64,000 nucleotides of DNA from IMG/VR virus record IMGVR_UViG_3300032562_000003, positions 186,001 to 250,000 of that record; one strand, given 5' to 3'. Origin of the DNA: a virus. Shown one piece after another: positions 1 to 64,000 of the stretch. A model generated the notes under the pieces. It had not been told where the DNA came from. It ran no database searches and saw only the letters and a program-made list of their open reading frames with translations. Within the stretch, counting starts at the first letter, position 1. Each line of letters starts with the position of its first letter. A program made the position numbers and the translations under genes.

Positions 1-11
1 ATTAGAAACAT

Positions 12-212
12 ATGAACTCTAAAGAATTAGACATCAAACCTGGAATGAAGATTAAATTTGATGGACCATGGTGGAATAATAAAGATATACACTATACTGT
101 AGTAGAAGCATCCTGGTATAACAAAGAAAAGGAATCTACCGCAGTACAACTCAAGCTTGAGGAAATTGATCATATTACAGTTGTTTCTAGAAACGGTATA
201 AAGATTGTATGA
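12..212 (+). CDS. small hypothetical protein
   Basis: A 66-residue protein that I do not recognise. It is basic-acidic mixed, with no membrane segment, Cys motif or signal peptide. Its stop overlaps the ATG of the next gene (ATGA-type coupling at 209-212), so it is probably the last visible member of an operon that begins before the window. The upstream context is cut off. Confidence 0.6.
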   Translation: MNSKELDIKPGMKIKFDGPWWNNKDIHYTVVEASWYNKEKESTAVQLKLEEIDHITVVSRNGIKIV

Positions 213-1150
213 GTGACATAGTAGACATTGCCGACTTAGACGTAATCTACTTAAGTTACGATGAACCCCAGAAAGAGGAATTCTGGCTCAAGATTAAGAA
301 CATGGTTCCGTGGGCCAAGAGAGTCGATGGAGTAAAGGGCAGCGATGCGGCACACAAGGCAGCAGCAGAAGCTTCCGACACTGAACGCTTCATTCTAATT
401 GACGGTGACAATCTTCCTAACGAAGACTTCTTCAACATTCAGTTAGATTTTACAGATAAGGATCCTAGCTACAAGTTAGCACAATATCGTTGGCGAGCTA
501 TTAATGCTATTAACGGTCTTCGTTACGGTAACGGTGGTATCTCTAGCTGGACTAAGACATATGTAGCGAACATGCACACACATGAAAGTTCAGACGGTGA
601 TCCAACCACTACGGTAGATTTCTGCATGGATTCCAGTAACAATCTGTATTGGGCAATGCACGACTGTTATTCAGTAACTTACCCAAACTATACCCCTTTC
701 CAAGCCTGGAGAGCCGGATTTAGGGAGGGCGTAAAGATGGTTCTCGATAAGGGTGCAAAGCCCAGCATTGATGATTTTAAAGCTAGAGTGTCAAGTCGCA
801 ATCTAAACAATCTGACAATCTGGCACAACGTAGGTGCGGACGTAGAGAATGGTTATTGGGCAATATACGGTGCTCGGCTCGGAACGCAGATGACGATGCT
901 GACTGACTGGGATCACACCAATGTCATGTGGTTCGACAACTTTCCTGAGTTATGGGACAAGCACAAGAATAATCCGCATCATTACGCAGAAGTTATCGGA
1001 GAAGAACTTCAAGACAAGTTGGATTTGCCAATCTGTACGCTAAGTGCAGACCAAAGTAAGTTCTTCAAGAGACATTATAATGCAGATAAGTATAATTTAG
1101 GTCCTTTAGTTAAAGAGATGGACGTGATTCGTAAAATTGAAGGATGGTAA
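209..1150 (+). CDS. glycosyltransferase-like / repeat-module protein
   Basis: A 313-residue protein starting inside the stop of the previous gene. The N-terminal part (DVIYLSYDEP, RVDGVKGSDAAHKAAAEAS, then FILIDGDN around residue 75) resembles the nucleotide-sugar-binding half of GT-A glycosyltransferases, with GDN in the place of a DxD motif. It is clearly homologous to the C-terminal module of the 846-residue protein at 14063-16603 (shared RVDGVxGxxAAxxAAAEAS and FxxWRxxFREGVK). Such proteins occur in marine T4-like phages, usually without a proven function. It opens the glycan cassette and is followed 3 bp later by a radical SAM gene. Glycosyl transfer is inferred. Confidence 0.6.
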   Translation: MSDIVDIADLDVIYLSYDEPQKEEFWLKIKNMVPWAKRVDGVKGSDAAHKAAAEASDTERFILIDGDNLPNEDFFNIQLDFTDKDPSYKLAQYRWRAINAINGLRYGNGGISSWTKTYVANMHTHESSDGDPTTTVDFCMDSSNNLYWAMHDCYSVTYPNYTPFQAWRAGFREGVKMVLDKGAKPSIDDFKARVSSRNLNNLTIWHNVGADVENGYWAIYGARLGTQMTMLTDWDHTNVMWFDNFPELWDKHKNNPHHYAEVIGEELQDKLDLPICTLSADQSKFFKRHYNADKYNLGPLVKEMDVIRKIEGW

Positions 1151-1153
1151 AAT

Positions 1154-2551
1154 ATGTCAAATAATGGTTATCAACAACATTTAGAAAATGTTAAAAATGA
1201 ACTAGATTCTGTTAGCAAAACATTCTGTGCTGCTAAGTGGAAACAAGTAACTATGCATCTACAAAATGGACACACGCATAGTTGCCACCATCCTAAAACG
1301 CATCATGTTCCTGTACAAGAAATTCAAATAAATCCTACTGCACTGCACAATAGTAATTATAAAAAATTACAAAGGAAGATGATGCTTGAAGGTGAGCGTC
1401 CAGCAGAATGTGATTATTGCTGGCGAGTAGAGGATCAAGGTGATAGCCATAGTGACAGAATATACAAGAGTGCAGATAAATGGGCTAATCCTTTTATACA
1501 GGATATCGCCAATAAGCCATGGGATGATGATGTTGATCCAAGCTATGTAGAAGTAAGCTTTGGTAATGTATGCAATTTCAAATGCAGTTATTGTGCACCT
1601 CATATCAGTAGTCAATGGATGGAAGAGATCGAACGGTTCGGACCTTATCCTACCACAGATAGGTTCAATAATCTAGATTGGTTGAAAAGCCAAAATATGA
1701 TGCCTATTCTCAATAGAGAAGAAAATCCATATGTAGAGGCTTTCTGGAAGTGGTGGCCAAAGATGTATAATAGTCTACAGCACTTCAGAATTACCGGAGG
1801 CGAGCCGCTACTAAACAAGAACACCTTCAAGGTGCTGGATTATATCATCGATAACCCTAATCCAAATCTAGAAGTTGCCATCAATACGAACATGAATGTT
1901 CCTGATGATATTTTCAATAGGTTCTTAGAAAAGATCAAGATAATATCTGAAGAAAAAAAACTGAAAAACATCAAGATATTCACAAGTGCTGAAGCACACG
2001 GTAAACAGAGTGAGTATATCAGGTTTGGCATGAACTATGAGCGTTGGCTAACTAATATTCATAAGACTTATAGAGAAGTTCCGGGTATACAGTTTACTAT
2101 CATGAGTACCTATAACTTTCTAAGTATAACTTCATATATTCCATTCCTCAAGGATATCTTAGATATCAAGAAAGAATATCATCGTTGGGATGATGTAAGA
2201 ACTCCTATGCTATTAGATATTCCTTATCTTAGATTTCCAACTCATCAGGCAGTATTCATCATAGAGCCTGAACAACTTCAGATGATCTACGATCAGGTGA
2301 CATTCATTTATCAAAACATAGAAAACAAAAACTGGTACGGTACTGCAAATCGCGGCTTTTTTGAACATGAGGCTGACAAGTTAAAACGAATCTATAACCT
2401 CACTAAAGATGATGTGGTTAATGAATGGACAAACACGAATCGCAAGAACTTCATCACTTTCGTTGATGAGCATGACACGCGCCGTGGTACGAATTTCTTA
2501 GAAACATTCCCTGAATATGAGAATGTTTATTATAAGTGGAAGAATATGTGA
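1154..2551 (+). CDS. radical SAM protein
   Basis: A 465-residue protein with the radical SAM signature C-x3-C-x2-C (CNFKCSYC, Cys about 140, 144 and 147), which in this superfamily binds a 4Fe-4S cluster that cleaves S-adenosylmethionine. A downstream RITGGEPLL stretch matches the GGEP motif that contacts the SAM amino group. An extra CDYC pair near residue 90 and several N-terminal His residues could hold another metal. This pattern matches radical SAM/twitch-domain proteins found in phage and bacterial polysaccharide clusters. The substrate is unknown; the neighbours suggest a sugar or a lipid/sugar conjugate. It ends in TGATG overlap with the next gene, indicating one operon. Confidence 0.8.
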   Translation: MSNNGYQQHLENVKNELDSVSKTFCAAKWKQVTMHLQNGHTHSCHHPKTHHVPVQEIQINPTALHNSNYKKLQRKMMLEGERPAECDYCWRVEDQGDSHSDRIYKSADKWANPFIQDIANKPWDDDVDPSYVEVSFGNVCNFKCSYCAPHISSQWMEEIERFGPYPTTDRFNNLDWLKSQNMMPILNREENPYVEAFWKWWPKMYNSLQHFRITGGEPLLNKNTFKVLDYIIDNPNPNLEVAINTNMNVPDDIFNRFLEKIKIISEEKKLKNIKIFTSAEAHGKQSEYIRFGMNYERWLTNIHKTYREVPGIQFTIMSTYNFLSITSYIPFLKDILDIKKEYHRWDDVRTPMLLDIPYLRFPTHQAVFIIEPEQLQMIYDQVTFIYQNIENKNWYGTANRGFFEHEADKLKRIYNLTKDDVVNEWTNTNRKNFITFVDEHDTRRGTNFLETFPEYENVYYKWKNM

Positions 2552-3336
2552 TGCGTGTAGCACTATGCATAAGTGGTCAGCCGAGGACATGGAAAAAGAC
2601 ATATTCAAATTGGATAGAACATTTGTTACCTAATGTAGAGAAAGATATTTTCTTTCATCTATGGGATTATAATACTTTACCTACGATAGTATTACAGTCT
2701 GGTGTCCGTTCCCTCAAAGACGTACATATCACTGAAGAAGAAAAACAAGATATCATAGATACATATCAGCCAAAGAAATACAAGTTTGATAATAGAAATG
2801 TCAATCCAACACTGTTCGACAAAGATCCTAGTATACTAACTGAGTATGTGAATAATCCGATAGGATGGTGGTGTAGAAGCCAGTATTATAGTATATATTA
2901 TGCTGCTAATCTAAAACGACAATATGAGATCGAACACAACTTCGAATATGATGTTGTGTTTAGGATGCGGACTGATCTATACTTCATGGAAAATCTAAAC
3001 ATGCCCCGTGAAGTTCGTCCCAACTGTTTATATTCTAAGAGCAACGGATACGTGGATAATGTAGAATCATTTATGATCGGTGACACGTTTCATTTTGCTG
3101 ATAGCTATACGTATGACCAAGCAGCAGAATTTATTCATTCATTGCAGTTTATCGATAGTAATCATGTGGTGCCCCCGCACATACAATGTCCCCCGCCGGC
3201 GCCGGAAGTTGCACTATATCCTTTTTTATGTGCTAGTGGAATAAAAAACGTCAGTTGTCCTCAGAGTATAAAGATATTGAGAAGCCAAGAATATCTTGAT
3301 ATCAAGAAAGAGTTAGCATCATATGAAGTCATATAA
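2551..3336 (+). CDS. glycosyltransferase-like protein, copy 1 of 3
   Basis: A 261-residue protein beginning MRVALCISGQPRTW. I chose ATG 2551 because it overlaps the upstream TGA and aligns with the starts of the two paralogues that follow; an in-frame ATG at 2536 is less likely. The ALCxSGxPRTW opening, the HLWDY segment and the later YDVVFRMRTDLYF segment recur in all three tandem copies (2551, 3323, 4186). These features resemble a family of phage and capsule-locus proteins with a GT-A-like fold, where RxRxD would stand at the nucleotide-sugar site. Transferase activity is inferred from fold-like motifs and context only. Confidence 0.6.
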   Translation: MRVALCISGQPRTWKKTYSNWIEHLLPNVEKDIFFHLWDYNTLPTIVLQSGVRSLKDVHITEEEKQDIIDTYQPKKYKFDNRNVNPTLFDKDPSILTEYVNNPIGWWCRSQYYSIYYAANLKRQYEIEHNFEYDVVFRMRTDLYFMENLNMPREVRPNCLYSKSNGYVDNVESFMIGDTFHFADSYTYDQAAEFIHSLQFIDSNHVVPPHIQCPPPAPEVALYPFLCASGIKNVSCPQSIKILRSQEYLDIKKELASYEVI

Positions 3337-4189
3337 AATAGCAGTGTGTCTGAGCGGAGAGCCTCGCACATGGAACCATTGTAGCGAGAATATACTTGAA
3401 TTTTTCAAGAGTGATATCCATGACATAAAGTTTTTTGGACACACGTGGACAGACAGTGAATACACGAAAGAACATAGATTTTATGGTATAGAGAAATGTG
3501 AATCTTATCCTAAGGACGAGCTATACCAGAATATGATATCAGCTATAAACTACGAAAAATTATTGATCGAAGATAAAACTGTAATCGATGTCACTCCGAT
3601 ACCAAGCGTATTAAGTTTTGATGAATGTACTTTTGGTATGAAAGTAGCAGCTAACCTAGCTAAACCTACAGTATACGTTCACATGAGCTACAGTATCATG
3701 CAGGCTAACTGGCTCAAAACTATGTATGAAATAGAAAATGACATGCGTTTTGATCTAGTTGTCAGAGCAAGGCATGATAGTTATTATACACCGGGTACAA
3801 AGTTTGAGGATTACTTACCAGGTAGAATAGAACCAACTGCAATATATGGTTCGACAAATACATTCCCGATGGAATATTGGCAGAATCATTTTACTGATGT
3901 GTTATTCTTCGGTTCAAGTAGGGTGATGAATACTGTTTGTGATTTTTATAGATACTATAGTACAGGTAAATTCTGGGAATTATTAGATGCTAACTGGAAT
4001 GATCCTTATATAAAAATATGCGGATATAATGTCTGCTTATATAAATGGCTTATGCTAAAGAATATAAGAGTACAAGAAACAAACCTAATATTTAACACTT
4101 ATATATTTAGGAAAAAGGCAGCAGAATTGTATAGTTTACCGCAAGACGCAGATGCAATACTACAAGTAGAAAGAAATCTATTCAGATGA
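3323..4189 (+). CDS. glycosyltransferase-like protein, copy 2 of 3
   Basis: A 288-residue paralogue of the preceding gene: AVCLSGEPRTWNHC at the N-terminus and WLKTMYEIENDMRFDLVVRARHD in the middle align with copy 1 and with the broken copy 3. It overlaps the upstream gene by 14 bp, and its stop overlaps the ATG of the next gene (ATGA), so the three are translationally coupled. The sequences have diverged strongly, which suggests old duplications with different acceptor specificities rather than recent amplification. No signal peptide or membrane segment is seen, so the protein is presumably cytoplasmic. Confidence 0.6.
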   Translation: MKSYKIAVCLSGEPRTWNHCSENILEFFKSDIHDIKFFGHTWTDSEYTKEHRFYGIEKCESYPKDELYQNMISAINYEKLLIEDKTVIDVTPIPSVLSFDECTFGMKVAANLAKPTVYVHMSYSIMQANWLKTMYEIENDMRFDLVVRARHDSYYTPGTKFEDYLPGRIEPTAIYGSTNTFPMEYWQNHFTDVLFFGSSRVMNTVCDFYRYYSTGKFWELLDANWNDPYIKICGYNVCLYKWLMLKNIRVQETNLIFNTYIFRKKAAELYSLPQDADAILQVERNLFR

Positions 4190-5010
4190 AGATTGCTGTG
4201 TGTTTCAGTGGATTGATCAGAACAGGGATAAACTGTTATGTTAACATCACCCGTTACTTAGGAGATATGCTGCCGGATTGTGATTTTTTCCTGCACACCT
4301 GGGATTATGAAACTAATAAACCGTTTGCTAGAACACATTGGAATAATATTCGATTTATTCAACGCCCGGATGAAGCCTTATCTCAAGAAAAATTACAGAA
4401 ATTTATCGAATTATATAATCCGATAAGATACAAAGTAGATAGTTATTCAGAGTTCATGAATAGTCATATGACTAATAACCAATTTCCTATAGTATGGCAT
4501 ACTCTTTGTAGAAGCTTTGAGCTTTAAAGGCAGTACGAGATAGAGAACAATTTTAAATATGATGTAGTCATAAAGATCCGTCCTGATGTTATATTTCCTA
4601 CAGCTAAAAACTTTGGAAGTGAGCTATCTAACATAGACTTATCCAAATCGACGATTTATAGTGACCCGCACTGTGATAATATATTAGCTGATGTTTTTTG
4701 GGTTACAAACAGCAATGTTGCTGATATTATGATTGATCTGGTCAAAGAGCCTGGACACTCAGTGCATGATTCATCTGCTGCATTAAACAGATTTTTACAA
4801 AATAGGGGAATTATAAATCAACCATTGAGCAAAACTAATTTAGTTTGTTACACGATATATCGTTATGAGTCTTATATGTTTGATCCTATGACAAATTTTC
4901 GTGAGTGTTTTATGAATGATTTAATACATTATAGTTCTATATCAGAAGAAGAAATATATAAGGTTTTTCGGGATAACAATGAGAATAAATTATACGGAAC
5001 AATAAGATGA
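4186..5010 (+). pseudogene. glycosyltransferase-like protein, copy 3 of 3, interrupted by in-frame TAA
   Basis: The reading frame opens with KIAVCFSGLIRTG and runs 113 codons to a TAA at 4525-4527. The same frame then stays open to 5010. Right after the stop it reads RQYEIENNFKYDVVIKIRPD, which aligns with KRQYEIEHNFEYDVVFRMRTD of copy 1 and WLKTMYEIENDMRFDLVV of copy 2. The stop sits exactly where both paralogues have Lys (AAA), so a single A-to-T change explains it. The downstream part has codon use and length expected for a real gene, so the lesion is recent or is a sequencing error. Readthrough is possible but nothing in the sequence demands it. An ATG at 4729 could restart translation. 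Confidence 0.75.
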
Positions 5011-5801
5011 TTGATTTTTTATATGCTAACGGATGTAGCTGGACAGCAGGAAACGGTATCGATGATGATCCGAGCTTATCAAACATACCATTAATAGAAA
5101 GATGGAACTATTTTTTGAAATGTGCCTGGCCGTCGGTAGTCGCAGAAAAGTTTGGAGTTGATCATATAAATGAAGCTCTTGGTGCAGGAAGCAATGCACG
5201 TATGGTTAGAACTACATGTGACTTTCTACGAAAGTATCCTAAAGAAAAATATAGTTCATTAGTAGTTATGTTAGGCTGGACAACTGTAGATAGGAGTGAA
5301 GTCTATTTACACGAAGGACAGAAAGAGGGGTGGTGTATGTTTAATGCTACGCAGCCGGTAAGTTCGCATGATGTACTCTTTAGACCTGACTTTAGTAATG
5401 ATTATTTAAAACTTATTGATGACTGGCAGAAAGACTATATTTTGAATGTATATTCACTTCGTGCCAATTACATCAGATTTTTTCAAGAAATGTATATTAT
5501 GAAAAATCTATTAGAAAACTTAGGTGTAAAGTACTTGTTTTTTAGTAGTCTGCCGTGGCGAACAGTATGGTTACCGGAATATAAAAAAATTAATATATCA
5601 AAACAATTTGAACAAGAAATTTCAGTATTGCAGAAACCATGCATTCTGAATACACGTTCATGTGATGAATCATTAAATGTGATGAGTCTTTTTTGCGTAG
5701 CTAATCAAATTCCAATGGCTGCTGATCATCATACTATGATAGAAGGTCACAGAAGATGGGCAGAGCATTTATATCAGGAGTTTAATAACATCTATGAATA
5801 A
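5007..5801 (+). CDS. SGNH-hydrolase-like protein, copy 1 of 3
   Basis: A 264-residue protein starting in the stop of the broken transferase (ATGA). It begins MIDFLYANGCSWTAG, an SGNH/GDSL block-I-like segment, followed by ALGAGSNARMVRTT, which matches the block containing the oxyanion Gly and the Asn. A late HHTMIEGHRRWAEHL segment could supply the catalytic His. SGNH hydrolases remove acyl groups from sugars or peptidoglycan, and in capsule loci related proteins may instead transfer acyl groups. It is the first of three adjacent relatives. Esterase or acyltransferase activity is inferred; the acceptor is unknown. Confidence 0.55.
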   Translation: MIDFLYANGCSWTAGNGIDDDPSLSNIPLIERWNYFLKCAWPSVVAEKFGVDHINEALGAGSNARMVRTTCDFLRKYPKEKYSSLVVMLGWTTVDRSEVYLHEGQKEGWCMFNATQPVSSHDVLFRPDFSNDYLKLIDDWQKDYILNVYSLRANYIRFFQEMYIMKNLLENLGVKYLFFSSLPWRTVWLPEYKKINISKQFEQEISVLQKPCILNTRSCDESLNVMSLFCVANQIPMAADHHTMIEGHRRWAEHLYQEFNNIYE

Positions 5802-6597
5802 AGAAAAGATCGTGGTGTGCGGTGATAGTTTCAATGTCGGCATTGGACTAGTTGATATGGAAAAACAACGGTATGGTCAACTTGTCGCAGATAAGTTAGA
5901 ATATGATTTGGTCGTATTAGCTAGGGGCAGTGCGTCTAATTATGCAGTATTCCTCCAAGGTGTATATGCTAGTAAGATGCTGTCCAAACCAAAGTGCGTT
6001 ATTTTATGTGTAACTAGTTATGATAGGATCGAATGGTTAGAAGACGAATTTCAAAAGCATATAACATTAGACCTATCACATTTGAACTACCATCAGTATC
6101 CGCCGCATCATCATGCACAACCGCATCATGATCGACCGTTAGATTTTTATCTAAAAGATGATGCAAGCTATAATCCAAAGTTGCTCACTGAGCAGGTCGG
6201 GGCGATACCTGATTATCTACAGACATTAGAAAAACAAAAGAAAATGCCTAGCGATTATTACCAACGTCTACATTCACAATCACCTGAAAAACTAAAAATG
6301 TTATTAGAACATTATCTAACTGTTTGGTCTAACAATAATATCAAATCTGATTATGATAGAGGGTTGATACTGTCTGCATACACTAGAATAACAAACAGTG
6401 ATATACATTGCTTAGTGCTTGCAAGTGACGATAAGTTCGATGATCTGATACCTAAAAAAGATTTGATACATCATAATTGGGGAGAGCTGACTCTACAATA
6501 TCCTGATACTATAGGAAGTCAGCATGCAGATTATCCAGCACATGAATATACTGCACAGTTGATAATTGAAAGGTTATTAGAGAATGGCTACACCTGA
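5794..6597 (+). CDS. SGNH-hydrolase-like protein, copy 2 of 3
   Basis: A 267-residue protein opening MNKEKIVVCGDSFNVGIGL, where GDSF is a clear GDSL block I. LARGSASNYAVF is the Gly/Asn block. A C-terminal HADYPAHEYTAQLI resembles the D-x-x-H block V that carries the catalytic Asp and His. A His-rich stretch near residue 105 (HHHAQPHHD) is unusual and may be a linker or bind metal. It overlaps the previous gene by 8 bp and the next by 14 bp. No signal peptide is visible, so it probably acts on a cytoplasmic sugar intermediate or assembles onto the virion. Confidence 0.6.
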   Translation: MNKEKIVVCGDSFNVGIGLVDMEKQRYGQLVADKLEYDLVVLARGSASNYAVFLQGVYASKMLSKPKCVILCVTSYDRIEWLEDEFQKHITLDLSHLNYHQYPPHHHAQPHHDRPLDFYLKDDASYNPKLLTEQVGAIPDYLQTLEKQKKMPSDYYQRLHSQSPEKLKMLLEHYLTVWSNNNIKSDYDRGLILSAYTRITNSDIHCLVLASDDKFDDLIPKKDLIHHNWGELTLQYPDTIGSQHADYPAHEYTAQLIIERLLENGYT

Positions 6598-7465
6598 TGA
6601 ATTGATTTTGATAACGAACGGTGATAGCTGGACGTTCGGGTGTGAGATAGTAGATCCTGCTTTAGTACAAAAACATCCAGGTAATCATCTGACTACTATC
6701 GACTATCTTCCTAAGAATGATAGTTATAGATTACCGCGGATATGGCCAACTAAGCTAGCAGAACTATTGAGATGTCGTGTGATAAACCTAGCTGAACCCG
6801 GAGATGATAATGCTAGTATCTTAGCTAGGACGCAAGAATATGTTTTGCACCTACTAAACCAAGGTATAAACCCGGATCGTCTGTTTATCATAGTAGGTTG
6901 GACTACGCCGGAACGCAGAGATTTTTGGTACAAGAGTGATGATGACAAAGAAAGCTACAAGTTTAGGCTCAATCCGCACATGACTGATCATAAACAAAAA
7001 CCATTAGCCAATCTTACTAAAACATATGTATTGAATTTTTGGAATCCTGAAGAATACATTACTAGGTATATTACTACAATATTGAACTTCCAGAATTTTT
7101 GCCTAACGAATAAAATCAGATTCTTAAACTTCAATGCTTTTTATAGATTGAATCAGATTAATATCGATCAGTGGCAAGACATCAATGTTGAAGAACAGAT
7201 AAACTCTTTAGGTTTAGGTAATATCAGTATATCAGATGATGATGTCCGTATCATTCATAAAATAAACTATAACACTATATGGAAAACGATAGATAGTATT
7301 AGGTACTATAACAAAGACATCACTAATAATTCATTCAAGACATATGTAGATGAAAACTGCGGAGAAGCTGGATATACTGGCTGGCATCCAAATGAACTAG
7401 GTCATACTGTTTGGGCTGATGAATTATTAAAATACATACAAGATCATGAGTTACTAAATATTTGA
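6584..7465 (+). CDS. SGNH-hydrolase-like protein, copy 3 of 3
   Basis: A 293-residue protein and the best preserved of the three SGNH relatives: ITNGDSWTFGCE (block I), LAEPGDDNASI (Gly/Asn block) and, near the C-terminus, GWHPNELGHTVWADEL, a block V with an aligned His. All elements expected for a Ser-His hydrolase are visible. It overlaps the preceding gene and stops 1 bp before the cupin gene. Three consecutive diverged copies suggest distinct O-acyl positions or a multi-subunit enzyme; that is inference. Confidence 0.65.
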   Translation: MATPDELILITNGDSWTFGCEIVDPALVQKHPGNHLTTIDYLPKNDSYRLPRIWPTKLAELLRCRVINLAEPGDDNASILARTQEYVLHLLNQGINPDRLFIIVGWTTPERRDFWYKSDDDKESYKFRLNPHMTDHKQKPLANLTKTYVLNFWNPEEYITRYITTILNFQNFCLTNKIRFLNFNAFYRLNQINIDQWQDINVEEQINSLGLGNISISDDDVRIIHKINYNTIWKTIDSIRYYNKDITNNSFKTYVDENCGEAGYTGWHPNELGHTVWADELLKYIQDHELLNI

Positions 7466-7466
7466 C

Positions 7467-7916
7467 ATGAGTATAAATGAAATCAAAACTGTAGTCAAGC
7501 ACTGGGGTCATGAAGTCTGGATAGCAGATGGTGTCAGGACACCATATGCACTAAAGCGTATATTCTTCAAGGCTGGCAATAGAACAAGCTTGCAAGTACA
7601 TCAACAAAAATTCGAAACCAACTATGTTTTTTCCGGTACAGGAACATTGTACATAAGCAAAGAAAAATTTGATGTAGAACATTTTCTATCTAACCCGATG
7701 ACCGCAGAAGAAGTTTCTGAATACGAATCAACGTTTGATATCATTCGACTTGAACCTGGAGTATCATTCGACGTTCATCCGGGCTATGTTCACCGTGTCG
7801 TTGCTATTACAGACCTTGAATTCTTTGAAGCAAGTACAACAGAACTTGATGATGTGATAAGGCTTCAGGATGATCAAAATAGAACGCACGGTAGAATACA
7901 GCATGAGCACCGTTAA
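7467..7916 (+). CDS. cupin, mannose-6-phosphate isomerase type II-like
   Basis: A 149-residue single-domain cupin. The first metal motif (RTSLQVHQQKFETNYVFSG) and the second (GVSFDVHPGYVHRVVAI), followed by LEFFEASTTELDDVIRLQDD, closely match the C-terminal isomerase domain of bifunctional mannose-1-phosphate guanylyltransferase/phosphomannose isomerases. In that family the domain interconverts fructose-6-phosphate and mannose-6-phosphate. Here the domain stands alone and the guanylyltransferase half is absent; the next gene carries a different nucleotidyltransferase. The canonical HxH is replaced by H-Q-Q, so metal binding may be altered. Role: hexose-phosphate isomerisation or binding in the glycan pathway (inferred). 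Confidence 0.7.
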   Translation: MSINEIKTVVKHWGHEVWIADGVRTPYALKRIFFKAGNRTSLQVHQQKFETNYVFSGTGTLYISKEKFDVEHFLSNPMTAEEVSEYESTFDIIRLEPGVSFDVHPGYVHRVVAITDLEFFEASTTELDDVIRLQDDQNRTHGRIQHEHR

Positions 7917-9462
7917 CACAGTAGTTATACCTACAGCCGGTATAGGCTCTAGGATGGGCAATCTGACTAAGAATCTAAACAAAGCACTGTTGCCCTACAA
8001 GAATAAACCGTTTCTATCACACATAATAGATCAGTTTCCCAAAGACACGCACTTCATCATTCCTGTTGGTTATCTGAGCCAGCAGGTTAAAGACTATTGC
8101 ACAGTAGCACATGATGATGTAAATATCACATTTGTTGATATCGATGACTATACCTCTAGTCGGAGTGGTACTGCCTACACACTGAAAAAATGTACTAACC
8201 TATTAGATAAACCATTCTGGTACATACCGTGTGACACTTATTTCGATACAGACTTGATATCAGAGATCAAAGATACAAGTAAAAACTACTATTTCACTAA
8301 ACAGGTAAGTGAAGATTTATCTGACCTATACACTATGTTCAAATTAGACAACTTGACGATCACTGATATGGTGTTTAAAGAACACTGCCCTGCTGATTAT
8401 GTTGCTTTTACTGGCGTGATGTATCTAGGTGATCATGTAGATTTCATCACCCGGTTAACCGAACTAAACAATAATGAGTTTATCTTTGTTATAGAAAAAG
8501 GTGAGTCTATTGTTAACCTAGACAGTTGGATCGATTTTGGCAATATAGAGAGTTATGCGAATGCAGTTAATAGCAGCCAAAAATTTGACTTTAGTAAAGA
8601 AGATGAGATCACCTACATAACCGATTCTAAAGTTATCAAATGGTGGGCGAATAAAACTATCACTGAGAACAAATATAAACGAACGCTAGATCATGATGGA
8701 ATATATCCCGACAATTGCAAGATTGTTGGCAACTATCTAGCATACGATTGGTATTCAGGAAAAACATTATACCAACACAATGATGTTGAGCATTTCAATA
8801 GTCTATTGAATTGGTTAGACAATAATGTCTGGCACCGGGCTGATGTTGACATCAAAGATGAATGCATAGAATTTTATAAAAATAAGACATTAGGTAGGAT
8901 CGAAAAATACTTGACCAAGTATAACACACAAGAAAAGGTTAGCAGTATTAACGGTGTTGACGTAAAGGACTATGCATATTACCTAAACAACATCGACTAT
9001 TCTTATCTTACTGAGACAGTGCAAGCATCTTATATACACGGTGATTTGCAGTTTGATAATATCGTAATAGGTAAAGACTTCAAGCTCATCGATTGGCGCC
9101 CTGATTTTGCAGGTAATACCAACACCGGCGACATATATTATGACTTAGCAAAACTCGCCGGCGGATTCATCATAAATTATAGTAAGATCAAAGAGAACAA
9201 CTTCAAGGTTGATATTAAAAACAATCATGTTACTTTAGAGATTCCTTATATAGATAACCACGAACAGTATTTCACCCTATTAAAAAAGTTTGTGAATGAA
9301 AAACAGTTAGAGTGGAAGAAAGTGGAATTATTGATTCCTATTATATTTTGGAATATGTCTCCATTACATACTAGTCCCTTCGACAAATTTCTCTGGTACT
9401 TAGGTATAAAATTGTTCCAAGAGTATGAAACTAAATACTCTAGCAATGAAGCAGTTTTATAG
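7903..9462 (+). CDS. sugar/alcohol-phosphate nucleotidyltransferase fused to a choline-kinase-like domain
   Basis: About 519 residues from ATG 7903 (an upstream in-frame ATG at 7870 is deep in the cupin gene). Residues 1-230 are a GT-A nucleotidyltransferase: VVIPTAGIGSRMGNLTKNLNKAL is the signature G-x-G-x-R...K loop, and IPCDTYFD supplies the metal Asp. Residues from about 240 form an aminoglycoside-phosphotransferase/LicA-like kinase domain with YIHGDLQFDNIVI (Brenner-type catalytic loop) and LIDWRPDF (DxD/DFG equivalent). The family combination is LicC-LicA-like: phosphorylate a small alcohol or sugar, then activate it as a CDP/NDP derivative. Which substrate is used cannot be read from the sequence. 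It overlaps both neighbours. Confidence 0.75.
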   Translation: MSTVNTVVIPTAGIGSRMGNLTKNLNKALLPYKNKPFLSHIIDQFPKDTHFIIPVGYLSQQVKDYCTVAHDDVNITFVDIDDYTSSRSGTAYTLKKCTNLLDKPFWYIPCDTYFDTDLISEIKDTSKNYYFTKQVSEDLSDLYTMFKLDNLTITDMVFKEHCPADYVAFTGVMYLGDHVDFITRLTELNNNEFIFVIEKGESIVNLDSWIDFGNIESYANAVNSSQKFDFSKEDEITYITDSKVIKWWANKTITENKYKRTLDHDGIYPDNCKIVGNYLAYDWYSGKTLYQHNDVEHFNSLLNWLDNNVWHRADVDIKDECIEFYKNKTLGRIEKYLTKYNTQEKVSSINGVDVKDYAYYLNNIDYSYLTETVQASYIHGDLQFDNIVIGKDFKLIDWRPDFAGNTNTGDIYYDLAKLAGGFIINYSKIKENNFKVDIKNNHVTLEIPYIDNHEQYFTLLKKFVNEKQLEWKKVELLIPIIFWNMSPLHTSPFDKFLWYLGIKLFQEYETKYSSNEAVL

Positions 9463-10183
9463 TCTAAGTCAATATCCTGGCAAAACCGGAACTTATTACT
9501 ACAATTTGTTTTTTGATAAGTTTGGCATTGACGCAACCTATACGGCTTTAGCTTGTAATCCAAACGAGTTCGAAGATACTTTCAAGCACTTAACAAGCGA
9601 TCATACTACATATGGTATTAGCGTGAGTATGCCATATAAGAACACTGTAACTTATCTGTGTGATAATCTAGATAGTCTAGCACATAAGTATGGTATTTGC
9701 AATACCATAGCTGTGAATAATGGACATACCGTTGGCTACAATTGTGACATATACGGATTGATGGGTATCATATCTGAGATTTCAATCGATGATAAGATTT
9801 TGATACTAGGTGACGGATCGATAGGACAGATGTTCTATCATTATCTCATCGAAAACGATTATATGAATGTCAATATGTATAGCAGAAAAAACAACAACTG
9901 GCATGACAGACATGAACCGGCTGACATTATAATCAATTGTACTAGTTTAGGGACGAGTGAAGAGGCATCACCATTGCTATCAGTTCCTGATAAAACAAGA
10001 TGCGTAATTGATCTAGCACTACGTAAAACTATTTTATATGAACAAAGTTTGCAGAGTCAAGTAAAGTATATAAGTGGTCTGAGTTTTTATGCCCATCAAT
10101 TTCTAAAGCAGTTTGAGATATATACTGGTATGCATATCACGATTGATCAATTTAACGAGGCTACAGGAAATGATTATAGATAA
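9446..10183 (+). CDS. shikimate-dehydrogenase-like (AroE-like) protein
   Basis: About 245 residues from ATG 9446 (alternative 9425). The substrate domain has YGISVSMPYKNTV, where AroE has NVTxPxK with the catalytic Lys; ICNTIAVNNGHTVGYNCDIYGL matches AroE GAxNTxxxxxGxxxGxNTDxxG, keeping the Asn and the catalytic Asp. ILILGDGSIGQMFYHYL is the dinucleotide-binding loop, in GDGSIGQ form. In the family the enzyme reduces a 3-dehydro-cyclitol with NADPH. Here it lies inside a sugar cassette without other shikimate genes, so it probably acts on a different keto-sugar or cyclitol. The length is slightly below the usual 270. Confidence 0.75.
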   Translation: MKQFYSLSQYPGKTGTYYYNLFFDKFGIDATYTALACNPNEFEDTFKHLTSDHTTYGISVSMPYKNTVTYLCDNLDSLAHKYGICNTIAVNNGHTVGYNCDIYGLMGIISEISIDDKILILGDGSIGQMFYHYLIENDYMNVNMYSRKNNNWHDRHEPADIIINCTSLGTSEEASPLLSVPDKTRCVIDLALRKTILYEQSLQSQVKYISGLSFYAHQFLKQFEIYTGMHITIDQFNEATGNDYR

Positions 10184-10661
10184 ACTCATTATCGATGTTG
10201 ATGGTGTATTAACATCCGGACACATGCTGTACAACAATTTAGGCAAAACTTTTAAAGTTTTCGGACCGCATGACAGAGATGGTCTCAAGCTGATCAGTAA
10301 GTATATAAATGATATCACTTTTATTACTGCGGATAAGACTGGATTTGACATCACTTACGCAAGAATTGTCACTGATTGGAAGTATCGGGATGATCAGTTA
10401 GTCTTAGTTCCGGAAGAATCTAGACTAGAATGGTTTATAGAAAATTGTAATTTCAACACAACCGCATATATCGCAGATGGATATCATGATGCTGTTATAT
10501 TAAAAAAAGTAGCTCTAGGCATCGCACCTAAGAGTGCTAGAATTGAAGCGAGAACTAGTGCTAAGTATGTGACACCGAGTGATGCTGCTAGCGGCGCAGT
10601 TCTTGATGCATGTTTATATATTGAAAAGATGATCAAAGGTTGGTGGTGGCGCCAACTATAA
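10170..10661 (+). CDS. KdsC-like HAD phosphatase
   Basis: A 163-residue protein. Start ATG 10170 is preceded by AGGAAA and overlaps the upstream stop; an earlier ATG at 10113 lies inside the upstream gene. HAD motif I is IIDVDGVLTSG at the extreme N-terminus, followed by KVFGPHDRDGLKLI, matching the KdsC-type RDGxG segment. FITADKTGFDIT is motif II-like and YIADGYHDAVILK is motif IV. YVTPSDAASGAVLDAC resembles the KdsC C-terminus. KdsC removes phosphate from 3-deoxy-octulosonate-8-phosphate; the family also handles nonulosonates and other sugar acids. Likely role: dephosphorylation of a 2-keto-sugar acid in this pathway (inferred). Confidence 0.75.
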   Translation: MIIDKLIIDVDGVLTSGHMLYNNLGKTFKVFGPHDRDGLKLISKYINDITFITADKTGFDITYARIVTDWKYRDDQLVLVPEESRLEWFIENCNFNTTAYIADGYHDAVILKKVALGIAPKSARIEARTSAKYVTPSDAASGAVLDACLYIEKMIKGWWWRQL

Positions 10662-10681
10662 TCTATATGAAAGAATGATCG

Positions 10682-11686
10682 ATGGACTTGAAACGATTTA
10701 ATTTAGGTATAGGTCCGATGAGCAAAGAAATAGTTGAGCTATGTCTCAGCTATAGTCATCAGAACGACTATCCACTAATGATTATTGCTAGTCGCAATCA
10801 AGTAGACTATGATAGTGGCTATGCTATGAACACTAAAGAACTATCTGACCTAGTATTCAATAGTGAGTATTATGACCGAGATAGAATATTGCTGTGTAGA
10901 GACCACTGCGGACCTTACTTTAGTGATGCAGACAAAAATCTAGACCTCGAAACGGTAATAGAACGATGCATGAATACGATCAAAGCTGATGTCGATGCAA
11001 AATTCTACCTAATTCATATTGACGTGAGCAGAGTCGAGACTGACAAACAACGTGCTGTTGCAGAAAAGTTGTTTTCTTATGCTATGGCATTGAATCCGAA
11101 AATTATGTTTGAATTCGGTACCGAAGACAACACTGGTAATACGACAGAAACCTTGAACATGTTGAATATGCAACTAGAGTATGTCAAGCCTTGGCAAAAT
11201 AATATATGTTATATTGTTTCCCAGACTGGAAGCTTGACTAAACAAACTCAAGTAGGTACGTTCAATGTAGAACAAACACAAAAACTGATAAATGTAATAC
11301 ATCAGAATGGTTACATGTTCAAAGAACACAACGCTGACTACCTTACAGTTGACCAAGTAAAGTTACGTAAAAATACAGGAGTGGATGCATTAAATATTGC
11401 TCCGCAACTCGGTACTGTAGCTAGTAGTGTGTTATATACATTGGGTTTGGGTACAAAAGAATTAACTAAGTTCATTGATGTTGTGATAGAATCAGGATAT
11501 TATAAAAAATGGTGTACGGTTGATGTAGATAATGACAAAGACCGCTTTATCAGTTCAGCACACTATCTATTCGAACATCCATGTTGTAAAGAATTAAAAC
11601 AAGTAATAGATATGCGAGAATATAAAGCACTATTACAAGACCGATTGTTTTCTATTTTAGATGAATATAGATTAGGATACCATTAA
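10682..11686 (+). CDS. GatZ/KbaZ-like aldolase-fold protein
   Basis: A 334-residue TIM-barrel-type protein. IIASRNQVDYDSGYAMN resembles the IEATSNQVNQxGGYTGM segment, and LLCRDHCGPYF resembles the GGDHLGPN segment, of the D-tagatose-1,6-bisphosphate aldolase subunit family GatZ/KbaZ. In enteric bacteria that subunit supports a catalytic GatY partner. No GatY homologue is seen here, so this may be a stand-alone aldolase or synthase in sugar-acid biosynthesis. It follows the KdsC-like phosphatase by 20 bp. I infer an aldol-type C-C step acting with the HAD phosphatase. Confidence 0.6.
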   Translation: MDLKRFNLGIGPMSKEIVELCLSYSHQNDYPLMIIASRNQVDYDSGYAMNTKELSDLVFNSEYYDRDRILLCRDHCGPYFSDADKNLDLETVIERCMNTIKADVDAKFYLIHIDVSRVETDKQRAVAEKLFSYAMALNPKIMFEFGTEDNTGNTTETLNMLNMQLEYVKPWQNNICYIVSQTGSLTKQTQVGTFNVEQTQKLINVIHQNGYMFKEHNADYLTVDQVKLRKNTGVDALNIAPQLGTVASSVLYTLGLGTKELTKFIDVVIESGYYKKWCTVDVDNDKDRFISSAHYLFEHPCCKELKQVIDMREYKALLQDRLFSILDEYRLGYH

Positions 11687-11711
11687 TAGATTTAATGATA
11701 AGGGAATAACA

Positions 11712-11813
11712 ATGCATTTTATAAGAACATTAATCAATAAGATTAAACGTGAGATTCTATATAGAAAAAGGATTAAAGAACTAAGAAAAAGAGATCCCTT
11801 TATATACAAATAA
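11712..11813 (+). CDS. small basic peptide
   Basis: A 33-codon gene (starts MHFIRTLINKIKRE, ends RKRDPFIYK) preceded by an AAGGGA ribosome-binding-like sequence. It fills the gap between the aldolase-like gene and the carbamoyltransferase, whose ATG is 4 bp beyond this stop. The peptide is strongly cationic and could form an amphipathic helix. Similar tiny Arg/Lys-rich peptides ending in DPFIY, as I recall, occur in marine T4-like phages, which supports a real gene. Its function is unknown. Confidence 0.65.
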   Translation: MHFIRTLINKIKREILYRKRIKELRKRDPFIYK

Positions 11814-11817
11814 TAGC

Positions 11818-13299
11818 ATGAATTATGTAGGTGTCAGTTGCGGGTTTCACGACGCTGGATTGAGTGTCATTGATGATGCTGGCAATATCCTATACGCCGG
11901 CCACAGTGAACGATACAGTAAGAAGAAGCATGACGCTGATCTTTGTTTAGGCTTATTAAAAGATGCCCACAAATATATAGATGGGCATTATGAGCTTCAT
12001 TATTATGAGAAGCCTTGGTTAAAGGTAATCCGCCAGCTCAGAGCTGGACAGAAGTTAGGACCTTTCTCTGCAAAGGATGTCATCGGTAAAAACATGATGG
12101 TTCGTTTTAGCCATGACGGAGAAGTGAAAACACACAATCATCACTTATCTCATGCTGCTGCTGGTTTTCAAACTAGTCCATTTGACCATGCTACTGTAGT
12201 CATTATTGATGCTATCGGCGAGTTAGATACGATTACTATCTGGGATGCGTATTATGATGATAACGGTAGAGCCGTATATAAGAGGCTTTGGGGAAAGCAA
12301 TATCCAGATTCTATCGGTTTATTCTATTCTGCTATGACTGCGAAAGTAGGACTGAAGCCATTAGATGAAGAATATATTCTTATGGGAATGGCTGCTTACG
12401 GTAAACCTATTCATGTTAATACGATTCAAAAAGCGTTGATTCATAATAGTGGTACATTATCTTTCAAAGAAAATCTACATACCGGGGTGAGAGATGATTT
12501 CCTCAAAGATGCTGATAATATGGATATAGCTTCATCTACTCAAGAACTTACTGAAAGTTTGATACACCATGTCATAGCAAAAGCTATTAATATCGGTAAA
12601 AGTCATAATCTTGTTTTTGGTGGAGGAGTCGCACTCAACTGTGCAGCAAATCGTAATCTAGGCGGATACTTCGATAACATCTGGATCATGCCTAATCCGG
12701 GTGATGCAGGAAACTCATTGGGTGCTGCTGCATTAGGTTATGGAAAACGAGTAAATTGGGTCGATGCCTTTTTAGGATATAATATAAAAGGCAAATATCC
12801 TATTAACAATGTAATTAACCAATTGTATACTAAGAAGATGGTTGGTGTTGCTAGCGGACGAGCCGAATTCGGTCCTAGAGCATTAGGCAATCGTTCACTA
12901 TTAGCAGATCCACGCGGCCCTGATATAAAGGATACAGTAAATGAAATCAAGCGAAGACAGCAGTTCAGACCCTTTGCGCCGGTCATTCTGGAGGAACTAT
13001 GTGGCGATTATTTTAATATGCCTTGCGGTTGGAACAACAGTAGGTATATGCAAGTCATCGCTCCTTGTAGGGCTCCTGACTTATTTCCTGCTATCGTTCA
13101 CGCTGACGGGACTTCTCGTGTACAGACAGTACCGAAAGACGGTTCGGGAATCAGAAGACTCTTAGAACGTTGGTATAATGAGACACGCTGTCCAATGCTA
13201 CTTAATACATCCCTAAATATTAGAGGTGAGCCTATGGTAAATGACCGGGCAGATGCTGATCGGTTCCAGCTACTATATGGGGTAAAAGTCTGCTCTTAA
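11818..13299 (+). CDS. carbamoyltransferase (NodU/CmcH/TobZ family)
   Basis: A 493-residue protein. The N-terminal Kae1-like domain shows VGVSCGFHDAGLSVI and NHHLSHAAAGF (metal-binding His pair), then VIIDAIGELD and VFGGGVALNCAANR. The C-terminal YrdC-like part has ASGRAEFGPRALGNRSLLADPR, the hallmark of this family, and PMLLNTSLNIRGEPMV. These enzymes transfer a carbamoyl group from carbamoyl phosphate, through an adenylate, to a hydroxyl of a sugar or antibiotic. It is somewhat shorter than typical 550-600-residue relatives but all key blocks are present. It probably carbamoylates the product of this cassette; decorating a nucleotide or DNA base is an alternative. Confidence 0.85.
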   Translation: MNYVGVSCGFHDAGLSVIDDAGNILYAGHSERYSKKKHDADLCLGLLKDAHKYIDGHYELHYYEKPWLKVIRQLRAGQKLGPFSAKDVIGKNMMVRFSHDGEVKTHNHHLSHAAAGFQTSPFDHATVVIIDAIGELDTITIWDAYYDDNGRAVYKRLWGKQYPDSIGLFYSAMTAKVGLKPLDEEYILMGMAAYGKPIHVNTIQKALIHNSGTLSFKENLHTGVRDDFLKDADNMDIASSTQELTESLIHHVIAKAINIGKSHNLVFGGGVALNCAANRNLGGYFDNIWIMPNPGDAGNSLGAAALGYGKRVNWVDAFLGYNIKGKYPINNVINQLYTKKMVGVASGRAEFGPRALGNRSLLADPRGPDIKDTVNEIKRRQQFRPFAPVILEELCGDYFNMPCGWNNSRYMQVIAPCRAPDLFPAIVHADGTSRVQTVPKDGSGIRRLLERWYNETRCPMLLNTSLNIRGEPMVNDRADADRFQLLYGVKVCS

Positions 13300-13303
13300 A
13301 GCA

Positions 13304-13309
13304 TAAATA
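13304..13309 (+). promoter_or_regulatory. late promoter core TAAATA (CATAAATA)
   Basis: Matches the T4 late promoter TATAAATA at 7 of 8 positions. The predicted +1 (about 13315) falls inside the 5' arm of the leader hairpin of the HNH gene at 13368. Confidence 0.6.
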
Positions 13310-13312
13310 GAT

Positions 13313-13345
13313 GTGAGTCGCGGGACTGCAATCCCCACTCACTCT
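13313..13345 (+). promoter_or_regulatory. conserved leader hairpin of HNH genes
   Basis: GTGAGT (13313-13318) pairs with ACTCAC, with an inner GGGA/TCCC stem. The same GTGAGTCGC...CCCACTCACTCTAA arrangement with a different inner loop stands before the inverted HNH gene ending at 23482, so the leader has travelled with the endonuclease gene. Confidence 0.6.
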
Positions 13346-13367
13346 AATGCTAGAAGGAGCTATCAGC

Positions 13368-14030
13368 ATGTCTATTTATCGTAAAATTTACGAACAGAAT
13401 TTTGGTCCCATACCCAAAGACGGTGACGGAAGAAGTTGCGATGTTCATCATATAGATGGTAACCGCAATAATAATGTACCGGAAAATTTAATCGCATTGT
13501 CTATACAAGATCATTACGATATTCATTATCAGCAAGGAGATTATGGTGCATGTTGGCTCATTTCAAGAAAGCTACGGTTGACGCCAGAGGAACTATCAGA
13601 CCTCGCCAAATTAACCGGCGCCAACCGCATCGCAAACGGCACACATCACTTTTTAAAAAGGCCAGATGGGTCATCGTTAGGAAAAGACAGTGTACTCAGA
13701 CAAACTGAAAACGGGACGAATGCTTTCTCTGGAGGAGAAGTTCAAAGAAAATCTAACGCTAAGCGAGTGAGGGAAGGAACTCACCATTTTCTTAGTGGTG
13801 ATATACAAAGAAGAACTCAACAAAGGTTGGTGGAGAACGGGACTCATCATTTAATGGGGAACGGAGAATTTCAACGAAATGTTCAGAAAACATTGTTAGA
13901 GAATGGAACTCACCACTTTCTTACGAATCATCCAAATAAAATTCAGGTAACTTGTCCGCATTGCAACAAAACTGGCGGAAAAACTAACATGCATCGATAC
14001 CATTTCGATAAGTGTAGGGTCTTAAAATAA
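13368..14030 (+). CDS. HNH homing endonuclease with NGTHHF repeats
   Basis: About 220 residues from ATG 13368, chosen because of the AGAAGGAGC ribosome site upstream. The N-terminal HNH core is RSCDVHHIDGNRNNNVPENLIAL, which has the HH...N...N/H geometry of free-standing phage endonucleases. The middle repeats NGTHHFL-type units five times (a DNA-binding module), and a C-terminal CPHCNKTGG...HRYHFDKC motif is a zinc finger. It is a diverged paralogue of the minus-strand gene at 23482-24126. Such enzymes nick or cut intronless alleles of nearby genes and spread by homing; the target here is probably next to the carbamoyltransferase or the repeat-protein gene. Confidence 0.85.
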   Translation: MSIYRKIYEQNFGPIPKDGDGRSCDVHHIDGNRNNNVPENLIALSIQDHYDIHYQQGDYGACWLISRKLRLTPEELSDLAKLTGANRIANGTHHFLKRPDGSSLGKDSVLRQTENGTNAFSGGEVQRKSNAKRVREGTHHFLSGDIQRRTQQRLVENGTHHLMGNGEFQRNVQKTLLENGTHHFLTNHPNKIQVTCPHCNKTGGKTNMHRYHFDKCRVLK

Positions 14031-14051
14031 TATGACATACTGTAATTAGTG

Positions 14052-14057
14052 TAAATA
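14052..14057 (+). promoter_or_regulatory. late promoter TAAATA placing +1 on the start codon
   Basis: TAAATA is followed by 5 nt and then ATG 14063, so the canonical late +1 (6 nt after the last A) is the A of the start codon. No Shine-Dalgarno sequence is seen. A leaderless late mRNA is predicted. Confidence 0.6.
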
Positions 14058-14062
14058 TTGTT

Positions 14063-16603
14063 ATGGCAATTAGAGAAGTATTCTACTCCGGTTCCAAACC
14101 CAATGTCCATCCAAGAGAAAAATTTGCTGAATCACTAGAAGATGCTAGGAATCAGTGTACGACTGAGCATTTTTGGATTATCAACGAGTTTTGTGACTAC
14201 CGTAAATTTGATTGGGACTTTGATTTCGAGCTATTACCTGACGAAGATATTTGGGCAGAGGCACACGACAATGTATGGCCTAGCCAACATCAAAAAGATA
14301 GTGGTACATGGCTGTGTCCTAAGGTAGCCGGTGATTATACTATCTATCGAACCGATGTTCCCCCAATTCAACGCAAGAATGAAATCAATGATTTTTGGAT
14401 TATAGATCCGGCCCTGGATAAATCTAGGTTTGACTTTTCTTGGCACCCAGATCCTACGTCTCCTCCATACATATATCAATTCGGTACTCTGCTCGATGAA
14501 AACGACGGACCCAGATACGTCACTCCCTATAATGACGGAACCATAGTACATCTAGAACGCAAGGAGGTCATACTAGAAGACCTAGAGTTTTCGAAGTACT
14601 ACATCACTACTACATTGGAAGATTTAATCAACGACCACACTAATGAAATCTTTTGGGCATTGAATCCTGAAATTGATTATTCTGGGTTTGACTTTAAATG
14701 GGTCCCTGACAGTAAGAACGTATATCACATAAATGCATTTGGTACGAAAGACAATATAAACTCCCAGACTTACTTTGTTAATGGTAAGATGTGGGCACGT
14801 GGTTATCGGGACATTAACTACATTGAGGATAAGGTACTAGATGTACGAACCAAGATCGATATTTTCTTTGTCGATAAAGGAAATCCTCAGGCACAAGAAC
14901 GCTTTCAGCAATTATCTGAGCGTATGGGCAACGTAACTAAAACTAGATATCTGAACAGCTGGGTTGACACGATCAATCGTTGTGTGACTAAATCAACTAC
15001 CAATCTATGTTGGATTCTCAATAGTGAATTAGACTATTCGTCATTTGAGTTTGATTTCTATCCTAGCCCATGGCAGATGAACTTAGTTCATGTGTTTGGA
15101 ACTCAGTGGTCACACTGGGGAACAACCTTTATGGTTAACAAAAATACATTTGCTGATGATACCAAATATATAAAAGTCATTGAGCATTTGCCTAATATAA
15201 ATTTTGTAAAACGATCACCTGCTAAGGCAGTTGATTGTCTTTATGCTATAGTAATCATCGACCATGGTAACGGTGTTGATACAGTAAAAGATGATCTACT
15301 CAGTAAAAATCTGAGCGAAAGAAACATCATTGCTGTGAAATATGATACCAATTATCTAAAAACATTCAAGGAGGTACTCAGTAAATTAGATGTCAATCGT
15401 GAACATTATGTATGGATTTGTAGTAGCGTGTGTGATTATAGCAGATTTGATTTTAGCTATATCTGCGATCCGTACACCAAAGAACAACTCCACGTCTTCC
15501 CGAGCGGTAATCAAAAATTAGGAGACACGTTTCTAGTAAACGTCAACAAGCTGCGCAAATTGATAGCAGATATGCATCGTCTAGAAGACTATGAAAAGAT
15601 TAATTATAATCAACATCAAGTTGTCTCAAGATTGATGACACCCACAACTATCGAAGGTGCATATTTTCCAAATGAAACACATATGGATTATGCTAGAAAT
15701 TATGAATGGGATTTTCCTTATGTAACTCTAGTAACTGAAGAAAACTGGGATATGGATCCTGAAATTGATCCCGAACCTATGTGTCTTTGGTCACCCGAAC
15801 AGAAAGCAATCATTATTTCTAGTACAGGTGCAACTAGAGTTACGATTCCTCGCGAGGCTAAAAACTATGTCAAAAGTGAACTGTATGATTACCCGTATAT
15901 AAAGCGAGCAAAAAAACTAACCAAATCTAAACCGATGGACATAGTGTATCTCAGTAACGGTGAAGCCGGGGCCGAAAAAAACTGGGAGCATCTACTTCAA
16001 ATTACTAAAAACATACCAAATAGGGTAGTCAGAGTGGATGGAGTTAATGGTCGAGTTGCTGCATATCATGCTGCTGCCGAAGCCAGCGAGACACCATGGT
16101 TATTTACGGTATTCGCTAAGTTACACATCAATTCTAATTTTGATTGGTCATGGCAACCAGATCGAATGCAAGCACCTAAGCATTATATCTTTCATGCGAA
16201 GAATCCGGTCAATGGATTGATCTACGGTCACCAAGCGATGATCGCGTATAATAAGCAATTAGTGCTAGAGAATGACGGTTATGGACTAGACTTTACGTTG
16301 GATGACCTGCACGAAGTTGTTCCACTCATGTCCGGTACTGCAAACTATAACACTGATCCGTTCTCTACTTGGCGTACCGCATTCCGTGAAGTGGTCAAAT
16401 TGAAGGCCGAAGATACCGACATTGCCCGAGAGCGATTAGAAGCTTGGCTTACTAAAGCTGAAGGTGATTTTGCAGAATATAGCATCAAGGGTGCAAAAGA
16501 CGCAGAAGCCTATTACGATGAAGTTGATGGCGATTTTGATGCACTGCGATTGAGCTACGAGTGGGAATGGTTAAAATCACGCTTCGTGCAAAAATACGGT
16601 TGA
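14063..16603 (+). CDS. large modular repeat protein with C-terminal glycosyltransferase-like domain
   Basis: An 846-residue protein built from about six copies of a roughly 100-130-residue module. Each module contains a W/F-rich core such as FWALNPEIDYSGFDFKW, then a P-D segment, then an xHVFGT-like segment and TFxVN. The last module (from about residue 620) reads DIVYLSNGEAGAEKNWEHL and RVDGVNGRVAAYHAAAEAS and is homologous to the protein at 209-1150. There is no signal peptide or membrane segment. The late promoter in front makes a virion or late-stage role likely: perhaps a tail-associated sugar-binding or sugar-transfer protein. I recall proteins of this type in marine T4-like phages without an assigned function. 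Confidence 0.65.
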   Translation: MAIREVFYSGSKPNVHPREKFAESLEDARNQCTTEHFWIINEFCDYRKFDWDFDFELLPDEDIWAEAHDNVWPSQHQKDSGTWLCPKVAGDYTIYRTDVPPIQRKNEINDFWIIDPALDKSRFDFSWHPDPTSPPYIYQFGTLLDENDGPRYVTPYNDGTIVHLERKEVILEDLEFSKYYITTTLEDLINDHTNEIFWALNPEIDYSGFDFKWVPDSKNVYHINAFGTKDNINSQTYFVNGKMWARGYRDINYIEDKVLDVRTKIDIFFVDKGNPQAQERFQQLSERMGNVTKTRYLNSWVDTINRCVTKSTTNLCWILNSELDYSSFEFDFYPSPWQMNLVHVFGTQWSHWGTTFMVNKNTFADDTKYIKVIEHLPNINFVKRSPAKAVDCLYAIVIIDHGNGVDTVKDDLLSKNLSERNIIAVKYDTNYLKTFKEVLSKLDVNREHYVWICSSVCDYSRFDFSYICDPYTKEQLHVFPSGNQKLGDTFLVNVNKLRKLIADMHRLEDYEKINYNQHQVVSRLMTPTTIEGAYFPNETHMDYARNYEWDFPYVTLVTEENWDMDPEIDPEPMCLWSPEQKAIIISSTGATRVTIPREAKNYVKSELYDYPYIKRAKKLTKSKPMDIVYLSNGEAGAEKNWEHLLQITKNIPNRVVRVDGVNGRVAAYHAAAEASETPWLFTVFAKLHINSNFDWSWQPDRMQAPKHYIFHAKNPVNGLIYGHQAMIAYNKQLVLENDGYGLDFTLDDLHEVVPLMSGTANYNTDPFSTWRTAFREVVKLKAEDTDIARERLEAWLTKAEGDFAEYSIKGAKDAEAYYDEVDGDFDALRLSYEWEWLKSRFVQKYG

Positions 16604-16628
16604 CATGCAATGTCATATATGATTAAAT
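16600..16628 (+). promoter_or_regulatory. sigma70-like promoter before tmRNA
   Basis: TTGACA at 16600-16605 begins inside the last codons of the repeat-protein gene; 17 bp later stands TTAAAT (16623-16628). The -35 is perfect and the -10 moderate. It is placed to transcribe the tmRNA gene; ATTAAATA at the same place could also serve as a weak late promoter. Confidence 0.5.
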
Positions 16629-16698
16629 AGTATTTGTTCGTTGATACGGACTTAAAACCGGGGAAGACAGGGGTGCGATTCCCCTCGCCTCCACCAGT

Positions 16699-16781
16699 AA
16701 ACACACGATAACAGGACGCTGGCTCTGTGAAGCGGGATATCGGGGTAGCTGCCGAGAAGACGGGGAGAGCATCGTGTGTTT
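16699..16781 (+). other. intervening-segment hairpin of permuted tmRNA
   Basis: An 11-bp perfect inverted repeat (AAACACACGAT at 16699-16709 and ATCGTGTGTTT at 16771-16781) lies just outside the acceptor-stem strands. It would extend the acceptor stem in the precursor and present the segment for removal, which is how two-piece tmRNAs mature. Confidence 0.75.
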
Positions 16782-16872
16782 TCTTATGGGGGCGTATAGT
16801 ATCGATTCACGGCTAGTAGGAAAGTGGAGAACACGGTAAGAAACGACCGTCAATCAGTTCAAATTACTAAAT

Positions 16873-16917
16873 GCAAACGAAAATGATGCATATGAAGGCC
16901 TTGCGTTAGCCGCATAA
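16873..16917 (+). other. tmRNA proteolysis tag reading frame
   Basis: The resume codon GCA is followed by codons for NENDAYEGLALAA and TAA. The C-terminal LALAA is the ClpXP-type degron ending typical of alphaproteobacterial tags. The inner residues NENDAYEG are close to the common ANDN...AEG type but not identical to any that I recall. Confidence 0.85.
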
Positions 16918-17005
16918 GTCTTTTGGGCTTTGCTAGTTGAGCCTCGAAACAGAATCAACTAGCACCTATAAAACCTTTAAATATGATATATCGTCCTATA
17001 GGTCA

Positions 17006-17011
17006 TAAATA
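17006..17011 (+). promoter_or_regulatory. late promoter core TAAATA (CATAAATA)
   Basis: CATAAATA at 17004-17011 lies 26 bp before the ATG of the secreted DUF6152-like gene. TCCTA at 16994-16998 can pair with TAGGA (17024-17028) in the ribosome site, a weak version of the late hairpin switch seen elsewhere in the window. Confidence 0.55.
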
Positions 17012-17037
17012 ATTTTGACATGTTAGGAGAACAAATC

Positions 17038-17409
17038 ATGAAAAACAAGTCAATTATTGCAATCGCTGCATTGGTAGCACTAAGTTTGGCTGCACCTGCA
17101 TCCGCACACCACTCGTTCGCAATGTTCGACAACCAAAAGTCGGTGACATTGGAAGGAACAGTAAAAGAATTTCAATGGACTAATCCGCATTCTTGGATTC
17201 AACTAATTGTGACTGATTCCTCTGGTAAGCCAGTTGAATGGTCAATCGAAGGCGGTAGCCCAAATGGTCTATCACGTTCCGGTTGGAAGCGCACTTCATT
17301 GAAGTCCGGCGATAAGGCTGTCGTAGTTGTACATCCTCTTAAGGATGGCACGAACGGTGGCTCGCTCGTATCTGTTGCGGTTAATGGACAACCAATCGGC
17401 AGTCGTTAA
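17038..17409 (+). CDS. secreted DUF6152-like protein
   Basis: A 123-residue protein from ATG 17038 with TAGGAGA in front. The N-terminus MKNKSIIAIAALVALSLAAP is a Sec signal peptide with cleavage expected after ASA (about residue 23). The mature part opens HHSFAMFD and contains VTLEGTVKEFQWTNPHSWI and SPNGLSRSGWKR, matching the DUF6152 family of small periplasmic proteins of proteobacteria, where the HHSF and TNPH motifs are typical. The function of the family is unknown. It stands alone between the tmRNA and a virion-type gene and looks like a host gene captured by the phage. Confidence 0.75.
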   Translation: MKNKSIIAIAALVALSLAAPASAHHSFAMFDNQKSVTLEGTVKEFQWTNPHSWIQLIVTDSSGKPVEWSIEGGSPNGLSRSGWKRTSLKSGDKAVVVVHPLKDGTNGGSLVSVAVNGQPIGSR

Positions 17410-17445
17410 TTCTTTATATAAGTGAAGTTAGTTGATGTTCATTAC

Positions 17446-17451
17446 TAAATA
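17446..17451 (+). promoter_or_regulatory. late promoter core TAAATA (CTAAATA)
   Basis: CTAAATAC ends 4 bp before ATG 17456, so the predicted late +1 is at or next to the start codon. No Shine-Dalgarno sequence is seen before the ATG. Confidence 0.5.
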
Positions 17452-17455
17452 CAGT

Positions 17456-19465
17456 ATGGACATCAACGAACTTCATTCTTTTAAATTATCAGATGCGGTC
17501 AAATTCCACACCAAACTAAACCCAAAGCTTTGGAAGAATGACCAGCTTGATCCATTGGTCAGAGACCAATTATTAGTCATAGCAAAAGATTTTGTGAGCC
17601 AATTGGGCGTAGGTGATCTTGATGTGGTTGACGTAACTATATCTGGATCTAACGCAGCTTTCTCATATACTCCTCATTCTGACTTAGACCTTCACGTTGT
17701 TGTGAATATGAGCAAGCTACACGACGATGAAGTCTATCAGGAATTGTTCAGAGCAAAGAAAACTCTATATAACGATTCGCACGATATCACAGTGCATGGC
17801 ATTCCAGTCGAACTATATGCGCAGAATGCCGCAGAGCCGGTCGTATCATTAGGTGAATACAGCCTGCTTCATGACAAGTGGATCAAGATTCCTAAAAGAA
17901 AAACAGCCAATCTAGATCAAAATGCTACCAAAGCAAAGTACGATCAATTAACCGACCTAATCAGTCTAGCAGTAAAGACTAAAGATGAAGATCGTGTCAA
18001 CAAAGCTATTAAGCTAATTAAGAGATATCGCCAGGCAGGTCTTGACACAGGTGGCGAATTTAGTCCAGAAAATCTTGCATATAAAGCAATTCGTGCGCAA
18101 GGCGGAATCGATGACCTATATGCAGTGCGTGATTCTCTACACAGTAAAAAGCTAAGCATCGAAGAAGATGACCAGCTACTAGATAAACCAACCCTCACCG
18201 TAGATGAACTGGCTAGAAAACACGGTGTAGACCGAATGTCCATAGCAAAGCAACTGGACAAAGGTATAAAGGTCGAACTAGAACATACTAGTCATAAAGA
18301 CATTGCGCGAGAGATTGCATTGGATCATATCAGCGAGGATCCGAAGTATTATGACAAGTTAGCTAAGGCTTCTTTGGAGGAACAGACTTTAACTGAACTA
18401 GCAGATGCTCCTTATCCGTATACTCTAACTTCTAGCGGACCTCACATGCTAGAGTACCAATTTACAGCAGCAAATAATATAAAATATATAGTTGAACTTA
18501 AAGTTATGTACGGTGGAGTTAGTTTGCGATTTCATGCTGCGGGACAGTCTAGCAATGATGATAGATTTCGCATCACTAAAACCGGCGACTCTATTAAGGT
18601 AATGTCTACTATCGCTACAATTCTTCGTTCATACATAAAAGAAAATTCACCGTCTTCAATCTCATTTGGATGTTATGCAGACGAACCCACAAAGGTTAAG
18701 CTGTACACTAGTATGGCAAAACGTCTGTCAAAAGAGTTTCCATATGAAGTTGGTGGACCATATTCGTATAGAGATCCTACATACGGTAATTCTGTGGGAT
18801 TCAGATTGACCAAAAAAAAACAACAATCAGGTAACGTAAACAAAGACTCAGGATACATTCCAAACAGTGCCCAAAAGAATGATCCTGTATTATCTCTTGT
18901 CGATAAAGCAAGAGAAAGAATGGGCGAAGATGCATTATACGGTGGAAACTGTGGAATGTTCTCGTTGGCTTTAGCAAAAAAATTGAAAGAGGATGGAATC
19001 CCGGTCACGCTGGGTTTGCTGTTTAATGATGCTAATAATTTAGGAACCCCTTCTGATATTGTAGCCAACGAAGCTGACTTGTATCATGTTGTAGTTGAAT
19101 ATAACGGCAAATATTATGATGGCACAGGGGTCGTGACACCTAACACGCTGTTAGATATCGCCAAAGACCAGTACGGTGATGACAACCCGGGATGGTTTAC
19201 TGATGCTGATCCGTTTGATCCGAGCGTACAGCGAGTAATTCGTAGTGAAACAAACTGGAACAAGCCTGCGTCTACTTTCTATCAAGCGCTAACCGAAGCC
19301 TCAGGGTACATTCCAAGCAATTCCCAAAAGAACGATCCTCGTTTTAAAACCGCGCTTACGGTAGACGTGAAACCGAACGCAATAAAGAAAAATGCTAAGG
19401 CATTCGGATGGCTAACATCACGGGCAGGTATACCTCCACAAGCCAATCCTAACGGAAAGATTTAA
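17456..19465 (+). CDS. multidomain protein: nucleotidyltransferase-like and papain-like domains
   Basis: About 669 residues from ATG 17456 (alternative 17432). Near residue 65 ISGSNAAFSYTPHSDLDLHVVV has the G-S...D-x-D signature of minimal nucleotidyltransferases. A later domain has YGGNCGMFSLALAKKL, then DLYHVVVEYNGKYYDGTG, giving a Cys-His-Asp order like papain-fold proteases or amidases. The peptide SGYIPxxxQKNDP occurs twice, once before the papain-like domain and once in the C-terminal tail that runs TALTVDVKPNAIKKNAKAFGW. I recall similar tails on several proteins of marine T4-like phages. With the late promoter this suggests a virion-packaged effector; activity is inferred. Confidence 0.6.
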   Translation: MDINELHSFKLSDAVKFHTKLNPKLWKNDQLDPLVRDQLLVIAKDFVSQLGVGDLDVVDVTISGSNAAFSYTPHSDLDLHVVVNMSKLHDDEVYQELFRAKKTLYNDSHDITVHGIPVELYAQNAAEPVVSLGEYSLLHDKWIKIPKRKTANLDQNATKAKYDQLTDLISLAVKTKDEDRVNKAIKLIKRYRQAGLDTGGEFSPENLAYKAIRAQGGIDDLYAVRDSLHSKKLSIEEDDQLLDKPTLTVDELARKHGVDRMSIAKQLDKGIKVELEHTSHKDIAREIALDHISEDPKYYDKLAKASLEEQTLTELADAPYPYTLTSSGPHMLEYQFTAANNIKYIVELKVMYGGVSLRFHAAGQSSNDDRFRITKTGDSIKVMSTIATILRSYIKENSPSSISFGCYADEPTKVKLYTSMAKRLSKEFPYEVGGPYSYRDPTYGNSVGFRLTKKKQQSGNVNKDSGYIPNSAQKNDPVLSLVDKARERMGEDALYGGNCGMFSLALAKKLKEDGIPVTLGLLFNDANNLGTPSDIVANEADLYHVVVEYNGKYYDGTGVVTPNTLLDIAKDQYGDDNPGWFTDADPFDPSVQRVIRSETNWNKPASTFYQALTEASGYIPSNSQKNDPRFKTALTVDVKPNAIKKNAKAFGWLTSRAGIPPQANPNGKI

Positions 19466-19466
19466 C

Positions 19467-20045
19467 ATGAAAATCAAAGATGTACTGAACGAAGGAATGA
19501 CGTTTAATCCTGTAGTAGAAAAATCTTTTACTAAAGGGGAACATGCCGGCGAAACGTATTGGACTGGTTCTGATTGGGAACGCAAAGAGAAACACGAATG
19601 TCCTGACTGCAAAGGTACAGGCAAGGGAACATATTCAAACGGCGAATTTCCTTGCGTATTCTGCGGCGGCAAAGGGTACGAAGAGGAAACTTTTTCAGAT
19701 GCGCCGGAGCTTTCGGTCAGTAACGCCAATGGTAAAATTATTCAAGAAATGTTAGGTTTGGATCCGGATTATTCAGGTGTCATTCATAATAAAGACTTAT
19801 CTAACATAATGCGTCGATTGATACTGCTTAAAAACAAAGGTGCTCAGCAGTACACCAGAGAGCCTAAACAAGAACGTGGCCCGACACATCAATGGACAGA
19901 TGACCATGGAATCACACATATAGGTCGCGGCCCAACGATGCACGACTATGGCCTCAGTCAAGATCAGATTAATAAGTACGTGGACAGACTCATTCAGATT
20001 ATTCAATTCGCACAAAAAAACAATGCGAGTTTGGGCTGGGGTTGA
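19467..20045 (+). CDS. DnaJ-type zinc-finger protein
   Basis: A 192-residue protein. Residues about 43-72 contain CPDCKGTGKG...CVFCGGKGYE, two CxxCxGxG units that form one zinc site of the DnaJ central domain; no J domain is present. The N-terminus MKIKDVLNEG fits a short head-targeting peptide of T4 type (see findings). It follows the multidomain gene by 1 bp and is probably cotranscribed. A virion role is inferred from that coupling only. Confidence 0.55.
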   Translation: MKIKDVLNEGMTFNPVVEKSFTKGEHAGETYWTGSDWERKEKHECPDCKGTGKGTYSNGEFPCVFCGGKGYEEETFSDAPELSVSNANGKIIQEMLGLDPDYSGVIHNKDLSNIMRRLILLKNKGAQQYTREPKQERGPTHQWTDDHGITHIGRGPTMHDYGLSQDQINKYVDRLIQIIQFAQKNNASLGWG

Positions 20046-20070
20046 CATTTACCCAAATGCTTATTAATGT
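20042..20070 (+). promoter_or_regulatory. sigma70 promoter placing +1 on start codon 20077
   Basis: TTGACA (20042-20047), 17 bp, TAATGT (20065-20070), then 6 nt and ATG 20077. The canonical +1 is the A of the ATG, so a leaderless early mRNA is predicted. Confidence 0.55.
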
Positions 20071-20076
20071 GCGGAC

Positions 20077-20346
20077 ATGATTACATTTCTAGACTCCATC
20101 GAAGCGCAGACTGTCCTAGTCGATCTAACTAAACAACTCAACCGACTTCCTTATAATTCCGACTTGCACAGGTTACATATTAATCTGTATGGTCTGATTT
20201 CAGAACTAAGCAAACTTGAGGTGTATGCAAGGAGAACCGGCCCCCGCTCTCGTTGGACTATCGCACGTAATAAGAAGAAGGCGGAGATCCAAACTGCCAT
20301 GTCCTACTTAGCTCAATTGCTACTCATTGCGCAGTTGATGGCTTGA
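20077..20346 (+). CDS. small hypothetical protein
   Basis: An 89-residue helical, Leu-rich and basic protein that I do not recognise. It has an Arg/Lys-rich middle (RRTGPRSRWTIARNKKKAE) that could bind nucleic acid, and a hydrophobic C-terminus. It has its own early promoter and no ribosome site because the ATG coincides with the predicted transcript start. Confidence 0.5.
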   Translation: MITFLDSIEAQTVLVDLTKQLNRLPYNSDLHRLHINLYGLISELSKLEVYARRTGPRSRWTIARNKKKAEIQTAMSYLAQLLLIAQLMA

Positions 20347-20369
20347 AACATTCAGAAACAAAAAAGCGG

Positions 20370-20398
20370 TTGACTTAGCTTTCTAGCTGCGTTATTTT
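20370..20398 (+). promoter_or_regulatory. sigma70 promoter of the MoxR gene
   Basis: TTGACT (20370-20375), 17 bp, TATTTT (20393-20398). A leader of about 65 nt follows, with AAGGAGC before ATG 20470. The 124-bp gap between genes holds this promoter and leader and nothing else that I can see. Confidence 0.6.
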
Positions 20399-20469
20399 TA
20401 ATCATAGATTGACCAACAGGAAACAAATCTCAATCTCGTTTTTTAACAAACTTAAGGAGCTATATAAAC

Positions 20470-21570
20470 ATGTCTCGTGATATTGACACTCACACGATTA
20501 CTTCTACTCAGGCCCGAAAGGCCATCCTCACTGCTTTCAAGGCAAAGCGTCCTGTCTTCCTCTGGGGTCCTCCGGGCATCGGCAAGTCGGAAGTCGTTCA
20601 GGAAATCACTGACGAACTCGGTGGTATCATGTTTGATCTGCGTATGGCGCAGATGGAACCTACTGACATTCGCGGTATTCCCTTCTACAATAAGTACATC
20701 GGCAAGATGGATTGGGCTGAGCCCGTCGATCTGCCCAGTCAAGAAGTCGCCGATCAATATCCGATCGTCGTTCTGTTCCTCGATGAAATGAACTCTGCTC
20801 CCCCTTCGGTGCAAGCTGCTGGCTATCAGCTGGTTCTGAACCGTCGAGTCGGTAAGTACGTCCTCCCCGATAACGTCGTCATCGTTGCTGCTGGCAACCG
20901 TGACAGTGACAAGGGTGTCACGTATCGTATGCCCATGCCCCTTGCTAATCGCTTCGTTCACCTCGAAATGAAGTATGATTTCGCTTCTTGGCAGATTTGG
21001 GCGGTCAACAAGAACATTCACAAGGACGTTGTCGGCTATCTGTCTTTCTCTAAGCAAGACGGTTATGACTTCGACGCTAAGAGCTCCAGTCGAGCCTTCG
21101 CTACTCCTCGTTCTTGGACTTTCGTGAGCGATCTGCTCGTTGACGAACAAAACGTGGATAACGATACTCTGTTCAATCTCGTTGCCGGCGCGATCGGTGA
21201 TGGTCTCGCAACGAAGTTCATGGCTCACCGTCGAGTTGCTGGTCAGATGCCTGACCCGGCTGACATTCTTGAAGGTAGGGTCAAGGATCTTAAGGTCAAG
21301 GAAATCTCGGCTATGTACTCGTTGACGATCTCCATGTGCTATGAACTGAAGGACGCTCTCGAAAACAAGCGTGTGGACAACAAGAAGTTCCATGAAATGG
21401 GCAGCAACTTCATCGAATACATCATGAATAATTTCGAGACGGAACTGGTGGTCATGGGCGCTAAGATCGCCCTCAAGACTTACAAGCTGCCGCTTGAGCC
21501 CTCGCAACTGCGTAACTTTGATGAATTCTACAAGAAGTACGGCAAGTACATTGTAGAAGCTGGCAACTAA
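20470..21570 (+). CDS. MoxR-type AAA+ ATPase
   Basis: A 366-residue protein. Walker A is LWGPPGIGKS (residues about 31-40), Walker B LFLDEMN (about 101-107), and sensor I is VVAAGN. PLANRFVHLEM carries the arginine-finger-like segment. MoxR ATPases work as chaperones with VWA-domain proteins, often loading metal cofactors or remodelling complexes. The next gene encodes the VWA partner, so the pair probably forms one machine. Codon use is richer in C- and G-ending codons than in neighbouring glycan genes. It is followed by a strong terminator, so it is a single-gene transcription unit. Confidence 0.85.
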   Translation: MSRDIDTHTITSTQARKAILTAFKAKRPVFLWGPPGIGKSEVVQEITDELGGIMFDLRMAQMEPTDIRGIPFYNKYIGKMDWAEPVDLPSQEVADQYPIVVLFLDEMNSAPPSVQAAGYQLVLNRRVGKYVLPDNVVIVAAGNRDSDKGVTYRMPMPLANRFVHLEMKYDFASWQIWAVNKNIHKDVVGYLSFSKQDGYDFDAKSSSRAFATPRSWTFVSDLLVDEQNVDNDTLFNLVAGAIGDGLATKFMAHRRVAGQMPDPADILEGRVKDLKVKEISAMYSLTISMCYELKDALENKRVDNKKFHEMGSNFIEYIMNNFETELVVMGAKIALKTYKLPLEPSQLRNFDEFYKKYGKYIVEAGN

Positions 21571-21583
21571 GTCAGCGGCTCCT

Positions 21584-21617
21584 GGGGAGGGATTAGAGAC
21601 AGTCCCTCCCCTTTTTT
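21584..21617 (+). terminator. rho-independent terminator
   Basis: GGGGAGGGA and TCCCTCCCC form a 9-bp GC-rich stem with a 10-nt loop, followed by six T. It closes the MoxR unit. Confidence 0.9.
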
Positions 21618-21637
21618 CTATTATCTATTGCATATCA

Positions 21638-21666
21638 TGCCGCATTCTGTTATATTGTCTTATAAC
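21638..21666 (+). promoter_or_regulatory. sigma70 promoter of the VWA gene
   Basis: TTGCAT (21638-21643), 17 bp, TATATT (21661-21666). It gives the VWA gene independent transcription despite its functional pairing with MoxR. Confidence 0.65.
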
Positions 21667-21685
21667 TTAATCAAAGGACACATTC

Positions 21686-22975
21686 ATGAGCGCCGTAATT
21701 ACCCCTACTAAAAAGAGCAAGCGTACTCGCAGCAAGAAGTACGAAAATCTTATCGGTCCTATGGATCCTAAGATTGATGCTCAAGCCCGCGAACGTCTTG
21801 TTACGGCACGCATCGGTCTCCTTCTGCGTCATGCGTTTTTCGGCAACCTTGCTACTCGTCTTGCTCTTACTAATGCGGACGAATGGTGTCCGACTGCTGC
21901 GACCGACGGTCTGAGATTTTACTATAACTCTCGCTTCATCATGATGCTCAAGACGAAGGAAGTTGAATTCCTCGTTGGTCACGAAGTTCTGCACGTGGTC
22001 TACGATCACATGGGTCGTCGTGACAATCGTGATCCGGAAATCTGGAACATCGCTGATGACTATGCAGTCAACGCAGACTTGAAGCGTCACCGCGTGGGCG
22101 AATTTATTACTACTGTGCCTTGCTTGTATGAGTCTAAGTACGAAAACTGGGCCGCAGAAGCCATCTACGATGACCTCATGAAGAATGTCAAGTACATCAA
22201 TATTGAGGATCTCCTCGACAAGATGTTGGACGATCACGTTGACGGTGACGACGACGGCGACGGCCGCGCAGGCGGCGACAAACCTGGCAAGGGCCGCCCC
22301 AAGCTTTCTCAGGAAGAAAAGGACCGCATTCGTCAAGAGGTCCGTCAAGCGGTAATCAACGCTGCTTCTACGGCTGAGGCTGGCACTGTTCCGAAGGGCG
22401 TTGAACGCATGATCAAGCAACTGACTAGCCCGATCATGCCCTGGCGCGAATTGATCCAAACTAATCTGACCTCTGCTATCAAGTCTGATTATACTTGGAT
22501 GCGTCCTTCTCGTCGCAGCTGGCACATGGACGCTGTCATGCCCGGCATGAATCCTGGCGAAGAAATTGACGTTGACATTTATATCGACATGTCAGGTTCT
22601 ATCTCGCAGAAGCAAGGTATGCAGTTTCTTTCGGAAGTTGCCGGCATGATGGATGCGTTCGATGGCTACAGCCTTCGGGTCTCGACATTCGACACTAAGG
22701 TCTATAACACTCAAGAATTTTCTTCTGAAAACATGGAAAACATTGAGGAGTATCAACTGTTCGGTGGCGGTGGCACTGACTTTGACTGCGTATTCGATGA
22801 CCTTAAGGAAGCAGGACGAGTTCCGGCTCGTCTGATCGTCTTCACGGACGGGTATCCTTGCGGCAGCTGGGGCGATCAAAATTACTGTGATACGACTTGG
22901 ATCATTCACGGTGACCCCGATCCTCACCCGCCCTTCGGTCAATGGGCCATTTATGATGACCATCGCAAGTCCTAA
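21686..22975 (+). CDS. VWA-like metallopeptidase-domain protein (DUF2201-like)
   Basis: A 429-residue protein. The N-terminal half has VGHEVLHVVYDHMGR, an HExxH zinc motif (residues about 96-105). A central Asp/Gly-rich linker (DGDDDGDGRAGGD) follows. The C-terminal half has DVDIYIDMSGSIS, the MIDAS motif DxSxS of von Willebrand A domains, and later IVFTDGYP. This architecture matches DUF2201 proteins encoded next to MoxR ATPases in bacteria. The pair may remodel or insert metal into a target protein; the target is not known. Start ATG follows AAAGGA. Confidence 0.8.
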   Translation: MSAVITPTKKSKRTRSKKYENLIGPMDPKIDAQARERLVTARIGLLLRHAFFGNLATRLALTNADEWCPTAATDGLRFYYNSRFIMMLKTKEVEFLVGHEVLHVVYDHMGRRDNRDPEIWNIADDYAVNADLKRHRVGEFITTVPCLYESKYENWAAEAIYDDLMKNVKYINIEDLLDKMLDDHVDGDDDGDGRAGGDKPGKGRPKLSQEEKDRIRQEVRQAVINAASTAEAGTVPKGVERMIKQLTSPIMPWRELIQTNLTSAIKSDYTWMRPSRRSWHMDAVMPGMNPGEEIDVDIYIDMSGSISQKQGMQFLSEVAGMMDAFDGYSLRVSTFDTKVYNTQEFSSENMENIEEYQLFGGGGTDFDCVFDDLKEAGRVPARLIVFTDGYPCGSWGDQNYCDTTWIIHGDPDPHPPFGQWAIYDDHRKS

Positions 22976-23159
22976 CTTCAAGGGCATACTAAGCATCGGG
23001 GAAGTAATCTATGAATCCCCAGATAGCGGAAAGACGATCTACGCCAGAAAGCGTGGGTCGTCTGATCGCATTCTAGTACAAGATTTAAAATCTGAATTAG
23101 GACAGCAGAATCCGATTATAGAGCGCGTAAAAAACGTTGCGATATCATGTATGACATAG
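22953..23159 (+). CDS. small hypothetical protein
   Basis: About 68 residues from ATG 22953 or the adjacent ATG 22956; an earlier ATG at 22887 lies well inside the VWA gene. I do not recognise it. It overlaps the 3' end of the VWA gene by 23 bp and the start of the next small gene by 13 bp, so it is probably coupled to both. No domain or membrane segment is visible. Confidence 0.5.
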   Translation: MMTIASPNFKGILSIGEVIYESPDSGKTIYARKRGSSDRILVQDLKSELGQQNPIIERVKNVAISCMT

Positions 23160-23257
23160 TAAGGCTAGCAGAAAACAACGTTGCACTAAACGACCAACTT
23201 GAAAAGCTGGAAATGTTATACGCACTTGTTAAGGCAGAAAACCGTGAAAACAATTGA
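23147..23257 (+). CDS. very small protein
   Basis: A 36-codon frame (starts MYDIVRLAENN, ends VKAENRENN) that fills the gap between two overlapping small genes with ATG/stop overlaps on both sides. The heptad-like Leu spacing suggests a short coiled coil. Support comes from gene packing only. Confidence 0.4.
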   Translation: MYDIVRLAENNVALNDQLEKLEMLYALVKAENRENN

Positions 23258-23495
23258 CGACATTAACATAAATCAGTGGTTCATGGACCGAGAATTAAGT
23301 CATACCCCTGAACATTTTATAAGATCAAGCACTCCTTTTACTATCGAGTCGCGCATGTGGATTTTGGAAAGCCTTCAAGGCAGATTTTCTACACATTACC
23401 CCAACACATCGACCTATATTATGAATAGAATAGCACTTTGTCCATCGTTTGAAGATCCACAAGAAGCAGTGTTTTACGAACTCAAGTGGGGCTAG
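23244..23495 (+). CDS. small W-ending family protein
   Basis: About 83 residues from GTG 23244 (alternative ATG 23199). The C-terminus FEDPQEAVFYELKWG belongs to a family spread through this window (26615, 50719, 50988, 51179, 51397, 51693) whose members all end in an acidic residue, a few hydrophobics and an F/W-x-L-R/K-W tail. The function is unknown. It ends convergently with the minus-strand HNH gene, overlapping it by 14 bp. Confidence 0.5.
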   Translation: MKTIDDININQWFMDRELSHTPEHFIRSSTPFTIESRMWILESLQGRFSTHYPNTSTYIMNRIALCPSFEDPQEAVFYELKWG

Positions 23496-24126
23496 GTCTT
23501 ACTAGTTCCCACCCTCCAGTAGCGTTAAGTCCTTTGTTATTTACAATACGACTAATTGCACCGGACTTGAGATTATAACATGTCCTTAATTGATAATTCG
23601 TCATTGATACTACCTCCCCGGTCATACGATTTTTCCAAGTTCTAACAGTATGGTCATACTGCGGATGTTTTTCTTTTTTCTTGGGGTCATTAACAAAATG
23701 ATGAGTCCCGGCAGCAAGTCTGTTTAATTGTCGTTTACTGGCAGCTTCCCTGTCCAACCAATTATGTGTTCCATTAAGAATGCGGTCTCTGTTTAGTTGC
23801 GCTTGGTGCTTGTTGGGCCCAACCCAAGGATGCTTGCCCGTTTTAACTAGCTTGTTAGCATTTTTTGTTGCGAGGGCTACTAGCTCATCGGGAAGTAAGT
23901 TGATCCTACTTGACATTTTTACACAAGCTGCCCAATCACCCTGTGAATAATGAATGTTGTAATGTTCTTGTATAGATACACATTTCAAGTTAGCAGGATT
24001 ATTATTGGAATGATTTCCGTCTATATGATGTATTTCATATGACCGACCCGACTCTTCCTTAGGAATTGGACCGTAGTGATGTTCATAGATATTACGGTAC
24101 TTGTTTGTACCACAATAAATACACAT
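23482..24126 (-). CDS. HNH homing endonuclease, inverted copy
   Basis: A 214-residue paralogue of the gene at 13368. The N-terminus IYEHHYGPIPKEESGRSYEI is followed by the HNH core HHIDGNHSNNNPANL and QEHYNIHYSQGDWAACV, which align with the other copy. It shares NGTHNWL/AGTHHFV repeats, and its C-terminal part (TWKNRMTGEVVSM then a helix-turn-helix-like stretch) is a NUMOD-type DNA-binding module. It is one of only two minus-strand genes in the window and points against its neighbours, which fits a recent insertion. Its leader carries the same hairpin and late promoter as the 13368 copy. Confidence 0.85.
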   Translation of the reverse strand: MCIYCGTNKYRNIYEHHYGPIPKEESGRSYEIHHIDGNHSNNNPANLKCVSIQEHYNIHYSQGDWAACVKMSSRINLLPDELVALATKNANKLVKTGKHPWVGPNKHQAQLNRDRILNGTHNWLDREAASKRQLNRLAAGTHHFVNDPKKKEKHPQYDHTVRTWKNRMTGEVVSMTNYQLRTCYNLKSGAISRIVNNKGLNATGGWELVRPSPT

Positions 24127-24149
24127 GCTGATTGCTACTTATAAGCTGT

Positions 24150-24184
24150 TAGAGTGAGTGGGTACTAGTAATACTGCGACTCAC
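24150..24184 (-). promoter_or_regulatory. conserved leader hairpin of inverted HNH gene
   Basis: Read on the minus strand: GTGAGTCGC, an inner TACTAGTA palindrome, then CCCACTCACTCTAA. The outer stem equals that at 13313-13345 while the inner loop differs, which points to a conserved structure rather than recent identity. Confidence 0.6.
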
Positions 24185-24187
24185 ACT

Positions 24188-24193
24188 TATTTA
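24188..24193 (-). promoter_or_regulatory. late promoter core TAAATA, minus strand
   Basis: GATAAATAAG on the minus strand, 62 bp before the HNH start. The predicted +1 (about 24182) is inside the 5' arm of the leader hairpin, as at the other HNH copy. Confidence 0.55.
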
Positions 24194-24222
24194 TCTTTTT
24201 TATACCAACACACCCTACTCAC

Positions 24223-24228
24223 TAAATA
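24223..24228 (+). promoter_or_regulatory. late promoter core TAAATA (CTAAATA)
   Basis: CTAAATAC lies 23 bp before ATG 24252 with AAAGGAG between them. It is back to back with the minus-strand HNH promoter. Confidence 0.55.
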
Positions 24229-24251
24229 CTTTTAGCAAAGGAGAATTAATA

Positions 24252-24956
24252 ATGTCATTTATCCGCCATGTAGGGAAGCACGGAGACCGTAAGGTAGCAA
24301 TTGTATTTCGGGAAGTGCCCGGTGAACCCCATATGTGTCTAGTAGTGTATACGGAACTACTCAATCAGAATATTCACGATCCGATGATTCAATGCATCGA
24401 AAGCGATATTGGTCAAAGCAGTGAAGACCTAGCTAACGCACTTAACCGGTCTTACACCAAAGATGGACAACTTATTCTACAGAAGTTACATGCTGAAGGT
24501 ATGTTGAAGAAGGTTCAGACTGAACATATCGTTATGACACCTGCACCAAACACAAGAATCAAGCTCAATGAGCTTAATAAGATTCTAGACGAAATGAAGC
24601 AAGGTGAGCAAGCAGTAAAGAAGCTAGCTGAAATGGACAAGCAGATGGGTATGCAAGACCCAATGCAAGTCGCTAAGAGAATGCGCGGCGATAGTGAACC
24701 AAAGCCCACAGCACCAGTGGGGCTTCAAGCAAGCGGTGATGCTTTAGGTGATTCGGTATTAGCTAACAATCTTCGTCAACAAGCAGAACGCATGAGTGCA
24801 GAAGCTAAGGGGCTACTAACCGAAGCAGATCGGTTACTCAATGAAGCCCGGTCGTTAGATCCAACTGTAGTGCCACAAGCAACTACGGTTTCGGTAAAAA
24901 CATCCGAAGATAAGAAGACACGAGGTAGACCAAAGAAGGTCACCATTACCGCATAA
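24252..24956 (+). CDS. conserved T4-like phage protein, coiled-coil
   Basis: A 234-residue protein. The N-terminal 90 residues (MSFIRHVGKHGDRKVAIVF, then LNQNIHDPMIQCIESDIGQS) are of a type that I recall as highly conserved in marine T4-like phages. The C-terminal half is a Glu/Lys/Ala-rich coiled coil ending in the AT-hook-like KTRGRPKKV, which suggests DNA contact. The late promoter and good ribosome site suggest a virion or late DNA-associated protein. No enzymatic motif is visible. Confidence 0.6.
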   Translation: MSFIRHVGKHGDRKVAIVFREVPGEPHMCLVVYTELLNQNIHDPMIQCIESDIGQSSEDLANALNRSYTKDGQLILQKLHAEGMLKKVQTEHIVMTPAPNTRIKLNELNKILDEMKQGEQAVKKLAEMDKQMGMQDPMQVAKRMRGDSEPKPTAPVGLQASGDALGDSVLANNLRQQAERMSAEAKGLLTEADRLLNEARSLDPTVVPQATTVSVKTSEDKKTRGRPKKVTITA

Positions 24957-24970
24957 AGGCTAGTAAATAA

Positions 24971-25267
24971 ATGTCCCCTGAATTTATTCAAAAATGGGAG
25001 CGGTTAATTGAAGGTGTTGACAAGCAGACCTTTCCGTTACAGTTTGTCAAGAAGCTAATATTACGTTTACGCGGTAAAAAGCAACAGACAATTAATATTG
25101 CTAAGCTATTGGGTCAAGGAGTTGCTCCTGAGGAAATCGAAGAAGTGATAAGCAGAAAACTTATCGAACTTGGCGATGATGTGCTTAGTATTGAGTTTAT
25201 GTTAGATATACAAAGCATAGCAGAAACTGTTCAGCCTGAAACAGATAAACTATTGAATGGATTATGA
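24971..25267 (+). CDS. conserved small helical protein
   Basis: A 98-residue, helix-rich, basic N-terminal/acidic C-terminal protein without a recognisable motif. It is 14 bp after the preceding gene and overlaps the DHFR gene by 4 bp (ATGA), so it belongs to the same operon as DHFR and thymidylate synthase. Confidence 0.55.
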   Translation: MSPEFIQKWERLIEGVDKQTFPLQFVKKLILRLRGKKQQTINIAKLLGQGVAPEEIEEVISRKLIELGDDVLSIEFMLDIQSIAETVQPETDKLLNGL

Positions 25268-25728
25268 AACTCAGTATTGCAGCGGACCCCAACGGTGGAA
25301 TAGGATATAAAAACAGATTGCCCTGGATTAAACTTCAGGGCGATTTGCCAAGATTTAAGTATTTAACCGATAACCAAACCGTAATTATGGGAAGAAACAC
25401 CTGGGATAGTCTTCCTATAAAACCGTTGTACAATAGGCACAATATAGTAGTTTCAAGTCAAACGTTTACCATGCCTGAAAAATCGGAATGCATTACATAC
25501 GCTGCCCTAATAAAAAACATGTCATCATTTGATGACGCATGGCTCATCGGAGGTGCTCAGCTTGTAAATGCATGTTGGGATTACGTAACCGAAGTTTATT
25601 TGTCTAAGACCTTTGCCCAATACGATTGTGATAAATTCATTGATTTGTTATACTTAACAGATCATTATTATATATTAGACAGCGATGTATTTCCTGACCA
25701 TGAGTATCAAATTTGGAAGCGTAAATGA
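25264..25728 (+). CDS. frd: dihydrofolate reductase
   Basis: A 154-residue DHFR, normal length for the family. LSIAADPNGGIGYKNRLPW is the N-terminal substrate/NADPH segment, TVIMGRNTWDSLP the MGRxTWxS motif, and AWLIGGAQLVNAC the IGG dinucleotide motif. It reduces dihydrofolate to tetrahydrofolate with NADPH, regenerating the cofactor consumed by the thymidylate synthase encoded next. It overlaps both neighbours by 4 bp, the frd-td arrangement of T4-type phages. Confidence 0.93.
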   Translation: MKLSIAADPNGGIGYKNRLPWIKLQGDLPRFKYLTDNQTVIMGRNTWDSLPIKPLYNRHNIVVSSQTFTMPEKSECITYAALIKNMSSFDDAWLIGGAQLVNACWDYVTEVYLSKTFAQYDCDKFIDLLYLTDHYYILDSDVFPDHEYQIWKRK

Positions 25729-26618
25729 AAGAATACTTAAACCTATTACAGGACATTTTAGATAATGGTGAATTACGAAATGACCGCACTGGTGTAGGCA
25801 CGATCAGTGTTTTCGGGCGCCAACTTCGCTTTGACTTGTCAAAAGGATTTCCGGCAGTAACGACAAAGAAACTTGCGTGGAACGCATGTAAGTCTGAATT
25901 ACTTTGGTTTTTAGAAGGAAGTAATGATGAACGAAGGTTATGTGAGATTCTACACGATACCAGAGAGTCAGGGTATAACACGATCTGGACAGGAAATGCT
26001 CAAGCAACTTACTGGGCAGATAAAAAGAGACACGTCGGAGACCTTGGACGAGTATACGGAGTCCAGTGGCGGCACTGGAGAACACCGCCGGATTACATCT
26101 ACGAACACGGAGACTTGCATGTCTCAAGTGGTCCAATTGCAGAAGTTGACCAAATAAAGAATCTAATCGAAGGCATCAAGAAAGACCCCAATGGTCGTCG
26201 CCACATCCTATCGGCGTGGAACGTAGGTGAATTAGATCAAATGGCACTTCCTCCGTGTCACGTTATGAGCCAGTACTATGTCAGTACGGGCAGAAAGCTA
26301 AGCTGTCATATGTACCAAAGGAGTGTGGATGTCTTTTTAGGCCTTCCCTTTAACATCGCAAGTTACGCTCTACTAACTAGCATGATTGCGCATGTATGTG
26401 ATCTGGAAGTAGGAGAGTTGATAATCTCTACTGGTGATACTCATATCTATCAAAATCATGTGGAACAAGTTAAGGAGCAGTTGTTAAGAGAACCGTATGC
26501 TTCTCCCATTCTTTATCTGAATCCAGATGTAAAAGATATTGACAAATTTACAATGGATGATATAGTGTTAGATGACTACATCAGCCACAGTACCATAAAG
26601 GCCGTTATGGCTGTATGA
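25725..26618 (+). CDS. td: thymidylate synthase (ThyA type)
   Basis: A 297-residue ThyA. The catalytic Cys is in LPPCHVMSQYYV, the phosphate-binding Arg segment is RDTSE-free but CHMYQRSVDVFLGLPFNIASY and STGDTHIYQNHVEQV are the classic ThyA signature blocks. RTGVGTISVFGRQLRF is the conserved N-terminus. It converts dUMP to dTMP with methylene-tetrahydrofolate. There is no intron, unlike T4 td. It raises dTTP supply for replication and ends 4 bp inside the next small gene. Confidence 0.95.
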   Translation: MKEYLNLLQDILDNGELRNDRTGVGTISVFGRQLRFDLSKGFPAVTTKKLAWNACKSELLWFLEGSNDERRLCEILHDTRESGYNTIWTGNAQATYWADKKRHVGDLGRVYGVQWRHWRTPPDYIYEHGDLHVSSGPIAEVDQIKNLIEGIKKDPNGRRHILSAWNVGELDQMALPPCHVMSQYYVSTGRKLSCHMYQRSVDVFLGLPFNIASYALLTSMIAHVCDLEVGELIISTGDTHIYQNHVEQVKEQLLREPYASPILYLNPDVKDIDKFTMDDIVLDDYISHSTIKAVMAV

Positions 26619-26845
26619 AAACGAATTATAAGTATCTCATATATGAGTATTATTCTACTGCCTATGAACTTCCGGCGTCGTTGCAGTGGTGTTTGCCGCA
26701 AGATAAATCAGATTTCTTAGACCGTAATAGAATTGCGATAAATCATGAGCAATTACGGGACGCGCAGCGAGACCTAACAATACATAGAATATATGGAATT
26801 TTTACCCCTGAACTTTTAACTTTTTGGAAGCTTAAATTCGAATGA
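26615..26845 (+). CDS. small W-ending family protein
   Basis: A 76-residue protein, coupled to td by a 4-bp overlap. Its C-terminus (GIFTPELLTFWKLKFE) resembles the tails of the small-protein array at 50719-51905. Tyr- and acid-rich N-terminal part, no known motif. Confidence 0.5.
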   Translation: MKTNYKYLIYEYYSTAYELPASLQWCLPQDKSDFLDRNRIAINHEQLRDAQRDLTIHRIYGIFTPELLTFWKLKFE

Positions 26846-27168
26846 TTAACTTGACATTTAGCATCACTAATCCATTTTGGAATTCAGACTACTTTGCTTC
26901 TGTCTACGAGAAGCACGGCAAAATCTCCGAACATAAATGTTGGGAGATTCAAGGTATGAGAGACGATAGTATCCTAGCGGTTGATTTTAGAATCACATCT
27001 AGAGAAGATCATGCTGGTATTACTTTAGAATTGGGACTTGTGGGCCACCGTATTGCCTTCCAAATCTACGATAATCGGCATTGGAATTACGATGAACAAC
27101 GTTGGTACAATTACGGGGAAGAATTAGATGCCTGCGGAGTCGAAGATAATGAAGACGAGAAAACTTAA
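26842..27168 (+). CDS. conserved hypothetical phage protein
   Basis: A 108-residue protein with many aromatic residues (PFWNSDYF, HWNYDEQRWYNYGEE) and an acidic tail. I recall related small proteins near thymidylate and ribonucleotide enzymes in T4-like and other large phages, but the function is unknown. It overlaps its neighbours by 4 and 20 bp. Confidence 0.5.
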   Translation: MINLTFSITNPFWNSDYFASVYEKHGKISEHKCWEIQGMRDDSILAVDFRITSREDHAGITLELGLVGHRIAFQIYDNRHWNYDEQRWYNYGEELDACGVEDNEDEKT

Positions 27169-27325
27169 AGACGGCAGTGAAGTGCCAGAATTGGACAAGC
27201 CAGTCACTTTGCACGTAAAGACAAAGTGTCCAGAGAAGTGGTTGCTAATAGACATGGAAACTGATGAAGTTTACGTCGGTAGCGCAATTGGCCCGCTTCA
27301 TTGGGATAAGGTTGAGGAAGAATAG
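27149..27325 (+). CDS. small hypothetical protein
   Basis: A 58-residue protein from ATG 27149 (alternative 27128). It contains KCPEKWLLIDMETDEVYVGSA, a beta-strand-like stretch. Its TAG abuts the TTG start of the epimerase gene, so the two are coupled. Confidence 0.45.
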   Translation: MKTRKLKDGSEVPELDKPVTLHVKTKCPEKWLLIDMETDEVYVGSAIGPLHWDKVEEE

Positions 27326-28300
27326 TTGAAAGTCTTAGTAACTGGCGGATATGGTTTTATAGGCCATAACGTTGTTCAACAGTTAGAACATCTGGGTCAT
27401 TCAGTTGTCATAGTTGATAACTGTACAAATTATGATAGCATTCCATGGAAAGAACTGTTCTCACTTCAGAAAGAACGCAGTCAGTTTATAAAAACTAATG
27501 CAAACTATCGTTTAGATATAGAATCTAAAGTACTTAATAAGGTTTTTCAAACACATTGTCCCACCATAGTAATTCACTTAGCCAGCTTTCCTAGACAAAA
27601 GACGGTAAGCGCTGATCCTATTATGGGTGCAAGAACGATGATAGAAGGATTAGTGAATCTGTGCGAACTTAGTCGAGAGCATAAAGTAACCCGATTCGTA
27701 AACGTCAGCAGCAGTATGGTATATGGAGATTTTGTTGAAAATGTACCAGAAACAGCGCTATGTAACCCGCAAGGTCAATACGGTATTCTAAAACACGCAG
27801 GGGAAAAAATAGTACAAGATTGCACTGCACACGGGTACTTTGATCACACGATTGTTCGCCCTAGTGCAGTATATGGCCCTCGTGACGTTGAAGATAGAGT
27901 GGTTGCTAAGTTCATGTTAGCTGCCATCAGGGGTGAGACTTTAAATGTTAACGGCTCAAAAGAACATTTGGATTTTACTTATGTAGAAGATGCTGCCGCC
28001 GGCATAGTGGGAGCAGCATTAAGTGAAAACACTGCTAATAAAACTTACAATATAACACGAAGCCAAAGCCGTAGTCTACTGGAAGCTGCTGAGTTAGCTA
28101 TAAAAATTGCAGGTAAAGGCAATATTGTCATCAATCCCAAAAATCAAAATTATCCTAGTAGAGGGTCTCTCAACACCTTTGCGGCGCAAAGAGATTTTGG
28201 TTTTAATCCAAAAATAGATATCGAAGAAGGATTCCAACGATACTATGAGTATCTTACAAGTTCCCTTTACTGGTCTAGCAAGACAGTACAACAATCTTAA
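27326..28300 (+). CDS. NAD-dependent nucleotide-sugar epimerase/dehydratase (extended SDR)
   Basis: A 324-residue extended short-chain dehydrogenase starting at TTG 27326, directly after the previous stop. MKVLVTGGYGFIGHNVV carries the GxxGxxG NAD loop; NVSSSMVYGD supplies the Ser, and YGILKHAGE the YxxxK catalytic pair. FTYVEDAAAGIV is a typical C-terminal block. Such enzymes epimerise or dehydrate UDP-, GDP- or dTDP-sugars. It overlaps the next gene, an aminotransferase, by 56 bp, so the two probably make an amino-sugar. The pair is separate from the glycan cassette at 0-13 kb. Confidence 0.85.
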   Translation: MKVLVTGGYGFIGHNVVQQLEHLGHSVVIVDNCTNYDSIPWKELFSLQKERSQFIKTNANYRLDIESKVLNKVFQTHCPTIVIHLASFPRQKTVSADPIMGARTMIEGLVNLCELSREHKVTRFVNVSSSMVYGDFVENVPETALCNPQGQYGILKHAGEKIVQDCTAHGYFDHTIVRPSAVYGPRDVEDRVVAKFMLAAIRGETLNVNGSKEHLDFTYVEDAAAGIVGAALSENTANKTYNITRSQSRSLLEAAELAIKIAGKGNIVINPKNQNYPSRGSLNTFAAQRDFGFNPKIDIEEGFQRYYEYLTSSLYWSSKTVQQS

Positions 28301-29321
28301 GGATGAGTTAGCATCAGCAACTCACGATGCCCTTAAGGAAGGAATCCTTGTTTCCGGGCCGCAAACTGAAATGTTTGAAGCTTGGTTGCGGGACCGATGC
28401 TGTGCCGAATTCGCGTTGGTAACTCATTCCGGAACACAAGCACTAGAGATTATTGCCCGAGCCGAATTGAATGTAGAAAAAGAATATCACTATCCAGTAT
28501 CAGATACTATTCGCATTCCTAATCTGACATATCCTGCAACTCTCAACGCTTTTTTGACTGCAGGATGGAATGTGGAATTAGTCGATGTTGATAAAAACGG
28601 ATTGATAACAGAATTCCCGCACAACATACATACTTGTTACGTAGGATTATACGGCGCCGCCGGCAGTAGAAGCTTAGCTAAATTTGAGCAAGTTGCAGAT
28701 ACTCATATAATAGTAGATGGCGCCCAGCATTGGTTAGCAGATCCTAGTAACATAGGTATCGCTATGGCAATTAGTTTTGATCCTACTAAAAATCTAAATG
28801 CCTCTGGTAATGGTGGTGCCATCGTCACTAATGACATAGAAATTTATAAGTTTGCTAAAGATTATGTGTCTAATGGCGGAAAGAGACATGAATGCGCAGG
28901 TACTAATAGTAAGATGAGCGAAATAGATTGCTCGCACCTATTAGTCAGATCCAAATATATAGACGGATGGCAAATCCGTCGAAAGAAAATTAGACAATAT
29001 TACTTGAATGCATTTAAGGATTTGCCCCTGCGCTGTCTAAGTAGAGACTTCATGTTTCATATGGATCAAAAATTTGTTATTGAAACCGACCGTCGGAATG
29101 AATTAGCAGCTTACCTTAATACAAATGGTATAGAAACGAAAGTTCATTATCCTTATGCTCTAAGTGAACTTCCTATTGCAAAGAACTTAGTCAAGCCAGA
29201 TTTCATTAGTACCGGCGTGATGCTTACTAGAGGTGTATTAAGTTTACCTATATATCCCGAGCTTACGGACAATGAAATTGAATATATTGCTAATACGGTA
29301 ATTACTTTTTACAGTATGTAA
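28245..29321 (+). CDS. DegT/DnrJ/EryC1-type sugar aminotransferase
   Basis: A 358-residue PLP enzyme. PFTGLARQYNNLKDEL is the DegT N-terminus, VTHSGTQALEIIAR the cofactor-binding block, and AISFDPTKNLNASGNGGAIVT holds the Schiff-base Lys. KVHYPYALSELP and SLPIYPELTDNEIEYI are typical C-terminal motifs. The family transfers an amino group from glutamate to a keto-nucleotide-sugar. Directly coupled to the epimerase gene. The long 56-bp overlap is unusual for this phage and the start could lie a little later. Confidence 0.85.
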   Translation: MSILQVPFTGLARQYNNLKDELASATHDALKEGILVSGPQTEMFEAWLRDRCCAEFALVTHSGTQALEIIARAELNVEKEYHYPVSDTIRIPNLTYPATLNAFLTAGWNVELVDVDKNGLITEFPHNIHTCYVGLYGAAGSRSLAKFEQVADTHIIVDGAQHWLADPSNIGIAMAISFDPTKNLNASGNGGAIVTNDIEIYKFAKDYVSNGGKRHECAGTNSKMSEIDCSHLLVRSKYIDGWQIRRKKIRQYYLNAFKDLPLRCLSRDFMFHMDQKFVIETDRRNELAAYLNTNGIETKVHYPYALSELPIAKNLVKPDFISTGVMLTRGVLSLPIYPELTDNEIEYIANTVITFYSM

Positions 29322-29337
29322 TTTATTCAACAAAGTA

Positions 29338-29343
29338 TAAATA
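29338..29343 (+). promoter_or_regulatory. late promoter core TATAAATA
   Basis: A perfect TATAAATA (29336-29343), identical to the T4 late consensus, 8 bp before ATG 29352 of the spanin-like gene. The predicted mRNA leader is 3 nt or less. Confidence 0.65.
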
Positions 29344-29351
29344 AAGTTGTT

Positions 29352-29819
29352 ATGCTTTGGTTGCTTTCTTTTTTTCCGGGTCTTTTGATTCACCTGCTCT
29401 TGTTAGCAGGAGGCCTTGCCCTTTTGGTTTCCTATTTTCTCGGACCTATACCTTTTGTAAAGCAATATACTATTCCAATTCGTGTTTTAGGATACGTTCT
29501 AGTGTGTTTTGGTTTGTACTACGAAGGTGGACTGTCATACAAAAAAGACTTAGATTTACGTACAGCAAAAGTAGAAACTAAGATTGCAGTGGCTGCTGAA
29601 AAAAGCGCCAGCACAAACACTCAAATTCAAAATAAAGTGGACGCCGCCGAAAAGATCATTCACGAAAAGGGTGATGATATCATTAAATATATCGACAGAG
29701 AAGTTGTGAAGTATGATAATGCATGTGTAATTCCGCAAGAGGTAATTAAAGCACACAATATAGCAGCAACTATCAATGCTGAGGCGACCGAAGCACCATC
29801 TTCTGGAGCACCGCAATGA
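29352..29819 (+). CDS. inner-membrane spanin-like protein
   Basis: A 155-residue membrane protein. Two hydrophobic segments (about residues 2-30 and 40-58) are followed by a coiled-coil region (SASTNTQIQNKVDAAEKIIHEK) and a single Cys near the C-terminus (DNACVIPQEV). A late promoter stands immediately upstream, and an overlapping small lipoprotein gene follows. Inner-membrane spanins (Rz type) usually have one N-terminal anchor, so the two predicted segments are atypical. Function in outer-membrane disruption at lysis is inferred from pairing and layout. Confidence 0.55.
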   Translation: MLWLLSFFPGLLIHLLLLAGGLALLVSYFLGPIPFVKQYTIPIRVLGYVLVCFGLYYEGGLSYKKDLDLRTAKVETKIAVAAEKSASTNTQIQNKVDAAEKIIHEKGDDIIKYIDREVVKYDNACVIPQEVIKAHNIAATINAEATEAPSSGAPQ

Positions 29820-30082
29820 AACCACTAATAATAACATTGCTCGCAGTAATGTTAACTGGATGTGCAACCGTAGTTGCTGCACCTAAATTTCCAGATAGGC
29901 CACCTGCGCTTTCTAAAGATTGCGAAGAACTATCATTGTTAGCGGAAAACGCTAAACTTAGTGATCTTTTAAAAGTGGTAACTGAAAATTATGTCAAGTA
30001 TCATATCTGTAAAAACCAAAACAAGGCTTGGAATAGCTGGTATGACGAACAAAAAAAGATATATCAATCTGCTATCAAGTAA
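29816..30082 (+). CDS. small lipoprotein, outer-membrane spanin-like
   Basis: An 88-residue lipoprotein starting 4 bp inside the preceding gene. The lipobox is LTGC (Cys 17), followed by a Pro-containing stretch (KFPDRPPALSKD) typical of Rz1-type o-spanins, then a helical C-terminal part with a CKNQNK segment. Signal peptidase II processing and outer-membrane anchoring are expected. It would pair with the upstream inner-membrane protein for lysis; trapping or exclusion lipoproteins are alternatives. Confidence 0.6.
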   Translation: MKPLIITLLAVMLTGCATVVAAPKFPDRPPALSKDCEELSLLAENAKLSDLLKVVTENYVKYHICKNQNKAWNSWYDEQKKIYQSAIK

Positions 30083-30094
30083 GTAGAATTGTAA

Positions 30095-30128
30095 CTTCCG
30101 TTAGATAAATACTTAATAACAACGGAAG
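30095..30128 (+). promoter_or_regulatory. late-switch hairpin over ribosome site of 30135 gene
   Basis: CTTCCGTT (30095-30102) pairs with AACGGAAG (30121-30128), which contains the GGAAGG ribosome site. A late promoter TAAATA (30106-30111) is in the loop; RNA started at about 30117 lacks the 5' arm and leaves the site open. Confidence 0.65.
30106..30111 (+). promoter_or_regulatory. late promoter core TAAATA (GATAAATA)
   Basis: Lies in the loop of the hairpin above, 24 bp before ATG 30135. Confidence 0.6.
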
Positions 30129-30134
30129 GTCTCT

Positions 30135-30692
30135 ATGAGTACGACACCTCAATACAGTCAAGAAATTATTAATATTGGCGCAGCACCTAATGACCAACAA
30201 GGTGATCCGTTACGTGTTGCATTCAGTAAGATCAACAATAATTTCTCAACTCTGTTTCAGACCTTTGTAAATTCAACTATATCATATACATCCGGTAATG
30301 TTCCAGGACAAGTAATATTTGAGACACCGGTCTCTACGTTTACTGAGGGACAATTCTACATCAAGTCATACAATGACGGAACACCAGACAGCCAGACAAT
30401 TCAGCTATATGCACAAGTTAACGATGGCGGTAATGCAGTAAAATTTACTGGATATGGATCGACCTTTTTTGGAAACAGCGTATCACTCTATGACATGATT
30501 GTTGATTCGGGTAGCGGAAATGTACAAATACTGTCCAATCCTCTACTGTCAGCGGACTTAACACACTTCATTTCTTCTCAAATTATGTGGGTTGGTCCAA
30601 ATGTTCCGGGTGCATATATCTCCACAGAAAACTCCTTAAATTCGTCTCTGGCTACTGAAACAGTAGTAGACATCACCACAGAGCAACCGTAA
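30135..30692 (+). CDS. virion structural protein
   Basis: A 185-residue protein. NIGAAPNDQQGDPLRVAFSK then INNNF is a motif that recurs in baseplate, tail-fibre and other virion proteins of marine T4-like phages (NIGxxxNDGTGDPLRxAFxKxNxNF). The rest is Ser/Thr/Gly-rich and beta-strand-like, as in phage fibre or decoration proteins. Expression is late, with a hairpin-controlled ribosome site. It overlaps the next gene by 1 bp. Confidence 0.7.
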   Translation: MSTTPQYSQEIINIGAAPNDQQGDPLRVAFSKINNNFSTLFQTFVNSTISYTSGNVPGQVIFETPVSTFTEGQFYIKSYNDGTPDSQTIQLYAQVNDGGNAVKFTGYGSTFFGNSVSLYDMIVDSGSGNVQILSNPLLSADLTHFISSQIMWVGPNVPGAYISTENSLNSSLATETVVDITTEQP

Positions 30693-31117
30693 TGAGAGCT
30701 TGGGAGTTTATAGTAGAAAGCGCACAGCCGTTACTTCCGGAACAACCAGGCTCTCCTACACCACCGGAAACTAAACTTTTACCAGACCAATTTGATGCTT
30801 TACCTGCAACGTATACTATACCAGGATTACCTAATCAGGATCCCTATCTACAGTATAGATTTGGTGTAGCTATTGCTGGAGCCAAAGGTGCTTCTGCCCG
30901 CAGGGATGACGGAGTAAGCAGCATGACTCGTGAAAGTCCTTTCGGCGAGGGTGAGATAGTAGTTAGTTATGGTCATGATGCTGGACCATACATTGATGAC
31001 GCACTAAAACAAATGGGACTGCGAGGCAAAAAGATGATTAGCAGCCCTACTAGTATTGAAACTAAGGATGTTGATAAAAGCAGTCCATTGAAGGCATTTA
31101 AAGGATACAAGAGATGA
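30692..31117 (+). CDS. putative internal head protein with targeting peptide, copy 1
   Basis: A 141-residue protein. The N-terminus MRAWEFIVES resembles the T4 capsid-targeting peptide MKTYQEFIAEA, with IVE as a possible [I/L]-x-E prohead-protease site. The middle PNQDPYLQYRFGVAIAGAKG and the C-terminus SSPLKAFKGYKR are shared with the next gene, so the two are tandem paralogues. Coupled by overlap to both neighbours. No enzyme motif is seen; packaging in the head is inferred. Confidence 0.55.
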   Translation: MRAWEFIVESAQPLLPEQPGSPTPPETKLLPDQFDALPATYTIPGLPNQDPYLQYRFGVAIAGAKGASARRDDGVSSMTRESPFGEGEIVVSYGHDAGPYIDDALKQMGLRGKKMISSPTSIETKDVDKSSPLKAFKGYKR

Positions 31118-31497
31118 GAGCGCACGAATTTATTACTGAATCTGACACACCTGCAAACCCTAAGGCATTTGCTGATGGTCAAATGGATGCTATCAAGGGC
31201 GCGATCAGCATGCCGGATATAAGCATCAATAAGTCAAACGGTAATCCTTATCTGGCTTGGCGTTTTGGTATTGCGATGGCCGGAGCTCCGGATTATCCAA
31301 CTCCGCCGGTTGGTCCGATGGCAGGCGACCCTCTACTTTCTACCTACACTGATGTTGAACTAGAAATAATCAATGTTGCTGCTAAAACAGTTGGTGCGGG
31401 CAGAGTAAAGAAACTGAGTGATAATCGTAGTACAGAGCTATCTAACACTCAAAAGAATAGCCCAATTAAAGCATTTAAGGGCTATAAGAAAAAATAA
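31114..31497 (+). CDS. putative internal head protein with targeting peptide, copy 2
   Basis: A 127-residue paralogue of the preceding protein: MRAHEFITESD at the N-terminus, GNPYLAWRFGIAMAGAP in the middle and NSPIKAFKGYKKK at the end. The basic C-terminus suits DNA contact inside the head. It starts 4 bp inside the previous gene. A duplication with divergence of the central part is evident. Confidence 0.55.
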   Translation: MRAHEFITESDTPANPKAFADGQMDAIKGAISMPDISINKSNGNPYLAWRFGIAMAGAPDYPTPPVGPMAGDPLLSTYTDVELEIINVAAKTVGAGRVKKLSDNRSTELSNTQKNSPIKAFKGYKKK

Positions 31498-31526
31498 CTG
31501 AGTTGTTTTCATGAATAAGTAATTTC

Positions 31527-32231
31527 ATGACAACATCAGCAGACATCAATCAAACTCTAGACCTAGTTAAGCTACGTTTTTATAACGATTGGCTATACCA
31601 TGCTCATATCTATGATGAAGGTGAAAGCCAATTTCACGCTCAACTTACTAAACAAGTTGTGGAAACGTACATCGATCCGCTTAACCTGCCTAAGGATGCA
31701 CACATCTTAGATTTGGGATGCGGCACCGGATATTTTCTAGATGAAATGAAGGAACGCAACTATACTAATCTGGTCGGAGTGACACTAAGTCCTGGAGATA
31801 TCCAAGTTTGTGAAAATAAGGGTCATACGATCAAGAAGTATGATTTATCATTTCTGCCTCAAACTGACGGTTACTATGATGAATCAGTAGACTTTATTTT
31901 CTTGCGCCATGCATTGGAACATTCACCCTATCCTATTTTCTCTCTTATGGAGTACAATAGAGTTTTGAAGCAAGGATCAAAGATTTATATCGAAGTTCCT
32001 GCACCTGACTGCGAGCGTCAGCATGAGTTTAATCTCAATCACTATAGCATTTTAGGTTCTAACCAATTGGGTGCCCTTCTGATTAGATGTGGATTCAACA
32101 TTGATCAGTTTAATAATCTAGAGTTTGACTTGAATGTACCAGATGCGGAAGATCCTACTAAAACTAAAACTGTTAAAGAAAAGTACTTCTGCATAGTAGC
32201 TACTAAAGCTAGACCTCTGGATATCAAGTAA
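31527..32231 (+). CDS. SAM-dependent methyltransferase
   Basis: A 234-residue class I methyltransferase. ILDLGCGTGYFLDEM is motif I; VGVTLSPGDIQVCENKG the acidic/adenine segment; VDFIFLRHALEHSPYP and ILVEVPAP-like IYIEVPAPD are motifs IV-VI. Proteins of this type are common in phage sugar or virion clusters and methylate small molecules, sugars or proteins. The position among virion genes suggests a late substrate, but the sequence does not show which. A hairpin (TGTAGGAAAT/ATTTTCTACA) follows the stop at about 32232-32253 without a T-run. Confidence 0.8.
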   Translation: MTTSADINQTLDLVKLRFYNDWLYHAHIYDEGESQFHAQLTKQVVETYIDPLNLPKDAHILDLGCGTGYFLDEMKERNYTNLVGVTLSPGDIQVCENKGHTIKKYDLSFLPQTDGYYDESVDFIFLRHALEHSPYPIFSLMEYNRVLKQGSKIYIEVPAPDCERQHEFNLNHYSILGSNQLGALLIRCGFNIDQFNNLEFDLNVPDAEDPTKTKTVKEKYFCIVATKARPLDIK

Positions 32232-32254
32232 TGTAGGAAATGAATTTTCTACAA

Positions 32255-32292
32255 GCCATGATAAATACATTAAAGGGTTAGATATCAATGGC
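32255..32292 (+). promoter_or_regulatory. late-switch hairpin over start codon of 32288 gene
   Basis: GCCATGAT (32255-32262) pairs with ATC-A-ATGGC (32284-32292, one bulged A), which covers the start codon. The late promoter TAAATA at 32262-32267 is inside; its +1 (about 32273) excludes the 5' arm. Confidence 0.5.
32262..32267 (+). promoter_or_regulatory. late promoter core TAAATA (GATAAATA)
   Basis: Lies 20 bp before ATG 32288, with AAAGGG between as a possible ribosome site. Confidence 0.6.
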
Positions 32293-32575
32293 ATCATATA
32301 TTCAAACACCGTCGGGTTCAACCGCAAGAGTTGGTCCCATATTAACAGACAAAGTGAGAATTGCTACTACTTCATCGGCAATTGCGGTGAACGTAGGTAA
32401 TTCTAGTGTCACCGCAAATGTTACTGCATGTGAAGTAATTCCTGCAAATACAGTAGAGCGCAGCTTCCTGGTAGGACAAGGCAATTATATTGCCTATATT
32501 AATGTTAATGGCACCGCTGCACCGTTCTCGATAACGGAATTGGGAGCCCCTCATGTAAACACAGGATCTGAATAA
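32288..32575 (+). CDS. virion structural protein
   Basis: A 95-residue beta-rich protein (SGSTARVGPILTDKVRIATT near the N-terminus; VERSFLVGQGNYIAYINV near the C-terminus). I recall near-identical segments in structural proteins of marine T4-like phages. The frame ends with TAA at 32573-32575, where a second beta-rich frame begins without a usual start codon (see next entry). Confidence 0.65.
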   Translation: MASYIQTPSGSTARVGPILTDKVRIATTSSAIAVNVGNSSVTANVTACEVIPANTVERSFLVGQGNYIAYINVNGTAAPFSITELGAPHVNTGSE

Positions 32576-32849
32576 TGGACGCACCGGCCAAATTACAACC
32601 GCAAACACTACTATAAACAAGGGCACGACAGCAGCTTTTACTGTTAATAATTCATATATTACTAGTGCAAAAGATATGGTCATTGTAAACATCGCTAGCG
32701 GTGCATCTGTAAATTATTCAGTCAGTGTCAATTCTGTAAATGCCGCAGGTAGTTTTGTAATAGTAATTGATAACTGTGATGGTACAGGCTCGGGCTCTAA
32801 TGCCGCAGATACATTGGTAATCAATTTTGCTGTTATAAAGGTAAGTTAA
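32574..32849 (+). CDS. beta-rich virion domain without a visible start codon
   Basis: An open frame of about 92 codons (NGRTGQITTANTTINKGTTA ... VINFAVIKVS) that strongly resembles a common C-terminal domain of phage fibre-like proteins. The frame is open from 32559, after a TAA at 32556-32558, and has no ATG, GTG or TTG before the conserved part; CTG 32568 is the only near-cognate choice. It is in the +1 frame relative to the preceding gene and meets it exactly at that gene's stop. It is either a domain of the previous protein joined by a frameshift, or a gene with an unusual start, or a sequencing indel. Confidence 0.55.
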   Translation, partial: NGRTGQITTANTTINKGTTAAFTVNNSYITSAKDMVIVNIASGASVNYSVSVNSVNAAGSFVIVIDNCDGTGSGSNAADTLVINFAVIKVS

Positions 32850-32850
32850 C

Positions 32851-33129
32851 ATGTTTGATGCATTTAAACAAGCAAAACTACAAAATGCATATCAGACTAT
32901 GCGCAACTATCAATTGCCGCCGGAAAAAGAAACGACGATTGAAGAACTAAAACGTCTCAGTGGAAACGGCAGGGTAAATGGTGAAGTAGAACCAGTAGAC
33001 CCTGCCCTAAACACCAAAAAGCATCAATATATCCGGGACAACAATATTAGGCCCGGAGCTCCGGAATGGTTTAAAGTAATGTTTGCTAAACCACATCTTA
33101 CTGGTGAGGATCCCTTCTCAAAAAAGTAG
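32851..33129 (+). CDS. small protein upstream of terminase, possible small terminase-like
   Basis: A 92-residue helical, basic protein (MFDAFKQAKLQNAYQTMRNY; PEWFKVMFAKPHLTGEDPF). It lies directly before the large terminase gene, where T4 has gene 16 (small terminase). The length is about half that of gp16 and I see no coiled-coil signature proving homology, so the assignment rests on position. It starts 1 bp after the preceding frame. Confidence 0.4.
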   Translation: MFDAFKQAKLQNAYQTMRNYQLPPEKETTIEELKRLSGNGRVNGEVEPVDPALNTKKHQYIRDNNIRPGAPEWFKVMFAKPHLTGEDPFSKK

Positions 33130-33139
33130 TATATTATAC

Positions 33140-33145
33140 TAAATA
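33140..33145 (+). promoter_or_regulatory. late promoter TAAATA placing +1 on terL start
   Basis: CTAAATA is followed by 5 nt and ATG 33151. The canonical late +1 is the A of the start codon; no ribosome site is seen. A palindromic TAGTAT-ATT-ATACTA stands just before. Confidence 0.6.
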
Positions 33146-33150
33146 ATATC

Positions 33151-34698
33151 ATGAGCAATCAACCAACACTAATAAAAGATCCATATAAGAAGACGGTCTT
33201 CAAGAATAAAAAAGAACTTGAGGACTTCATGAAGTGTTGTGATCCTGAAACCGGATATCTATACTTTATGGATAACTTTTTCTACATTCAACATCCTACT
33301 AAAGGTAGTATGTTATATCACCCGTGGCCTTATCAAGAAAGATTGATAGAAACATACCACAAGTATAGATTCTCTATATCGCTAATGCCTAGACAGTCAG
33401 GTAAGTCAACATCCGCTGCTGGTTACCTACTTTGGTATGCAATGTTCGTTCCTGACTCTACGATTCTTATTGCAGCACACAAATATACTGGTGCACAAGA
33501 AATCATGCAGAGAATAAGGTATGCGTATGAAAACTGTCCAGATCACATAAAGGCAGGAGTCACTACATACAATAAGGGCTCTTTAGATTTTGAAAACGGT
33601 TCTCGTATTGTATCCGCCACTACTACTGAAAACACCGGTCGTGGTATGTCTATCACGCTGCTATATCTTGACGAATTTGCGTTCGTTAGACCTAGCATTG
33701 CTAAAGAATTTTGGACATCCATTACTCCTACGCTAGCAACTGGTGGTAAGGCAATCATCACGTCAACGCCAAACTCAGACGAAGACCAATTCGCGTTGAT
33801 TTGGAAGGGTGCAAATAAAACGGAAGATGAGTTCGGTAATACGACTGAGTTAGGTGTAAACGGATTCAGAGCATATCGAGCTTATTGGAAAGAGCAGCCA
33901 GGAAGAGATGAGAAATGGGCAAACGAGATCCGCGCCCAGTTAGGTGATGATCGTTTTGGTCGAGAAATAGATTGTAACTTCATCATTGCGGATGAAACCT
34001 TAATAAATCCAAATACACTGTTGATGTTAGATGGCATAGAACCTATAACTAGAATGGGACAAGTTCGCTGGTATAAGACACCAGAAAAGGGAAAGTTGTA
34101 TGTAGTTGCATTGGACCCCTCATTGGGTACTGGTGGAGATCCGGCTGCTATGCAAATATTTGAAGCCAGTACGACTACTCAAATAGGTGAGTGGAAGCAT
34201 AACAAAACTGATATTCCCAGTCAGATTAAGCTAATGGCACAGATCACCAAATACATAGCTGAATGCACTGGTGAGCCCAACAACATTTATTATTCTGTGG
34301 AAAATAACTCTATTGGTGAAGCGTCATTGATCTCACTGGCAGAATACGGAGAAGCCAACATTCAGGGTACGTTTATCAGTGAACCAGGTAAGAAACGTAA
34401 AGGATTCAACACTAGCCAAAAGCCCAAATTAGCAGCGTGTGCAAAATTCAAGACACTGTTAGAATCAAAAAAGATGACAATATATAGCCGATCGCTGATC
34501 AGCGAACTTAAGGCTTTTGTCGCAAACGGGGGCAGTTATGCTGCTAAGATCGGCGATACCGATGATTTAGTTATGTCATCCCTGTTAGCAGTTAGAATGA
34601 TGCAACAACTAGCGGATTTTCATGGTGATCTGGAATCTCAAATTCGTGACCATGACGAGTTTGTTGCTCCGCTTCCATTCTTTGCAATCTTTGGCTAA
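33151..34698 (+). CDS. 17: large terminase subunit gp17
   Basis: A 515-residue terminase. Walker A-like LMPRQSGKSTSAA lies at about residues 78-90 (T4 type), Walker B LLYLDEFAFV at about 168-177, and ITSTPN is the C-motif-like coupling segment. The C-terminal RNase H-like nuclease shows VVALDPSLGTGGDPAA (catalytic Asp), VENNSIGEA and DTDDLVMSSLLA (last Asp). It powers DNA packaging and cuts concatemers. Slightly shorter than T4 gp17 (about 610) but with all catalytic blocks, as usual in marine T4-like phages. Late promoter in front with predicted leaderless start. Confidence 0.93.
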   Translation: MSNQPTLIKDPYKKTVFKNKKELEDFMKCCDPETGYLYFMDNFFYIQHPTKGSMLYHPWPYQERLIETYHKYRFSISLMPRQSGKSTSAAGYLLWYAMFVPDSTILIAAHKYTGAQEIMQRIRYAYENCPDHIKAGVTTYNKGSLDFENGSRIVSATTTENTGRGMSITLLYLDEFAFVRPSIAKEFWTSITPTLATGGKAIITSTPNSDEDQFALIWKGANKTEDEFGNTTELGVNGFRAYRAYWKEQPGRDEKWANEIRAQLGDDRFGREIDCNFIIADETLINPNTLLMLDGIEPITRMGQVRWYKTPEKGKLYVVALDPSLGTGGDPAAMQIFEASTTTQIGEWKHNKTDIPSQIKLMAQITKYIAECTGEPNNIYYSVENNSIGEASLISLAEYGEANIQGTFISEPGKKRKGFNTSQKPKLAACAKFKTLLESKKMTIYSRSLISELKAFVANGGSYAAKIGDTDDLVMSSLLAVRMMQQLADFHGDLESQIRDHDEFVAPLPFFAIFG

Positions 34699-34705
34699 GT
34701 TGGCA

Positions 34706-34711
34706 TAAATA
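34706..34711 (+). promoter_or_regulatory. late promoter TAAATA placing +1 on start codon 34717
   Basis: CATAAATA, then 5 nt, then ATG 34717. No ribosome site is seen; a leaderless late mRNA is predicted. Confidence 0.6.
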
Positions 34712-34716
34712 TCATT

Positions 34717-36576
34717 ATGGCCACAGATTCAGAATCCTTTAACCGCGATTTGTACGACTTACTTAAAGTGAGAGGGTATAAACCTGTACCGCTCGATTCA
34801 AAAAACCAACGTGTTCCTGCATCGCAAAGTGCAGATGTTATGGAATTTACGTTTGTCAAGGATGACAAAGAGTATGGTAAAGCTTGGGTAAGTATCGATG
34901 ATGTACAAAATGTCATTGTGTATTATGATAGTGAACAACAAGATAGTCCCAATAATATAACACCGGGAGTCGAATACGATGATACCTGGACAGGGTTCTT
35001 AAAGAACCTTAAGACATGGGCACAACGTAGACAGCTTAGCTTCGAATTATCAAACAAAGATCGCTTGGGCGACGACATGAGACAACGGGAATATTACAAG
35101 ATGAAAGAAAAAGTTTCAGAAGGCTACTACCCGATGGGTAAGAAGGCCAGCTACAATGACGCAGTACCAAACGTAAAGATCATCCTACAGCACAATCGCA
35201 ATATCGAAGAAGGTGAACAGCGCTATCGCAACGTCGCTCGCATCTATCTAGAAAACGTCGATGGCGAAAGATTCTTAGCACCTACAAACAAGCCAGGTGT
35301 CGCACGAGTGTATGCACGTCATATTGCTGAAGGTGGTCTGCCTAATGATGAGCGCTGGAACCACATCAAGGGACTATGCGAAGAATACAACAAGATGGCA
35401 GGCTTTGTGAGAGCTACCCGTAATAAGCAATTTAACGAATCAGCACAAGCTTTAGTTAATGAGGGCTTAAATCATTATAATAAGTTGCGCGAAAACCTAA
35501 ACAAAATGACTGGTCATCGCGGATACACTGCATATTTCGAATCATGGACTCCTACTCTTATGGAAAACGAAAACGATTCGTCTTCTATAAATGAACTTTT
35601 CGTACAAGAAACTACTGACCCTCGCATCGAATCAGTAATGCCTATCCTTGCTCGCCTTCAGAAGAAGGTAAATGAAATGAGCGAAGTCAACGAACTAGCA
35701 GAGTGGGCTGATGGAATCGCTAACGAGCATCTGGAAGAAGTTTCTGATCCGTACAAGAAAGACGAAATGAAAGATTTCAAGACCCAACAGCGTCAAGGAT
35801 TAAAATCAACCAATCCGGATCTCAAAAATGTAGAGGATTTGGATGATATTGAAGAAGCTACTGGTACTGAAAAGATGTTAAGAAAGATACCAGGATTCAA
35901 GAGATATCAAGCTGGTGAAAAGTCTAAAGACAATAAAACTCTTGCTAATTTAATGTTACACGGAGAAATAGAAGGTGATTCTGCGACTGATCCTAAGGAC
36001 ATTAATTTAGGTAAGTCTGCGGCCCGTGCGGCACAAAGATTTGACAAAATCGCTAAAGGTAAAAAGCCATTCAGTAATGAAGAAGTAGAAGAAGCTTTAG
36101 AACCTTGGATGGGTAAGGACCTTGATACGCCTGCTTACCTTCGTAAGAAGAAGTATGACGATGCAAAGAAGGACGCAGAATTGGGCGGACCAAAACTTCG
36201 TAGAGTTAAGGACAATCCAGAAGAAGTAAAAGAAACTGCTTACGAAAAGGATCTAGCAGATCACGAACCTAGAAAGGTTTCTGGAGTTTATGGTGCAAAG
36301 TCTAAGTCCTTTAACAAGAAGTTTAAAAATCAAGCGGCACAAGACAAGTTTTTTGATCATCCAGATAACGAGGGCAACTACGAAATCCACTACGTGTCCA
36401 AAGTAGATGAAACGGTTGAAGAAGACTTAGATGCAAATCAAAAGCGCGCCGGACAACTTGGACCTACAGAAAAGGTCAAGAATAATAATATTGGCAAACT
36501 AGTAGGCGCAAATGAATCGACTGAATTCCCAGAAGAATTACAGCGTATTATGGACATTGCCCGTTTTAGACTATAA
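34717..36576 (+). CDS. conserved head-associated protein (hypothetical)
   Basis: A 619-residue protein, Lys/Glu/Asp-rich and mostly hydrophilic. The N-terminal 270 residues look globular (DSESFNRDLYDLLKVRGYKP). The C-terminal half is made of low-complexity charged segments, ending in the module DLDANQKRAGQLGPTEKV and IGKLVGANES, which I recall from several virion proteins of marine T4-like phages. Several [I/L]-x-E sites are present that a prohead protease could cut. A head-internal or head-completion role is inferred from promoter class, position after terminase and composition. Confidence 0.6.
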   Translation: MATDSESFNRDLYDLLKVRGYKPVPLDSKNQRVPASQSADVMEFTFVKDDKEYGKAWVSIDDVQNVIVYYDSEQQDSPNNITPGVEYDDTWTGFLKNLKTWAQRRQLSFELSNKDRLGDDMRQREYYKMKEKVSEGYYPMGKKASYNDAVPNVKIILQHNRNIEEGEQRYRNVARIYLENVDGERFLAPTNKPGVARVYARHIAEGGLPNDERWNHIKGLCEEYNKMAGFVRATRNKQFNESAQALVNEGLNHYNKLRENLNKMTGHRGYTAYFESWTPTLMENENDSSSINELFVQETTDPRIESVMPILARLQKKVNEMSEVNELAEWADGIANEHLEEVSDPYKKDEMKDFKTQQRQGLKSTNPDLKNVEDLDDIEEATGTEKMLRKIPGFKRYQAGEKSKDNKTLANLMLHGEIEGDSATDPKDINLGKSAARAAQRFDKIAKGKKPFSNEEVEEALEPWMGKDLDTPAYLRKKKYDDAKKDAELGGPKLRRVKDNPEEVKETAYEKDLADHEPRKVSGVYGAKSKSFNKKFKNQAAQDKFFDHPDNEGNYEIHYVSKVDETVEEDLDANQKRAGQLGPTEKVKNNNIGKLVGANESTEFPEELQRIMDIARFRL

Positions 36577-36621
36577 CGCAATAAACTATTATATTACTTA
36601 CCCATTACTGGGGTAAATACA

Positions 36622-36650
36622 TTGACATCTGATGAAGTATACGTTATATT
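36622..36650 (+). promoter_or_regulatory. sigma70 promoter of gene 32
   Basis: TTGACA (36622-36627), 17 bp, TATATT (36645-36650): a near-consensus promoter. The leader of about 78 nt contains a small TTGT/ACAA hairpin and an AAAAGGAGA ribosome site before ATG 36735. TTACCC/GGGTAA at about 36598-36616 may be a weak hairpin after the preceding gene. Confidence 0.75.
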
Positions 36651-36734
36651 TCATCATATGTTAGTTGTCTCCAAACAACGACATTAAAACATACTCAGGC
36701 TCAACTTAGGCACATTTAAAAGGAGAAAATAAAA

Positions 36735-37715
36735 ATGGCTAGTCTAGCAGAAATCCGTGCGCGGTTAACGGCACAAGAAAATCGCAGTCAGACCAAGGCT
36801 TCTGGCACTCAATCAGATAACGCAATCTATCCTTTCTGGAATATTGACGAAGGAGCAACTGCTTCTATTCGTCTGTTGCCAGACGGCAATCCTACTAACG
36901 AATTCTTTTGGGTAGAACGTCAAGTTATCAAGCTTCCGTTCAATGGCGTTAAGGGTGATTCCAACATGAAGCAAGTTACTGTACAAGTTCCTTGCGTCGA
37001 GATGTATGGCGATAATTGCCCGGTTCTCGCAGAAGTTCGTCCGTGGTACAAAGACGACACTCTTAAGGACCTTGCTAACAAGTATTGGAAGAAGCGTTCA
37101 TATCTTTATCAAGGCTTTGTTCGCCAAAATCCACTAGGTGATGATCAAACTCCAGCGAACCCAATTCGTCGCTTCATCATCTCCCCGCAAATTCAGACTA
37201 TTATCAAGGCATCTTTGATGGATCCGGAACTTGATGAATTGCCAACCGACTACGTTCACGGTCTTGACTTCAACATCAAGAAGACTTCTAAGGGCGGTTA
37301 TGCAGACTATTCAACTTCCACTTGGTCTCGTAAGGAGTCACCGCTTACGGAAGCCGAGCAAGCAGCGATTGATTCGTTTGGGTTGTACAATCTCGCTGAC
37401 TTCTTGCCAAAGAAGCCAAGCGAAGCCGAACTTCGGGTCATTAAGGAGATGTTTGAAGCATCAGTTGATGGACGCCCGTATGACACTGATAAGTGGGGCG
37501 CATATTATCGTCCGTATGGCATTGAAGCTCCGTCCAGCACCGCACAAGCACAAACTGCTTCTGCTGCACCTAGTGCACCGACTACGGTAGCATCTGCGCC
37601 AATCGATGAGCCTCCTTTCGAAGTAGATCAACCAATCGTTGTTCCTACTGCACCAACGAGCGATAAGGCACAGGACATTCTAAAGATGATCCGCGAAAGA
37701 CAGAATAAGGCCTAA
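36735..37715 (+). CDS. 32: single-stranded DNA-binding protein gp32
   Basis: A 326-residue SSB. The basic N-terminal domain (MASLAEIRARLTAQENR) is the cooperativity segment. The core contains IYPFWNIDEGATASIRLLPD and the zinc-region equivalents around VPCVEMYGDNCPVLAEVRPW. The C-terminus is a flexible Ala/Pro/Thr-rich linker followed by a short acidic/hydrophobic tail (DKAQDILKMIRERQ), which in T4 binds partner proteins. It coats ssDNA during replication, recombination and repair, and organises UvsX, UvsY and gp41 (all encoded in this window). Own early promoter and own terminator. Confidence 0.9.
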   Translation: MASLAEIRARLTAQENRSQTKASGTQSDNAIYPFWNIDEGATASIRLLPDGNPTNEFFWVERQVIKLPFNGVKGDSNMKQVTVQVPCVEMYGDNCPVLAEVRPWYKDDTLKDLANKYWKKRSYLYQGFVRQNPLGDDQTPANPIRRFIISPQIQTIIKASLMDPELDELPTDYVHGLDFNIKKTSKGGYADYSTSTWSRKESPLTEAEQAAIDSFGLYNLADFLPKKPSEAELRVIKEMFEASVDGRPYDTDKWGAYYRPYGIEAPSSTAQAQTASAAPSAPTTVASAPIDEPPFEVDQPIVVPTAPTSDKAQDILKMIRERQNKA

Positions 37716-37720
37716 TTAGG

Positions 37721-37746
37721 TTTGGGGAGGAGAAATCCTCCCCAAA
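37721..37746 (+). terminator. terminator after gene 32
   Basis: TTTGGGGAGGA and TCCTCCCCAAA form an 11-bp stem with a GAAA tetraloop. The T-run is short (ATT), but the stem is very stable. Confidence 0.75.
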
Positions 37747-37767
37747 ATTCTGGCTAAGGAGAATACC

Positions 37768-37998
37768 ATGACCAATTCAGATGATAGATACCGTGCAATA
37801 AAGCAAGGTAAAAAACTGTTGGAGGAACTGTGTGATCCAGGCAAAACTCCAAGAGTTCCGAGTATAGTAAGAGACCGGGCGCGGAGCGTACTAAGACATT
37901 TTCCGAATGACTATGAATTAGACCAAATCGCAGTGAATAGTCCCGAATTACTCGAAAAATTATCAGTTAATGATAAGATGAAACAGATTGTAAGATAG
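37768..37998 (+). CDS. small BPSL0761-like protein
   Basis: A 76-residue protein: RYRAIKQGKKLLEELCDPGK, then TPRVPSIVRDRARSVLRHFP. This resembles a family of small bacterial proteins (BPSL0761 type) of unknown function. It stands between gene 32 and uvsX, preceded by AAGGAG. In the recombination cluster it may act on or with UvsX, but nothing in the sequence shows this. Confidence 0.55.
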   Translation: MTNSDDRYRAIKQGKKLLEELCDPGKTPRVPSIVRDRARSVLRHFPNDYELDQIAVNSPELLEKLSVNDKMKQIVR

Positions 37999-38007
37999 GA
38001 TATATAC

Positions 38008-39081
38008 TTGACAACTAAACCTTTCGACCTCAGCAAGTTCCGTAAAGACATTACTAAGGCCATCGATGGTCTCAGCATTGGATTTAATGATCCCACTGAT
38101 TGGATCAGCACAGGAAACTATGCACTTAACTACCGCATCAGCAGCGAATTTGACAAGGGAATTCCTCTTGGAAAAGTAACCGTATTTGCTGGTGAATCAG
38201 GAGCCGGCAAATCATATATTTGTTCCGGAAATATTGTACGACATGCCCAAGAACAGGGCATTTACGTAGTTCTAATTGATAGCGAAAACGCACTAGACGA
38301 ATCATGGCTACAGGCACTTGGTGTAGACACTAGTGCAGAAAAGCTACTAAAGCTTAATATGGCAATGATTGATGATGTTGCAAAGACGATCAGCGAGTTC
38401 ATGAAGGGCTATAAGGGAATGAGCGAAACGGATCGCCCTAAGGTTCTTTTCGTTATCGACTCACTTGGTATGTTGCTTACTCCTACTGATGTAAATCAGT
38501 TTGAGGCAGGCGATATGAAGGGTGATATGGGTCGTAAGCCTAAGGCTCTTACATCTTTGGTACGTAATTGTGTTAACATGTTCGGTTCATGTAATGTAGG
38601 ATTAGTGGCCACAAATCACACATATGCATCACAAGATATGTTTGATCCTGATGACAAGATTTCAGGTGGACAAGGCTTTATCTATGCGTCTTCTATCGTA
38701 GTTGCGATGAAGAAGCTAAAGCTTAAAGAGGACGAGGACGGAAACAAGATTTCACAAGTGCGTGGCATTCGTGCAGCTTGTAAGGTCATGAAAACTCGTT
38801 ATGCAAAGCCTTTTGAAAACGTACAAGTTAAGATTCCGTATGACACAGGAATGAGTCCGTATTCGGGATTAACTGAGATGTTTGAAGGTATGGAGATTTT
38901 CAAGAAAGAAGGAAACTCTCTCGTCTACACTAAGCTTGACGGGTCTATCATTAAGAAGTTCCGAAAGGGATGGGAACGAAATGATGACGGTTGCCTAGAT
39001 ACTGTTATGGAAGAATTCCACAAAAGGGCAGATACTGCACTAAGTACTGTCGCTAGCGAGGAAGAGGAAGTAGCAGAATGA
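38008..39081 (+). CDS. uvsX: RecA-like recombinase UvsX
   Basis: A 357-residue UvsX starting at TTG 38008. Walker A is AGESGAGKSY (about residues 60-69); Walker B is VLFVIDSLGML. LVATNHTYASQDMFDPDDKISGGQG is the DNA-binding L2/Gln-switch region typical of UvsX. It forms filaments on ssDNA and drives recombination-dependent replication with UvsY and gp32. The acidic C-terminus (EEEEVAE) is as in T4. It overlaps the next gene by 4 bp. Confidence 0.93.
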   Translation: MTTKPFDLSKFRKDITKAIDGLSIGFNDPTDWISTGNYALNYRISSEFDKGIPLGKVTVFAGESGAGKSYICSGNIVRHAQEQGIYVVLIDSENALDESWLQALGVDTSAEKLLKLNMAMIDDVAKTISEFMKGYKGMSETDRPKVLFVIDSLGMLLTPTDVNQFEAGDMKGDMGRKPKALTSLVRNCVNMFGSCNVGLVATNHTYASQDMFDPDDKISGGQGFIYASSIVVAMKKLKLKEDEDGNKISQVRGIRAACKVMKTRYAKPFENVQVKIPYDTGMSPYSGLTEMFEGMEIFKKEGNSLVYTKLDGSIIKKFRKGWERNDDGCLDTVMEEFHKRADTALSTVASEEEEVAE

Positions 39082-39359
39082 GCAACTTAAGTTTGGTTAA
39101 TGAAATTTGGAAGGTACTTAGACCTAATATTGAAGCAGGTGACATTAGTACTGCCGCAGAAGTGTTGGTCAATTATCTAGTTGATGAAGACTACTCTCCT
39201 AATGAAATTAAGCAAGCATTTCGAGGAGACTCGGACATTAAGGATGCACTGTCTTTCTATCTAGAAACCCCAGAAGATGGCTTATATCATCAAGTTAAAG
39301 AAGAATTATTTTACGATGAGTACTATGACGATGAAGATGGGTATGACGAGGACTACTGA
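39078..39359 (+). CDS. acidic small protein between uvsX and uvsY
   Basis: A 93-residue protein with a very acidic Tyr/Asp/Glu tail (YDEYYDDEDGYDEDY). Overlaps uvsX by 4 bp and uvsY by 1 bp, so it is strictly co-translated with both recombination proteins. The acidic tail could mimic DNA or bind a mediator. No known homologue is recognised. Confidence 0.55.
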   Translation: MSNLSLVNEIWKVLRPNIEAGDISTAAEVLVNYLVDEDYSPNEIKQAFRGDSDIKDALSFYLETPEDGLYHQVKEELFYDEYYDDEDGYDEDY

Positions 39360-39817
39360 TGTCCTGGTATAGCCGAATTACCGGCGATCTATCCGTTCTC
39401 CCTGACTTCATCTCTCATTACGAGAATGAGCTAGTCTCTGCCAAACAAGATGTTAAGGTGTATGGCAATGTAGAGAAAAACATTGCCGCACTTCCTGGAA
39501 TAACTGAGTACCGTTTCAACCAACTCCAAGAAATCGAAGCGGTACTCAATTTTCTAAACATCCAGCTTCGCAAGATTCGTAGAAAACACTTTCAAAAATA
39601 TCTTGAAGGTTATGCTCGTGCGTTAACGTCACGGGACGCAGAGAAGTATGTTGACGGTGAACAAGAAGTCATCGATTTTGAAGTTCTCATAAATGAAGTT
39701 GCACTACTTCGCAACAAATGGTTGGGCGTGCTTAAAGCAATCGAATCTAAAAACTTCATGCTGGGTCATGTGGTGCGTCTACGTACCGCAGGCATGGAAG
39801 ACATTAGCATTGGGTAA
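39359..39817 (+). CDS. uvsY: recombination mediator UvsY
   Basis: A 152-residue protein. EKNIAALPGITEYRFNQLQE, LNIQLRKIRRKHFQKYLE and ALTSRDAEKYVDGE are blocks that characterise UvsY of T4-like phages. UvsY is a hexameric mediator that displaces gp32 and loads UvsX on ssDNA. Position two genes after uvsX agrees. ATG overlaps the preceding stop (TGATG). Confidence 0.88.
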   Translation: MSWYSRITGDLSVLPDFISHYENELVSAKQDVKVYGNVEKNIAALPGITEYRFNQLQEIEAVLNFLNIQLRKIRRKHFQKYLEGYARALTSRDAEKYVDGEQEVIDFEVLINEVALLRNKWLGVLKAIESKNFMLGHVVRLRTAGMEDISIG

Positions 39818-39878
39818 CAAGTTTATTGTATTAATGTAACAAGTATTCTATTATAAGAATAATAAGGAAATCAAAAAG

Positions 39879-40634
39879 ATGCACCCAGCATTCACTTCTC
39901 TAGATGATACTAACGAAGATGATGACTTCTTCGCTTCGTTAACCGCAACTACACAAGCAAAGCAATCTGCGGAAATGTTTACTACAAAAGAAGACGTTTT
40001 GGTTCTTAGTTGTGTATTGTATAGATTAAAAACAACCGCTACCACTGAAGAAGACAAAAATTATTGGAACGCATTTGGTCTACTTTCTGTACCCACAGAC
40101 AAAATTACACAAGACGATAGAATACTAGCAGACCACGTTCGTTCTTATTTTAATAGTAAGTTAGTATTGGCTAGAATACGAGGTGAATCTCTATCTAAGT
40201 ACAGAACTGATCTATCTAAATTTTTAAATACAGCTTATTCTATCGCTGACGGATACATGTATCCTATTAACTTTGCCGGATTGATATACAAGCTTCCTTA
40301 CTTTCATGAATATGATCAGGGTTTGTATGAAGTATTTGGCGGCGACTATTACAATCTTCGTGGACCTGGTAATCGATTAAGTGGCAACAAAACTCTGACA
40401 TTTATCAAGCGATTGGATCCTCATCGTAGACTGCTTGCGGTTGAAGATTTTTGGTTTTCGGACGAACACGGTAACCGAATATTGCTAACGATTGACAAGA
40501 AGAATCCACTCACTCCATTGTTCGAAACTGTTCTTAATCATAAGGTCAAGATTGAGGCAAATTATGATCCTCGTCATAAGGACACCCTCAATTTTTATCA
40601 AGCTAACTCTTGGAAATTCGTTTCGGTCGATTAA
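39879..40634 (+). CDS. conserved hypothetical phage protein
   Basis: A 251-residue protein, preceded by AATAAGGA. The acidic N-terminus (DDTNEDDDFF) is followed by a globular domain with many Tyr/Phe/Leu residues and the segment DPHRRLLAVEDFWFSDEHGN. I recall homologues in marine T4-like phages but no function. It follows uvsY and is the last gene before an early promoter. Confidence 0.5.
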   Translation: MHPAFTSLDDTNEDDDFFASLTATTQAKQSAEMFTTKEDVLVLSCVLYRLKTTATTEEDKNYWNAFGLLSVPTDKITQDDRILADHVRSYFNSKLVLARIRGESLSKYRTDLSKFLNTAYSIADGYMYPINFAGLIYKLPYFHEYDQGLYEVFGGDYYNLRGPGNRLSGNKTLTFIKRLDPHRRLLAVEDFWFSDEHGNRILLTIDKKNPLTPLFETVLNHKVKIEANYDPRHKDTLNFYQANSWKFVSVD

Positions 40635-40640
40635 TTTTGG

Positions 40641-40669
40641 TTGACACCGCATAACTCTGTTGCTATGAT
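40641..40669 (+). promoter_or_regulatory. sigma70 promoter of the RNA-ligase unit
   Basis: TTGACA (40641-40646), 17 bp, TATGAT (40664-40669). The AATTTTGGTTGA context (around 40634-40644) is repeated before the promoter at 42581. AAAGGAGC precedes ATG 40695. Confidence 0.75.
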
Positions 40670-40694
40670 TTAAAGATAGCAAAGGAGCTACGAC

Positions 40695-40901
40695 ATGGGC
40701 TACAAGAATCTTCCTGAACGTGATGCTAAATGGCAACCGCGTAAGGGCCTTGAAGGTCCGTTCGTGTATCCTAATGGTCGGGTGATCTACTACGATCCTA
40801 AGGAAGGTGCTTATTGGGATCCGACGACTGATTTTTATCTGTCATATGAGGAATCGTCCTCGCTACAAAATTCTGTCTTTGACATTATTCGTGGAAAATA
40901 A
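40695..40901 (+). CDS. small hypothetical protein
   Basis: A 68-residue early protein with many Tyr, Pro and Asp residues (PFVYPNGRVIYYDPKEGAYW). WDPTT- and YYDP-type repeats suggest a small beta-hairpin fold. First gene of the early unit that leads to RNA ligase. Function unknown. Confidence 0.55.
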   Translation: MGYKNLPERDAKWQPRKGLEGPFVYPNGRVIYYDPKEGAYWDPTTDFYLSYEESSSLQNSVFDIIRGK

Positions 40902-40902
40902 A

Positions 40903-41058
40903 ATGACGTTCGAAGAATGGTGGCAACAGGTACACCTGCCGAGTTATGCGTATTCAAACATTACCGATGAAGAATTAGATGCTGCGCAATCGGCAGCACG
41001 ATCTGCATGGGAAGCCGCATATGATTTTGGTTATGATCAAGGCCGAATAAATAATTGA
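40903..41058 (+). CDS. small hypothetical protein
   Basis: A 51-residue acidic, Trp-rich peptide (MTFEEWWQQVHLPSYAYSN) directly after the preceding stop. The C-terminal AAQSAARSAWEAAYDFGYDQG is a helix typical of many small phage proteins. Function unknown. Confidence 0.5.
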   Translation: MTFEEWWQQVHLPSYAYSNITDEELDAAQSAARSAWEAAYDFGYDQGRINN

Positions 41059-41093
41059 GCACGATCAATGGTGCATGAAAGGGTTGATTTAAA

Positions 41094-42299
41094 GTGAATT
41101 ACGAATTCCCTGTAATTAAGAATATCTCAGAGGTGCTTCCTGCGATTAAGGATGCTCCTGAGTTCGTTGTGGCTGAGCGTGACGGCTATACCGTCATCAA
41201 CTACAACGTAATGATGTCAGATACCTTTCCCACCATTAACGTCGCTGGCGGTTCTGCTAAGATGCGTGCAGAACGCTCTTTGCACAATATGCTGCGGCGT
41301 GAGTGTCGCGGTATCATCTTCTGTTCGAAGACCGGAGACCTTCTGCGGCGTCCCCTGCATAAATTTTTCAATGTCAACGAAAGAGAAGAAACCCAAGACC
41401 ATGTTTTGGATCTGTCTCGTCCGCACGTTATTCTTGAAAAGCTTGACGGCTCTATGCTAGTTCCTTTCATGCTCAACGACGAAGTTCGTTGGGGTACTAA
41501 GATGGGTCTGACTGACGTTGCTGCTCCTGTTGAGGAATTCGTTAAAAATAATCCTAAGTACGAGGAATTCGCTCGCGTTTATCTAACTCAATCTTTCATC
41601 ACCCCTATCTTTGAATGGTGTTCGCGTAAGCAACGCATCGTCATCGATTACGGGAGCAAAGATCACTTAGTCCTTATCGCTCTCCGTTTTAATGACACAG
41701 GTGAGTATGTTAAGTATGATAAAATGACCTTTATTGCTAAGAACTGGAATCTCCCAGTCGTAAAGGCTTTCGAGCCTGCTACGGATATGAATGAATTTAT
41801 GGCTTATGTTGCTGGTCTGAAAGATATGGAAGGCTTTGTGATTCGTTTCGATGACGGTCACATGGTTAAGGCTAAGTGTGACTGGTACGTTCAAATTCAT
41901 AAGGCTAAGGAAGCCATTCTGCAAGATCGTAATATCGTGGAAATGATCCTGAGCAACACCCTCGATGATGTTAAGGCTCATCTTCTTACTGAAGATCGAG
42001 TTCGCCTGGAAGAATTTGAGGATAAGGTTGTCACTCGCATCAAGTATCTGGCTCGTGAACTGCATGACAATGTGGCTCATATTCGTGCCCGAAACGTTGA
42101 TCGTAAGAACTTTGCGCTGAACGAATCTCAAAATTTTGATTCGCTCATGAAAGCAGCGATCTTCTCGCTGTTTGACTGTTGTACTATTGAGTCTGCCCAG
42201 GAACATATTACTAAAACTGTGGCTATCAAACTGTCGAGCAACAAGAGCTATGACCTGATTAAGGACGTTTGGTTTAAAGGAATTAAACATAATGACTAA
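41094..42299 (+). CDS. rnlA: T4 RNA ligase 1-like protein
   Basis: A 401-residue ligase starting at GTG 41094. Nucleotidyltransferase motif I is LEKLDGSM with the lysine that accepts AMP (about residue 120). Downstream are IFEWCSRKQRIVIDY (motif III/IIIa type), MEGFVIRF (motif IV) and MVKAKCDWY (motif V, KxK). Family: RNA_lig_T4_1. T4 RnlA with polynucleotide kinase repairs tRNA cut by host anticodon nucleases such as PrrC. A kinase gene follows 200 bp downstream, so the pair is a tRNA-repair module. Codon use is unusually C-ending compared with flanking genes. Confidence 0.9.
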   Translation: MNYEFPVIKNISEVLPAIKDAPEFVVAERDGYTVINYNVMMSDTFPTINVAGGSAKMRAERSLHNMLRRECRGIIFCSKTGDLLRRPLHKFFNVNEREETQDHVLDLSRPHVILEKLDGSMLVPFMLNDEVRWGTKMGLTDVAAPVEEFVKNNPKYEEFARVYLTQSFITPIFEWCSRKQRIVIDYGSKDHLVLIALRFNDTGEYVKYDKMTFIAKNWNLPVVKAFEPATDMNEFMAYVAGLKDMEGFVIRFDDGHMVKAKCDWYVQIHKAKEAILQDRNIVEMILSNTLDDVKAHLLTEDRVRLEEFEDKVVTRIKYLARELHDNVAHIRARNVDRKNFALNESQNFDSLMKAAIFSLFDCCTIESAQEHITKTVAIKLSSNKSYDLIKDVWFKGIKHND

Positions 42300-42574
42300 G
42301 CAATATCGACTAAGAGAAATATTCAATTACAATACCACTGGACCTACATACTTTGTTGTAGAAGAAAAGAAGCTTTTTGTCTGGAAGAATGTATATGGTG
42401 ACGCTTGTTCTTTATCTGTATTGTGGCCGCGATTCCTTTCCGTATGATGAAGCCAAACAAAGGCTAGAAAATTGTATCGAACAAGCAGCACTAGACGAAG
42501 AAGCCAGTAACCGGTATAAGGCATTTAAGCCTCGTATTCTGACTCCGCCTCTACCGGACAAGGAACCGGAATAA
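42292..42574 (+). pseudogene. small phage protein with probable frameshift
   Basis: The frame from ATG 42292 (starts MTKQYRLREI, contains TGPTYFVVEEKKLFVWKN) ends at TGA 42445-42447 after an implausible stretch. The +1 frame then continues with RDSFPYDEAKQRLENCIEQA to 42574, which reads like the natural second half of a small phage protein with a YxVxExxKxFxxW opening and a F-x-x-EAKxRLE helix. One extra base between about 42390 and 42435 would reconcile them. Either a real indel or a sequencing error. Confidence 0.5.
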
Positions 42575-42580
42575 TTTTGG

Positions 42581-42609
42581 TTGATACCTTGCGTCATTCA
42601 GTGCATAAT
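42581..42609 (+). promoter_or_regulatory. sigma70 promoter of the kinase gene
   Basis: TTGATA (42581-42586), 17 bp, CATAAT (42604-42609). Shares the AATTTTGGTTGA context with the promoter at 40641. Confidence 0.7.
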
Positions 42610-42634
42610 GCACTTTGTAATGAAGGATAAATAC

Positions 42635-43102
42635 ATGCCTAAGTGTAACATTCTCGTCGGTCTTCCCGCTAGTGGCAAGAGCACCTTTTTGGAAAAGGTG
42701 CAGGCTCGTAATGTCGCGTCTTCGGACAATATCATCGACCAAATTGCTAAGGAACGAGGTTCCACGTACAACGAGGTCTTTGCTGACGCTATGAGCATCG
42801 CTGATGCCCAGTTTTGGAAGCAAATCAAAGCGTACTGCGAAGCCGGTGAGGACTTTGATGTTGATCGTACTAACATGTCGGTCAAGAGCCGTAAGCGCAT
42901 CATTGACATTCTCAAGCCCTATGGCTACACTATCGACGCTATCGTGTTTGAGAAGCCCGACGACGCTGAATGGAATCGCCGCCTGAATTCTCGTATCGGT
43001 AAGACTATTCCGAAACACGTTCTGACTCTTATGGAACAGAATTTTGTCATGCCCACTGAGGCCGAAGGATTTTCTGAGATTCGAGTGTACGCTGCGAGTT
43101 GA
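42635..43102 (+). CDS. polynucleotide-kinase-like P-loop kinase
   Basis: A 155-residue protein from ATG 42635 (preceded by GAAGGA; a frame ATG at 42596 overlaps the promoter). The P-loop is LVGLPASGKST (about residues 6-16); DRTNMSVKSRK corresponds to the D-T-N-x-x acceptor-site segment of T4 polynucleotide kinase. There is no C-terminal phosphatase domain, unlike T4 Pnkp (301 residues). It probably phosphorylates 5'-OH RNA ends so that the RNA ligase upstream can seal them. Zeta-toxin-type kinases share the fold, but the context favours repair. Confidence 0.7.
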   Translation: MPKCNILVGLPASGKSTFLEKVQARNVASSDNIIDQIAKERGSTYNEVFADAMSIADAQFWKQIKAYCEAGEDFDVDRTNMSVKSRKRIIDILKPYGYTIDAIVFEKPDDAEWNRRLNSRIGKTIPKHVLTLMEQNFVMPTEAEGFSEIRVYAAS

Positions 43103-43127
43103 CAGCAGCAAAATGTTCTGTTATATT
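43099..43127 (+). promoter_or_regulatory. sigma70 promoter of AAA ATPase gene
   Basis: TTGACA (43099-43104, overlapping the kinase stop), 17 bp, TATATT (43122-43127). AAAGGA precedes ATG 43159. Confidence 0.75.
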
Positions 43128-43158
43128 GAAATATAAAACAATCGACAAAGGATAACGC

Positions 43159-44169
43159 ATGTCTCGAATTTTGATCAAGAGAGGTGAATACCGTAACCAG
43201 CCGGTCGTCAACACTCATTTCACTTTGGTGAAGGGTTTTCAAATCGGAAAAAAGGGCAGCTACGTCACCGTAAAGAATGACGGGCACTTCTCTGTTGCTA
43301 TCGACACCATCAAAATTAAGGTAAATTATATCTCTGACATTGAGTTTGTTGATGGTGAACCAGTAGAAGCCGCTCCGGCGGAAATCGAGACCGACGAACA
43401 GGCGATGGATCGCATTGCTGCTCGATTTAAGATCCTTGACGAAATGTCTGCTGCGTGTATTAACGGTGACATTCGTGCGATGATCGTGTCTGGTCCACCT
43501 GGCGTAGGCAAGTCACACGGTGTTGAAATGCAACTTGAGCGGGCTTCTATGTTCGACAAGATCGCTGGAAATCGCATTAAGCATACTGTGGTTAAGGGTG
43601 CTATGACTGCGCTGGGTCTTTACGCCCAGCTATACAAGTACAGTGACAAGAAAAATGTGCTAGTATTTGATGACTGCGACAGCGTGTTCGGTGATGAATT
43701 GTCACTGAACATTCTGAAGGCGGCGCTGGATTCTGGACGTCATCGAAAGATTTGTTGGAATTCGGATTCTCGTCTGCTTCGTGATGAAGGCATTCCGAAT
43801 TCCTTTAACTTCAACGGGTCTGCTATCTTTATCACTAACCTTAAGTTTGACAGCGTGAAGTCTAAGCGTATGCAAGATCACCTTGAAGCGCTGGAATCTC
43901 GTTGTCACTTCTTGGATCTGACTATCGATTCTCAGCGTGACAAAATGTTGCGCATTCGGCAAGTGGATCGTGATGTTGAAAATGGTCTGTTTGGTAGCTA
44001 CAACTTTGCTGATGATCAAGGCGCCGAGATTTTCAAGTTTATGGAAGATAACGAGTTGAAGCTAAGAGAACTGTCCATTCGAATGGCGCTCAAAATCGCT
44101 GATCTAGTTAAGATTTCTCCCAACAACTGGAAATCTCTTGCGCTGAGCACTTGTACTAAGCGTAATTAA
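43159..44169 (+). CDS. AAA ATPase
   Basis: A 336-residue protein. The first 90 residues form a small N-terminal domain (ILIKRGEYRNQPVVNTHFTL). Walker A is VSGPPGVGKSHG (about residues 113-123) and Walker B LVFDDCDSVF; AIFITNLKFD is sensor I. Similar ATPases are found in many large phages without an assigned role; the DDCD Walker B is characteristic of them. High-expression codon bias, own early promoter and own terminator. It could remodel a host or replication complex; inference only. Confidence 0.75.
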   Translation: MSRILIKRGEYRNQPVVNTHFTLVKGFQIGKKGSYVTVKNDGHFSVAIDTIKIKVNYISDIEFVDGEPVEAAPAEIETDEQAMDRIAARFKILDEMSAACINGDIRAMIVSGPPGVGKSHGVEMQLERASMFDKIAGNRIKHTVVKGAMTALGLYAQLYKYSDKKNVLVFDDCDSVFGDELSLNILKAALDSGRHRKICWNSDSRLLRDEGIPNSFNFNGSAIFITNLKFDSVKSKRMQDHLEALESRCHFLDLTIDSQRDKMLRIRQVDRDVENGLFGSYNFADDQGAEIFKFMEDNELKLRELSIRMALKIADLVKISPNNWKSLALSTCTKRN

Positions 44170-44192
44170 CAAAAACTGAATTTTAGTGAATT

Positions 44193-44239
44193 AAAATCCC
44201 TTTGCCTTACATTATTTATGCATGACAAAGGGATTTTTT
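44193..44239 (+). terminator. terminator with 21-nt loop
   Basis: AAAATCCCTTTG (44193-44204) pairs with CAAAGGGATTTT (44226-44237), 12 bp, followed by more T. The loop carries TTATTTATGCATG. The T-run ends 2 bp before the next ATG (44242), so the next gene starts in the terminator tail. Confidence 0.75.
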
Positions 44240-44241
44240 AA

Positions 44242-44575
44242 ATGGCTATACCTCCTCCGCCATACAGCGGTATTAATGGCTTATATGTACAGATTGATAA
44301 GCACGTTGATGACACTAAAGCAAACTACGACGGAAATGCGCGTCCAGGCCAACTAGTAGTCGATACTAGTGATTATTCTTTGTACATAGGTAATTCAAAC
44401 GGTGTTCTAAATTTAGTAACCGGCGGCGGAGGTGGCGGATCCTTCGGTAACCTAACGGCCAGCAATGTCACTATTAATACGATAACTTCAGGTAACCCGA
44501 CAATTGTACGCAACGGGAATGTTCCAGCTATACTATGATCCGACTACTGGCGAAATTGTCTATTATCAAACATAA
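44242..44575 (+). CDS. virion structural protein, 3' end frameshifted
   Basis: The frame from ATG 44242 runs 98 codons to TGA 44536-44538. It starts PPPPYSGINGLYVQIDKHVD and has a typical DGNARPGQLVVDTSDYSLYIG domain of phage fibre proteins, then a Gly linker. Just before the stop the +1 frame reads QLYYDPTTGEIVYYQT and ends at TAA 44573-44575; YYDPTTGEI is a common ending of such virion proteins. Dropping one C at 44524-44525 would restore it. The gene probably encodes about 110 residues and carries an indel or a sequencing error. Confidence 0.55.
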
Positions 44576-44591
44576 TAGGTAACCTTAACTA

Positions 44592-44619
44592 TTGCTTTTT
44601 ATCGCAAGTATGTCATAAT
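44592..44619 (+). promoter_or_regulatory. sigma70 promoter placing +1 on start codon 44626
   Basis: TTGCTT (44592-44597), 16 bp, CATAAT (44614-44619), 6 nt, ATG 44626. Leaderless early mRNA predicted. Confidence 0.6.
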
Positions 44620-44625
44620 GCTAAG

Positions 44626-45618
44626 ATGAACTATAAAGAACACCTCCTGCATTTTTTCCTTCAAGGTAAAATAAGCTTAAGTCAATACGACTATAAGTTC
44701 ATGTCGAATCTTCAACAGATGATTCACGCGAACCATAGGATTACGACTAATCAGGTTGAACTGTTCGATAAACTGGTCAGTAAATATCGTAAACAGTTGA
44801 TTAAGACCGAATTTAATGTAGATACACTGAAGTCGTTGCCATGGAAAACTTCAGTTGTACAAAGCACCGAAGAGTATACCAGCGCCAAAGTCAGTTTGGT
44901 AGGCAATGAATTAACTATTAAGCTACCCTTCAACAAAACGTTCATTTCAGAATTCAGAGATATAAAGTACAACACATTCGAATGGAACAAAGATCGAAAA
45001 GTGTACACTGCACCATTCAGCACGACTGCATTGCATGTTGCTGCTACTAAGTTACAGAAATATTTTTCTGTAGTTAGGTTTTGTGATACCTTACAAGCCA
45101 TACTAGATCAACTTAAGCAGTATGAGGCCGCCACAGTTTGGGACCCGACTTTGGTAAAAGTGGGGAATTCATATTTTATTGCAGCGTGCAATCCGATCAT
45201 AGCTGATGTACTCTCTGATGTGGAATTAAATACTGAACCTAAAACTCTGTATACGCTATCTAATGCGGGTGTTAAGGTTGATCCTGCCTTGCTTACAGAA
45301 CCAAAATTGAAGTTTGCACATGAATATTCTACGCAAGTGGACTTATGTGATCTTACGTCGCTCATATCTTGGTTACAAGAGTTAGATTGTAAAAATGTAA
45401 TTTTGGGTAGAGGAATCACATTAAATAAGCAGGTATATAATGAGTTGACACTCAAGTTAAATGAGGCAAACATCTACTATAGGTCCTTGCAAGGTGCAAC
45501 CTTAACCAAAGCAGACGTGCTAATTCAACCAACCTCAACATTAACGATAGATCGCGGCTTTAGAGATTTAGGTAAAATAGTAACCCTATCAAATTCAAAT
45601 CCAGTAGTAGTTAAATAA
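44626..45618 (+). CDS. HARP-like domain protein upstream of uvsW
   Basis: A 330-residue protein. The segment FRDIKYNTFEWNKDRKVYTAPF resembles the HARP domain (found in annealing helicases such as HARP/SMARCAL1), where a W-x-x-x-R-x-W core is typical. No helicase motif is present; the C-terminal 150 residues look like a degenerate Rossmann-type domain. It sits 53 bp before the uvsW helicase gene. It may supply the HARP function in trans to UvsW; this is inference. No ribosome site is seen, in agreement with the leaderless promoter. Confidence 0.5.
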   Translation: MNYKEHLLHFFLQGKISLSQYDYKFMSNLQQMIHANHRITTNQVELFDKLVSKYRKQLIKTEFNVDTLKSLPWKTSVVQSTEEYTSAKVSLVGNELTIKLPFNKTFISEFRDIKYNTFEWNKDRKVYTAPFSTTALHVAATKLQKYFSVVRFCDTLQAILDQLKQYEAATVWDPTLVKVGNSYFIAACNPIIADVLSDVELNTEPKTLYTLSNAGVKVDPALLTEPKLKFAHEYSTQVDLCDLTSLISWLQELDCKNVILGRGITLNKQVYNELTLKLNEANIYYRSLQGATLTKADVLIQPTSTLTIDRGFRDLGKIVTLSNSNPVVVK

Positions 45619-45671
45619 CGAAATCTCATTATCAACAGGCTATGGAGAAGGAAAGACCCAAGGAATAAACA

Positions 45672-46697
45672 TTGAAAACAGCAACAATAGAAATTAAGGA
45701 CGAAGTAAACGTTAAAATTTTAGGACTTGAGTTAGATGTAAGGCGCGCTCTCATGAAAAAATTTGAGTACGAGAAGCCCGGTGCCAGATATCAACCAGCA
45801 GTTCGATTGGGTAGATGGAATGGTAAGATCAGCTATTTTTCTTTAGCAGGGAGTACCTATCTAAATCTACTGGATGAAATCATTCCGATACTAATCGATT
45901 ACGGCTATGACATAGTACTAGACGACAAGAGAAAAAATCACTTAGACCTAAAGTTTGACCTGATAAACGAGAATACTTTTGCTAACATATGCTGGCCCGC
46001 CGGACATGAACGTGAAGGTCAACCTATAATTCTGCGTGATTATCAAGTGGAAATCGTCAATAACTTTTTAGCCAATCCACAGTCACTTCAAGAAATAGCA
46101 ACAGGCGCTGGCAAGACATTAATGACAGCCGCATTGTCTAAAAGTATTGAGCCATATGGTCGATCTATCGTAGTTGTTCCCAACAAGTCGTTGGTAGTAC
46201 AAACCGAAGCAGATTACAAAAATCTTCAACTTGAGGTAGGCGTGTACTTTGGTGATCGAAAGGATTACGGTAAAACACATACCATCTGTACATGGCAATC
46301 ACTGAACAATTTGCTCAAGGTTAAAGCTGAACAAGATCCTAACAAGGATCCTGATATGGAAGACTTTTTCTTTGATGATGTTGTTTGTGTCATGGTTGAT
46401 GAATGTTTTCACGGAGAATCAGTGGTGCTAACCCCGGTTGGATATGTACCCATCAAGGACATTAAAGCCGGAGATAAAGTAATCAATTATTGTGAACAGT
46501 CCGGAACCTTCAAGGAAGATACAGTGGTAAAACAACAGCACAATCTTACTGTGTCGTCCACTGAAAAAATGTATGAGATGGAATTTGATAACGGACGTGT
46601 AATTAGGGTTACTGGAAATCATCAATTTCTAACAAATCTAGGCTGGTGCCGGGCTGACGAACTTACTGAAAATCACGAAATAGTAAATAAAACATAA
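45672..46697 (+). CDS. uvsW: UvsW helicase N-part fused to N-half of a split intein
   Basis: Starts at TTG 45672 (CAAGGA upstream). The first 244 residues are the N-terminal part of UvsW: LQEIATGAGKTLMTAAL is helicase motif I and VVCVMVDE the start of motif II. The DECH box is interrupted after VDE. The remaining 97 residues (46404-46694) are an intein N-half: block A CFHGESVVLTPVGYVPIKD with Cys1, and block B VIRVTGNHQFLTNLGW with the conserved TxxH. The frame stops at 46695-46697. Joined to the product of 47617-48453 it restores VMVDE-CHMAKADVL and a helicase of about 487 residues, near T4 UvsW (503). Confidence 0.9.
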   Translation: MKTATIEIKDEVNVKILGLELDVRRALMKKFEYEKPGARYQPAVRLGRWNGKISYFSLAGSTYLNLLDEIIPILIDYGYDIVLDDKRKNHLDLKFDLINENTFANICWPAGHEREGQPIILRDYQVEIVNNFLANPQSLQEIATGAGKTLMTAALSKSIEPYGRSIVVVPNKSLVVQTEADYKNLQLEVGVYFGDRKDYGKTHTICTWQSLNNLLKVKAEQDPNKDPDMEDFFFDDVVCVMVDECFHGESVVLTPVGYVPIKDIKAGDKVINYCEQSGTFKEDTVVKQQHNLTVSSTEKMYEMEFDNGRVIRVTGNHQFLTNLGWCRADELTENHEIVNKT

Positions 46698-46726
46698 ATA
46701 CATATGGCTAAGGCAGGAGTATTCAT
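46694..46726 (+). promoter_or_regulatory. late promoter in a hairpin controlling the intein-borne endonuclease
   Basis: ATAAATAC (46694-46701) pairs with GTATTCAT (46719-46726; 7 of 8 bp), placing AGGAG (46715-46719) and ATG 46725 in the stem region. The stop codon of the N-intein is part of the promoter. RNA started at about 46706 lacks the 5' arm. Confidence 0.6.
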
Positions 46727-47645
46727 GAAAATTACATATGAACAATGGAAAGATCGGTTAAACAAGCGACTAGCAGAACATAACCAACAGGTAAGGGTCG
46801 TTACTTTTGGAAAATCAACACTAGAATTATCAACCGGCGAGATATTAATACAGCCCGAGTTTAATAATTTTAAAAAGAGGGTAATGAATTCCAAGACTGA
46901 TCTTTGGGTGAAGAATATGGATTTGCTTCTATCCGGATTAATATCTGATCGGGAAGTCAAGGCTAAGCTTGCTGCAATTGGTGGCGAAGCCGTTCATAAA
47001 TTACATCCTGAACTTAGTAGTCGCAATTTAAATACAGGTGTGCCGTGGAATAAAGGGAAAACAGGACTACAAACTTCTTGGGCGAAGGGTTTGACTAAAC
47101 AAACCGACAGTCGGGTTGCTGCTAGAGTAAATAGCGGGGAAGCAAACGGTATGTATGGTGTAAAAATGTCTGACCAGGATAAAAAATTCCGATCGGATAT
47201 AATGAAGGATAAAATTTTATATGGAGACTTTACCCCAAATTCCAACAATAGAAACACGCACTGGGAAGCAACGTTTAACAGAAAGAAATATAGATCGAGT
47301 TGGGAAGCGTTGTTTCAGTATATGTATCAGGATGCAGCGTATGAAACATTGAGATTAGAATACATTATCAACGGTAATCGAAAAATATACATAGTTGATT
47401 TTGTTGATTATAAAACCAAACAGGTAGTAGAAGTGAAGCCGACGGAGTTATGCCGAGGTAAGATATTTGACGCAAAAATGGTTGCCCTTAAAGAGTGGGC
47501 AGATCAAAATGGGTTTAGTGTCATTGTCGCAACACGGGAATGGCTATTGAATAATAGCTGCCCTTCCGACCTCTCTGGATTTGATGAAAAAACCGCAACA
47601 AAGATAAGGAAGTTATATGAAGCTAATAAGAAAAACCGAAATTGA
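46725..47645 (+). CDS. Vsr-like (EDxHD-type) homing endonuclease between intein halves
   Basis: About 306 residues from ATG 46725, chosen for the AGGAG ribosome site; ATG 46704 in the same frame is the alternative. An N-terminal DNA-binding part with NUMOD-like repeats (NTGVPWNKGKTGLQTSWAKG, GEANGMYGVKMSDQDKKF) is followed by a PD-(D/E)xK-type catalytic part: THWEATFNRKKYRSSWEALF, IYIVDFVDYKTKQVVEVKP, then WADQNGF. This matches the Vsr-like homing endonucleases described between split-intein halves in fractured phage genes. It overlaps the C-intein gene by 29 bp. It would cut intein-free uvsW alleles. Confidence 0.85.
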   Translation: MKITYEQWKDRLNKRLAEHNQQVRVVTFGKSTLELSTGEILIQPEFNNFKKRVMNSKTDLWVKNMDLLLSGLISDREVKAKLAAIGGEAVHKLHPELSSRNLNTGVPWNKGKTGLQTSWAKGLTKQTDSRVAARVNSGEANGMYGVKMSDQDKKFRSDIMKDKILYGDFTPNSNNRNTHWEATFNRKKYRSSWEALFQYMYQDAAYETLRLEYIINGNRKIYIVDFVDYKTKQVVEVKPTELCRGKIFDAKMVALKEWADQNGFSVIVATREWLLNNSCPSDLSGFDEKTATKIRKLYEANKKNRN

Positions 47646-48453
47646 TAAACCTGACGAAGTGTTCAATCTCCACATTGAAAATGATCATAATTACATAGTT
47701 GACGGTGCAGTAGTATCCAACTGTCACATGGCAAAAGCTGATGTTCTCAAGCAAATGCTTACTGGGGTATTCGCTGATGTTCCTATTCGCTGGGGATTAA
47801 CCGGTACCATACCTAAAGCCGAAATGGATCGCGCTTCGATTCTAGTATCTCTTGGGCCAGTCATCGGGAAGTTAGCAGCAAGTGAGCTACAAGATCGAGG
47901 TGTTCTTGCAAGTTGTCACGTTAACATAGTGCAGCTTAAAGATACTTCGGAGTTTACAAACTATCAAAGCGAGTTAAAGTTTCTACTAGAGGACGGCCAT
48001 CGTTTAGACAAAATCGCTGATCTTGTACGAGCCGTCAATAAAACAGGCAACACATTGGTTTTGGTTGATAGAGTAAATGCAGGTAAAGAACTAGTCAGCA
48101 GACTACAAAATTCAGTGTTTGTTAATGGTGGAACAAAACTAACAGAACGCAAAGAAGAATACGATGAGGTTGCGATCAGTGATGATAAGATAATTGTAGC
48201 TACATATGGTGTTGCGGCTGTGGGCATCAACATTCCTCGAATCTTTAATTTGGTTCTCATCGAACCAGGCAAATCATTTGTACGAGTTATACAGAGCATT
48301 GGTCGTGGCATAAGAAAAGCAGAAGACAAAGACCACGTGCAGATTTGGGACGTTACTAGTACGTGTAAGTTTGCAAAGAGGCATTTAACCCAGCGTAAGG
48401 CTTTTTATAAAGAGGCTAAATATCCCTTTACTATAGAGAAACTGGATTACTAA
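47617..48453 (+). CDS. uvsW: C-half of split intein fused to UvsW helicase C-part
   Basis: The first 35 residues are an intein C-half: EVFNLHIENDHNYIVDGAVV then SN, with block F and the terminal Asn; the next residue is the +1 Cys of CHMAKADVL. The following 243 residues are the helicase C-part: WGLTGTIPKAEMDRA, the motif III to IV region, and GVAAVGINIPRIFNLV then VIQSIGRGIRKAE, which is motif VI. Splicing in trans with the product at 45672 is required for a working DECH box. The start ATG lies inside the endonuclease gene (29-bp overlap), so its translation is coupled to the endonuclease. Confidence 0.9.
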   Translation: MKLIRKTEIDKPDEVFNLHIENDHNYIVDGAVVSNCHMAKADVLKQMLTGVFADVPIRWGLTGTIPKAEMDRASILVSLGPVIGKLAASELQDRGVLASCHVNIVQLKDTSEFTNYQSELKFLLEDGHRLDKIADLVRAVNKTGNTLVLVDRVNAGKELVSRLQNSVFVNGGTKLTERKEEYDEVAISDDKIIVATYGVAAVGINIPRIFNLVLIEPGKSFVRVIQSIGRGIRKAEDKDHVQIWDVTSTCKFAKRHLTQRKAFYKEAKYPFTIEKLDY

Positions 48454-48457
48454 AATG

Positions 48458-48486
48458 TTGACTTTTACACACATTGTTGCTAGAAT
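48458..48486 (+). promoter_or_regulatory. sigma70 promoter placing +1 on start codon 48493
   Basis: TTGACT (48458-48463), 17 bp, TAGAAT (48481-48486), 6 nt, ATG 48493. Leaderless early mRNA predicted; no ribosome site is seen. Confidence 0.65.
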
Positions 48487-48492
48487 AACACT

Positions 48493-48996
48493 ATGAGAAT
48501 TTTATCACTGGACACCAACGAGGCATATAATCTAGAACATCTACCGGAAGAAATTGATGATTTGCGATTTGCAATATTAGACAACTCTACTCCCACAAAC
48601 GTAGACTATCATTTTATTCCTCTTATTTTTCTAGAATCATTTAATTCACCGGCACTGGTTTTAAAAATTGGTGAGAGAACAATCAAGATGCCGGTCGACT
48701 GGCAAGTCTTGATAGGTGAACAAGAACACGGTGACCTAGAGACTCTACCCTTATCAAGCTTGAATGATCGTGGATTTCATGCATTTCAATTTAATCCGTT
48801 GACTTCTCATTCCCCGACATTTTTACCAATTGAAATTGTTGATATCTATACAGACGTGACATGGTATGCACCGAGATTACGTAATGGACAATTTTTAGCA
48901 GTACCAATCGATGATGGACCTAAACCAAGGTGTGTTTACTTTGTCAAGGAAATCAGCAGGAACTGTGAGACTGTAGACTATAGCCAAGCATTTTAA
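48493..48996 (+). CDS. conserved hypothetical T4-like phage protein
   Basis: A 167-residue protein of a type that I recall as widely conserved in marine T4-like phages (VDWQVLIGEQEHGDLETLPL; SLNDRGFHAFQFNPL; FLPIEIVDIY; WYAPRLRNGQFLAVPI). Compact, beta-rich, no catalytic motif. It lies directly after uvsW with its own leaderless-type promoter. The conservation suggests a transcription or replication accessory role, but I cannot show which. Confidence 0.6.
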   Translation: MRILSLDTNEAYNLEHLPEEIDDLRFAILDNSTPTNVDYHFIPLIFLESFNSPALVLKIGERTIKMPVDWQVLIGEQEHGDLETLPLSSLNDRGFHAFQFNPLTSHSPTFLPIEIVDIYTDVTWYAPRLRNGQFLAVPIDDGPKPRCVYFVKEISRNCETVDYSQAF

Positions 48997-49005
48997 GGAG
49001 AGAAA

Positions 49006-49152
49006 ATGATTAAGACAGACGAACTTGAAAAGTTTCAGGACAACAACAAGGATTTCGATATCGTAGGTGTTATTAGAACACTTTATCCGAAGATAGAAAT
49101 AAAGGTCTTGCTAGACTTAACTGCAAAGGATGATACGTATGAAGTGGTTTGA
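49006..49152 (+). CDS. small conserved protein
   Basis: A 48-residue gene with a strong ribosome site (TTAAGGAGAGAAA before ATG 49006). Starts MIKTDELEKFQDNN, acidic and helical. It overlaps the next start by 14 bp. The ribosome site and tight packing support it. Confidence 0.6.
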   Translation: MIKTDELEKFQDNNKDFDIVGVIRTLYPKIEIKVLLDLTAKDDTYEVV

Positions 49153-49456
49153 TCGATGGTTTGCTAAAATGTGTCGCCGGGTCTGGGACGAGCCACAAGA
49201 TGAATTTATATCTTCTCCCAAAGCACGGTTAGTTTCTAACAGTAGACGTACTCCGGGACGTACTCCGGAAGGAAATTGCATCAATTTCACTGTCTTTAAG
49301 GCTGACGGAGGATTCATTGTACAATACATGTCAGACGCATCATACGCTAATGTCACGTCTGCAAATCATATGCCCAAACTAACTATAGTCCCGCATGGAA
49401 CAGATTTGGGTCAGACTGTTGCACATATCATAACTCTGGAAGCGCTAAAGAACTAA
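49139..49456 (+). CDS. conserved hypothetical phage protein (MKWFDRWF type)
   Basis: About 105 residues from ATG 49139; the MKWFDRWFAKMCRRVW opening agrees with relatives that I recall from marine phages, so ATG 49130 is less likely. The rest has a VNFTVF-type strand (GNCINFTVFKADGGFIVQYM) and TIVPHGTDLGQTVAHIITLE. The basic/aromatic N-terminal helix may bind a membrane or partner. It overlaps the next gene by 1 bp. Confidence 0.6.
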   Translation: MKWFDRWFAKMCRRVWDEPQDEFISSPKARLVSNSRRTPGRTPEGNCINFTVFKADGGFIVQYMSDASYANVTSANHMPKLTIVPHGTDLGQTVAHIITLEALKN

Positions 49457-50043
49457 TGGCAAAGGAGCAGGTTCCCGTAGACGAAACGTTGCCCGATCAG
49501 GACCTAGTTCTATTTGACGTTTTGGCTGCTATAGACAGAAAAGACTATGGGTACTATGATAGATTAACAGCCGCACAACAAAAGAAAATTGTTCCATTTG
49601 TTTTAATGCATTGGGTCAGTGCAGTAAAAGCTAACAGAGATATCCAGCGCTATTACGTTCAAAGTACCGACTATCATGCCAATAAACATTTCTTTAACGA
49701 GAATGTACAAGAGCATCCTAAATTGCTTTGGATGATGCTGTGTGCATCTAGTCCGGGTATAGGCAAACAATTCCATCAGTGGGTACCCCAAATCAAAGAA
49801 CGTGTAGTTAAATTACGCGAAAACGCAAAGCCTAAAGAAATTAAGGAATATTTCAAGAAGATTTATCCTAAATCAAGTGATGCAGACGTTGCCCTAATCA
49901 CTGAGGTTTACATTGAAAATCACAAGAAAAAGATGTATCTTGCTGATAAGTTCCCTACATTAAAGTACGACGAGATTGAGTTGTTAAGTGACCTTATTAC
50001 AGACGACGACATTGAACACTACGAAAAAGCCTGGGGAAACTAA
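49456..50043 (+). CDS. possible clamp-loader small subunit (gp62-like)
   Basis: A 195-residue helical protein: LVLFDVLAAIDRKDYGYYDR then QQKKIVPFVLMHWVSAVK; HPKLLWMMLCASSPGIGKQF; KEIKEYFKKIYPKSSDAD. The LFDVLxAI start, the FMxxxW segment and the YFKKxYxxS end resemble clamp-loader subunits gp62 of marine T4-like phages. gp62 with gp44 loads the sliding clamp gp45; neither gp44 nor gp45 is in this window. Homology judged by eye only. Confidence 0.4.
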   Translation: MAKEQVPVDETLPDQDLVLFDVLAAIDRKDYGYYDRLTAAQQKKIVPFVLMHWVSAVKANRDIQRYYVQSTDYHANKHFFNENVQEHPKLLWMMLCASSPGIGKQFHQWVPQIKERVVKLRENAKPKEIKEYFKKIYPKSSDADVALITEVYIENHKKKMYLADKFPTLKYDEIELLSDLITDDDIEHYEKAWGN

Positions 50044-50719
50044 ACCAGAATTTAGTTGTGAGTTTTGCAATCGTGGGTTTCAGAAAGAAACGACCATGAT
50101 GAATCACCTATGCGAAAATAAACGCAGATGGCAAGATAAGGACTTAGCTGGAAACAGAATTGGCTTTCATTCTTGGTTACGCTTCTACAAAAAGAACACG
50201 GCTTCCAAAAAGACAAAAACATATTTGGACTTTACAAAAAGTGCATATTACCTTGCTTTCGTTAAGTTCGGTCACTATTGCGTGAACGTTAACGTACTTA
50301 ATGTCAACGCTTATGCGGATTGGTTGCTAAAGAACGATGTTAAGATTGACAGTTGGTGCAGCGATACGAATTATACTAAATTCATCATTGATTATCTAAA
50401 AACCGAAGACCCCCTAGACGCGATTGCTCGCAGCATAGAAACCTGTATTGCTAAGGCCAACGAAGAAGGTATTCAAAGCAAAGACTATCTTCGCTACGGC
50501 AATCGTAACAAGCTATGTCACATTATAACTACGGGTAAAATCAGTCCATGGATGTTATATCAATGCCCTAGTGGCATCGATTTACTAGAAAGTTTTGACG
50601 AACTACAACAGAAGATGGTTCTAGATTACATTAATCCAGAACAATGGGCAATTAAATTTAGACGAAGCGCTGATAGAGTACCTCAAGTAAAATCTCTGTT
50701 AACTTCGGCCGGATTTTAA
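49988..50719 (+). CDS. zinc-finger protein conserved in T4-like phages
   Basis: A 243-residue protein. Near residue 24 FSCEFCNRGFQKETTMMNHLCE is a C2H2/C2HC zinc finger (C-x2-C-x12-H-x-C type). The rest is a conserved globular part (YYLAFVKFGHYCVNVNVLNV, WLLKNDVKIDSWCSD, ISPWMLYQCPSG) that I recall from many marine T4-like phages, always uncharacterised. It overlaps the previous gene by 56 bp; a later start such as TTG at about 50012 is possible. DNA or RNA binding inferred. Confidence 0.6.
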   Translation: MTLLQTTTLNTTKKPGETKPEFSCEFCNRGFQKETTMMNHLCENKRRWQDKDLAGNRIGFHSWLRFYKKNTASKKTKTYLDFTKSAYYLAFVKFGHYCVNVNVLNVNAYADWLLKNDVKIDSWCSDTNYTKFIIDYLKTEDPLDAIARSIETCIAKANEEGIQSKDYLRYGNRNKLCHIITTGKISPWMLYQCPSGIDLLESFDELQQKMVLDYINPEQWAIKFRRSADRVPQVKSLLTSAGF

Positions 50720-50997
50720 TGATGTACTATCAACAGGATATAAATCCGTTCAGTGAACCACCAAGTTTTGCGTATATATACGGTAAGACATATTACATAG
50801 TATATACATTTAATATTGCAGAATGTAAAGAATGGTGTACGCGAATGTTTGGAGAATCAGGTAATGATCAAACCATTTCAGCTAGATGGTATGATCCAGA
50901 ATTAGTAAGTGGCACTGGTGCTCGGTACAAGATACCCAATGCGTTCTACCTAAGAGATGAAAAAGACCTGTTATGGTTTAACATGAGATGGTCATGA
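50719..50997 (+). CDS. small W-ending family protein, array member 1
   Basis: A 92-residue protein ending FYLRDEKDLLWFNMRWS. First of five consecutive overlapping genes (50719-51905) that share an acidic-hydrophobic C-terminal tail D/E-K-D-x-x-x-F-x-L/M-R-W. The N-terminal parts are unrelated by eye. Overlaps: 1 bp upstream, 10 bp downstream. Confidence 0.5.
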   Translation: MMYYQQDINPFSEPPSFAYIYGKTYYIVYTFNIAECKEWCTRMFGESGNDQTISARWYDPELVSGTGARYKIPNAFYLRDEKDLLWFNMRWS

Positions 50998-51188
50998 CGG
51001 AGATAACTGTTGTAAAGTTAAATACCGAAAATACCGATAATCTGCGAGAAGTAGAAAATTGGGCAATTAGCAATTGTCCTACATTTTTAGGATTGGAACT
51101 GGATTGCGGGTTATATGGTTTTACCTACACTGAGTTTTATTTTGAAACCGACAAAGATGCGGTTATGTTTTCATTGAGGTGGTTATGA
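50988..51188 (+). CDS. small W-ending family protein, array member 2
   Basis: A 66-residue acidic protein ending FETDKDAVMFSLRWL. The start (ATG inside ATGGTCATGACG, alternatives 50988 and 50994) overlaps the previous stop. Same tail as its neighbours. Confidence 0.5.
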   Translation: MVMTEITVVKLNTENTDNLREVENWAISNCPTFLGLELDCGLYGFTYTEFYFETDKDAVMFSLRWL

Positions 51189-51400
51189 ACACTGCTGATC
51201 TTGAGCGCCGCCTATTTGATATGTACGCCTTTGCTGAATATACTCCTGCTTTGATAGAACAAATAAAAGATGAGATAATGCAAATTTATCCGGAACTAGA
51301 TGATGTTATCATAACAGTTGACTCAGATTACAATATGAGTGTCCGACTGGTAATACACGATGAAGCTATTTTAGCTTGGTTTATGCTTAAGTATCAATGA
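51179..51400 (+). CDS. small W-ending family protein, array member 3
   Basis: A 73-residue protein ending IHDEAILAWFMLKYQ, a diverged form of the family tail. The start is ATG 51179 or 51185; both overlap the preceding R-W codons. The N-terminal half is helical and acidic. Confidence 0.5.
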   Translation: MVMNTADLERRLFDMYAFAEYTPALIEQIKDEIMQIYPELDDVIITVDSDYNMSVRLVIHDEAILAWFMLKYQ

Positions 51401-51699
51401 TTTATAGAGAACATTATAATCAGCAGGTTAGAGTAGTAGATTATGATTCATCTATTAAAGAACAAATGAATTGGCAAGAAACCAAACCGGGTTGGTATGA
51501 GGCAGTAGTCATACATAACGGAACAACCTATCAAGCACAGCATCGAAAGCACGACGAAGTAGTACAATGGTTATATGATAACATAGACATGTGCGAGCGG
51601 CATTGCAGATGGGCTGTGGATCCTAGTAACAATCCTAATGCTACTAGAGTTAAGTTTAGATATGAGAAAGATTATATGTGGTTTAAGTTGCGATGGTAG
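51397..51699 (+). CDS. small W-ending family protein, array member 4
   Basis: A 100-residue protein ending FRYEKDYMWFKLRW. It contains QHRKHDEVVQWLYDN and a CERHCRW segment. Overlaps the previous gene by 4 bp; its final codons CGA-TGG-TAG contain the ATG of the next gene. Confidence 0.5.
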   Translation: MIYREHYNQQVRVVDYDSSIKEQMNWQETKPGWYEAVVIHNGTTYQAQHRKHDEVVQWLYDNIDMCERHCRWAVDPSNNPNATRVKFRYEKDYMWFKLRW

Positions 51700-51905
51700 A
51701 ACAACGAAAAATACGGAAAAAGATATGGTTATACGGTGAATGGCATGATATGACATTCATTCTGTTGCCACAAACTAAGGAATTAGAAGACTGGTGCAAC
51801 CAGTATTATCGAACCAAACGAGAATACTTAGGTGCATGGTTTAAAACACATTCACATATTGTCATGGACGAGAAAACTTATGTCCATTGGAAGCTATGTG
51901 AATAG
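51693..51905 (+). CDS. small W-ending family protein, array member 5
   Basis: A 70-residue basic protein ending VMDEKTYVHWKLCE, the last of the array. It is followed by a sigma70 promoter, so it probably ends the operon. Confidence 0.5.
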   Translation: MVEQRKIRKKIWLYGEWHDMTFILLPQTKELEDWCNQYYRTKREYLGAWFKTHSHIVMDEKTYVHWKLCE

Positions 51906-51918
51906 TTATCCGAATTAC

Positions 51919-51947
51919 TTGAATCACACCATAATGTAAAGTATGTT
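51919..51947 (+). promoter_or_regulatory. sigma70 promoter of exonuclease gene
   Basis: TTGAAT (51919-51924), 17 bp, TATGTT (51942-51947). GAAAGG precedes ATG 51969. Confidence 0.55.
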
Positions 51948-51968
51948 TAAATTTGAAAGGTACTAACT

Positions 51969-52517
51969 ATGGCACATATTATGCTTGACATGGAGACGCT
52001 GGACACAGCGCCAACCACTGTCATTCTAACTATCGGACTCGTTAAGTTTGATCCGCGCGGGTCAGGCGTAATCGAGAAACTAGAACTTCGTCCAACCATT
52101 GACGAACAAACAGATACTTTTGGTCGAAGCATCAGTGACGACACCCTTCGTTGGTGGAGTACTCAGAGCGCAGAAGCGATCAACGAATCTATGGGAGACC
52201 AGGACAGAATCTCTTACAAAGAATGTATGGAAAAGCTGTACAAGTTTTGTTGGAATCAACAGGCTATCTGGTCCAACGGCGCAGGGTTCGATGTGGTGGT
52301 AGCAGAGAATGCATTCCGTGAATTAGACATGCGTATTCCCTGGCCCTTTTGGACTATTCGTGACTGTCGTACAATCTACGATCTTGCAGGTGTGTCGTTG
52401 AAAGATGACGGGCACGTCACTACTCACAAAGCAGTAGAAGATGCCGAACGCCAGGCTATCGTGGTTCAACGTGCTTACCAAAAGTTAATTAAGGCTGGCT
52501 TTACTCATATCAAATGA
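51969..52517 (+). CDS. dexA: DEDD 3'-5' exonuclease (DexA/Rv2179c-like)
   Basis: A 182-residue exonuclease. IMLDMETLDTAPTTVILTIG carries the first D-x-E; SNGAGFDVVVAENAF gives the second Asp; HKAVEDAERQA gives the last His/Asp of the DEDDh set. The length and RWWSTQSAEA segment match the Rv2179c-like/T4 DexA family, which degrades single-stranded DNA or RNA from the 3' end. The gene overlaps the DnaE-like gene by 4 bp, so the two are co-translated. Confidence 0.8.
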   Translation: MAHIMLDMETLDTAPTTVILTIGLVKFDPRGSGVIEKLELRPTIDEQTDTFGRSISDDTLRWWSTQSAEAINESMGDQDRISYKECMEKLYKFCWNQQAIWSNGAGFDVVVAENAFRELDMRIPWPFWTIRDCRTIYDLAGVSLKDDGHVTTHKAVEDAERQAIVVQRAYQKLIKAGFTHIK

Positions 52518-53095
52518 GAATAGATTCAGACATTGACATTGATTTGGGAAATCGTGACGCAGTGTTGTCACTGATTAAGCATGTCCATGCTGCAATGCGA
52601 AAAGTCAATCCTATCAGAAAGCACCCGTCTGGTATATATCCCACAGATATTCCTTATGATCCCGTGTATGACATGGCTGCAATCGATTATGCAGAAGCAG
52701 AAGCCCGTGGCTATTTTAAGATTGATTTACTGAATGTTTACGTATATAATATGGTCAAAGATGAAGAACATCTAATTAGGTTAATGCAAGAACCGGATTG
52801 GTCAATGCTCAATGATAAAAATATCGTTGAGCAACTGATTCACTTGAATAGCCAATTTGAAGCAGTTAGACGAATGCCGGAGCCTATAAACTCTATTCCT
52901 AGGCTGGCCATGTTTCTTGCAGCAATTAGACCTGCGAAGCGACACTTGCTTAATAAGACCTGGAAAGAAATAAACGAGACTGTTTGGGAAAAGGATCAGA
53001 CTGGTTATGCTTATAAACGTAGCCACGCGATTAGTTACAGTCACTTAGTGGTGGTACACATGAATTTACTAAAAGAAAACAGTGAGAAAGTTTAA
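52514..53095 (+). CDS. miniature DnaE-like (C-family polymerase) protein
   Basis: A 193-residue protein that keeps scattered DnaE blocks in order: SDIDIDLGNRDAVLSLIKHV (DnaE: DFDxDF...RDxVIxxV, with the first two catalytic Asp), HPSGIYPTDIPYDPVYDMAA (His-containing loop), EARGYFKIDLLNV (DnaE: GLxKxDFLGL, third catalytic Asp), and YAYKRSHAISYSHLV (DnaE: xNKSHAxAYA). The palm, fingers and PHP parts in between are missing; a full DnaE is over 1000 residues. It is coupled to a DexA-like exonuclease. I recall relatives in marine T4-like phages. Whether it is active is unknown. Confidence 0.65.
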   Translation: MRIDSDIDIDLGNRDAVLSLIKHVHAAMRKVNPIRKHPSGIYPTDIPYDPVYDMAAIDYAEAEARGYFKIDLLNVYVYNMVKDEEHLIRLMQEPDWSMLNDKNIVEQLIHLNSQFEAVRRMPEPINSIPRLAMFLAAIRPAKRHLLNKTWKEINETVWEKDQTGYAYKRSHAISYSHLVVVHMNLLKENSEKV

Positions 53096-53124
53096 ATAAA
53101 TACTACATACAATGGAGTATTTAT
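53096..53124 (+). promoter_or_regulatory. late promoter in a hairpin controlling the HNH gene at 53125
   Basis: ATAAATACT (53096-53104) and AGTATTTAT (53116-53124) are perfect 9-bp complements with an 11-nt loop. The stem abuts ATG 53125 and includes AG of the GGAG ribosome site (53114-53117). The late promoter TAAATA (53097-53102) lies in the 5' arm, so late RNA (from about 53108) cannot form the stem. Confidence 0.75.
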
Positions 53125-53814
53125 ATGGGAAGACCAAAAGGTTCAAAGAACAAGATTCAATCAGGTATTGCTTATCCTCGAAAATGCAATCATTGCGATT
53201 ATGTATCTAATAATCCACAGATGTGGCATTATCACGACAAGACACACCAAATGATACCTGATGGAACTAGGTGTCAGTTTGGCTGTGGGAATACCGCAAG
53301 ATTTAGGAATACCAAAGGAACTTATTCCTGCTCTAAAATATCACAACACTGTCCGGGTTATTTAGAGAAACATTCCGAAAGAATTAAAGAACACTGGCAA
53401 AGACCGGAAGCAGTAGCTAGAAAAGAAGAAACTGCAAGGTCACTACGAAAACGTTTACACAATAATGAAAATTATGAAAAGGTGTCTAATACTAGACGCA
53501 AAAAGTTTGGAACATACGATCCGGAACGAGCGGTAGATTATCGCCACTACGCCCGGCTTGTCCGGGCTCGGGCCCAAAAATGGGCTACTGAAAATGGGCA
53601 TGTTTTGGGAAAACAGACTTATCATGTTGATCATCGGTTTAGTGTATTAGACGCATGGAAGAACAACTTACCGGAGCATATAGTTAATCACCCTGCCAAT
53701 CTTCGCATACTTGAAGCAAGGGTAAACTCAAGTAAAGGGTCAAAAAGCGAGTTGACTCTTGACGAATTATATACTATGATCGAAGAACATGATACACGAA
53801 ATGATGACACCTAA
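53125..53814 (+). CDS. HNH homing endonuclease with zinc fingers
   Basis: A 229-residue protein. The N-terminus is AT-hook-like (MGRPKGSKNK), followed by two zinc-finger-type segments (CNHCDYVSNNPQMWHYHDKTH; CQFGCGNTARF). The catalytic part is YHVDHRFSVLDAWKNNLPEH then NHPANLRIL, an HNH of the type found in I-HmuI-like and free-standing phage endonucleases. It interrupts the region between the DnaE-like gene and a conserved small gene. Its expression is probably limited to late infection by the leader hairpin. Confidence 0.85.
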   Translation: MGRPKGSKNKIQSGIAYPRKCNHCDYVSNNPQMWHYHDKTHQMIPDGTRCQFGCGNTARFRNTKGTYSCSKISQHCPGYLEKHSERIKEHWQRPEAVARKEETARSLRKRLHNNENYEKVSNTRRKKFGTYDPERAVDYRHYARLVRARAQKWATENGHVLGKQTYHVDHRFSVLDAWKNNLPEHIVNHPANLRILEARVNSSKGSKSELTLDELYTMIEEHDTRNDDT

Positions 53815-53876
53815 GCAAGTGCTTTCTAGGAACAAAATTTTAGAAGTTGACGTTCAAGTTTCCATAATGGAACAAA

Positions 53877-54224
53877 ATGCGTAATCACATTCGAGAAATG
53901 TGTGAAAAGCATTTCAACGAACCAGTACTGGTAGACACTGAGGTTGTGCGGTTGATTGGATACGCCGAAGACAAACACGATGCCTATCTGATCATGAAAA
54001 AGGCAGACGGATCTGTCTACTGGCACAGTGCAGTAGGTGGATACATATTTCTTGATTGCCTAAAAAGTCAAGGATATGTCATCTCAACTGAGGGTGAACC
54101 GTGGGATGATTTTTACAGGTTGGACTGCCAGTTGGAGTTTAGCAGTTGTCCCAAAGAAAAAGAATTCTTAATAGACCTGAGACCAGAGCAAGGTTGGGAA
54201 TGGGAAACTGATGACAGTGAATGA
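53877..54224 (+). CDS. conserved hypothetical protein
   Basis: A 115-residue protein with an early-gene feel: EVVRLIGYAEDKHDAYLIMK and YWHSAVGGYIFLDCLKSQGY. No catalytic motif is seen. The gene overlaps the MazG-like gene by 14 bp, so both are translated together. No convincing ribosome site stands before ATG 53877; an HNH insertion upstream may have disturbed its original leader. Confidence 0.5.
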   Translation: MRNHIREMCEKHFNEPVLVDTEVVRLIGYAEDKHDAYLIMKKADGSVYWHSAVGGYIFLDCLKSQGYVISTEGEPWDDFYRLDCQLEFSSCPKEKEFLIDLRPEQGWEWETDDSE

Positions 54225-54495
54225 AGAAATTCTAGTTATTACAGCAGAAGAATGTGCCGAGGTAACACAGATAGTAACTAAATCACTTCGATTTGGTTTG
54301 GACTCTAACTTTACTGGTCCGACTAATAGACAGCTACTGGCTAATGAGTTAGGTGATCTATTGTGCATGGTAGACTTATTGGTATCACGAGGAATTATCT
54401 CAGCAGACCAACTAGAGATATCAAAGGCAGCTAAGCTAGAACGTCTAAAAATCTGGTCTAACATTTTTGCAGGAAAAGGAGATGAAATTAATTAA
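54211..54495 (+). CDS. MazG-like NTP pyrophosphohydrolase
   Basis: A 94-residue protein with the all-alpha NTP-PPase pattern: ITAEECAEVTQ (ExxE) and ANELGDLLCMVDLL (ExxD). MazG-type enzymes hydrolyse (d)NTPs, and phage versions may also lower (p)ppGpp-like signals or remove non-canonical nucleotides. Shortened single-domain form. It overlaps the small membrane protein gene by 14 bp. Confidence 0.75.
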   Translation: MTVNEEILVITAEECAEVTQIVTKSLRFGLDSNFTGPTNRQLLANELGDLLCMVDLLVSRGIISADQLEISKAAKLERLKIWSNIFAGKGDEIN

Positions 54496-54730
54496 CATTA
54501 GGTTAGTATTACAGGCCATCTGGGACGGTGTAAAGTGGTTACCTATTACAATTGGTGTTGTTGCGTTGATATTTAGTGAAATATATGCGTTAAGACATTT
54601 TGGATATGTTGCGACCGCCATCATATTTGGACTGATAGTACTGATAACAGTCATTGTAGTTAGATATGTGCAACTATACGACGAAGACAAAATGGGTAAA
54701 GAAAAAATGATGGATGTGTTAAAGCGATGA
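54482..54730 (+). CDS. small membrane protein
   Basis: An 82-residue protein from ATG 54482 (GGAGATGAA context; 54467 is an alternative). Two hydrophobic segments (WLPITIGVVALIFSEIYAL; YVATAIIFGLIVLITVIVV) flank a short loop, followed by a charged tail. Could be a superinfection or lysis-timing protein; nothing in the sequence decides this. Confidence 0.6.
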   Translation: MKLINIRLVLQAIWDGVKWLPITIGVVALIFSEIYALRHFGYVATAIIFGLIVLITVIVVRYVQLYDEDKMGKEKMMDVLKR

Positions 54731-55224
54731 AATTAGAACTCTTAAAAGAAAACGATCCGCAACTATTAGAAGTTTCCGAATTATGGGATTTTGAAGTTGA
54801 CGGTGATCCGACCGATCTAGTAAAGGAAATGGTTCGTGTTCTAACTGAAAACGGGGGCGTCGGTCTTGCCGCTCCGCAGTGCGGAATTAAGAAGCGTATC
54901 TTTATCATGGGTAACTTTACTAAGATGGTTGTCTGCATCAATCCAAAGATTGTCGCGTTATCAGAGGAACGAGACTTTTCGCTTGAAGGCTGTCTAAGCT
55001 TTCCTAATCTTTACCTTAAGGTAAAGAGGCCCGCCGGCGCCATGGTTGAATATCAAACGACCACAGGAGAAACCAAACAAGAAGAAATTTCTGGGTTTAT
55101 GGCCCGTGTTTTCCTTCATGAGTATGATCATCTGATGGGAATAACATTTGATCAGCGTGTGGGTGATCTTAGTATGAAAATGGCTAAAGAAAAGAGAACC
55201 AAAGACGCAAAAAAAGGCCGCTAG
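54727..55224 (+). CDS. def: peptide deformylase
   Basis: A 165-residue PDF with all three family motifs: GVGLAAPQCG (motif 1, GxGLAAPQ), EGCLSFP (motif 2, metal Cys) and FLHEYDHLMG (motif 3, HExDH). It removes the formyl group from nascent proteins. Phage PDFs are known from marine viruses, where they are thought to help maturation of phage or organelle proteins. The usual motif-2 EGCLS is intact, so the enzyme should be active. It converges with a minus-strand gene with a 4-bp overlap of stops. Confidence 0.93.
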   Translation: MKLELLKENDPQLLEVSELWDFEVDGDPTDLVKEMVRVLTENGGVGLAAPQCGIKKRIFIMGNFTKMVVCINPKIVALSEERDFSLEGCLSFPNLYLKVKRPAGAMVEYQTTTGETKQEEISGFMARVFLHEYDHLMGITFDQRVGDLSMKMAKEKRTKDAKKGR

Positions 55225-55601
55225 GGCAAACGCTTAACCAGTGTGATGCTCTTTCTTTTAGCCCGCTTTTTAGTAAATTCAGTAATGCTAACTACGGGTC
55301 CGTGAAGAACGATCAAACTCTTGTTATTGAATGTTCGAATGTATGGTCTAAAGATAGCCCATTCTTCTTTGAGAAATATGTTGATGGGGATCGATCTATT
55401 CGATTCCCACCACCATATATCACCTAATTCTAAAAACTTAGCTCGCAACTCAGACTGAACTATTGCACCATAGTCATAGAGCGTAGTGACCATATCATCC
55501 CTGTTTTGAATGATGCCCACATAATCTTGTTGCGCATAGGAACACACCGAAATAAACGGGTGATTTTCACTTAATTTCTTGAAAAATTCGTTGCTGCTCA
55601 T
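55221..55601 (-). CDS. conserved hypothetical T4-like phage protein, minus strand
   Basis: A 126-residue protein of a type that I recall as strongly conserved in marine T4-like phages (FFKKLSENHPFISVCSYAQQ; YVGIIQNRDDMVTTLYDYGA; WWWESNRSIPINIFLKEEW; KRKSITLVKRL). No enzyme motif. It is one of two minus-strand genes and has its own late-type promoter, diverging from the virion gene at 55690. The basic C-terminus could bind nucleic acid. Confidence 0.65.
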   Translation of the reverse strand: MSSNEFFKKLSENHPFISVCSYAQQDYVGIIQNRDDMVTTLYDYGAIVQSELRAKFLELGDIWWWESNRSIPINIFLKEEWAIFRPYIRTFNNKSLIVLHGPVVSITEFTKKRAKRKSITLVKRLP

Positions 55602-55610
55602 ACTATACTA

Positions 55611-55616
55611 TATTTA
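55611..55616 (-). promoter_or_regulatory. late promoter core TAAATA, minus strand
   Basis: GTAAATATAG on the minus strand, 9 bp before the ATG of the minus gene (55601). Confidence 0.5.
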
Positions 55617-55657
55617 CACTATTTTGCCCAAAGATAATATTTTCATATTTCTAAGAC

Positions 55658-55663
55658 TAAATA
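55658..55663 (+). promoter_or_regulatory. late promoter core TAAATA (CTAAATA)
   Basis: CTAAATATATGATG: the predicted +1 (about 55669) gives a 21-nt leader with GGGATAA before ATG 55690. Confidence 0.55.
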
Positions 55664-55689
55664 TATGATGATAGGGATAACAAGTAACC

Positions 55690-56469
55690 ATGGCTTATAG
55701 TACTCAAGTATTCGTGTATGTCCAACGCCAGATTGTTGTCCTACTAGTAGGTAACTCAGCGAGAATATACATGCCCCAGTACGCCAAACCACTAACGCTA
55801 CACAGAGGTGTGGACAATAAAATCCAATTTCAGTTTCTCAATCAGGAACAAAAGCCCGTCGACATTACAGGTAAATCAATCACCTGCAGAGTTATCAGCT
55901 ATGACGGTAATGCTGTATTAATTAACAAAGCCTTAGATTTGGATCTTCCTCTTACTGGAATTGCGTCTTTGAATTTAAATGCGGCTGACATCGAGGACAT
56001 TCCTGCGCAGAAATGTCACTATTCTCTAGAGATTCCTATCGGAGACTTCGGATATCCGGTCTTCGTGGATCAAAATGCAGGCGCAAGGGGCGATATGAAT
56101 ATTGTCAATTCTGTGCTTCCTGCATTTGTCCCTTCATCCAATGTTACTATTCCGTCTGGTCAAGCCTTTCCTAATCTAAACAATAATGCTGAATGGTCTG
56201 TTCCTGCGAATTCAAGAGCATACTATAGTAGTGTCATAAACACAGAAGACAATCCTATACTCACTATACAGGCTAGCTATGACCAATACAATGGTGATGT
56301 GACAATTGAAGGATCTACCCAACCTGACGCTGATTGGTATCCTATTCTTAACAATACATACGAGGATGTTACTGATACTTTTGGATACACTATAAAAGGT
56401 TTCCATCCGTTTGTTCGTATGGTATTTTCTAGCAACGCCGGCGCGGTCACCAATATTCTATCTCGCTAA
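55690..56469 (+). CDS. virion structural protein
   Basis: A 259-residue protein. The N-terminal part (KPLTLHRGVDNKIQFQFLNQ; ITCRVISYDGNAVLINKALD) resembles the BppU/baseplate-upper-protein type N-domain found in tail proteins. The C-terminal part is a discoidin-like beta sandwich (SRAYYSSVINTEDNPILTIQ; VTIEGSTQPDADWYPI). Start uncertain: MPQYAKPLTL at about 55780 is also a plausible N-terminus. Late promoter upstream. Confidence 0.6.
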   Translation: MAYSTQVFVYVQRQIVVLLVGNSARIYMPQYAKPLTLHRGVDNKIQFQFLNQEQKPVDITGKSITCRVISYDGNAVLINKALDLDLPLTGIASLNLNAADIEDIPAQKCHYSLEIPIGDFGYPVFVDQNAGARGDMNIVNSVLPAFVPSSNVTIPSGQAFPNLNNNAEWSVPANSRAYYSSVINTEDNPILTIQASYDQYNGDVTIEGSTQPDADWYPILNNTYEDVTDTFGYTIKGFHPFVRMVFSSNAGAVTNILSR

Positions 56470-56482
56470 GTTACCGTATTAC

Positions 56483-56510
56483 TTGAGTTTTACTCAGTAA
56501 GTGTTACAAT
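56483..56510 (+). promoter_or_regulatory. sigma70 promoter placing +1 on the primase start codon
   Basis: TTGAGT (56483-56488), 16 bp, TACAAT (56505-56510), 6 nt, ATG 56517. Leaderless early mRNA predicted. Confidence 0.65.
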
Positions 56511-56516
56511 ACCTTT

Positions 56517-57494
56517 ATGTTTAATATTCTGTCAGTAATTCCGGGAAAAAAGAAGACTACCGGTAGTGGCTGGATTAGCTTTAATGCACCGTGCTGTCAT
56601 CATCGCGGTCATAAAGCAGATAAACGTATGCGCGGCGGAATCAAGTTTATAACAGACGTTAACTGGTCGTTTCATTGCTTTAACTGCGATTACAAGTGCG
56701 GATTTACCTTAGGTAAACAAATTAGTAAGAATCTACGACAATTATTGCTTTGGTGCGGTGTCGGTGACAGTGAGATTACTAAATGGAATTTTGAGAGCCT
56801 TCAGCATCGAGATTTAGTAGACCTATATACGATAAAGAAAAATCTCAAGAAAGTAAGATTTAATGAGATACCGCTACCACAAAATGCTATAATGATTGAT
56901 TCTGCCTGTCCTGAGCATAAACCTTTTATAGACTATCTTTCCACAAGAGGATTTCAACCAAACGATTATCCATTTTTAATCACTCCTAAAGATGAAGGTA
57001 GAAATGCTAATAGAATTATCATTCCATATACTTTCAATAATAAAGTTGTCGGTCATATAAGCAGATATCTAGATGACAGATTTCCCAAATATATTAAGGA
57101 GCAACAACCCGGATTCGTATTTGGCTTCGACTTACAAAAACCAGAATGGGAAGTATGTATCGTTGTTGAGGGCATATTTGACGCACTCAGTATCAATGGC
57201 TGCGCACTAACTCATGATACTATAAGCGACGAACAAGCAGAGGTTCTTCGTCGCCTTAATAAACGTATTATTGTAGTTCCTGATTTGGATAAGACAGGGC
57301 TAGCTATATGTGACCGAGCGCTAGATTTGGGTTTTCAGGTGAGTATACCAAATTGGGCCGAAGGAATAAAAGACACCAATGATGCTGTTAGAAAGTATGG
57401 AAGACTTCCTACTCTGCTAAGTATATTGCAAAGCGCAACTACTAGCAAAATCAAGCTTAAGATGCAACGGAGAACGCTTGACAAAAGAATATAA
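56517..57494 (+). CDS. 61: DNA primase gp61
   Basis: A 325-residue primase. The N-terminal zinc-binding part has CCHHRGHK...CFNCDYKCGF. The TOPRIM core has CIVVEGIFDALSI (motif with catalytic Glu) and IIVVPDLDKTGLA (DxD-type). IIIPYTFNNKVVGHISRYLD is the conserved central segment of T4-type primases. It makes RNA primers and works with helicase gp41, whose gene overlaps by 17 bp. Predicted leaderless start. Confidence 0.92.
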   Translation: MFNILSVIPGKKKTTGSGWISFNAPCCHHRGHKADKRMRGGIKFITDVNWSFHCFNCDYKCGFTLGKQISKNLRQLLLWCGVGDSEITKWNFESLQHRDLVDLYTIKKNLKKVRFNEIPLPQNAIMIDSACPEHKPFIDYLSTRGFQPNDYPFLITPKDEGRNANRIIIPYTFNNKVVGHISRYLDDRFPKYIKEQQPGFVFGFDLQKPEWEVCIVVEGIFDALSINGCALTHDTISDEQAEVLRRLNKRIIVVPDLDKTGLAICDRALDLGFQVSIPNWAEGIKDTNDAVRKYGRLPTLLSILQSATTSKIKLKMQRRTLDKRI

Positions 57495-58887
57495 CATAGA
57501 CGTACAGACGCTCTTTCTACGTATGATGGTAACCAACGCCGAGTTATATACTCGCGTCATAAACATCATGAATCCAAATAATTTTGATAGGACGCTGAGA
57601 GCATCCGCAGAATTCTTGGTAGAACACGCTACCAAATATAATGTTATGCCGGATCCTATTCAGATCAAGGCTACGACTGGTGTTAGCATAGAACCTATAC
57701 CAGAGCTTACTGATGGACACTATGATTGGTTTCTAGAAGAATTCGAATCATTCACTAAGAGACAAGAGCTTGAGCGAGCCATTCTTAAAGCAGCGGATAT
57801 GCTAGAGAAGGGCGACTTTAATCCAATTGAAAAATTAATAAAAGATGCTATTCAGATTTCATTGCAACGAGATATGGGTACAGACTACTTTGCTGATCCA
57901 AAAGAGCGACTAAACAAATACTTCAATGCAGGTGGTCAAGTAAGCACAGGTTGGCCACAGCTTGATCGTGTCATGTATGGTGGCATGAGTCGAGGAGAGT
58001 TGAACATCTTTGCAGGTGGTTCGGGCTCGGGTAAATCATTGGTGATGATGAATCTGGCTCTAAACTGGCTACAGCAAGGGTTAAGCGGAGTATACATAAC
58101 GCTAGAACTATCAGAAGAATTGACTTCGCTACGTACTGATGCCATGTTGACTAGCATGAGTACAAAAGATATTCGAAAGGATATGGATACTGCTGAGCTA
58201 AAAGTCAAGATGGTTGCTAGAAAGTCTGGTAAGTATCGTGTTAAGGGTCTTCCGGCACAGTCTAACGTAAATGATATTCGAAGCTATCTAAAAGAAGTTC
58301 AGATTCAGACTGGCATCAAAGTAGATTTTGTGATGATCGATTATCTCGATCTAGTCATGCCAGTCTCCGTAAAAGTAAATCCTAATGATCAGTTTATCAA
58401 GGACAAGTATGTTTCAGAAGAACTACGTAATCTAGCTAAGGAATTAGGTGTTCTGATGGTTACGGCATCGCAGTTGAATCGTTCGGCAGTTGAAGAAATT
58501 GAGTTCGATCACTCACACATTGCTGGTGGTATTTCAAAGATCAACACAGCAGACTATGTGTTTGGTATTTTCACTTCCAGGTCAATGCGTGAACGCGGAA
58601 AGTATCAAATTCAGTGTATGAAGTCTCGTAGTTCCACTGGAGTGGGTCAAAAGATCGACTTAGAATATAACATCGAAACCATGAGAATAACCGACGAAGA
58701 TCCAGAAAATGATTACAAACCACAACCGTCTGCTAATGACATTATCAGTAAAATAAAAACAACTAGCCAAGTTGGCTCAGTAGACGCAGCGGTACATGCA
58801 ACTGTAGAAGCAGCACCAAAGCACGTAGTTGCAGATGTCAAATCTGCACAATTAAAATCGTTGTTAAATTCTCTCAAGAAATCATAA
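57478..58887 (+). CDS. 41: replicative DNA helicase gp41 (DnaB-like)
   Basis: A 469-residue helicase starting at TTG 57478 inside the primase gene. Walker A is FAGGSGSGKSLVMMN (about residues 180-190); Walker B is VDFVMIDYLDLV; VTASQLNRSAVEE is motif 3 and IQCMKSRSSTGVG includes the arginine finger. It unwinds DNA at the fork and forms the primosome with gp61. No intein is visible at the P-loop, although gp41 is a known intein site in related phages. Confidence 0.93.
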   Translation: MTKEYNIDVQTLFLRMMVTNAELYTRVINIMNPNNFDRTLRASAEFLVEHATKYNVMPDPIQIKATTGVSIEPIPELTDGHYDWFLEEFESFTKRQELERAILKAADMLEKGDFNPIEKLIKDAIQISLQRDMGTDYFADPKERLNKYFNAGGQVSTGWPQLDRVMYGGMSRGELNIFAGGSGSGKSLVMMNLALNWLQQGLSGVYITLELSEELTSLRTDAMLTSMSTKDIRKDMDTAELKVKMVARKSGKYRVKGLPAQSNVNDIRSYLKEVQIQTGIKVDFVMIDYLDLVMPVSVKVNPNDQFIKDKYVSEELRNLAKELGVLMVTASQLNRSAVEEIEFDHSHIAGGISKINTADYVFGIFTSRSMRERGKYQIQCMKSRSSTGVGQKIDLEYNIETMRITDEDPENDYKPQPSANDIISKIKTTSQVGSVDAAVHATVEAAPKHVVADVKSAQLKSLLNSLKKS

Positions 58888-58890
58888 ATA
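58885..58890 (+). promoter_or_regulatory. late promoter core TAAATA (CATAAATA)
   Basis: CATAAATA overlaps the gp41 stop and begins the late unit that starts at 58913. Confidence 0.6.
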
Positions 58891-58912
58891 CTGTCAGTAG
58901 GATCTTTACCCA

Positions 58913-59161
58913 ATGCAAAAGAAAACAAAAAGCCTTCTTGAGGAATTACAAGCATATGGTGAAAACCGTGATGTCAATCATATTATTGAGTCTCGGGCTT
59001 CCAATATTATTACCAGTGCTATCAATCTAATTGAATTGATGAATCGTAATTATTCTCCTGAAAAAGCAGAATTTCTTGAAAAGAAATTGCTTAGCGCTAT
59101 CAAAGGTAAAGATCAAGCAAGATTTTCGAAGTCCATAAGGAGGAATCATGAAGATAAATGA
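58913..59161 (+). CDS. conserved small late protein
   Basis: An 82-residue protein (SLLEELQAYGENRDVNHIIE; SRASNIITSAINLIELM; KLLSAIKGKDQARF) of a type that I recall in marine T4-like phages, usually near head genes. Basic and helical. It ends inside the start of the next gene (14-bp overlap). A head-core role is inferred from position. Confidence 0.6.
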   Translation: MQKKTKSLLEELQAYGENRDVNHIIESRASNIITSAINLIELMNRNYSPEKAEFLEKKLLSAIKGKDQARFSKSIRRNHEDK

Positions 59162-60485
59162 GTTTAATTCACCTAAGCAAGTAGATGAGGGTCTATTGAG
59201 CAACGTATTTGGAGATTACGGAGCATCTACTATTACGAATACACTCGGTAAGTACGCTGAGCCAATGATGAAACGGGCACAACAGAATTTAACCCAGAAA
59301 AACTTCATCAATAGCTTTCTTAAGAGTGCATCAACGGCTTTGGCTAATGTAGCTGCTCCTGCCACTAGGGTATCAGCAGCACCAGCTGCCCCGACAGGGT
59401 CTGCGGGTCCAACAGCAGCATCTTCTGCCCCGACAGGGTCTGCGGGTCCAACAGCAGCATCTTCTGCCCCGACTGCTGCAACTGCAACTACACAAAATAC
59501 AGCATCCACAGACCCTTATGAAAACCTTAAAGGACAAGTACGTAGTATTCAACCTACACCAAATGCAAAGCCTCTTCCGGCTAATATGGTTGCAAGCTTG
59601 CAAGGAGATATGCAAAAATTAGCTAAGGGTGATAAGGAAAGTGGCGCCTTTGCTGCTAATAAGATTTTAAAATTTGCAAATGCTGGATACGATGTCAGTA
59701 AGCTAGCACCAGCATGGACAGCAAGCAGCAAGGCAGGTGAAAGGTTCTTGACCCAGAGTGTATATCGCGCTATAAGTAAAATGCTTAAGGAACACGGACT
59801 GGTTTGGGCTAATCTAGGTCTTCGTATTAGGTTGACTGAAAGTGTTAAAGGATCTGGAGTCTTTATAAGCACTTGCAAGCCAGTTTCCGTCGTAGTCTCA
59901 CCGTATGATAGATTAAATTACGTACTTGAAAGTATCATATCAGAATATGATCCTACTTTGGCTAGAACTACCGGCAATGCACCAAAACCAACTGCGCCTA
60001 AAGCGGTTAATACTCCTAGATTCGGCACAAAGCCTGCGTCATCGGCCGCCGCACCAAAGACGGTAGCGCCACAGGCCGCCGCACCAAAGACGGTAGCGCC
60101 ACAGGCCGCCGCACCAAAGACGGCGCCACCACAACCCGCTGCCCCTAAAGGAAAACCTTCTCAGATATTGAATAGCTGGTTTTATAACTATATGCACGGA
60201 GTAAACATTAATGATAACCAACAAAAGCTAATCAGTGATTTACTTAGCCAAGTAGATGCTACGTATAGCAAAGACAAGGGCAATGAAGCACTCCAAAAAT
60301 TGGCATTATTAGCGTTCAAACTTACAGCCGCAGCTAAACCTGAATTAATAAAAAATACCCCATCTACATCAGGGTCACTCTCTACTTCTTCGGAACAAAT
60401 AAAGGCCTCGTTGGACTCACTAAAAAACAAAAACCCAGCTGAATATAAAAAAATTATAGCAGACATTAATCAAACAGCACAATGA
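59148..60485 (+). CDS. virion protein with Ala/Pro-rich repeats
   Basis: A 445-residue late protein preceded by AGGAGG. The N-terminus MKINEFNSPKQVDEG looks like a head-targeting peptide with a VDE cleavage site. Globular parts alternate with low-complexity linkers: a 39-bp unit repeated at 59388-59426 and 59427-59465 (peptide APTGSAGPTAASS), and a 30-bp unit at 60045-60134 (peptide AAPKTVAPQ), three copies. These linkers probably vary in copy number between strains. Enzymatic function not seen; a packaged or tail-associated protein is inferred. Confidence 0.6.
   Translation: MKINEFNSPKQVDEGLLSNVFGDYGASTITNTLGKYAEPMMKRAQQNLTQKNFINSFLKSASTALANVAAPATRVSAAPAAPTGSAGPTAASSAPTGSAGPTAASSAPTAATATTQNTASTDPYENLKGQVRSIQPTPNAKPLPANMVASLQGDMQKLAKGDKESGAFAANKILKFANAGYDVSKLAPAWTASSKAGERFLTQSVYRAISKMLKEHGLVWANLGLRIRLTESVKGSGVFISTCKPVSVVVSPYDRLNYVLESIISEYDPTLARTTGNAPKPTAPKAVNTPRFGTKPASSAAAPKTVAPQAAAPKTVAPQAAAPKTAPPQPAAPKGKPSQILNSWFYNYMHGVNINDNQQKLISDLLSQVDATYSKDKGNEALQKLALLAFKLTAAAKPELIKNTPSTSGSLSTSSEQIKASLDSLKNKNPAEYKKIIADINQTAQ
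59388..59465 (+). repeat. 39-bp in-frame tandem repeat, two copies
   Basis: Two identical 39-bp units encoding Ala/Pro/Ser/Gly-rich linker; a third copy begins (GCCCCGAC) and then diverges. Confidence 0.9.
60045..60134 (+). repeat. 30-bp in-frame tandem repeat, three copies
   Basis: Units of 30 bp encoding AAPKTVAPQA; the first two are identical and the third has changes near its end. Confidence 0.9.
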
Positions 60486-61627
60486 GTGACCTCAGGGCCT
60501 TAATAGATAAACTGGAATCCATCAACACCGTAGTTGTTGAAGGCAAAGGTCATTTGGATCATCCTGAAGATTTAGTTTTTTTAGGGGATGAGGAAGGTGC
60601 AAAACGCGCAATATCTGCAATAGAAGCAACTGTAAATCAACCAAACTCTATAACTATCAAATGGGACGGGTATCCTGCGCTTATATTCGGTCGAGGATCT
60701 GATGGAAAATTCTCCATCATGGATAAGCACATGTTTAATAAAAAGGACGGCACTGGTAGAGCAGTATACAGTCCTGAACAATTTATGGAATATGATCGGG
60801 CCAGAGGAGTAGACAGAGGAAATCTATACCATCTGATTGGTACTATTTGGTCTGGTTTGGAAAAAGATGATCGCGGTGGAAATGGTTACTACTGGGGTGA
60901 TCTTTTATTTAGCAGTCCACTTAAGGATGAAAATGGGGTATTCAAGTTTAGAGCCAATCCTAATGGAATTGCATATACAGTAGATGTAAACAGCGACGTT
61001 GGTAAACTACTAGCAGGAAAAGCCGCTGGTATTGCTGTCCACCAGTTTATACCGGCTCAGTCGGCGTCAACTGATGAGGCTGTTTCATTGAACGGATCAT
61101 TGGGTAATCTACAAAATGCTTCTAATGTAGCTATAGTACCTAGTAAGATGCCGATTACACCTAAATTAAAAATGCCAGCTAGACTCAAGAACGTAGCAGA
61201 AAGAGAACTACAGCAGTATGGACCATCAATCAAAGATTTGATGAATACTGCCCCTCAGGCTAGAAATACATTCAATCAACTTTTTACAGTTTACATCAAC
61301 AAGAAAATTGTGTCAGGTAGTCTTACTAATTTAATAAAAGACTTTTTAGAGTATGTAAAAGCTAGACCTATGTCCGACGCCATGAAGCAAAAAATTCTAG
61401 AACATCTAGAAGTAAACAAAGAAGGCCTAGTAGGTGCCTTCAAAGTTTGGATATCATTGTACAATCTTAAAATGAATGTAGTGAAACAATTAGACGCATC
61501 AGCTACACATAGTCCCGTAAAGGGATATTTGCAGGATGGATCACAGACACATGAGGGTTTCGTCGCACAAGGTCTTAAGTTTGTTGATCGTATGGGATTT
61601 TCTCGTCAAAATCTTCAAGGCCGATAA
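60482..61627 (+). CDS. DUF6267-like protein with nucleotidyltransferase-type motifs
   Basis: A 381-residue protein co-translated with the preceding gene (ATGA overlap). Residues 57-70 read ITIKWDGYPALIFG, and residues about 355-366 read GSQTHEGFVAQG. In covalent nucleotidyltransferases (DNA/RNA ligases, capping enzymes) motif I is KxDG and motif IV is EGxV, and both are present here in order, although far apart. YYWGDLLFSS and IPAQSASTDEA could be intermediate motifs. Late-expressed DUF6267-type proteins occur in T4-like phages. Ligase-like activity is an inference. Confidence 0.6.
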   Translation: MSDLRALIDKLESINTVVVEGKGHLDHPEDLVFLGDEEGAKRAISAIEATVNQPNSITIKWDGYPALIFGRGSDGKFSIMDKHMFNKKDGTGRAVYSPEQFMEYDRARGVDRGNLYHLIGTIWSGLEKDDRGGNGYYWGDLLFSSPLKDENGVFKFRANPNGIAYTVDVNSDVGKLLAGKAAGIAVHQFIPAQSASTDEAVSLNGSLGNLQNASNVAIVPSKMPITPKLKMPARLKNVAERELQQYGPSIKDLMNTAPQARNTFNQLFTVYINKKIVSGSLTNLIKDFLEYVKARPMSDAMKQKILEHLEVNKEGLVGAFKVWISLYNLKMNVVKQLDASATHSPVKGYLQDGSQTHEGFVAQGLKFVDRMGFSRQNLQGR

Positions 61628-61656
61628 CCCAAAACCGACTTTTTTGTTGCCAGGCA

Positions 61657-61662
61657 TAAATA
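61657..61662 (+). promoter_or_regulatory. late promoter core TAAATA (CATAAATA)
   Basis: The predicted +1 (61668) lies within the 5' arm of the following leader hairpin, leaving a short GGAAC/GTTCC hairpin at the 5' end of the late mRNA. Confidence 0.65.
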
Positions 61663-61695
61663 TTAATATGGAACAGCAGGTTCCAAATATTAATA
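61661..61695 (+). promoter_or_regulatory. late-switch hairpin before a major late gene
   Basis: TATTAATA-TGGAAC (61661-61674) pairs with GTTCCA-(AA)-TATTAATA (61680-61695), 14 bp with a 2-nt bulge and 5-nt loop. The AAGGA ribosome site (61695-61699) directly abuts the 3' arm. Late RNA from 61668 loses most of the outer stem. Confidence 0.6.
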
Positions 61696-61708
61696 AGGAT
61701 CCATCAAG

Positions 61709-62092
61709 ATGGCACAATTTACAAAGACACATGGTGATTTTCAACCAGTACTACACATTGACTCACCAGCATATACAACTGGCGCTCTTAACGCTGTAAC
61801 TTCAGGCGTAGCTGTACAACCACAGGGCCCAAAGCTTGACTACTTCACTTCTACTGCTACTGGCCACTTGACTGGCGCCCAAGTTCTAACCATTGTTCAG
61901 ACTCTTGAGCAACTTGCAACAGTACACATCTATCAGTTCACAACTGGTGGCTCAAACGACACCTTCGCTGCTGCTCTTTACCCAGCATCAGCTTGGACTG
62001 CTTCTGCAATCGACACTGCTCTAACCGCAGCTGGCGTAACTGGTACAACTACTGCAACCGGCGCAACTTTCGTTGCTGGTTCAGACCTCTAA
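61709..62092 (+). CDS. probable abundant virion protein
   Basis: A 127-residue protein. MAQFTKTHGDFQPVLHIDSP then VQPQGPKLDYFTSTATGHLT and ATVHIYQFTTGG is a pattern that I recall in marine T4-like virion or late proteins. Codons are strongly biased (GCT, ACT, GGC), a strong late promoter and ribosome site precede it and a perfect terminator follows, all of which suggest very high late expression. Decoration or tail component is inferred. Confidence 0.65.
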   Translation: MAQFTKTHGDFQPVLHIDSPAYTTGALNAVTSGVAVQPQGPKLDYFTSTATGHLTGAQVLTIVQTLEQLATVHIYQFTTGGSNDTFAAALYPASAWTASAIDTALTAAGVTGTTTATGATFVAGSDL

Positions 62093-62117
62093 TATAAAAA
62101 GTTATTATTAACTAACG

Positions 62118-62150
62118 AAGCCCGGAAATAATATTATTTCCGGGCTTTTT
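62118..62150 (+). terminator. strong rho-independent terminator
   Basis: AAGCCCGGAAATAAT and its exact reverse complement form a 15-bp palindrome (effective stem about 13 bp), followed by TTTTT. Confidence 0.93.
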
Positions 62151-62157
62151 GTTGCTC

Positions 62158-62163
62158 TAAATA
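62158..62163 (+). promoter_or_regulatory. late promoter TAAATA placing +1 on start codon 62169
   Basis: CTAAATA, 5 nt, ATG 62169. No ribosome site is seen; the mRNA should be leaderless. Confidence 0.6.
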
Positions 62164-62168
62164 ACACT

Positions 62169-62609
62169 ATGCATAGAATTCGGTGCTATACGTTATTTGA
62201 CATCACCCAAACTGGAGTGATGAATCGTTCTAGACCGAATGTGGATGACATTGACGGTTGGCTACGTAAACGTAATACACAATGCAATTTCGATACAGTA
62301 CTTCAGATTATATCTTTAAGATCGCAGCCTGAGGTAACTAAATTACCTACTAAAATAGAAATGAGTGAATCTGAATTTGAAAAATTTGGGTTTGCATATG
62401 AGATGCAAGATAAATTTAGTTACTGCTGGAGTTTCGAGTTTGAGATTCAACACACTAGCGTATTTGAAAATGGAATTGTACCGTTGGGATCATTGTACAG
62501 CGATTGTGACGGAGTACCGATGATAGTTTGCGGAGAACAGAATGTTCCCACTTCATCCTTTTTAAATACTACAGTAGAGTTAAAAAATATCTATTTTGAG
62601 ATAATGTAA
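62169..62609 (+). CDS. conserved T4-like phage protein near head genes
   Basis: A 146-residue protein (RCYTLFDITQTGVMNRSRPN; RNTQCNFDTVLQIISLRSQP; YSDCDGVPMIVCGEQ) of a type that I recall as highly conserved in marine T4-like phages upstream of prohead genes. Function unknown. Two bp separate it from the next gene. Confidence 0.65.
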   Translation: MHRIRCYTLFDITQTGVMNRSRPNVDDIDGWLRKRNTQCNFDTVLQIISLRSQPEVTKLPTKIEMSESEFEKFGFAYEMQDKFSYCWSFEFEIQHTSVFENGIVPLGSLYSDCDGVPMIVCGEQNVPTSSFLNTTVELKNIYFEIM

Positions 62610-62610
62610 T

Positions 62611-63099
62611 ATGAAAAATGTGGTAAAACTAGCTAAATTTTTTGACGAAGAATTGAATTCTAACCTCAGTGAAGTGTTAGTTACTAAATACCAATTTGGA
62701 GAATATGGTCTATTTGGTAAATATTTAGTTAAACTCACACCTGCAGGTTGGTATAAAGTAGTTGTATTAAAAAATAAAGACGCCCATGAGTTTACTACAC
62801 TAAGAAATGCTGTTACCTGGTGTACATTGCAGCATGCTGATTTGGGAAAACAAGCAAGAAGGTTACAACAACTAGATGCAAAACTTAGTAGCTTGCAAGT
62901 AGAGATTACTCTACATAAAAATATGAGCAGAACATCAACCAATGTTTACACTAAACAAATGTATAGAATGAAGTTACAGGAAGACACCTTTCAGAAAAAA
63001 CAAGTAGTCAATGAAGTCAATTCTTTCATAAATAGTTCTATGATGATTCAGGCTCGTAAGTTTGACAAGTCAAAAGAACGTAAATTTACATACCGATGA
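62611..63099 (+). CDS. conserved basic protein near head genes
   Basis: A 162-residue basic protein: YQFGEYGLFGKYLVKLTPAG in a beta-rich N-half, then a long Lys/Gln-rich coiled coil (ARRLQQLDAKLSSLQVEITL) and the tail RKFDKSKERKFTYR. It follows the preceding gene in the same late transcript. A scaffold or head-core partner is inferred from position and composition. Confidence 0.6.
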   Translation: MKNVVKLAKFFDEELNSNLSEVLVTKYQFGEYGLFGKYLVKLTPAGWYKVVVLKNKDAHEFTTLRNAVTWCTLQHADLGKQARRLQQLDAKLSSLQVEITLHKNMSRTSTNVYTKQMYRMKLQEDTFQKKQVVNEVNSFINSSMMIQARKFDKSKERKFTYR

Positions 63100-63105
63100 T
63101 AAATA
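63100..63105 (+). promoter_or_regulatory. late promoter core TAAATA (GATAAATA)
   Basis: GATAAATATT overlaps the stop region of the preceding gene and lies 25 bp before ATG 63131, with CAGGAAG between. Confidence 0.6.
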
Positions 63106-63130
63106 TTACAATCAACAGGAAGATTAACTT

Positions 63131-63838
63131 ATGAAACTTAACGATTTAGACAAGAATAACGTTGCTGAAAGAGCACTTAAGGAATCCTTTTCTATGAATT
63201 TTGACGTATCGAACTTAGACCGCGCAAAAACCCGTGCTATGTTAAAGAAGGTTACTGGTCTGATCAACGAATCAAGACGATCACCTAATTTTCATAAAGC
63301 ACAGAACAATCCAACTTATTTGAAGTTGAAGTTTATGGAGCAGGCTCTAACTCAGCATTTACCTTATGCTAAGTCTCCTCGCATCGTATTTGAAAATGAA
63401 GAAGTAGAGAAGTCACAGGTCATTCTTGCTGCACAAGATATGGTTGACACTGTACAAAAGTACTATGAAGATGTCAATGATATGCTTGTTAAGGAACTTC
63501 CGGCACTGGTCGATTCGATTCAATCAGAAATTGGTGTCAACGAAAGCACACAATTCAATCAGCAAGTGTCCGAAGCACTTACTACTCTCAATAGCACTCT
63601 ACAAGAAACAAAGGCTGCGCTTCAAGGTGCGCTAGGCACACTCACTGGTCAAGGCGGCGAAGATGCATTTGCAACCAACGAACCTGAGCTTGGAGCTGAC
63701 ATGGGTGCAGAGTTAGGAGCCGACTTAGGTGGCGAACTTGGTGACGAAGAAGATTTAGATATGGATCTCTCTGAACCAAAGTCTGATGAGGAAGAACTTC
63801 CACCTAGATTCAGCGGTGCAGGCCGCCCAAAGCGATAA
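63131..63838 (+). CDS. prohead core-like virion protein
   Basis: A 235-residue acidic protein. AAQDMVDTVQKYYEDVNDML, KELPALVDSIQSEIGVNEST and a helical QQVSEALTTLNSTLQ region resemble core proteins encoded upstream of the prohead protease in marine T4-like phages. Gly/Glu/Asp-rich C-terminal linker (ELGADMGAELGADLG) ends in basic RFSGAGRPKR. Scaffold or internal head component inferred. Confidence 0.6.
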   Translation: MKLNDLDKNNVAERALKESFSMNFDVSNLDRAKTRAMLKKVTGLINESRRSPNFHKAQNNPTYLKLKFMEQALTQHLPYAKSPRIVFENEEVEKSQVILAAQDMVDTVQKYYEDVNDMLVKELPALVDSIQSEIGVNESTQFNQQVSEALTTLNSTLQETKAALQGALGTLTGQGGEDAFATNEPELGADMGAELGADLGGELGDEEDLDMDLSEPKSDEEELPPRFSGAGRPKR

Positions 63839-63842
63839 TTTA

Positions 63843-64000
63843 ATGTTTCTTTTTGAATTCGATCAGGATAGCGCACAAGTCGCAAAAATTGTTGCGCTAA
63901 CCAATCAATTGAAAGATGATGTAGAAAACGGCGAAGTTGATAGTGACAATTTTACCGTTGATGAATTGCTGGATTACTTTCAACAATATGACGTTATTCT
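63843..64000 (+). CDS. hypothetical protein, cut by window end
   Basis: The frame MFLFEFDQDSAQVAKIVALT starts 4 bp after the preceding stop and is still open at the window edge (52 codons visible). Acidic. Expected neighbours in T4-like genomes are the prohead core, protease (gp21) and scaffold genes. Partial. Confidence 0.5.
   Translation, partial: MFLFEFDQDSAQVAKIVALTNQLKDDVENGEVDSDNFTVDELLDYFQQYDVI

Follow-up and report, generated by a model that had tools for sequence, protein, structure and literature searches.

Several described systems share parts with the locus studied here. The MupP-AmgK-MurU pathway of Pseudomonas is an anabolic route to UDP-MurNAc, in which a HAD 6-phosphatase, a free-sugar kinase and a nucleotidyltransferase shift the phosphate from C6 to C1 before activation (PMC5371407). 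The CDP-6-D-glucitol pathway of Campylobacter jejuni HS:5 uses a nucleotidyltransferase and an NADPH reductase to turn a keto-hexose phosphate into an activated alditol that goes into a surface polysaccharide (PMC10918830). E. coli GatZ and KbaZ are C4 epimerases that convert fructose-6-phosphate (F6P) to tagatose-6-phosphate (PMC11907403), and an enzyme of the shikimate dehydrogenase family reduces 5-ketofructose (PMC7954740). Our window, a stretch of 64,000 nucleotides (positions 186,001 to 250,000 of IMGVR_UViG_3300032562_000003), combines relatives of these enzymes in one cassette. The literature search found no description of this five-gene set, in agreement with the first-pass annotation, which knew of no such pathway; a search on virus-encoded nucleotide-sugar pathways likewise found nothing.

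Analysis of the viral record showed that the cassette lies in a 259-kb tailed-phage record; the carrier is a jumbo tailed phage, a bacterial virus, and its viral nature had escaped the first-pass annotation. Five plus-strand ORFs were found where the first-pass annotation had placed them, followed by a sixth gene:

7467..7916, plus strand: cupin, 149 aa, ManC/type II phosphomannose-isomerase-like, probable keto-aldo isomerase
7870..9462, plus strand: NTPK, 530 aa, nucleotidyltransferase fused to an APH-type kinase
9425..10183, plus strand: AroE-like NAD(P)-dependent reductase, 252 aa (PF08501, AF2 fold)
10170..10661, plus strand: KdsC-like HAD phosphatase, 163 aa (TIGR01670 match, DxDG)
10682..11686, plus strand: GatZ-like class II aldolase-fold protein, 334 aa (PF08013, AF2 fold)
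11818..13299, plus strand: carbamoyltransferase of the NodU/TobZ type (PF16861, 158 bits), a frequent neighbour, not core

ORFs and family matches agree on five contiguous genes of the kinds originally named. The genes were also said to overlap, which is true of three junctions but not of the last, where a 20-nt gap separates the KdsC-like and GatZ-like genes. An alternative start is equally possible for NTPK (ATG 7903) and likely for the AroE-like gene (ATG 9446); the KdsC-like gene starts with ATG at 10170, and the query for its family searches began at the in-frame start 10158. A relative carries the five genes in the same order with 73-83% protein identity, and dN/dS against it was 0.03-0.09 where measurable, with dS near saturation. 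These low values indicate that the ORFs are genes under purifying selection. The surroundings of the cassette are rich in glycan-type genes.

The gene set recurs in more than 100 other viral contigs, in tiny archaea and in marine bacteria. In viral GatZ-like loci whose upstream sequence was long enough, NTPK adjoins the GatZ-like gene in 51 of 51, which excludes chance for the grouping, and a cupin is present in 50 of 51; all five families are found together in 11 of the 51. Complete five-family sets with shuffled gene order occur in genomes of Woesearchaeota, Pacearchaeota, CPR and Omnitrophota, and partial sets in Prochlorococcus, Pelagibacter and Nitrotoga. The first-pass annotation had proposed a search for co-occurrence and named its absence elsewhere as an argument against the scheme; the families clearly do recur together, in viral as well as cellular loci, as expected of one functional cassette. 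The other genes are more variable, as AroE-like, KdsC-like and SnoaL-like genes come and go among loci. This variability, together with the glycan-gene-rich region, could mean that unrelated glycan genes were collected in a phage polysaccharide island and serve no common pathway. We consider this very unlikely, however, given the near-constant NTPK and cupin, the complete but shuffled sets in DPANN, CPR and Omnitrophota, and the correlated divergence of the cassette proteins.

The GatZ-like protein matched PF08013 (GatZ_KbaZ-like) with 60.2 bits, above the Pfam gathering cut-off of 26.7, and scored 50.3 bits against TIGR02810, the equivalog of the tagatose-bisphosphate aldolase accessory subunit, under its cut-off of 568.8. 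Its AF2 model (pLDDT 95) gave 2fiq and 3txv as best PDB matches. Residues D74, H75, E148 and H216 correspond to the Asp and the three metal ligands of E. coli GatZ (D87, H88, E171 and H257), with which the PF08013 fold is also shared, and they are unchanged in 137 viral relatives. Unlike GatZ/KbaZ, the cassette protein is ~90 residues shorter and has a biosynthetic neighbourhood. Its clade has also changed the E. coli GatZ positions C20, E44 and K279, which are S, I and N here; the reaction may therefore differ. Possibly, we are dealing with a true aldolase, joining triose phosphate or a similar ketone donor to an aldehyde and giving a new skeleton (e.g. a heptulose or a branched ketose) that is then dephosphorylated, reduced and activated. 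The class II aldolase fold with its retained metal-binding and Asp residues would allow this, as would the three changed active-site positions, but GatZ/KbaZ are reported as C4 epimerases (PMC11907403) and no recurrent second gene forming an aldehyde was noticed in the loci. In addition, some NTPK-KdsC loci carry ribulose-phosphate 3-epimerase (Rpe) and 6-phospho-3-hexuloisomerase (HxlB) in place of GatZ and cupin, a pair that epimerizes and isomerizes rather than building a skeleton, and we therefore regard a true aldolase as unlikely. The earlier idea that the GatZ-like protein "builds" a keto-sugar phosphate fits as to the compound, but since the E. coli enzymes convert F6P to tagatose-6-phosphate (PMC11907403), "builds" may mean "epimerizes". 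The exchange of GatZ and cupin for Rpe and HxlB beside NTPK and a HAD phosphatase suggests ketose phosphates as substrates of the front end.

The first scheme had named the cupin as part of the set and given it no role. It belongs to the cassette core and scored 23.6 bits against PF01050 (MannoseP_isomer), exactly at the Pfam gathering cut-off, while its homologue in the marine virus AG-345-E15 matched GMP_PMI with 1.3e-31. Q43, H45, E50 and H109 are invariant in 15 relatives, and the C-terminus carries the motif DDVxRxxD. Because of its resemblance to the phosphomannose-isomerase domain of ManC the cupin is probably catalytic, and a keto-aldo isomerase is the probable prediction, although it could instead be structural or a different isomerase.

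The KdsC-like protein matched TIGR01670 (E 2e-15) with 56.9 bits, under the cut-off of 106.95. The HAD DxD motif is present as DxDG in 73 of 73 relatives, and [ST][GA]D replaces [ST]GR in all 68 that could be parsed. For the AroE-like protein, the match to PF08501 (Shikimate_dh_N) was 51.7 bits (cut-off 27) and that to TIGR00507 100.6 bits, under the cut-off of 200.2, which a cellular cassette copy (locus L180) reaches with 209.2 bits. The catalytic Lys and Asp (K65 and D102 equivalents) are kept in 30 of 30 AroE-like proteins, and the shikimate-binding SxS motif is lost, with Gly for the second Ser in all 29 covering sequences (context PGxxG). Loss of [ST]GR, found in KdsC-type phosphatases, and of SxS, found in shikimate dehydrogenases, is read as loss of carboxylate recognition. 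As both proteins lack residues typical of enzymes with carboxylated substrates, a neutral sugar is suggested as substrate; a literature search on KdsC specificity found nothing. A sialic-acid- or Kdo-like ulosonate pathway, with a KdsC-type phosphatase followed by CMP activation, would account for the phosphatase family, but we rejected it as highly improbable: both motifs are lost, a kinase is present that ulosonate routes do not have, and we detected no KdsA/NeuB-type synthase or CMP-ulosonate synthetase among the cassette genes. As a function of the cassette, plain shikimate or tagatose catabolism was rejected too.

The AF2 model of the AroE-like protein (pLDDT 94) matched the folds of shikimate dehydrogenase and 5-ketofructose reductase, the latter represented by 7cok/7col. 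The cassette AroE shares this fold and the catalytic Lys/Asp with HI0607-type proteins and 5-ketofructose reductase, a family able to reduce ketohexoses (PMC7954740); HI0607 (1npy), which the cellular cassette AroE matches best, carries PSNFG where SxS would stand, whereas the viral proteins are a diverged group that scores under the AroE cut-off. The reducing role first given to AroE fits the parts, but the step is optional rather than core, as the gene occurs in 51 of the 129 viral and 9 of the 39 cellular loci that have both GatZ and NTPK. Some NTPK-KdsC loci other than those with Rpe and HxlB have an SDR but lack AroE. Structural models lacking active sites, also named at first as evidence against the scheme, were not what we found: catalytic residues are kept, and two proteins (AroE-like and GatZ-like) give confident models.

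In NTPK, the transferase half matched TIGR03992 (E 9e-18, below the cut-off) and the kinase half matched the Pfam APH kinase weakly (E 0.003), with no sequence match in the PDB for the latter. G24, G26, R28, K38, D122 and D222 of the transferase and the kinase motif HGD...N...IDWR are invariant, and NTPK scored 22 bits against MurU (NF045761, cut-off 250). The best single-sequence PDB match of the transferase half was LicC (1jyk, E 2.7e-4), in line with a LicA/LicC-like route in which choline or another alcohol is phosphorylated and cytidylylated to place phosphocholine on glycans. By family profile, however, the top score goes to a sugar-1-phosphate nucleotidyltransferase and most of the listed matches are of this kind, and the remaining cassette genes belong to sugar or sugar-phosphate enzyme families, so we regard a choline route as very unlikely. 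The first-pass annotation was right about a transferase/kinase fusion and too specific in its choline/LicCA label, the nearest enzymes being sugar-1-phosphate nucleotidyltransferases in general; the data do not favour its choice of CTP above that of another NTP.

Taken together, our results suggest that the cassette most likely serves surface glycans by turning a common sugar phosphate into a rare sugar or sugar alcohol in nucleotide-activated form, with substrate and product inferred from the sequences. First, the metal-dependent GatZ-like protein would convert a hexulose phosphate, probably F6P, to a rare epimer such as tagatose-6-phosphate by retro-aldol/aldol inversion at C4, and the ManC-like cupin would interconvert keto- and aldo-forms. 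The KdsC-like phosphatase would then remove the terminal phosphate, and an AroE-like or SDR reductase, only in loci carrying one, could reduce the keto sugar to a polyol. Finally, the kinase half of NTPK would phosphorylate the opposite end and the transferase half would yield an NDP-sugar or NDP-alditol; this order of reduction, phosphorylation and activation is one possible arrangement. Against the scheme as a whole, many viral loci with AroE have no phosphatase adjacent. The chain first proposed, from keto-sugar phosphate through phosphatase, reductase and kinase to nucleotidyltransferase, fits the parts and seems largely right. By analogy, the overall logic is best read as that of MupP-AmgK-MurU, to which a new front end has been added. 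That precedent covers the sequence of phosphatase, APH-type kinase and nucleotidyltransferase (PMC5371407), but its kinase and transferase are separate proteins, its sugar is MurNAc, and it lacks GatZ-like, AroE-like and cupin genes. The CDP-6-D-glucitol pathway differs in order, as its two enzymes activate F6P directly and reduce afterwards (PMC10918830), and kinase, phosphatase, GatZ-like and cupin steps are all absent from it.

That this phage-borne and horizontally distributed cassette supplies an unusual activated sugar for glycans under phage control appears fairly probable. We propose more tentatively, at slightly less than an even chance, a nucleotide-sugar pathway not described before, whose front end can be either GatZ-like and ManC-like cupin or Rpe and HxlB and whose reductases (AroE-like or SDR) are optional. 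It would give an NDP-activated rare ketose, aldose or alditol and be common to tailed phages, DPANN archaea, CPR bacteria and marine bacteria, Prochlorococcus and Pelagibacter among them. If so, abundant marine lineages and >100 viral contigs would share a compact predicted pathway to a sugar building block. Testable functions would follow for the GatZ-like clade, the AroE-like enzymes and the NTPK fusion, and the presence of GatZ-like "tagatose aldolase" genes in so many phages would be explained. Phages would then be able to carry not just glycosyltransferases but an entire pathway to a nucleotide sugar.

The plasmid collection gave nothing beyond one weak partial NTPK match, and in the phage collection the module was found in AG-345-E15 (MH319741) only, an unannotated record where small HAD, cupin, NTPK and GatZ-like genes are contiguous, unlike our locus without an AroE- or KdsC-like gene. 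"Phage" matches from Listeria and Salmonella were rejected as they look like bacterial contigs, the GatZ-like one (L016) being a PTS-type locus. Firmicutes and Pantoea GatZ-like matches (most of L205-L246) were excluded from the cassette counts; these have no NTPK nearby and neighbours that are PTS-like by size and position (L016 alone was read in detail). The GC-rich locus L291 was left unscored, as antisense ORFs were called there. The carbamoyltransferase downstream of the cassette has counterparts in 30 of the 51 viral GatZ loci.

The five cassette genes were confirmed on the + strand of the window, three of their junctions being short overlaps and the fourth a gap of 20 nt:
7467-7916, + strand, ManC-like cupin
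7870-9462, + strand, NTPK (nucleotidyltransferase fused to an APH-type kinase)
9425-10183, + strand, AroE-like protein
10170-10661, + strand, KdsC-like protein
10682-11686, + strand, GatZ-like protein of class II aldolase fold
The family assignments hold, with caution for the cupin, whose Pfam match lies exactly at the cut-off, and for the kinase half of NTPK, a weak APH match. Near-identical copies are carried by four other IMG/VR contigs, and the whole block was found with its order intact in a relative at 73-83% protein identity, with a dN/dS of 0.03-0.09 where measurable and dS near or beyond saturation. The first-pass annotation was wrong or silent on the carrier: the virus record (258,859 bases, the window being bases 186001-250000) encodes the large subunit of a terminase, together with a DnaB-like helicase and a phage SSB, and the locus is therefore part of a large tailed phage. 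A phage-encoded permuted (two-piece) tmRNA (16603-17008, tag ANENDAYEGLALAA) matches Rfam tmRNA_permuted and alpha_tmRNA and suggests an alphaproteobacterial host.

Alignment-based scanning of IMG/VR gave 357 stretches encoding a GatZ-like relative; the scan for the NTPK fusion gave 96. Where GatZ-anchored viral loci had 5.5 kb or more of upstream sequence (51 loci), NTPK was always present, with cupin in 50, AroE in 39, a carbamoyltransferase in 30 and KdsC in 24, and the five families occurred together in 11. In a wider set, NTPK was present in 135 viral loci and accompanied by GatZ in 129, and these 129 had cupin in 116 cases and AroE in 51; all these counts are contigs rather than independent events, some of them near-duplicates. 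AroE, proposed earlier as part of the core, is thus optional. Viral loci usually run cupin-NTPK-(SnoaL-like)-AroE-GatZ or cupin-NTPK-AroE-KdsC-GatZ, and a broader group has cupin-NTPK-GatZ with a small HAD. The SnoaL/NTF2-like protein (~112 aa; L025, a compared locus, 8942-9280, and relatives) is a frequent member in viruses and marine bacteria; no viral locus has it together with KdsC (naive P 2e-5, uncorrected for phylogeny), and the two do share loci in cells.

A single scan across 84,980 species genomes separated the cellular GatZ-like loci into two kinds: the Firmicutes and Pantoea copies, which sit apart from NTPK in PTS-like contexts, and the rest, which are found with NTPK. The complete set was found in Woesearchaeota, Pacearchaeota, Yonathbacteria, Buchananbacteria and Omnitrophota, in orders that differ from the viral ones:
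KdsC-AroE-NTPK-GatZ-cupin
AroE-KdsC-NTPK-GatZ-cupin
Two of these sets (L175 and L180) adjoin flippase-like membrane proteins. In Prochlorococcus and Nitrotoga the order is KdsC-GatZ-(274/278 aa)-cupin-NTPK, with related sets in Pelagibacter. Full NTPK fusions occur in 5/279, 5/201, 7/380 and 7/398 genomes of four groups, each including its own centre genome, which is the patchy pattern of surface-glycan genes. The identity matrices of the cassette proteins correlate (GatZ-NTPK r 0.85, GatZ-AroE 0.90, GatZ-KdsC 0.75; reached by 0/300 permutations), and 64 viral GatZ sequences group in one clade with a support of 0.99; viruses have therefore probably retained the cassette for a long time.

NTPK is also found without GatZ, beside Rpe and a SIS protein, in cellular loci L260 and L284-L286 and viral loci L141 and L150; KdsC is present in five of the six, its place in L141 being taken by a small HAD. 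In L285 the ribulose-phosphate 3-epimerase (218.8 vs 212.6 bits) and 6-phospho-3-hexuloisomerase (192.8 vs 160) score above the NCBI cut-offs. This replacement of GatZ by Rpe and an HxlB-like SIS protein argues that the front ends are exchangeable and would operate on ketose phosphates. Rpe and HxlB-like SIS in place of GatZ and cupin beside NTPK make up a second putative sugar-activation cassette. An SDR is present in 10 GatZ loci, none of them with AroE (P 0.13 from cellular counts alone), which fits a shared reductase role.

The proposed Asp and metal ligands of E. coli GatZ (D87, H88, E171, H257; PMC11907403) correspond to D74, H75, E148 and H216 in the window, and all four are conserved throughout 137 viral sequences; C20, E44 and K279 are replaced by S, I and N. 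The closest structures to the GatZ-like AF2 model (pLDDT 95) are 2fiq and 3txv, followed by class II aldolases. Both NTPK motif sets, transferase and kinase, are invariant, as are Q43, H45, E50 and H109 of the cupin. The AroE-like proteins keep the catalytic Lys and Asp (30/30). Shikimate is held by an SxS motif, whose second Ser is Gly, in a PGxxG context, in all 29 sequences covering it. Cellular cassette AroE is nearest to HI0607; for the AroE-like protein of the window, the model's matches are shikimate dehydrogenases and 5-ketofructose reductase. KdsC-like proteins have DxDG (73/73) and [ST][GA]D in place of the [ST]GR of solved relatives. Judged from these residues, the losses in the AroE-like and KdsC-like proteins would both point away from acidic substrates.

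The simplest chain using all parts would start with epimerisation of a ketose phosphate by the GatZ-like protein, as GatZ/KbaZ convert F6P to tagatose-6-P (PMC11907403), followed by isomerisation by the cupin, dephosphorylation by the KdsC-like enzyme, optional reduction by AroE-like or SDR, and rephosphorylation and nucleotide activation by NTPK. The earlier scheme, in which a keto-sugar phosphate is built by the GatZ-like protein, dephosphorylated, reduced and activated, was largely right in outline and, as with the carrier, silent or wrong on the role of the cupin and the optionality of AroE. MupP-AmgK-MurU, the closest system by logic, is a demonstrated parallel for the back end (PMC5371407), and 5-ketofructose reductase parallels the reduction (PMC7954740). 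So does CDP-6-glucitol formation, where activation precedes reduction (PMC10918830), and reduction, rephosphorylation and activation may therefore follow another order here. The sdhL gene adjoining the E. coli sorbose operon (PMC12817954) is a further weak hint that enzymes of this kind lie near ketohexose genes. Membership tests place the cassette outside the MupP-AmgK-MurU, tagatose, shikimate and Kdo pathways.

Upstream, a 275-codon frame (4186-5010) shows sequence similarity to its neighbours at 2536 and 3323. An in-frame TAA (first base 4525) breaks this frame; it is open in the near-identical contig L003 and split in L004, as in the window. Three consecutive proteins (5007-7465), two of them DUF6071 (GDSL-like), directly precede the cupin, and in other phages, too, the cassette comes after a protein resembling the second of them. 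Downstream, an 846-aa protein with repeated units (14063-16603) has a C-terminal domain resembling a 313-aa protein (209-1150). The Pfam search of this pair gave no match; a VDGDN stretch noted for them looks glycosyltransferase-like, and relatives of the 846-aa protein come after the cassette in other phages.

What the first reader, a model, noticed from the sequence alone, without database searches (positions are those of the whole stretch)
45672..48453. Fractured uvsW: split intein inside the DECH box with a Vsr-like homing endonuclease gene between the halves
Seen: an intein N-half (Cys1, TxxH block B) is fused after VMVDE of UvsW; a separate gene for a Vsr-like endonuclease follows; a 35-residue intein C-half (…DGAVVSN) is fused before CHMAKADVL. 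Splicing in trans restores DECH, the helicase motif II. Known: split inteins with intervening endonuclease genes were described from metagenomes for gp41, nrd and IMPDH genes. Inference: insertion in uvsW motif II may be a new site and makes helicase activity fully dependent on trans-splicing.
Basis: partly seen in the sequence, partly recalled or inferred. Interest (0 to 1): 0.92.

Follow-up and report, generated by a model that had tools for sequence, protein, structure and literature searches.

The report
Split-intein uvsW with target-mimicking leader
In this giant phage the gene for the DNA helicase UvsW is cut in two by a mobile element; the two protein halves are predicted to be stitched back together by a split intein, and the homing-endonuclease gene between them is preceded by a short copy of its own presumed target site, which suggests that it represses itself as T4's I-TevI does.

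Summary
uvsW is broken after VMVDE by a canonical class-1 split intein (97 + 35 residues, both ends above curated NCBIfam cut-offs). An endonuclease gene lies between the halves and trans-splicing would give a 487-residue UvsW. The 258.9-kb record holds no other uvsW. The same site is occupied in 59 distinct alleles, including phages S16 and PM2: 47 split with the endonuclease gene, 10 split without an intact one, 2 contiguous. Synonymous-site identity shows that intein and endonuclease move together. Corrections: the endonuclease is TnsA-like PD-(D/E)xK with NUMOD3, not Vsr-like; the nearest empty alleles read DEVH, so the element brings its own Cys and changes motif II to DECH. New here: a late-promoter motif followed by a 27-nt mimic of the C-extein DNA precedes the endonuclease gene (18/27 in the window; 35 of 36 distinct alleles, mean 16.8/27 against 7.4 at other offsets). 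This is the layout of I-TevI's autorepressor operator. At least six related uvsW genes are fractured twice, at Walker A and motif II. Kind known (fractured genes, Dassa 2009); site and operator-like leader appear undescribed. Splicing, cleavage and repression are inferred.

The parts
45672..46403 (+). UvsW N-extein (244 aa, ResIII/UvsW_N, Walker A GAGKT, ends VMVDE)
46404..46697 (+). intein N-half, 97 aa, Cys1, block B TGNH, stop 46695-46697
   Evidence: TIGR01445 E 4.3e-10 over cut-off; gp41-1/NrdJ-1 match
46693..46700 (+). CATAAATA, T4-late-promoter-like motif overlapping the intein-N stop codon
   Evidence: ATAAATA enriched upstream of genes in the window; ATAA[AG]TA in 35/36 distinct alleles; gp55-like sigma in the genome
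46701..46727 (+). 27-nt homing-site mimic (operator-like leader with RBS; last codon is the endonuclease ATG)
   Evidence: 18/27 identical to 47725-47751; other late-promoter-like sites mean 7.1, max 13
46725..47645 (+). homing endonuclease gene, 306 aa, NUMOD3 + TnsA-like PD-(D/E)xK (E194, E207, D225, E236-x-K238)
   Evidence: AF2 model pLDDT 82
47604..47612 (+). Shine-Dalgarno-like ATAAGGAAG for the intein-C/UvsW-C ORF, inside the endonuclease gene
   Evidence: sequence
47617..47721 (+). intein C-half, 35 aa, ends VVSN, overlaps the end of the endonuclease gene by 29 nt
   Evidence: TIGR01443 over cut-off
47722..48453 (+). UvsW C-extein (243 aa, starts at Cys+1 CHMAKADVL; Helicase_C)
47725..47751 (+). 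right half of the presumed homing site (C-extein DNA after the Cys codon) that the leader copies

Best explanation
A mobile fractured-gene element. A canonical class-1 split intein sits in uvsW between Glu of motif II and Cys+1. The two halves are translated separately and splice in trans to give a 487-aa UvsW with a DECH motif. The NUMOD3/TnsA-like endonuclease encoded between them cuts empty DEVH alleles of co-infecting phages, and repair copies intein halves, endonuclease gene and the Cys+1 codon as one unit. The endonuclease gene is transcribed late from its own CATAAATA promoter. The 27-nt homing-site mimic just downstream is an operator to which the endonuclease binds to repress itself, as I-TevI does. 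Shown by sequence: anatomy, intein signatures, conservation, joint mobility, and the mimic and its position. Inferred: splicing, cleavage, repression. The confidence given is for the element as a trans-splicing, homing fractured gene; for the operator step alone it is about 0.6.
For: Intein ends over curated cut-offs. Same codon in 59 distinct alleles, all with Cys+1 where readable, against V in 55 and A in 3 of 64 distinct uninterrupted relatives. Mobility as a unit: W vs L003 4-fold-site identity 0.30/0.31 in the exteins but 0.75 (intein-N), 0.64 (endonuclease), 0.64 (intein-C); L189 vs L191 0.33/0.45 against 0.92/0.83; nucleotide identity is 0.80-0.95 across 46472-47771 against 0.62-0.81 in the flanking uvsW DNA. 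Against S16, intein-N is 61% identical while the exteins are 24-26%. Leader mimic: mean 16.8/27 at the exact register, other offsets 7.4 +- 1.4, next best 12.1; own extein beats other loci's, permutation p 1.5e-4. Outside the RBS it is 9.8/14 against 3.8 +- 1.0. It follows unusual exteins (L011, L255, L258). A second, Vsr-like endonuclease at Walker A has a leader resembling its own P-loop insertion site. The proven I-TevI operator scores no better in the same kind of test (15/27; 13/20) (precedent in PMC2988022).
Against: No splicing, cleavage or binding data. The penultimate residue of the intein is Ser (Ala in others), not the usual His. Part of the mimic overlaps a T4-type ribosome-binding site, so its last 13 nt are weaker evidence. 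Wobble positions of the mimic do not follow the extein (0.34 identity). In a gapped local-alignment test only 16 of 35 leaders reach p<=0.05 and the window's own is p=0.059. S16, PM2 and the T4-like terminase cases have no such leader. Alleles are related, so per-locus p-values are not independent.
Confidence: 0.85

Rival explanations
1. The leader mimic is only a fossil: the endonuclease gene once sat in uvsW just after the motif II codons and carried a few of them along when it entered the intein; it has no regulatory role.
For: The mimic is often in frame with the endonuclease gene and matches best at codon positions 1 and 2 (0.75/0.78 against 0.34), as descent from coding DNA would give.
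Against: The leader is also conserved at third positions across alleles whose endonucleases are mostly 39-53% identical to the window's, while the extein wobble positions vary; it almost always directly follows ATAAATA; a second, unrelated endonuclease has an equivalent leader. A fossil would decay.
Confidence: 0.25
2. The leader resemblance is a by-product of a T4-type late promoter plus ribosome-binding site.
For: I-TevI itself starts with ...AAAGAGGTATTTATG; part of the mimic is such an RBS.
Against: The 14 nt upstream of the RBS still match 9.8/14 against 3.8 +- 1.0 elsewhere; other late-promoter-like sites in the window match 7.1/27 on average, max 13; L011 abandons the RBS consensus to match its extein (22/27).
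Confidence: 0.1
3. The halves do not splice; the two UvsW pieces assemble non-covalently, as split NrdA of phage Aeh1 does (PMC2988022), or uvsW is dead.
For: No experiment shows splicing.
Against: Both intein halves stay intact and under purifying selection, also in alleles that lost the endonuclease gene; intact helicase motifs on both sides.
Confidence: 0.05

Closest known systems
Fractured genes with split inteins and intervening endonuclease genes (Dassa et al. 2009, NAR 37:2560; paper not held, from memory)
   Same: Conserved gene broken by a split intein with a free-standing endonuclease gene between the halves, in phages; intein-N profile matches gp41-1 and NrdJ-1
   Different: Host gene uvsW at motif II; endonuclease TnsA-like rather than Vsr-like; late promoter plus homing-site mimic; documented loss of the endonuclease gene and two contiguous forms. 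Whether uvsW was among the enzyme types listed there could not be checked
I-TevI autorepression in T4 td (Edgell et al. 2004; reviewed in PMC2988022)
   Same: Endonuclease ORF behind a late promoter with an adjacent or overlapping sequence resembling the homing site
   Different: I-TevI is GIY-YIG in a group I intron; here TnsA-like in a split intein; repression not tested
Split uvsW of Salmonella phage S16 and Proteus phage PM2
   Same: Same site, same split, related endonuclease (28% identity over the whole protein, 36% over about 200 residues), DECH after splicing
   Different: T4-like phages with distant exteins (24-27%); no leader mimic; annotated only as two helicases and a hypothetical protein
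Atypically split inteins with short N part (AceL-TerL type; name from memory)
   Same: Found with an endonuclease gene after IYIDE|C in terminase of T4-like phages and at UvsW Walker A in relatives
   Different: The window's own intein has the canonical split position (97/35)

Membership tests
Split intein (class 1) | N- and C-terminal intein motifs on separate ORFs, Cys1, block B TxxH, terminal Asn, nucleophile +1 | tested here: met
   TIGR01445 and TIGR01443 over cut-off; TGNH, N|C junction
Split intein (class 1) | Protein trans-splicing activity | not testable with these tools
   needs expression
Fractured gene (Dassa 2009) | Conserved gene broken by a split intein with an endonuclease ORF between the halves | tested here: met
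Vsr-like (EDxHD) homing endonuclease | Vsr/EDxHD sequence signature | tested here: not met
   No Vsr match in Pfam or NCBIfam; invariant D225 and E236 with K238 instead; Foldseek hit to I-Bth0305I is weak (E 0.5)
TnsA-like PD-(D/E)xK endonuclease with NUMOD3 | PF08722 and NUMOD3 matches in the family | tested here: met
   PF08722 in 15 of 18 members (best 6e-9), NUMOD3 in 10 of 18 (best 4e-8); the window member alone matches neither
I-TevI-type autorepressor | Homing-site-like operator at a late promoter upstream of the endonuclease ORF | tested here: met
   positive control; the homing site itself is presumed from the insertion site
I-TevI-type autorepressor | Endonuclease binds the operator and represses its promoter | not testable with these tools
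   needs binding and reporter assays
Homing element | Moves as a unit between diverged host genes | tested here: met
   4-fold-site identity and sliding identity
Homing element | Endonuclease cuts the empty site | not testable with these tools
   needs a cleavage assay

The most novel reading that the evidence does not exclude
Endonucleases of split-intein elements are autorepressors: two unrelated nuclease families at two sites of uvsW each acquired a late promoter followed by a mimic of their own homing site, convergent with I-TevI; and uvsW can be fractured twice, so that one helicase is assembled from three polypeptides by two different split inteins.
Probability: 0.5. Interest if true: 0.8.

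Novelty: new variant of a known kind. Interest (0 to 1): 0.68.

Why it matters
It adds a catalytic helicase motif to the sites of fractured genes, with a large natural series (with endonuclease gene, without it, contiguous, empty) that shows how such genes break and possibly heal. It offers a directly testable regulatory mechanism for endonucleases of split-intein elements, a catalogue of natural split inteins for protein engineering, and natural three-piece proteins built by two split inteins. It also shows a parasite changing a motif II residue (Val to Cys) of its host enzyme.

Tried and rejected
Vsr-like identity of the window's endonuclease: rejected. PDB profile search with the endonuclease alignment: no hit. 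Foldseek: nothing with E<=0.001; best RecE, TnsA, I-Bth0305I. Leader resemblance as chance or RBS: tested and not sufficient. Gapped local-alignment version of the mimic test was weaker (16 of 35 at p<=0.05; window p=0.059; Walker A endonuclease 6 of 11). T4-like terminase fractures checked for a leader: the endonuclease gene overlaps the intein-N ORF, so none. TATAAATA itself is not enriched in the window; the phage's form is NATAAATA, mostly CATAAATA. Ancestral-contiguous versus re-fused reading of L355/L366: the tree favours re-fusion but with moderate support and no outgroup root. Dassa 2009 is not held. A first pairwise 4-fold script timed out.

Full report
What is there. The window is positions 186001-250000 of a 258,859-base virus record. 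Three + strand ORFs carry the finding: UvsW-N fused to an intein N-half (45672-46697), an endonuclease gene (46725-47645), and an intein C-half fused to UvsW-C (47617-48453). Pfam, PHROGs and NCBIfam identify helicase and intein parts; both intein ends pass curated NCBIfam cut-offs. PHROGs already holds the two split helicase ORFs as families (phrog_16259, phrog_9690), labelled only 'DNA helicase'. The UvsW halves occur once each in the record, which may be incomplete.

Relatives. Salmonella phage S16 and Proteus phage PM2 have the same arrangement at the same codon. In IMG/VR and these phages I collected 200 loci with both intein halves at this site, 59 of them distinct: 47 split with the endonuclease gene, 10 split without an intact one, 2 contiguous mini-inteins. 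Several of the endonuclease-less alleles keep its 3' end, so they are deletion derivatives; two of the ten (L299, L359) keep a full-length but apparently damaged or strongly diverged gene. All 80 best relatives of the endonuclease lie in fractured uvsW. On the intein tree, loss is scattered and the two contiguous forms sit among split ones, which suggests that a fractured gene can be re-fused, with moderate support.

Motif II. Every intein allele has Cys at +1 (36 of 36 distinct; 58 of 58 readable). Uninterrupted relatives read V in 55 and A in 3 of 64 distinct sequences; Cys is found only in distant isolates (T4, Atu_ph07 and a Vibrio phage with DECH, 121Q with DECQ), and two rows were mis-scored inteins. 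So splicing yields DECH, but the element brings the Cys with it.

Mobility. W and L003 share 0.30/0.31 of 4-fold sites in the exteins but 0.64-0.75 in intein and endonuclease gene; L189 and L191 0.33/0.45 against 0.92/0.83. Along W and L003, identity is 0.80-0.95 over the element and mostly 0.62-0.81 in the flanking uvsW DNA. dN/dS is 0.15-0.18 for intein-N and endonuclease and 0 for intein-C in this pair; dS in the exteins is saturated. The element moves as a unit and its parts are under purifying selection.

The endonuclease. It belongs to a NUMOD3/TnsA-like PD-(D/E)xK family: PF08722 in 15 of 18 aligned members, NUMOD3 in 10, invariant E194, E207, D225, E236 and nearly invariant K238. The AlphaFold model (pLDDT 82) gives only weak fold matches, RecE, TnsA and I-Bth0305I among the best.

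The leader. ATAAATA is a late-promoter-like motif in this phage: 15 on the + strand against 4 on the - strand, found in the 70 nt upstream of 11 gene starts against about 1.2 expected, and a T4 gp55-like sigma is encoded (E 1e-5). CATAAATA lies at 46693-46700. The next 27 nt (CATATGGCTAAGGCAGGAGTATTCATG) match the C-extein DNA after the Cys codon (CACATGGCAAAAGCTGATGTTCTCAAG) at 18 of 27. In 35 of 36 distinct alleles the motif is present; the mean own match is 16.8/27 at exactly this register against 7.4 +- 1.4 at other offsets. The part outside the ribosome-binding site gives 9.8/14 against 3.8 +- 1.0, and other late-promoter-like sites in the window give a mean of 7.1/27 and a maximum of 13. 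Unusual exteins are mirrored: L011 HSAKADAL/HSAKADAL, L255 HRAAADVL/HCAAADVF, L258 HMVK/HMIK. Own-versus-other permutation p = 1.5e-4, with relatedness as a caveat. The same kind of test on T4's proven I-TevI operator gives 15/27 or 13/20; the published figure is 15/20 (PMC2988022). I read the leader as an autorepressor operator; a fossil of the gene's earlier position is the main rival. A gapped alignment test is weaker.

A second site. In at least six distinct uvsW genes of relatives (L091/L093/L297, L206/L263/L309, L219/L318, L222, L224/L315, L260/L327) a short-N split intein with a Vsr-like endonuclease gene also breaks Walker A (GAGK|C...HHN|T), so the helicase is in three pieces (family). 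Leaders of that endonuclease, behind ATAA[AG]TA or similar, resemble their own P-loop site (L264 ATTACAACAGGAGCAGGGAAA against ATTGCAACAGGTGCTGGTAAA; 6 of 11 loci p<=0.05).

Verdict. A real fractured uvsW with a split intein in motif II: a known kind of element at an apparently undescribed site, with a new, testable operator-like feature. Splicing, homing cleavage and repression remain inferences.

Noticed in passing
L093:1763-5185 (also L206, L219, L222, L224, L260): uvsW broken twice: short-N split intein at Walker A with a Vsr-like endonuclease gene plus the canonical split intein at motif II; the middle polypeptide is intein-C, about 95 aa of UvsW, intein-N.
   Followed up: partly
L258:1-1899: Contiguous large intein (apparently with its own endonuclease domain) at Walker A (...FVVTHN|T) in the same ORF that ends in the motif II split-intein N-half.
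   Followed up: no
L355 (match 3184-3501) and L366 (match 3501-3821): Contiguous mini-inteins without endonuclease gene at the motif II site, nested among split alleles in the tree: possible re-fusion of a fractured gene.
   Followed up: partly
L176 (G000:C1:135107-135400, - strand): A contiguous intein with an HNH-like insert in a portal-like protein of the same phage.
   Followed up: no
L179, L180, L182: T4-like terminase large subunit split after IYIDE|C by a short-N split intein with a related TnsA-like endonuclease gene: again directly after a Walker B-type DE.
   Followed up: partly
window 13347-14030 (+) and 23482-24126 (-): Two HNH-like free-standing endonuclease ORFs; the one on the - strand lies against the direction of the surrounding genes.
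   Followed up: no
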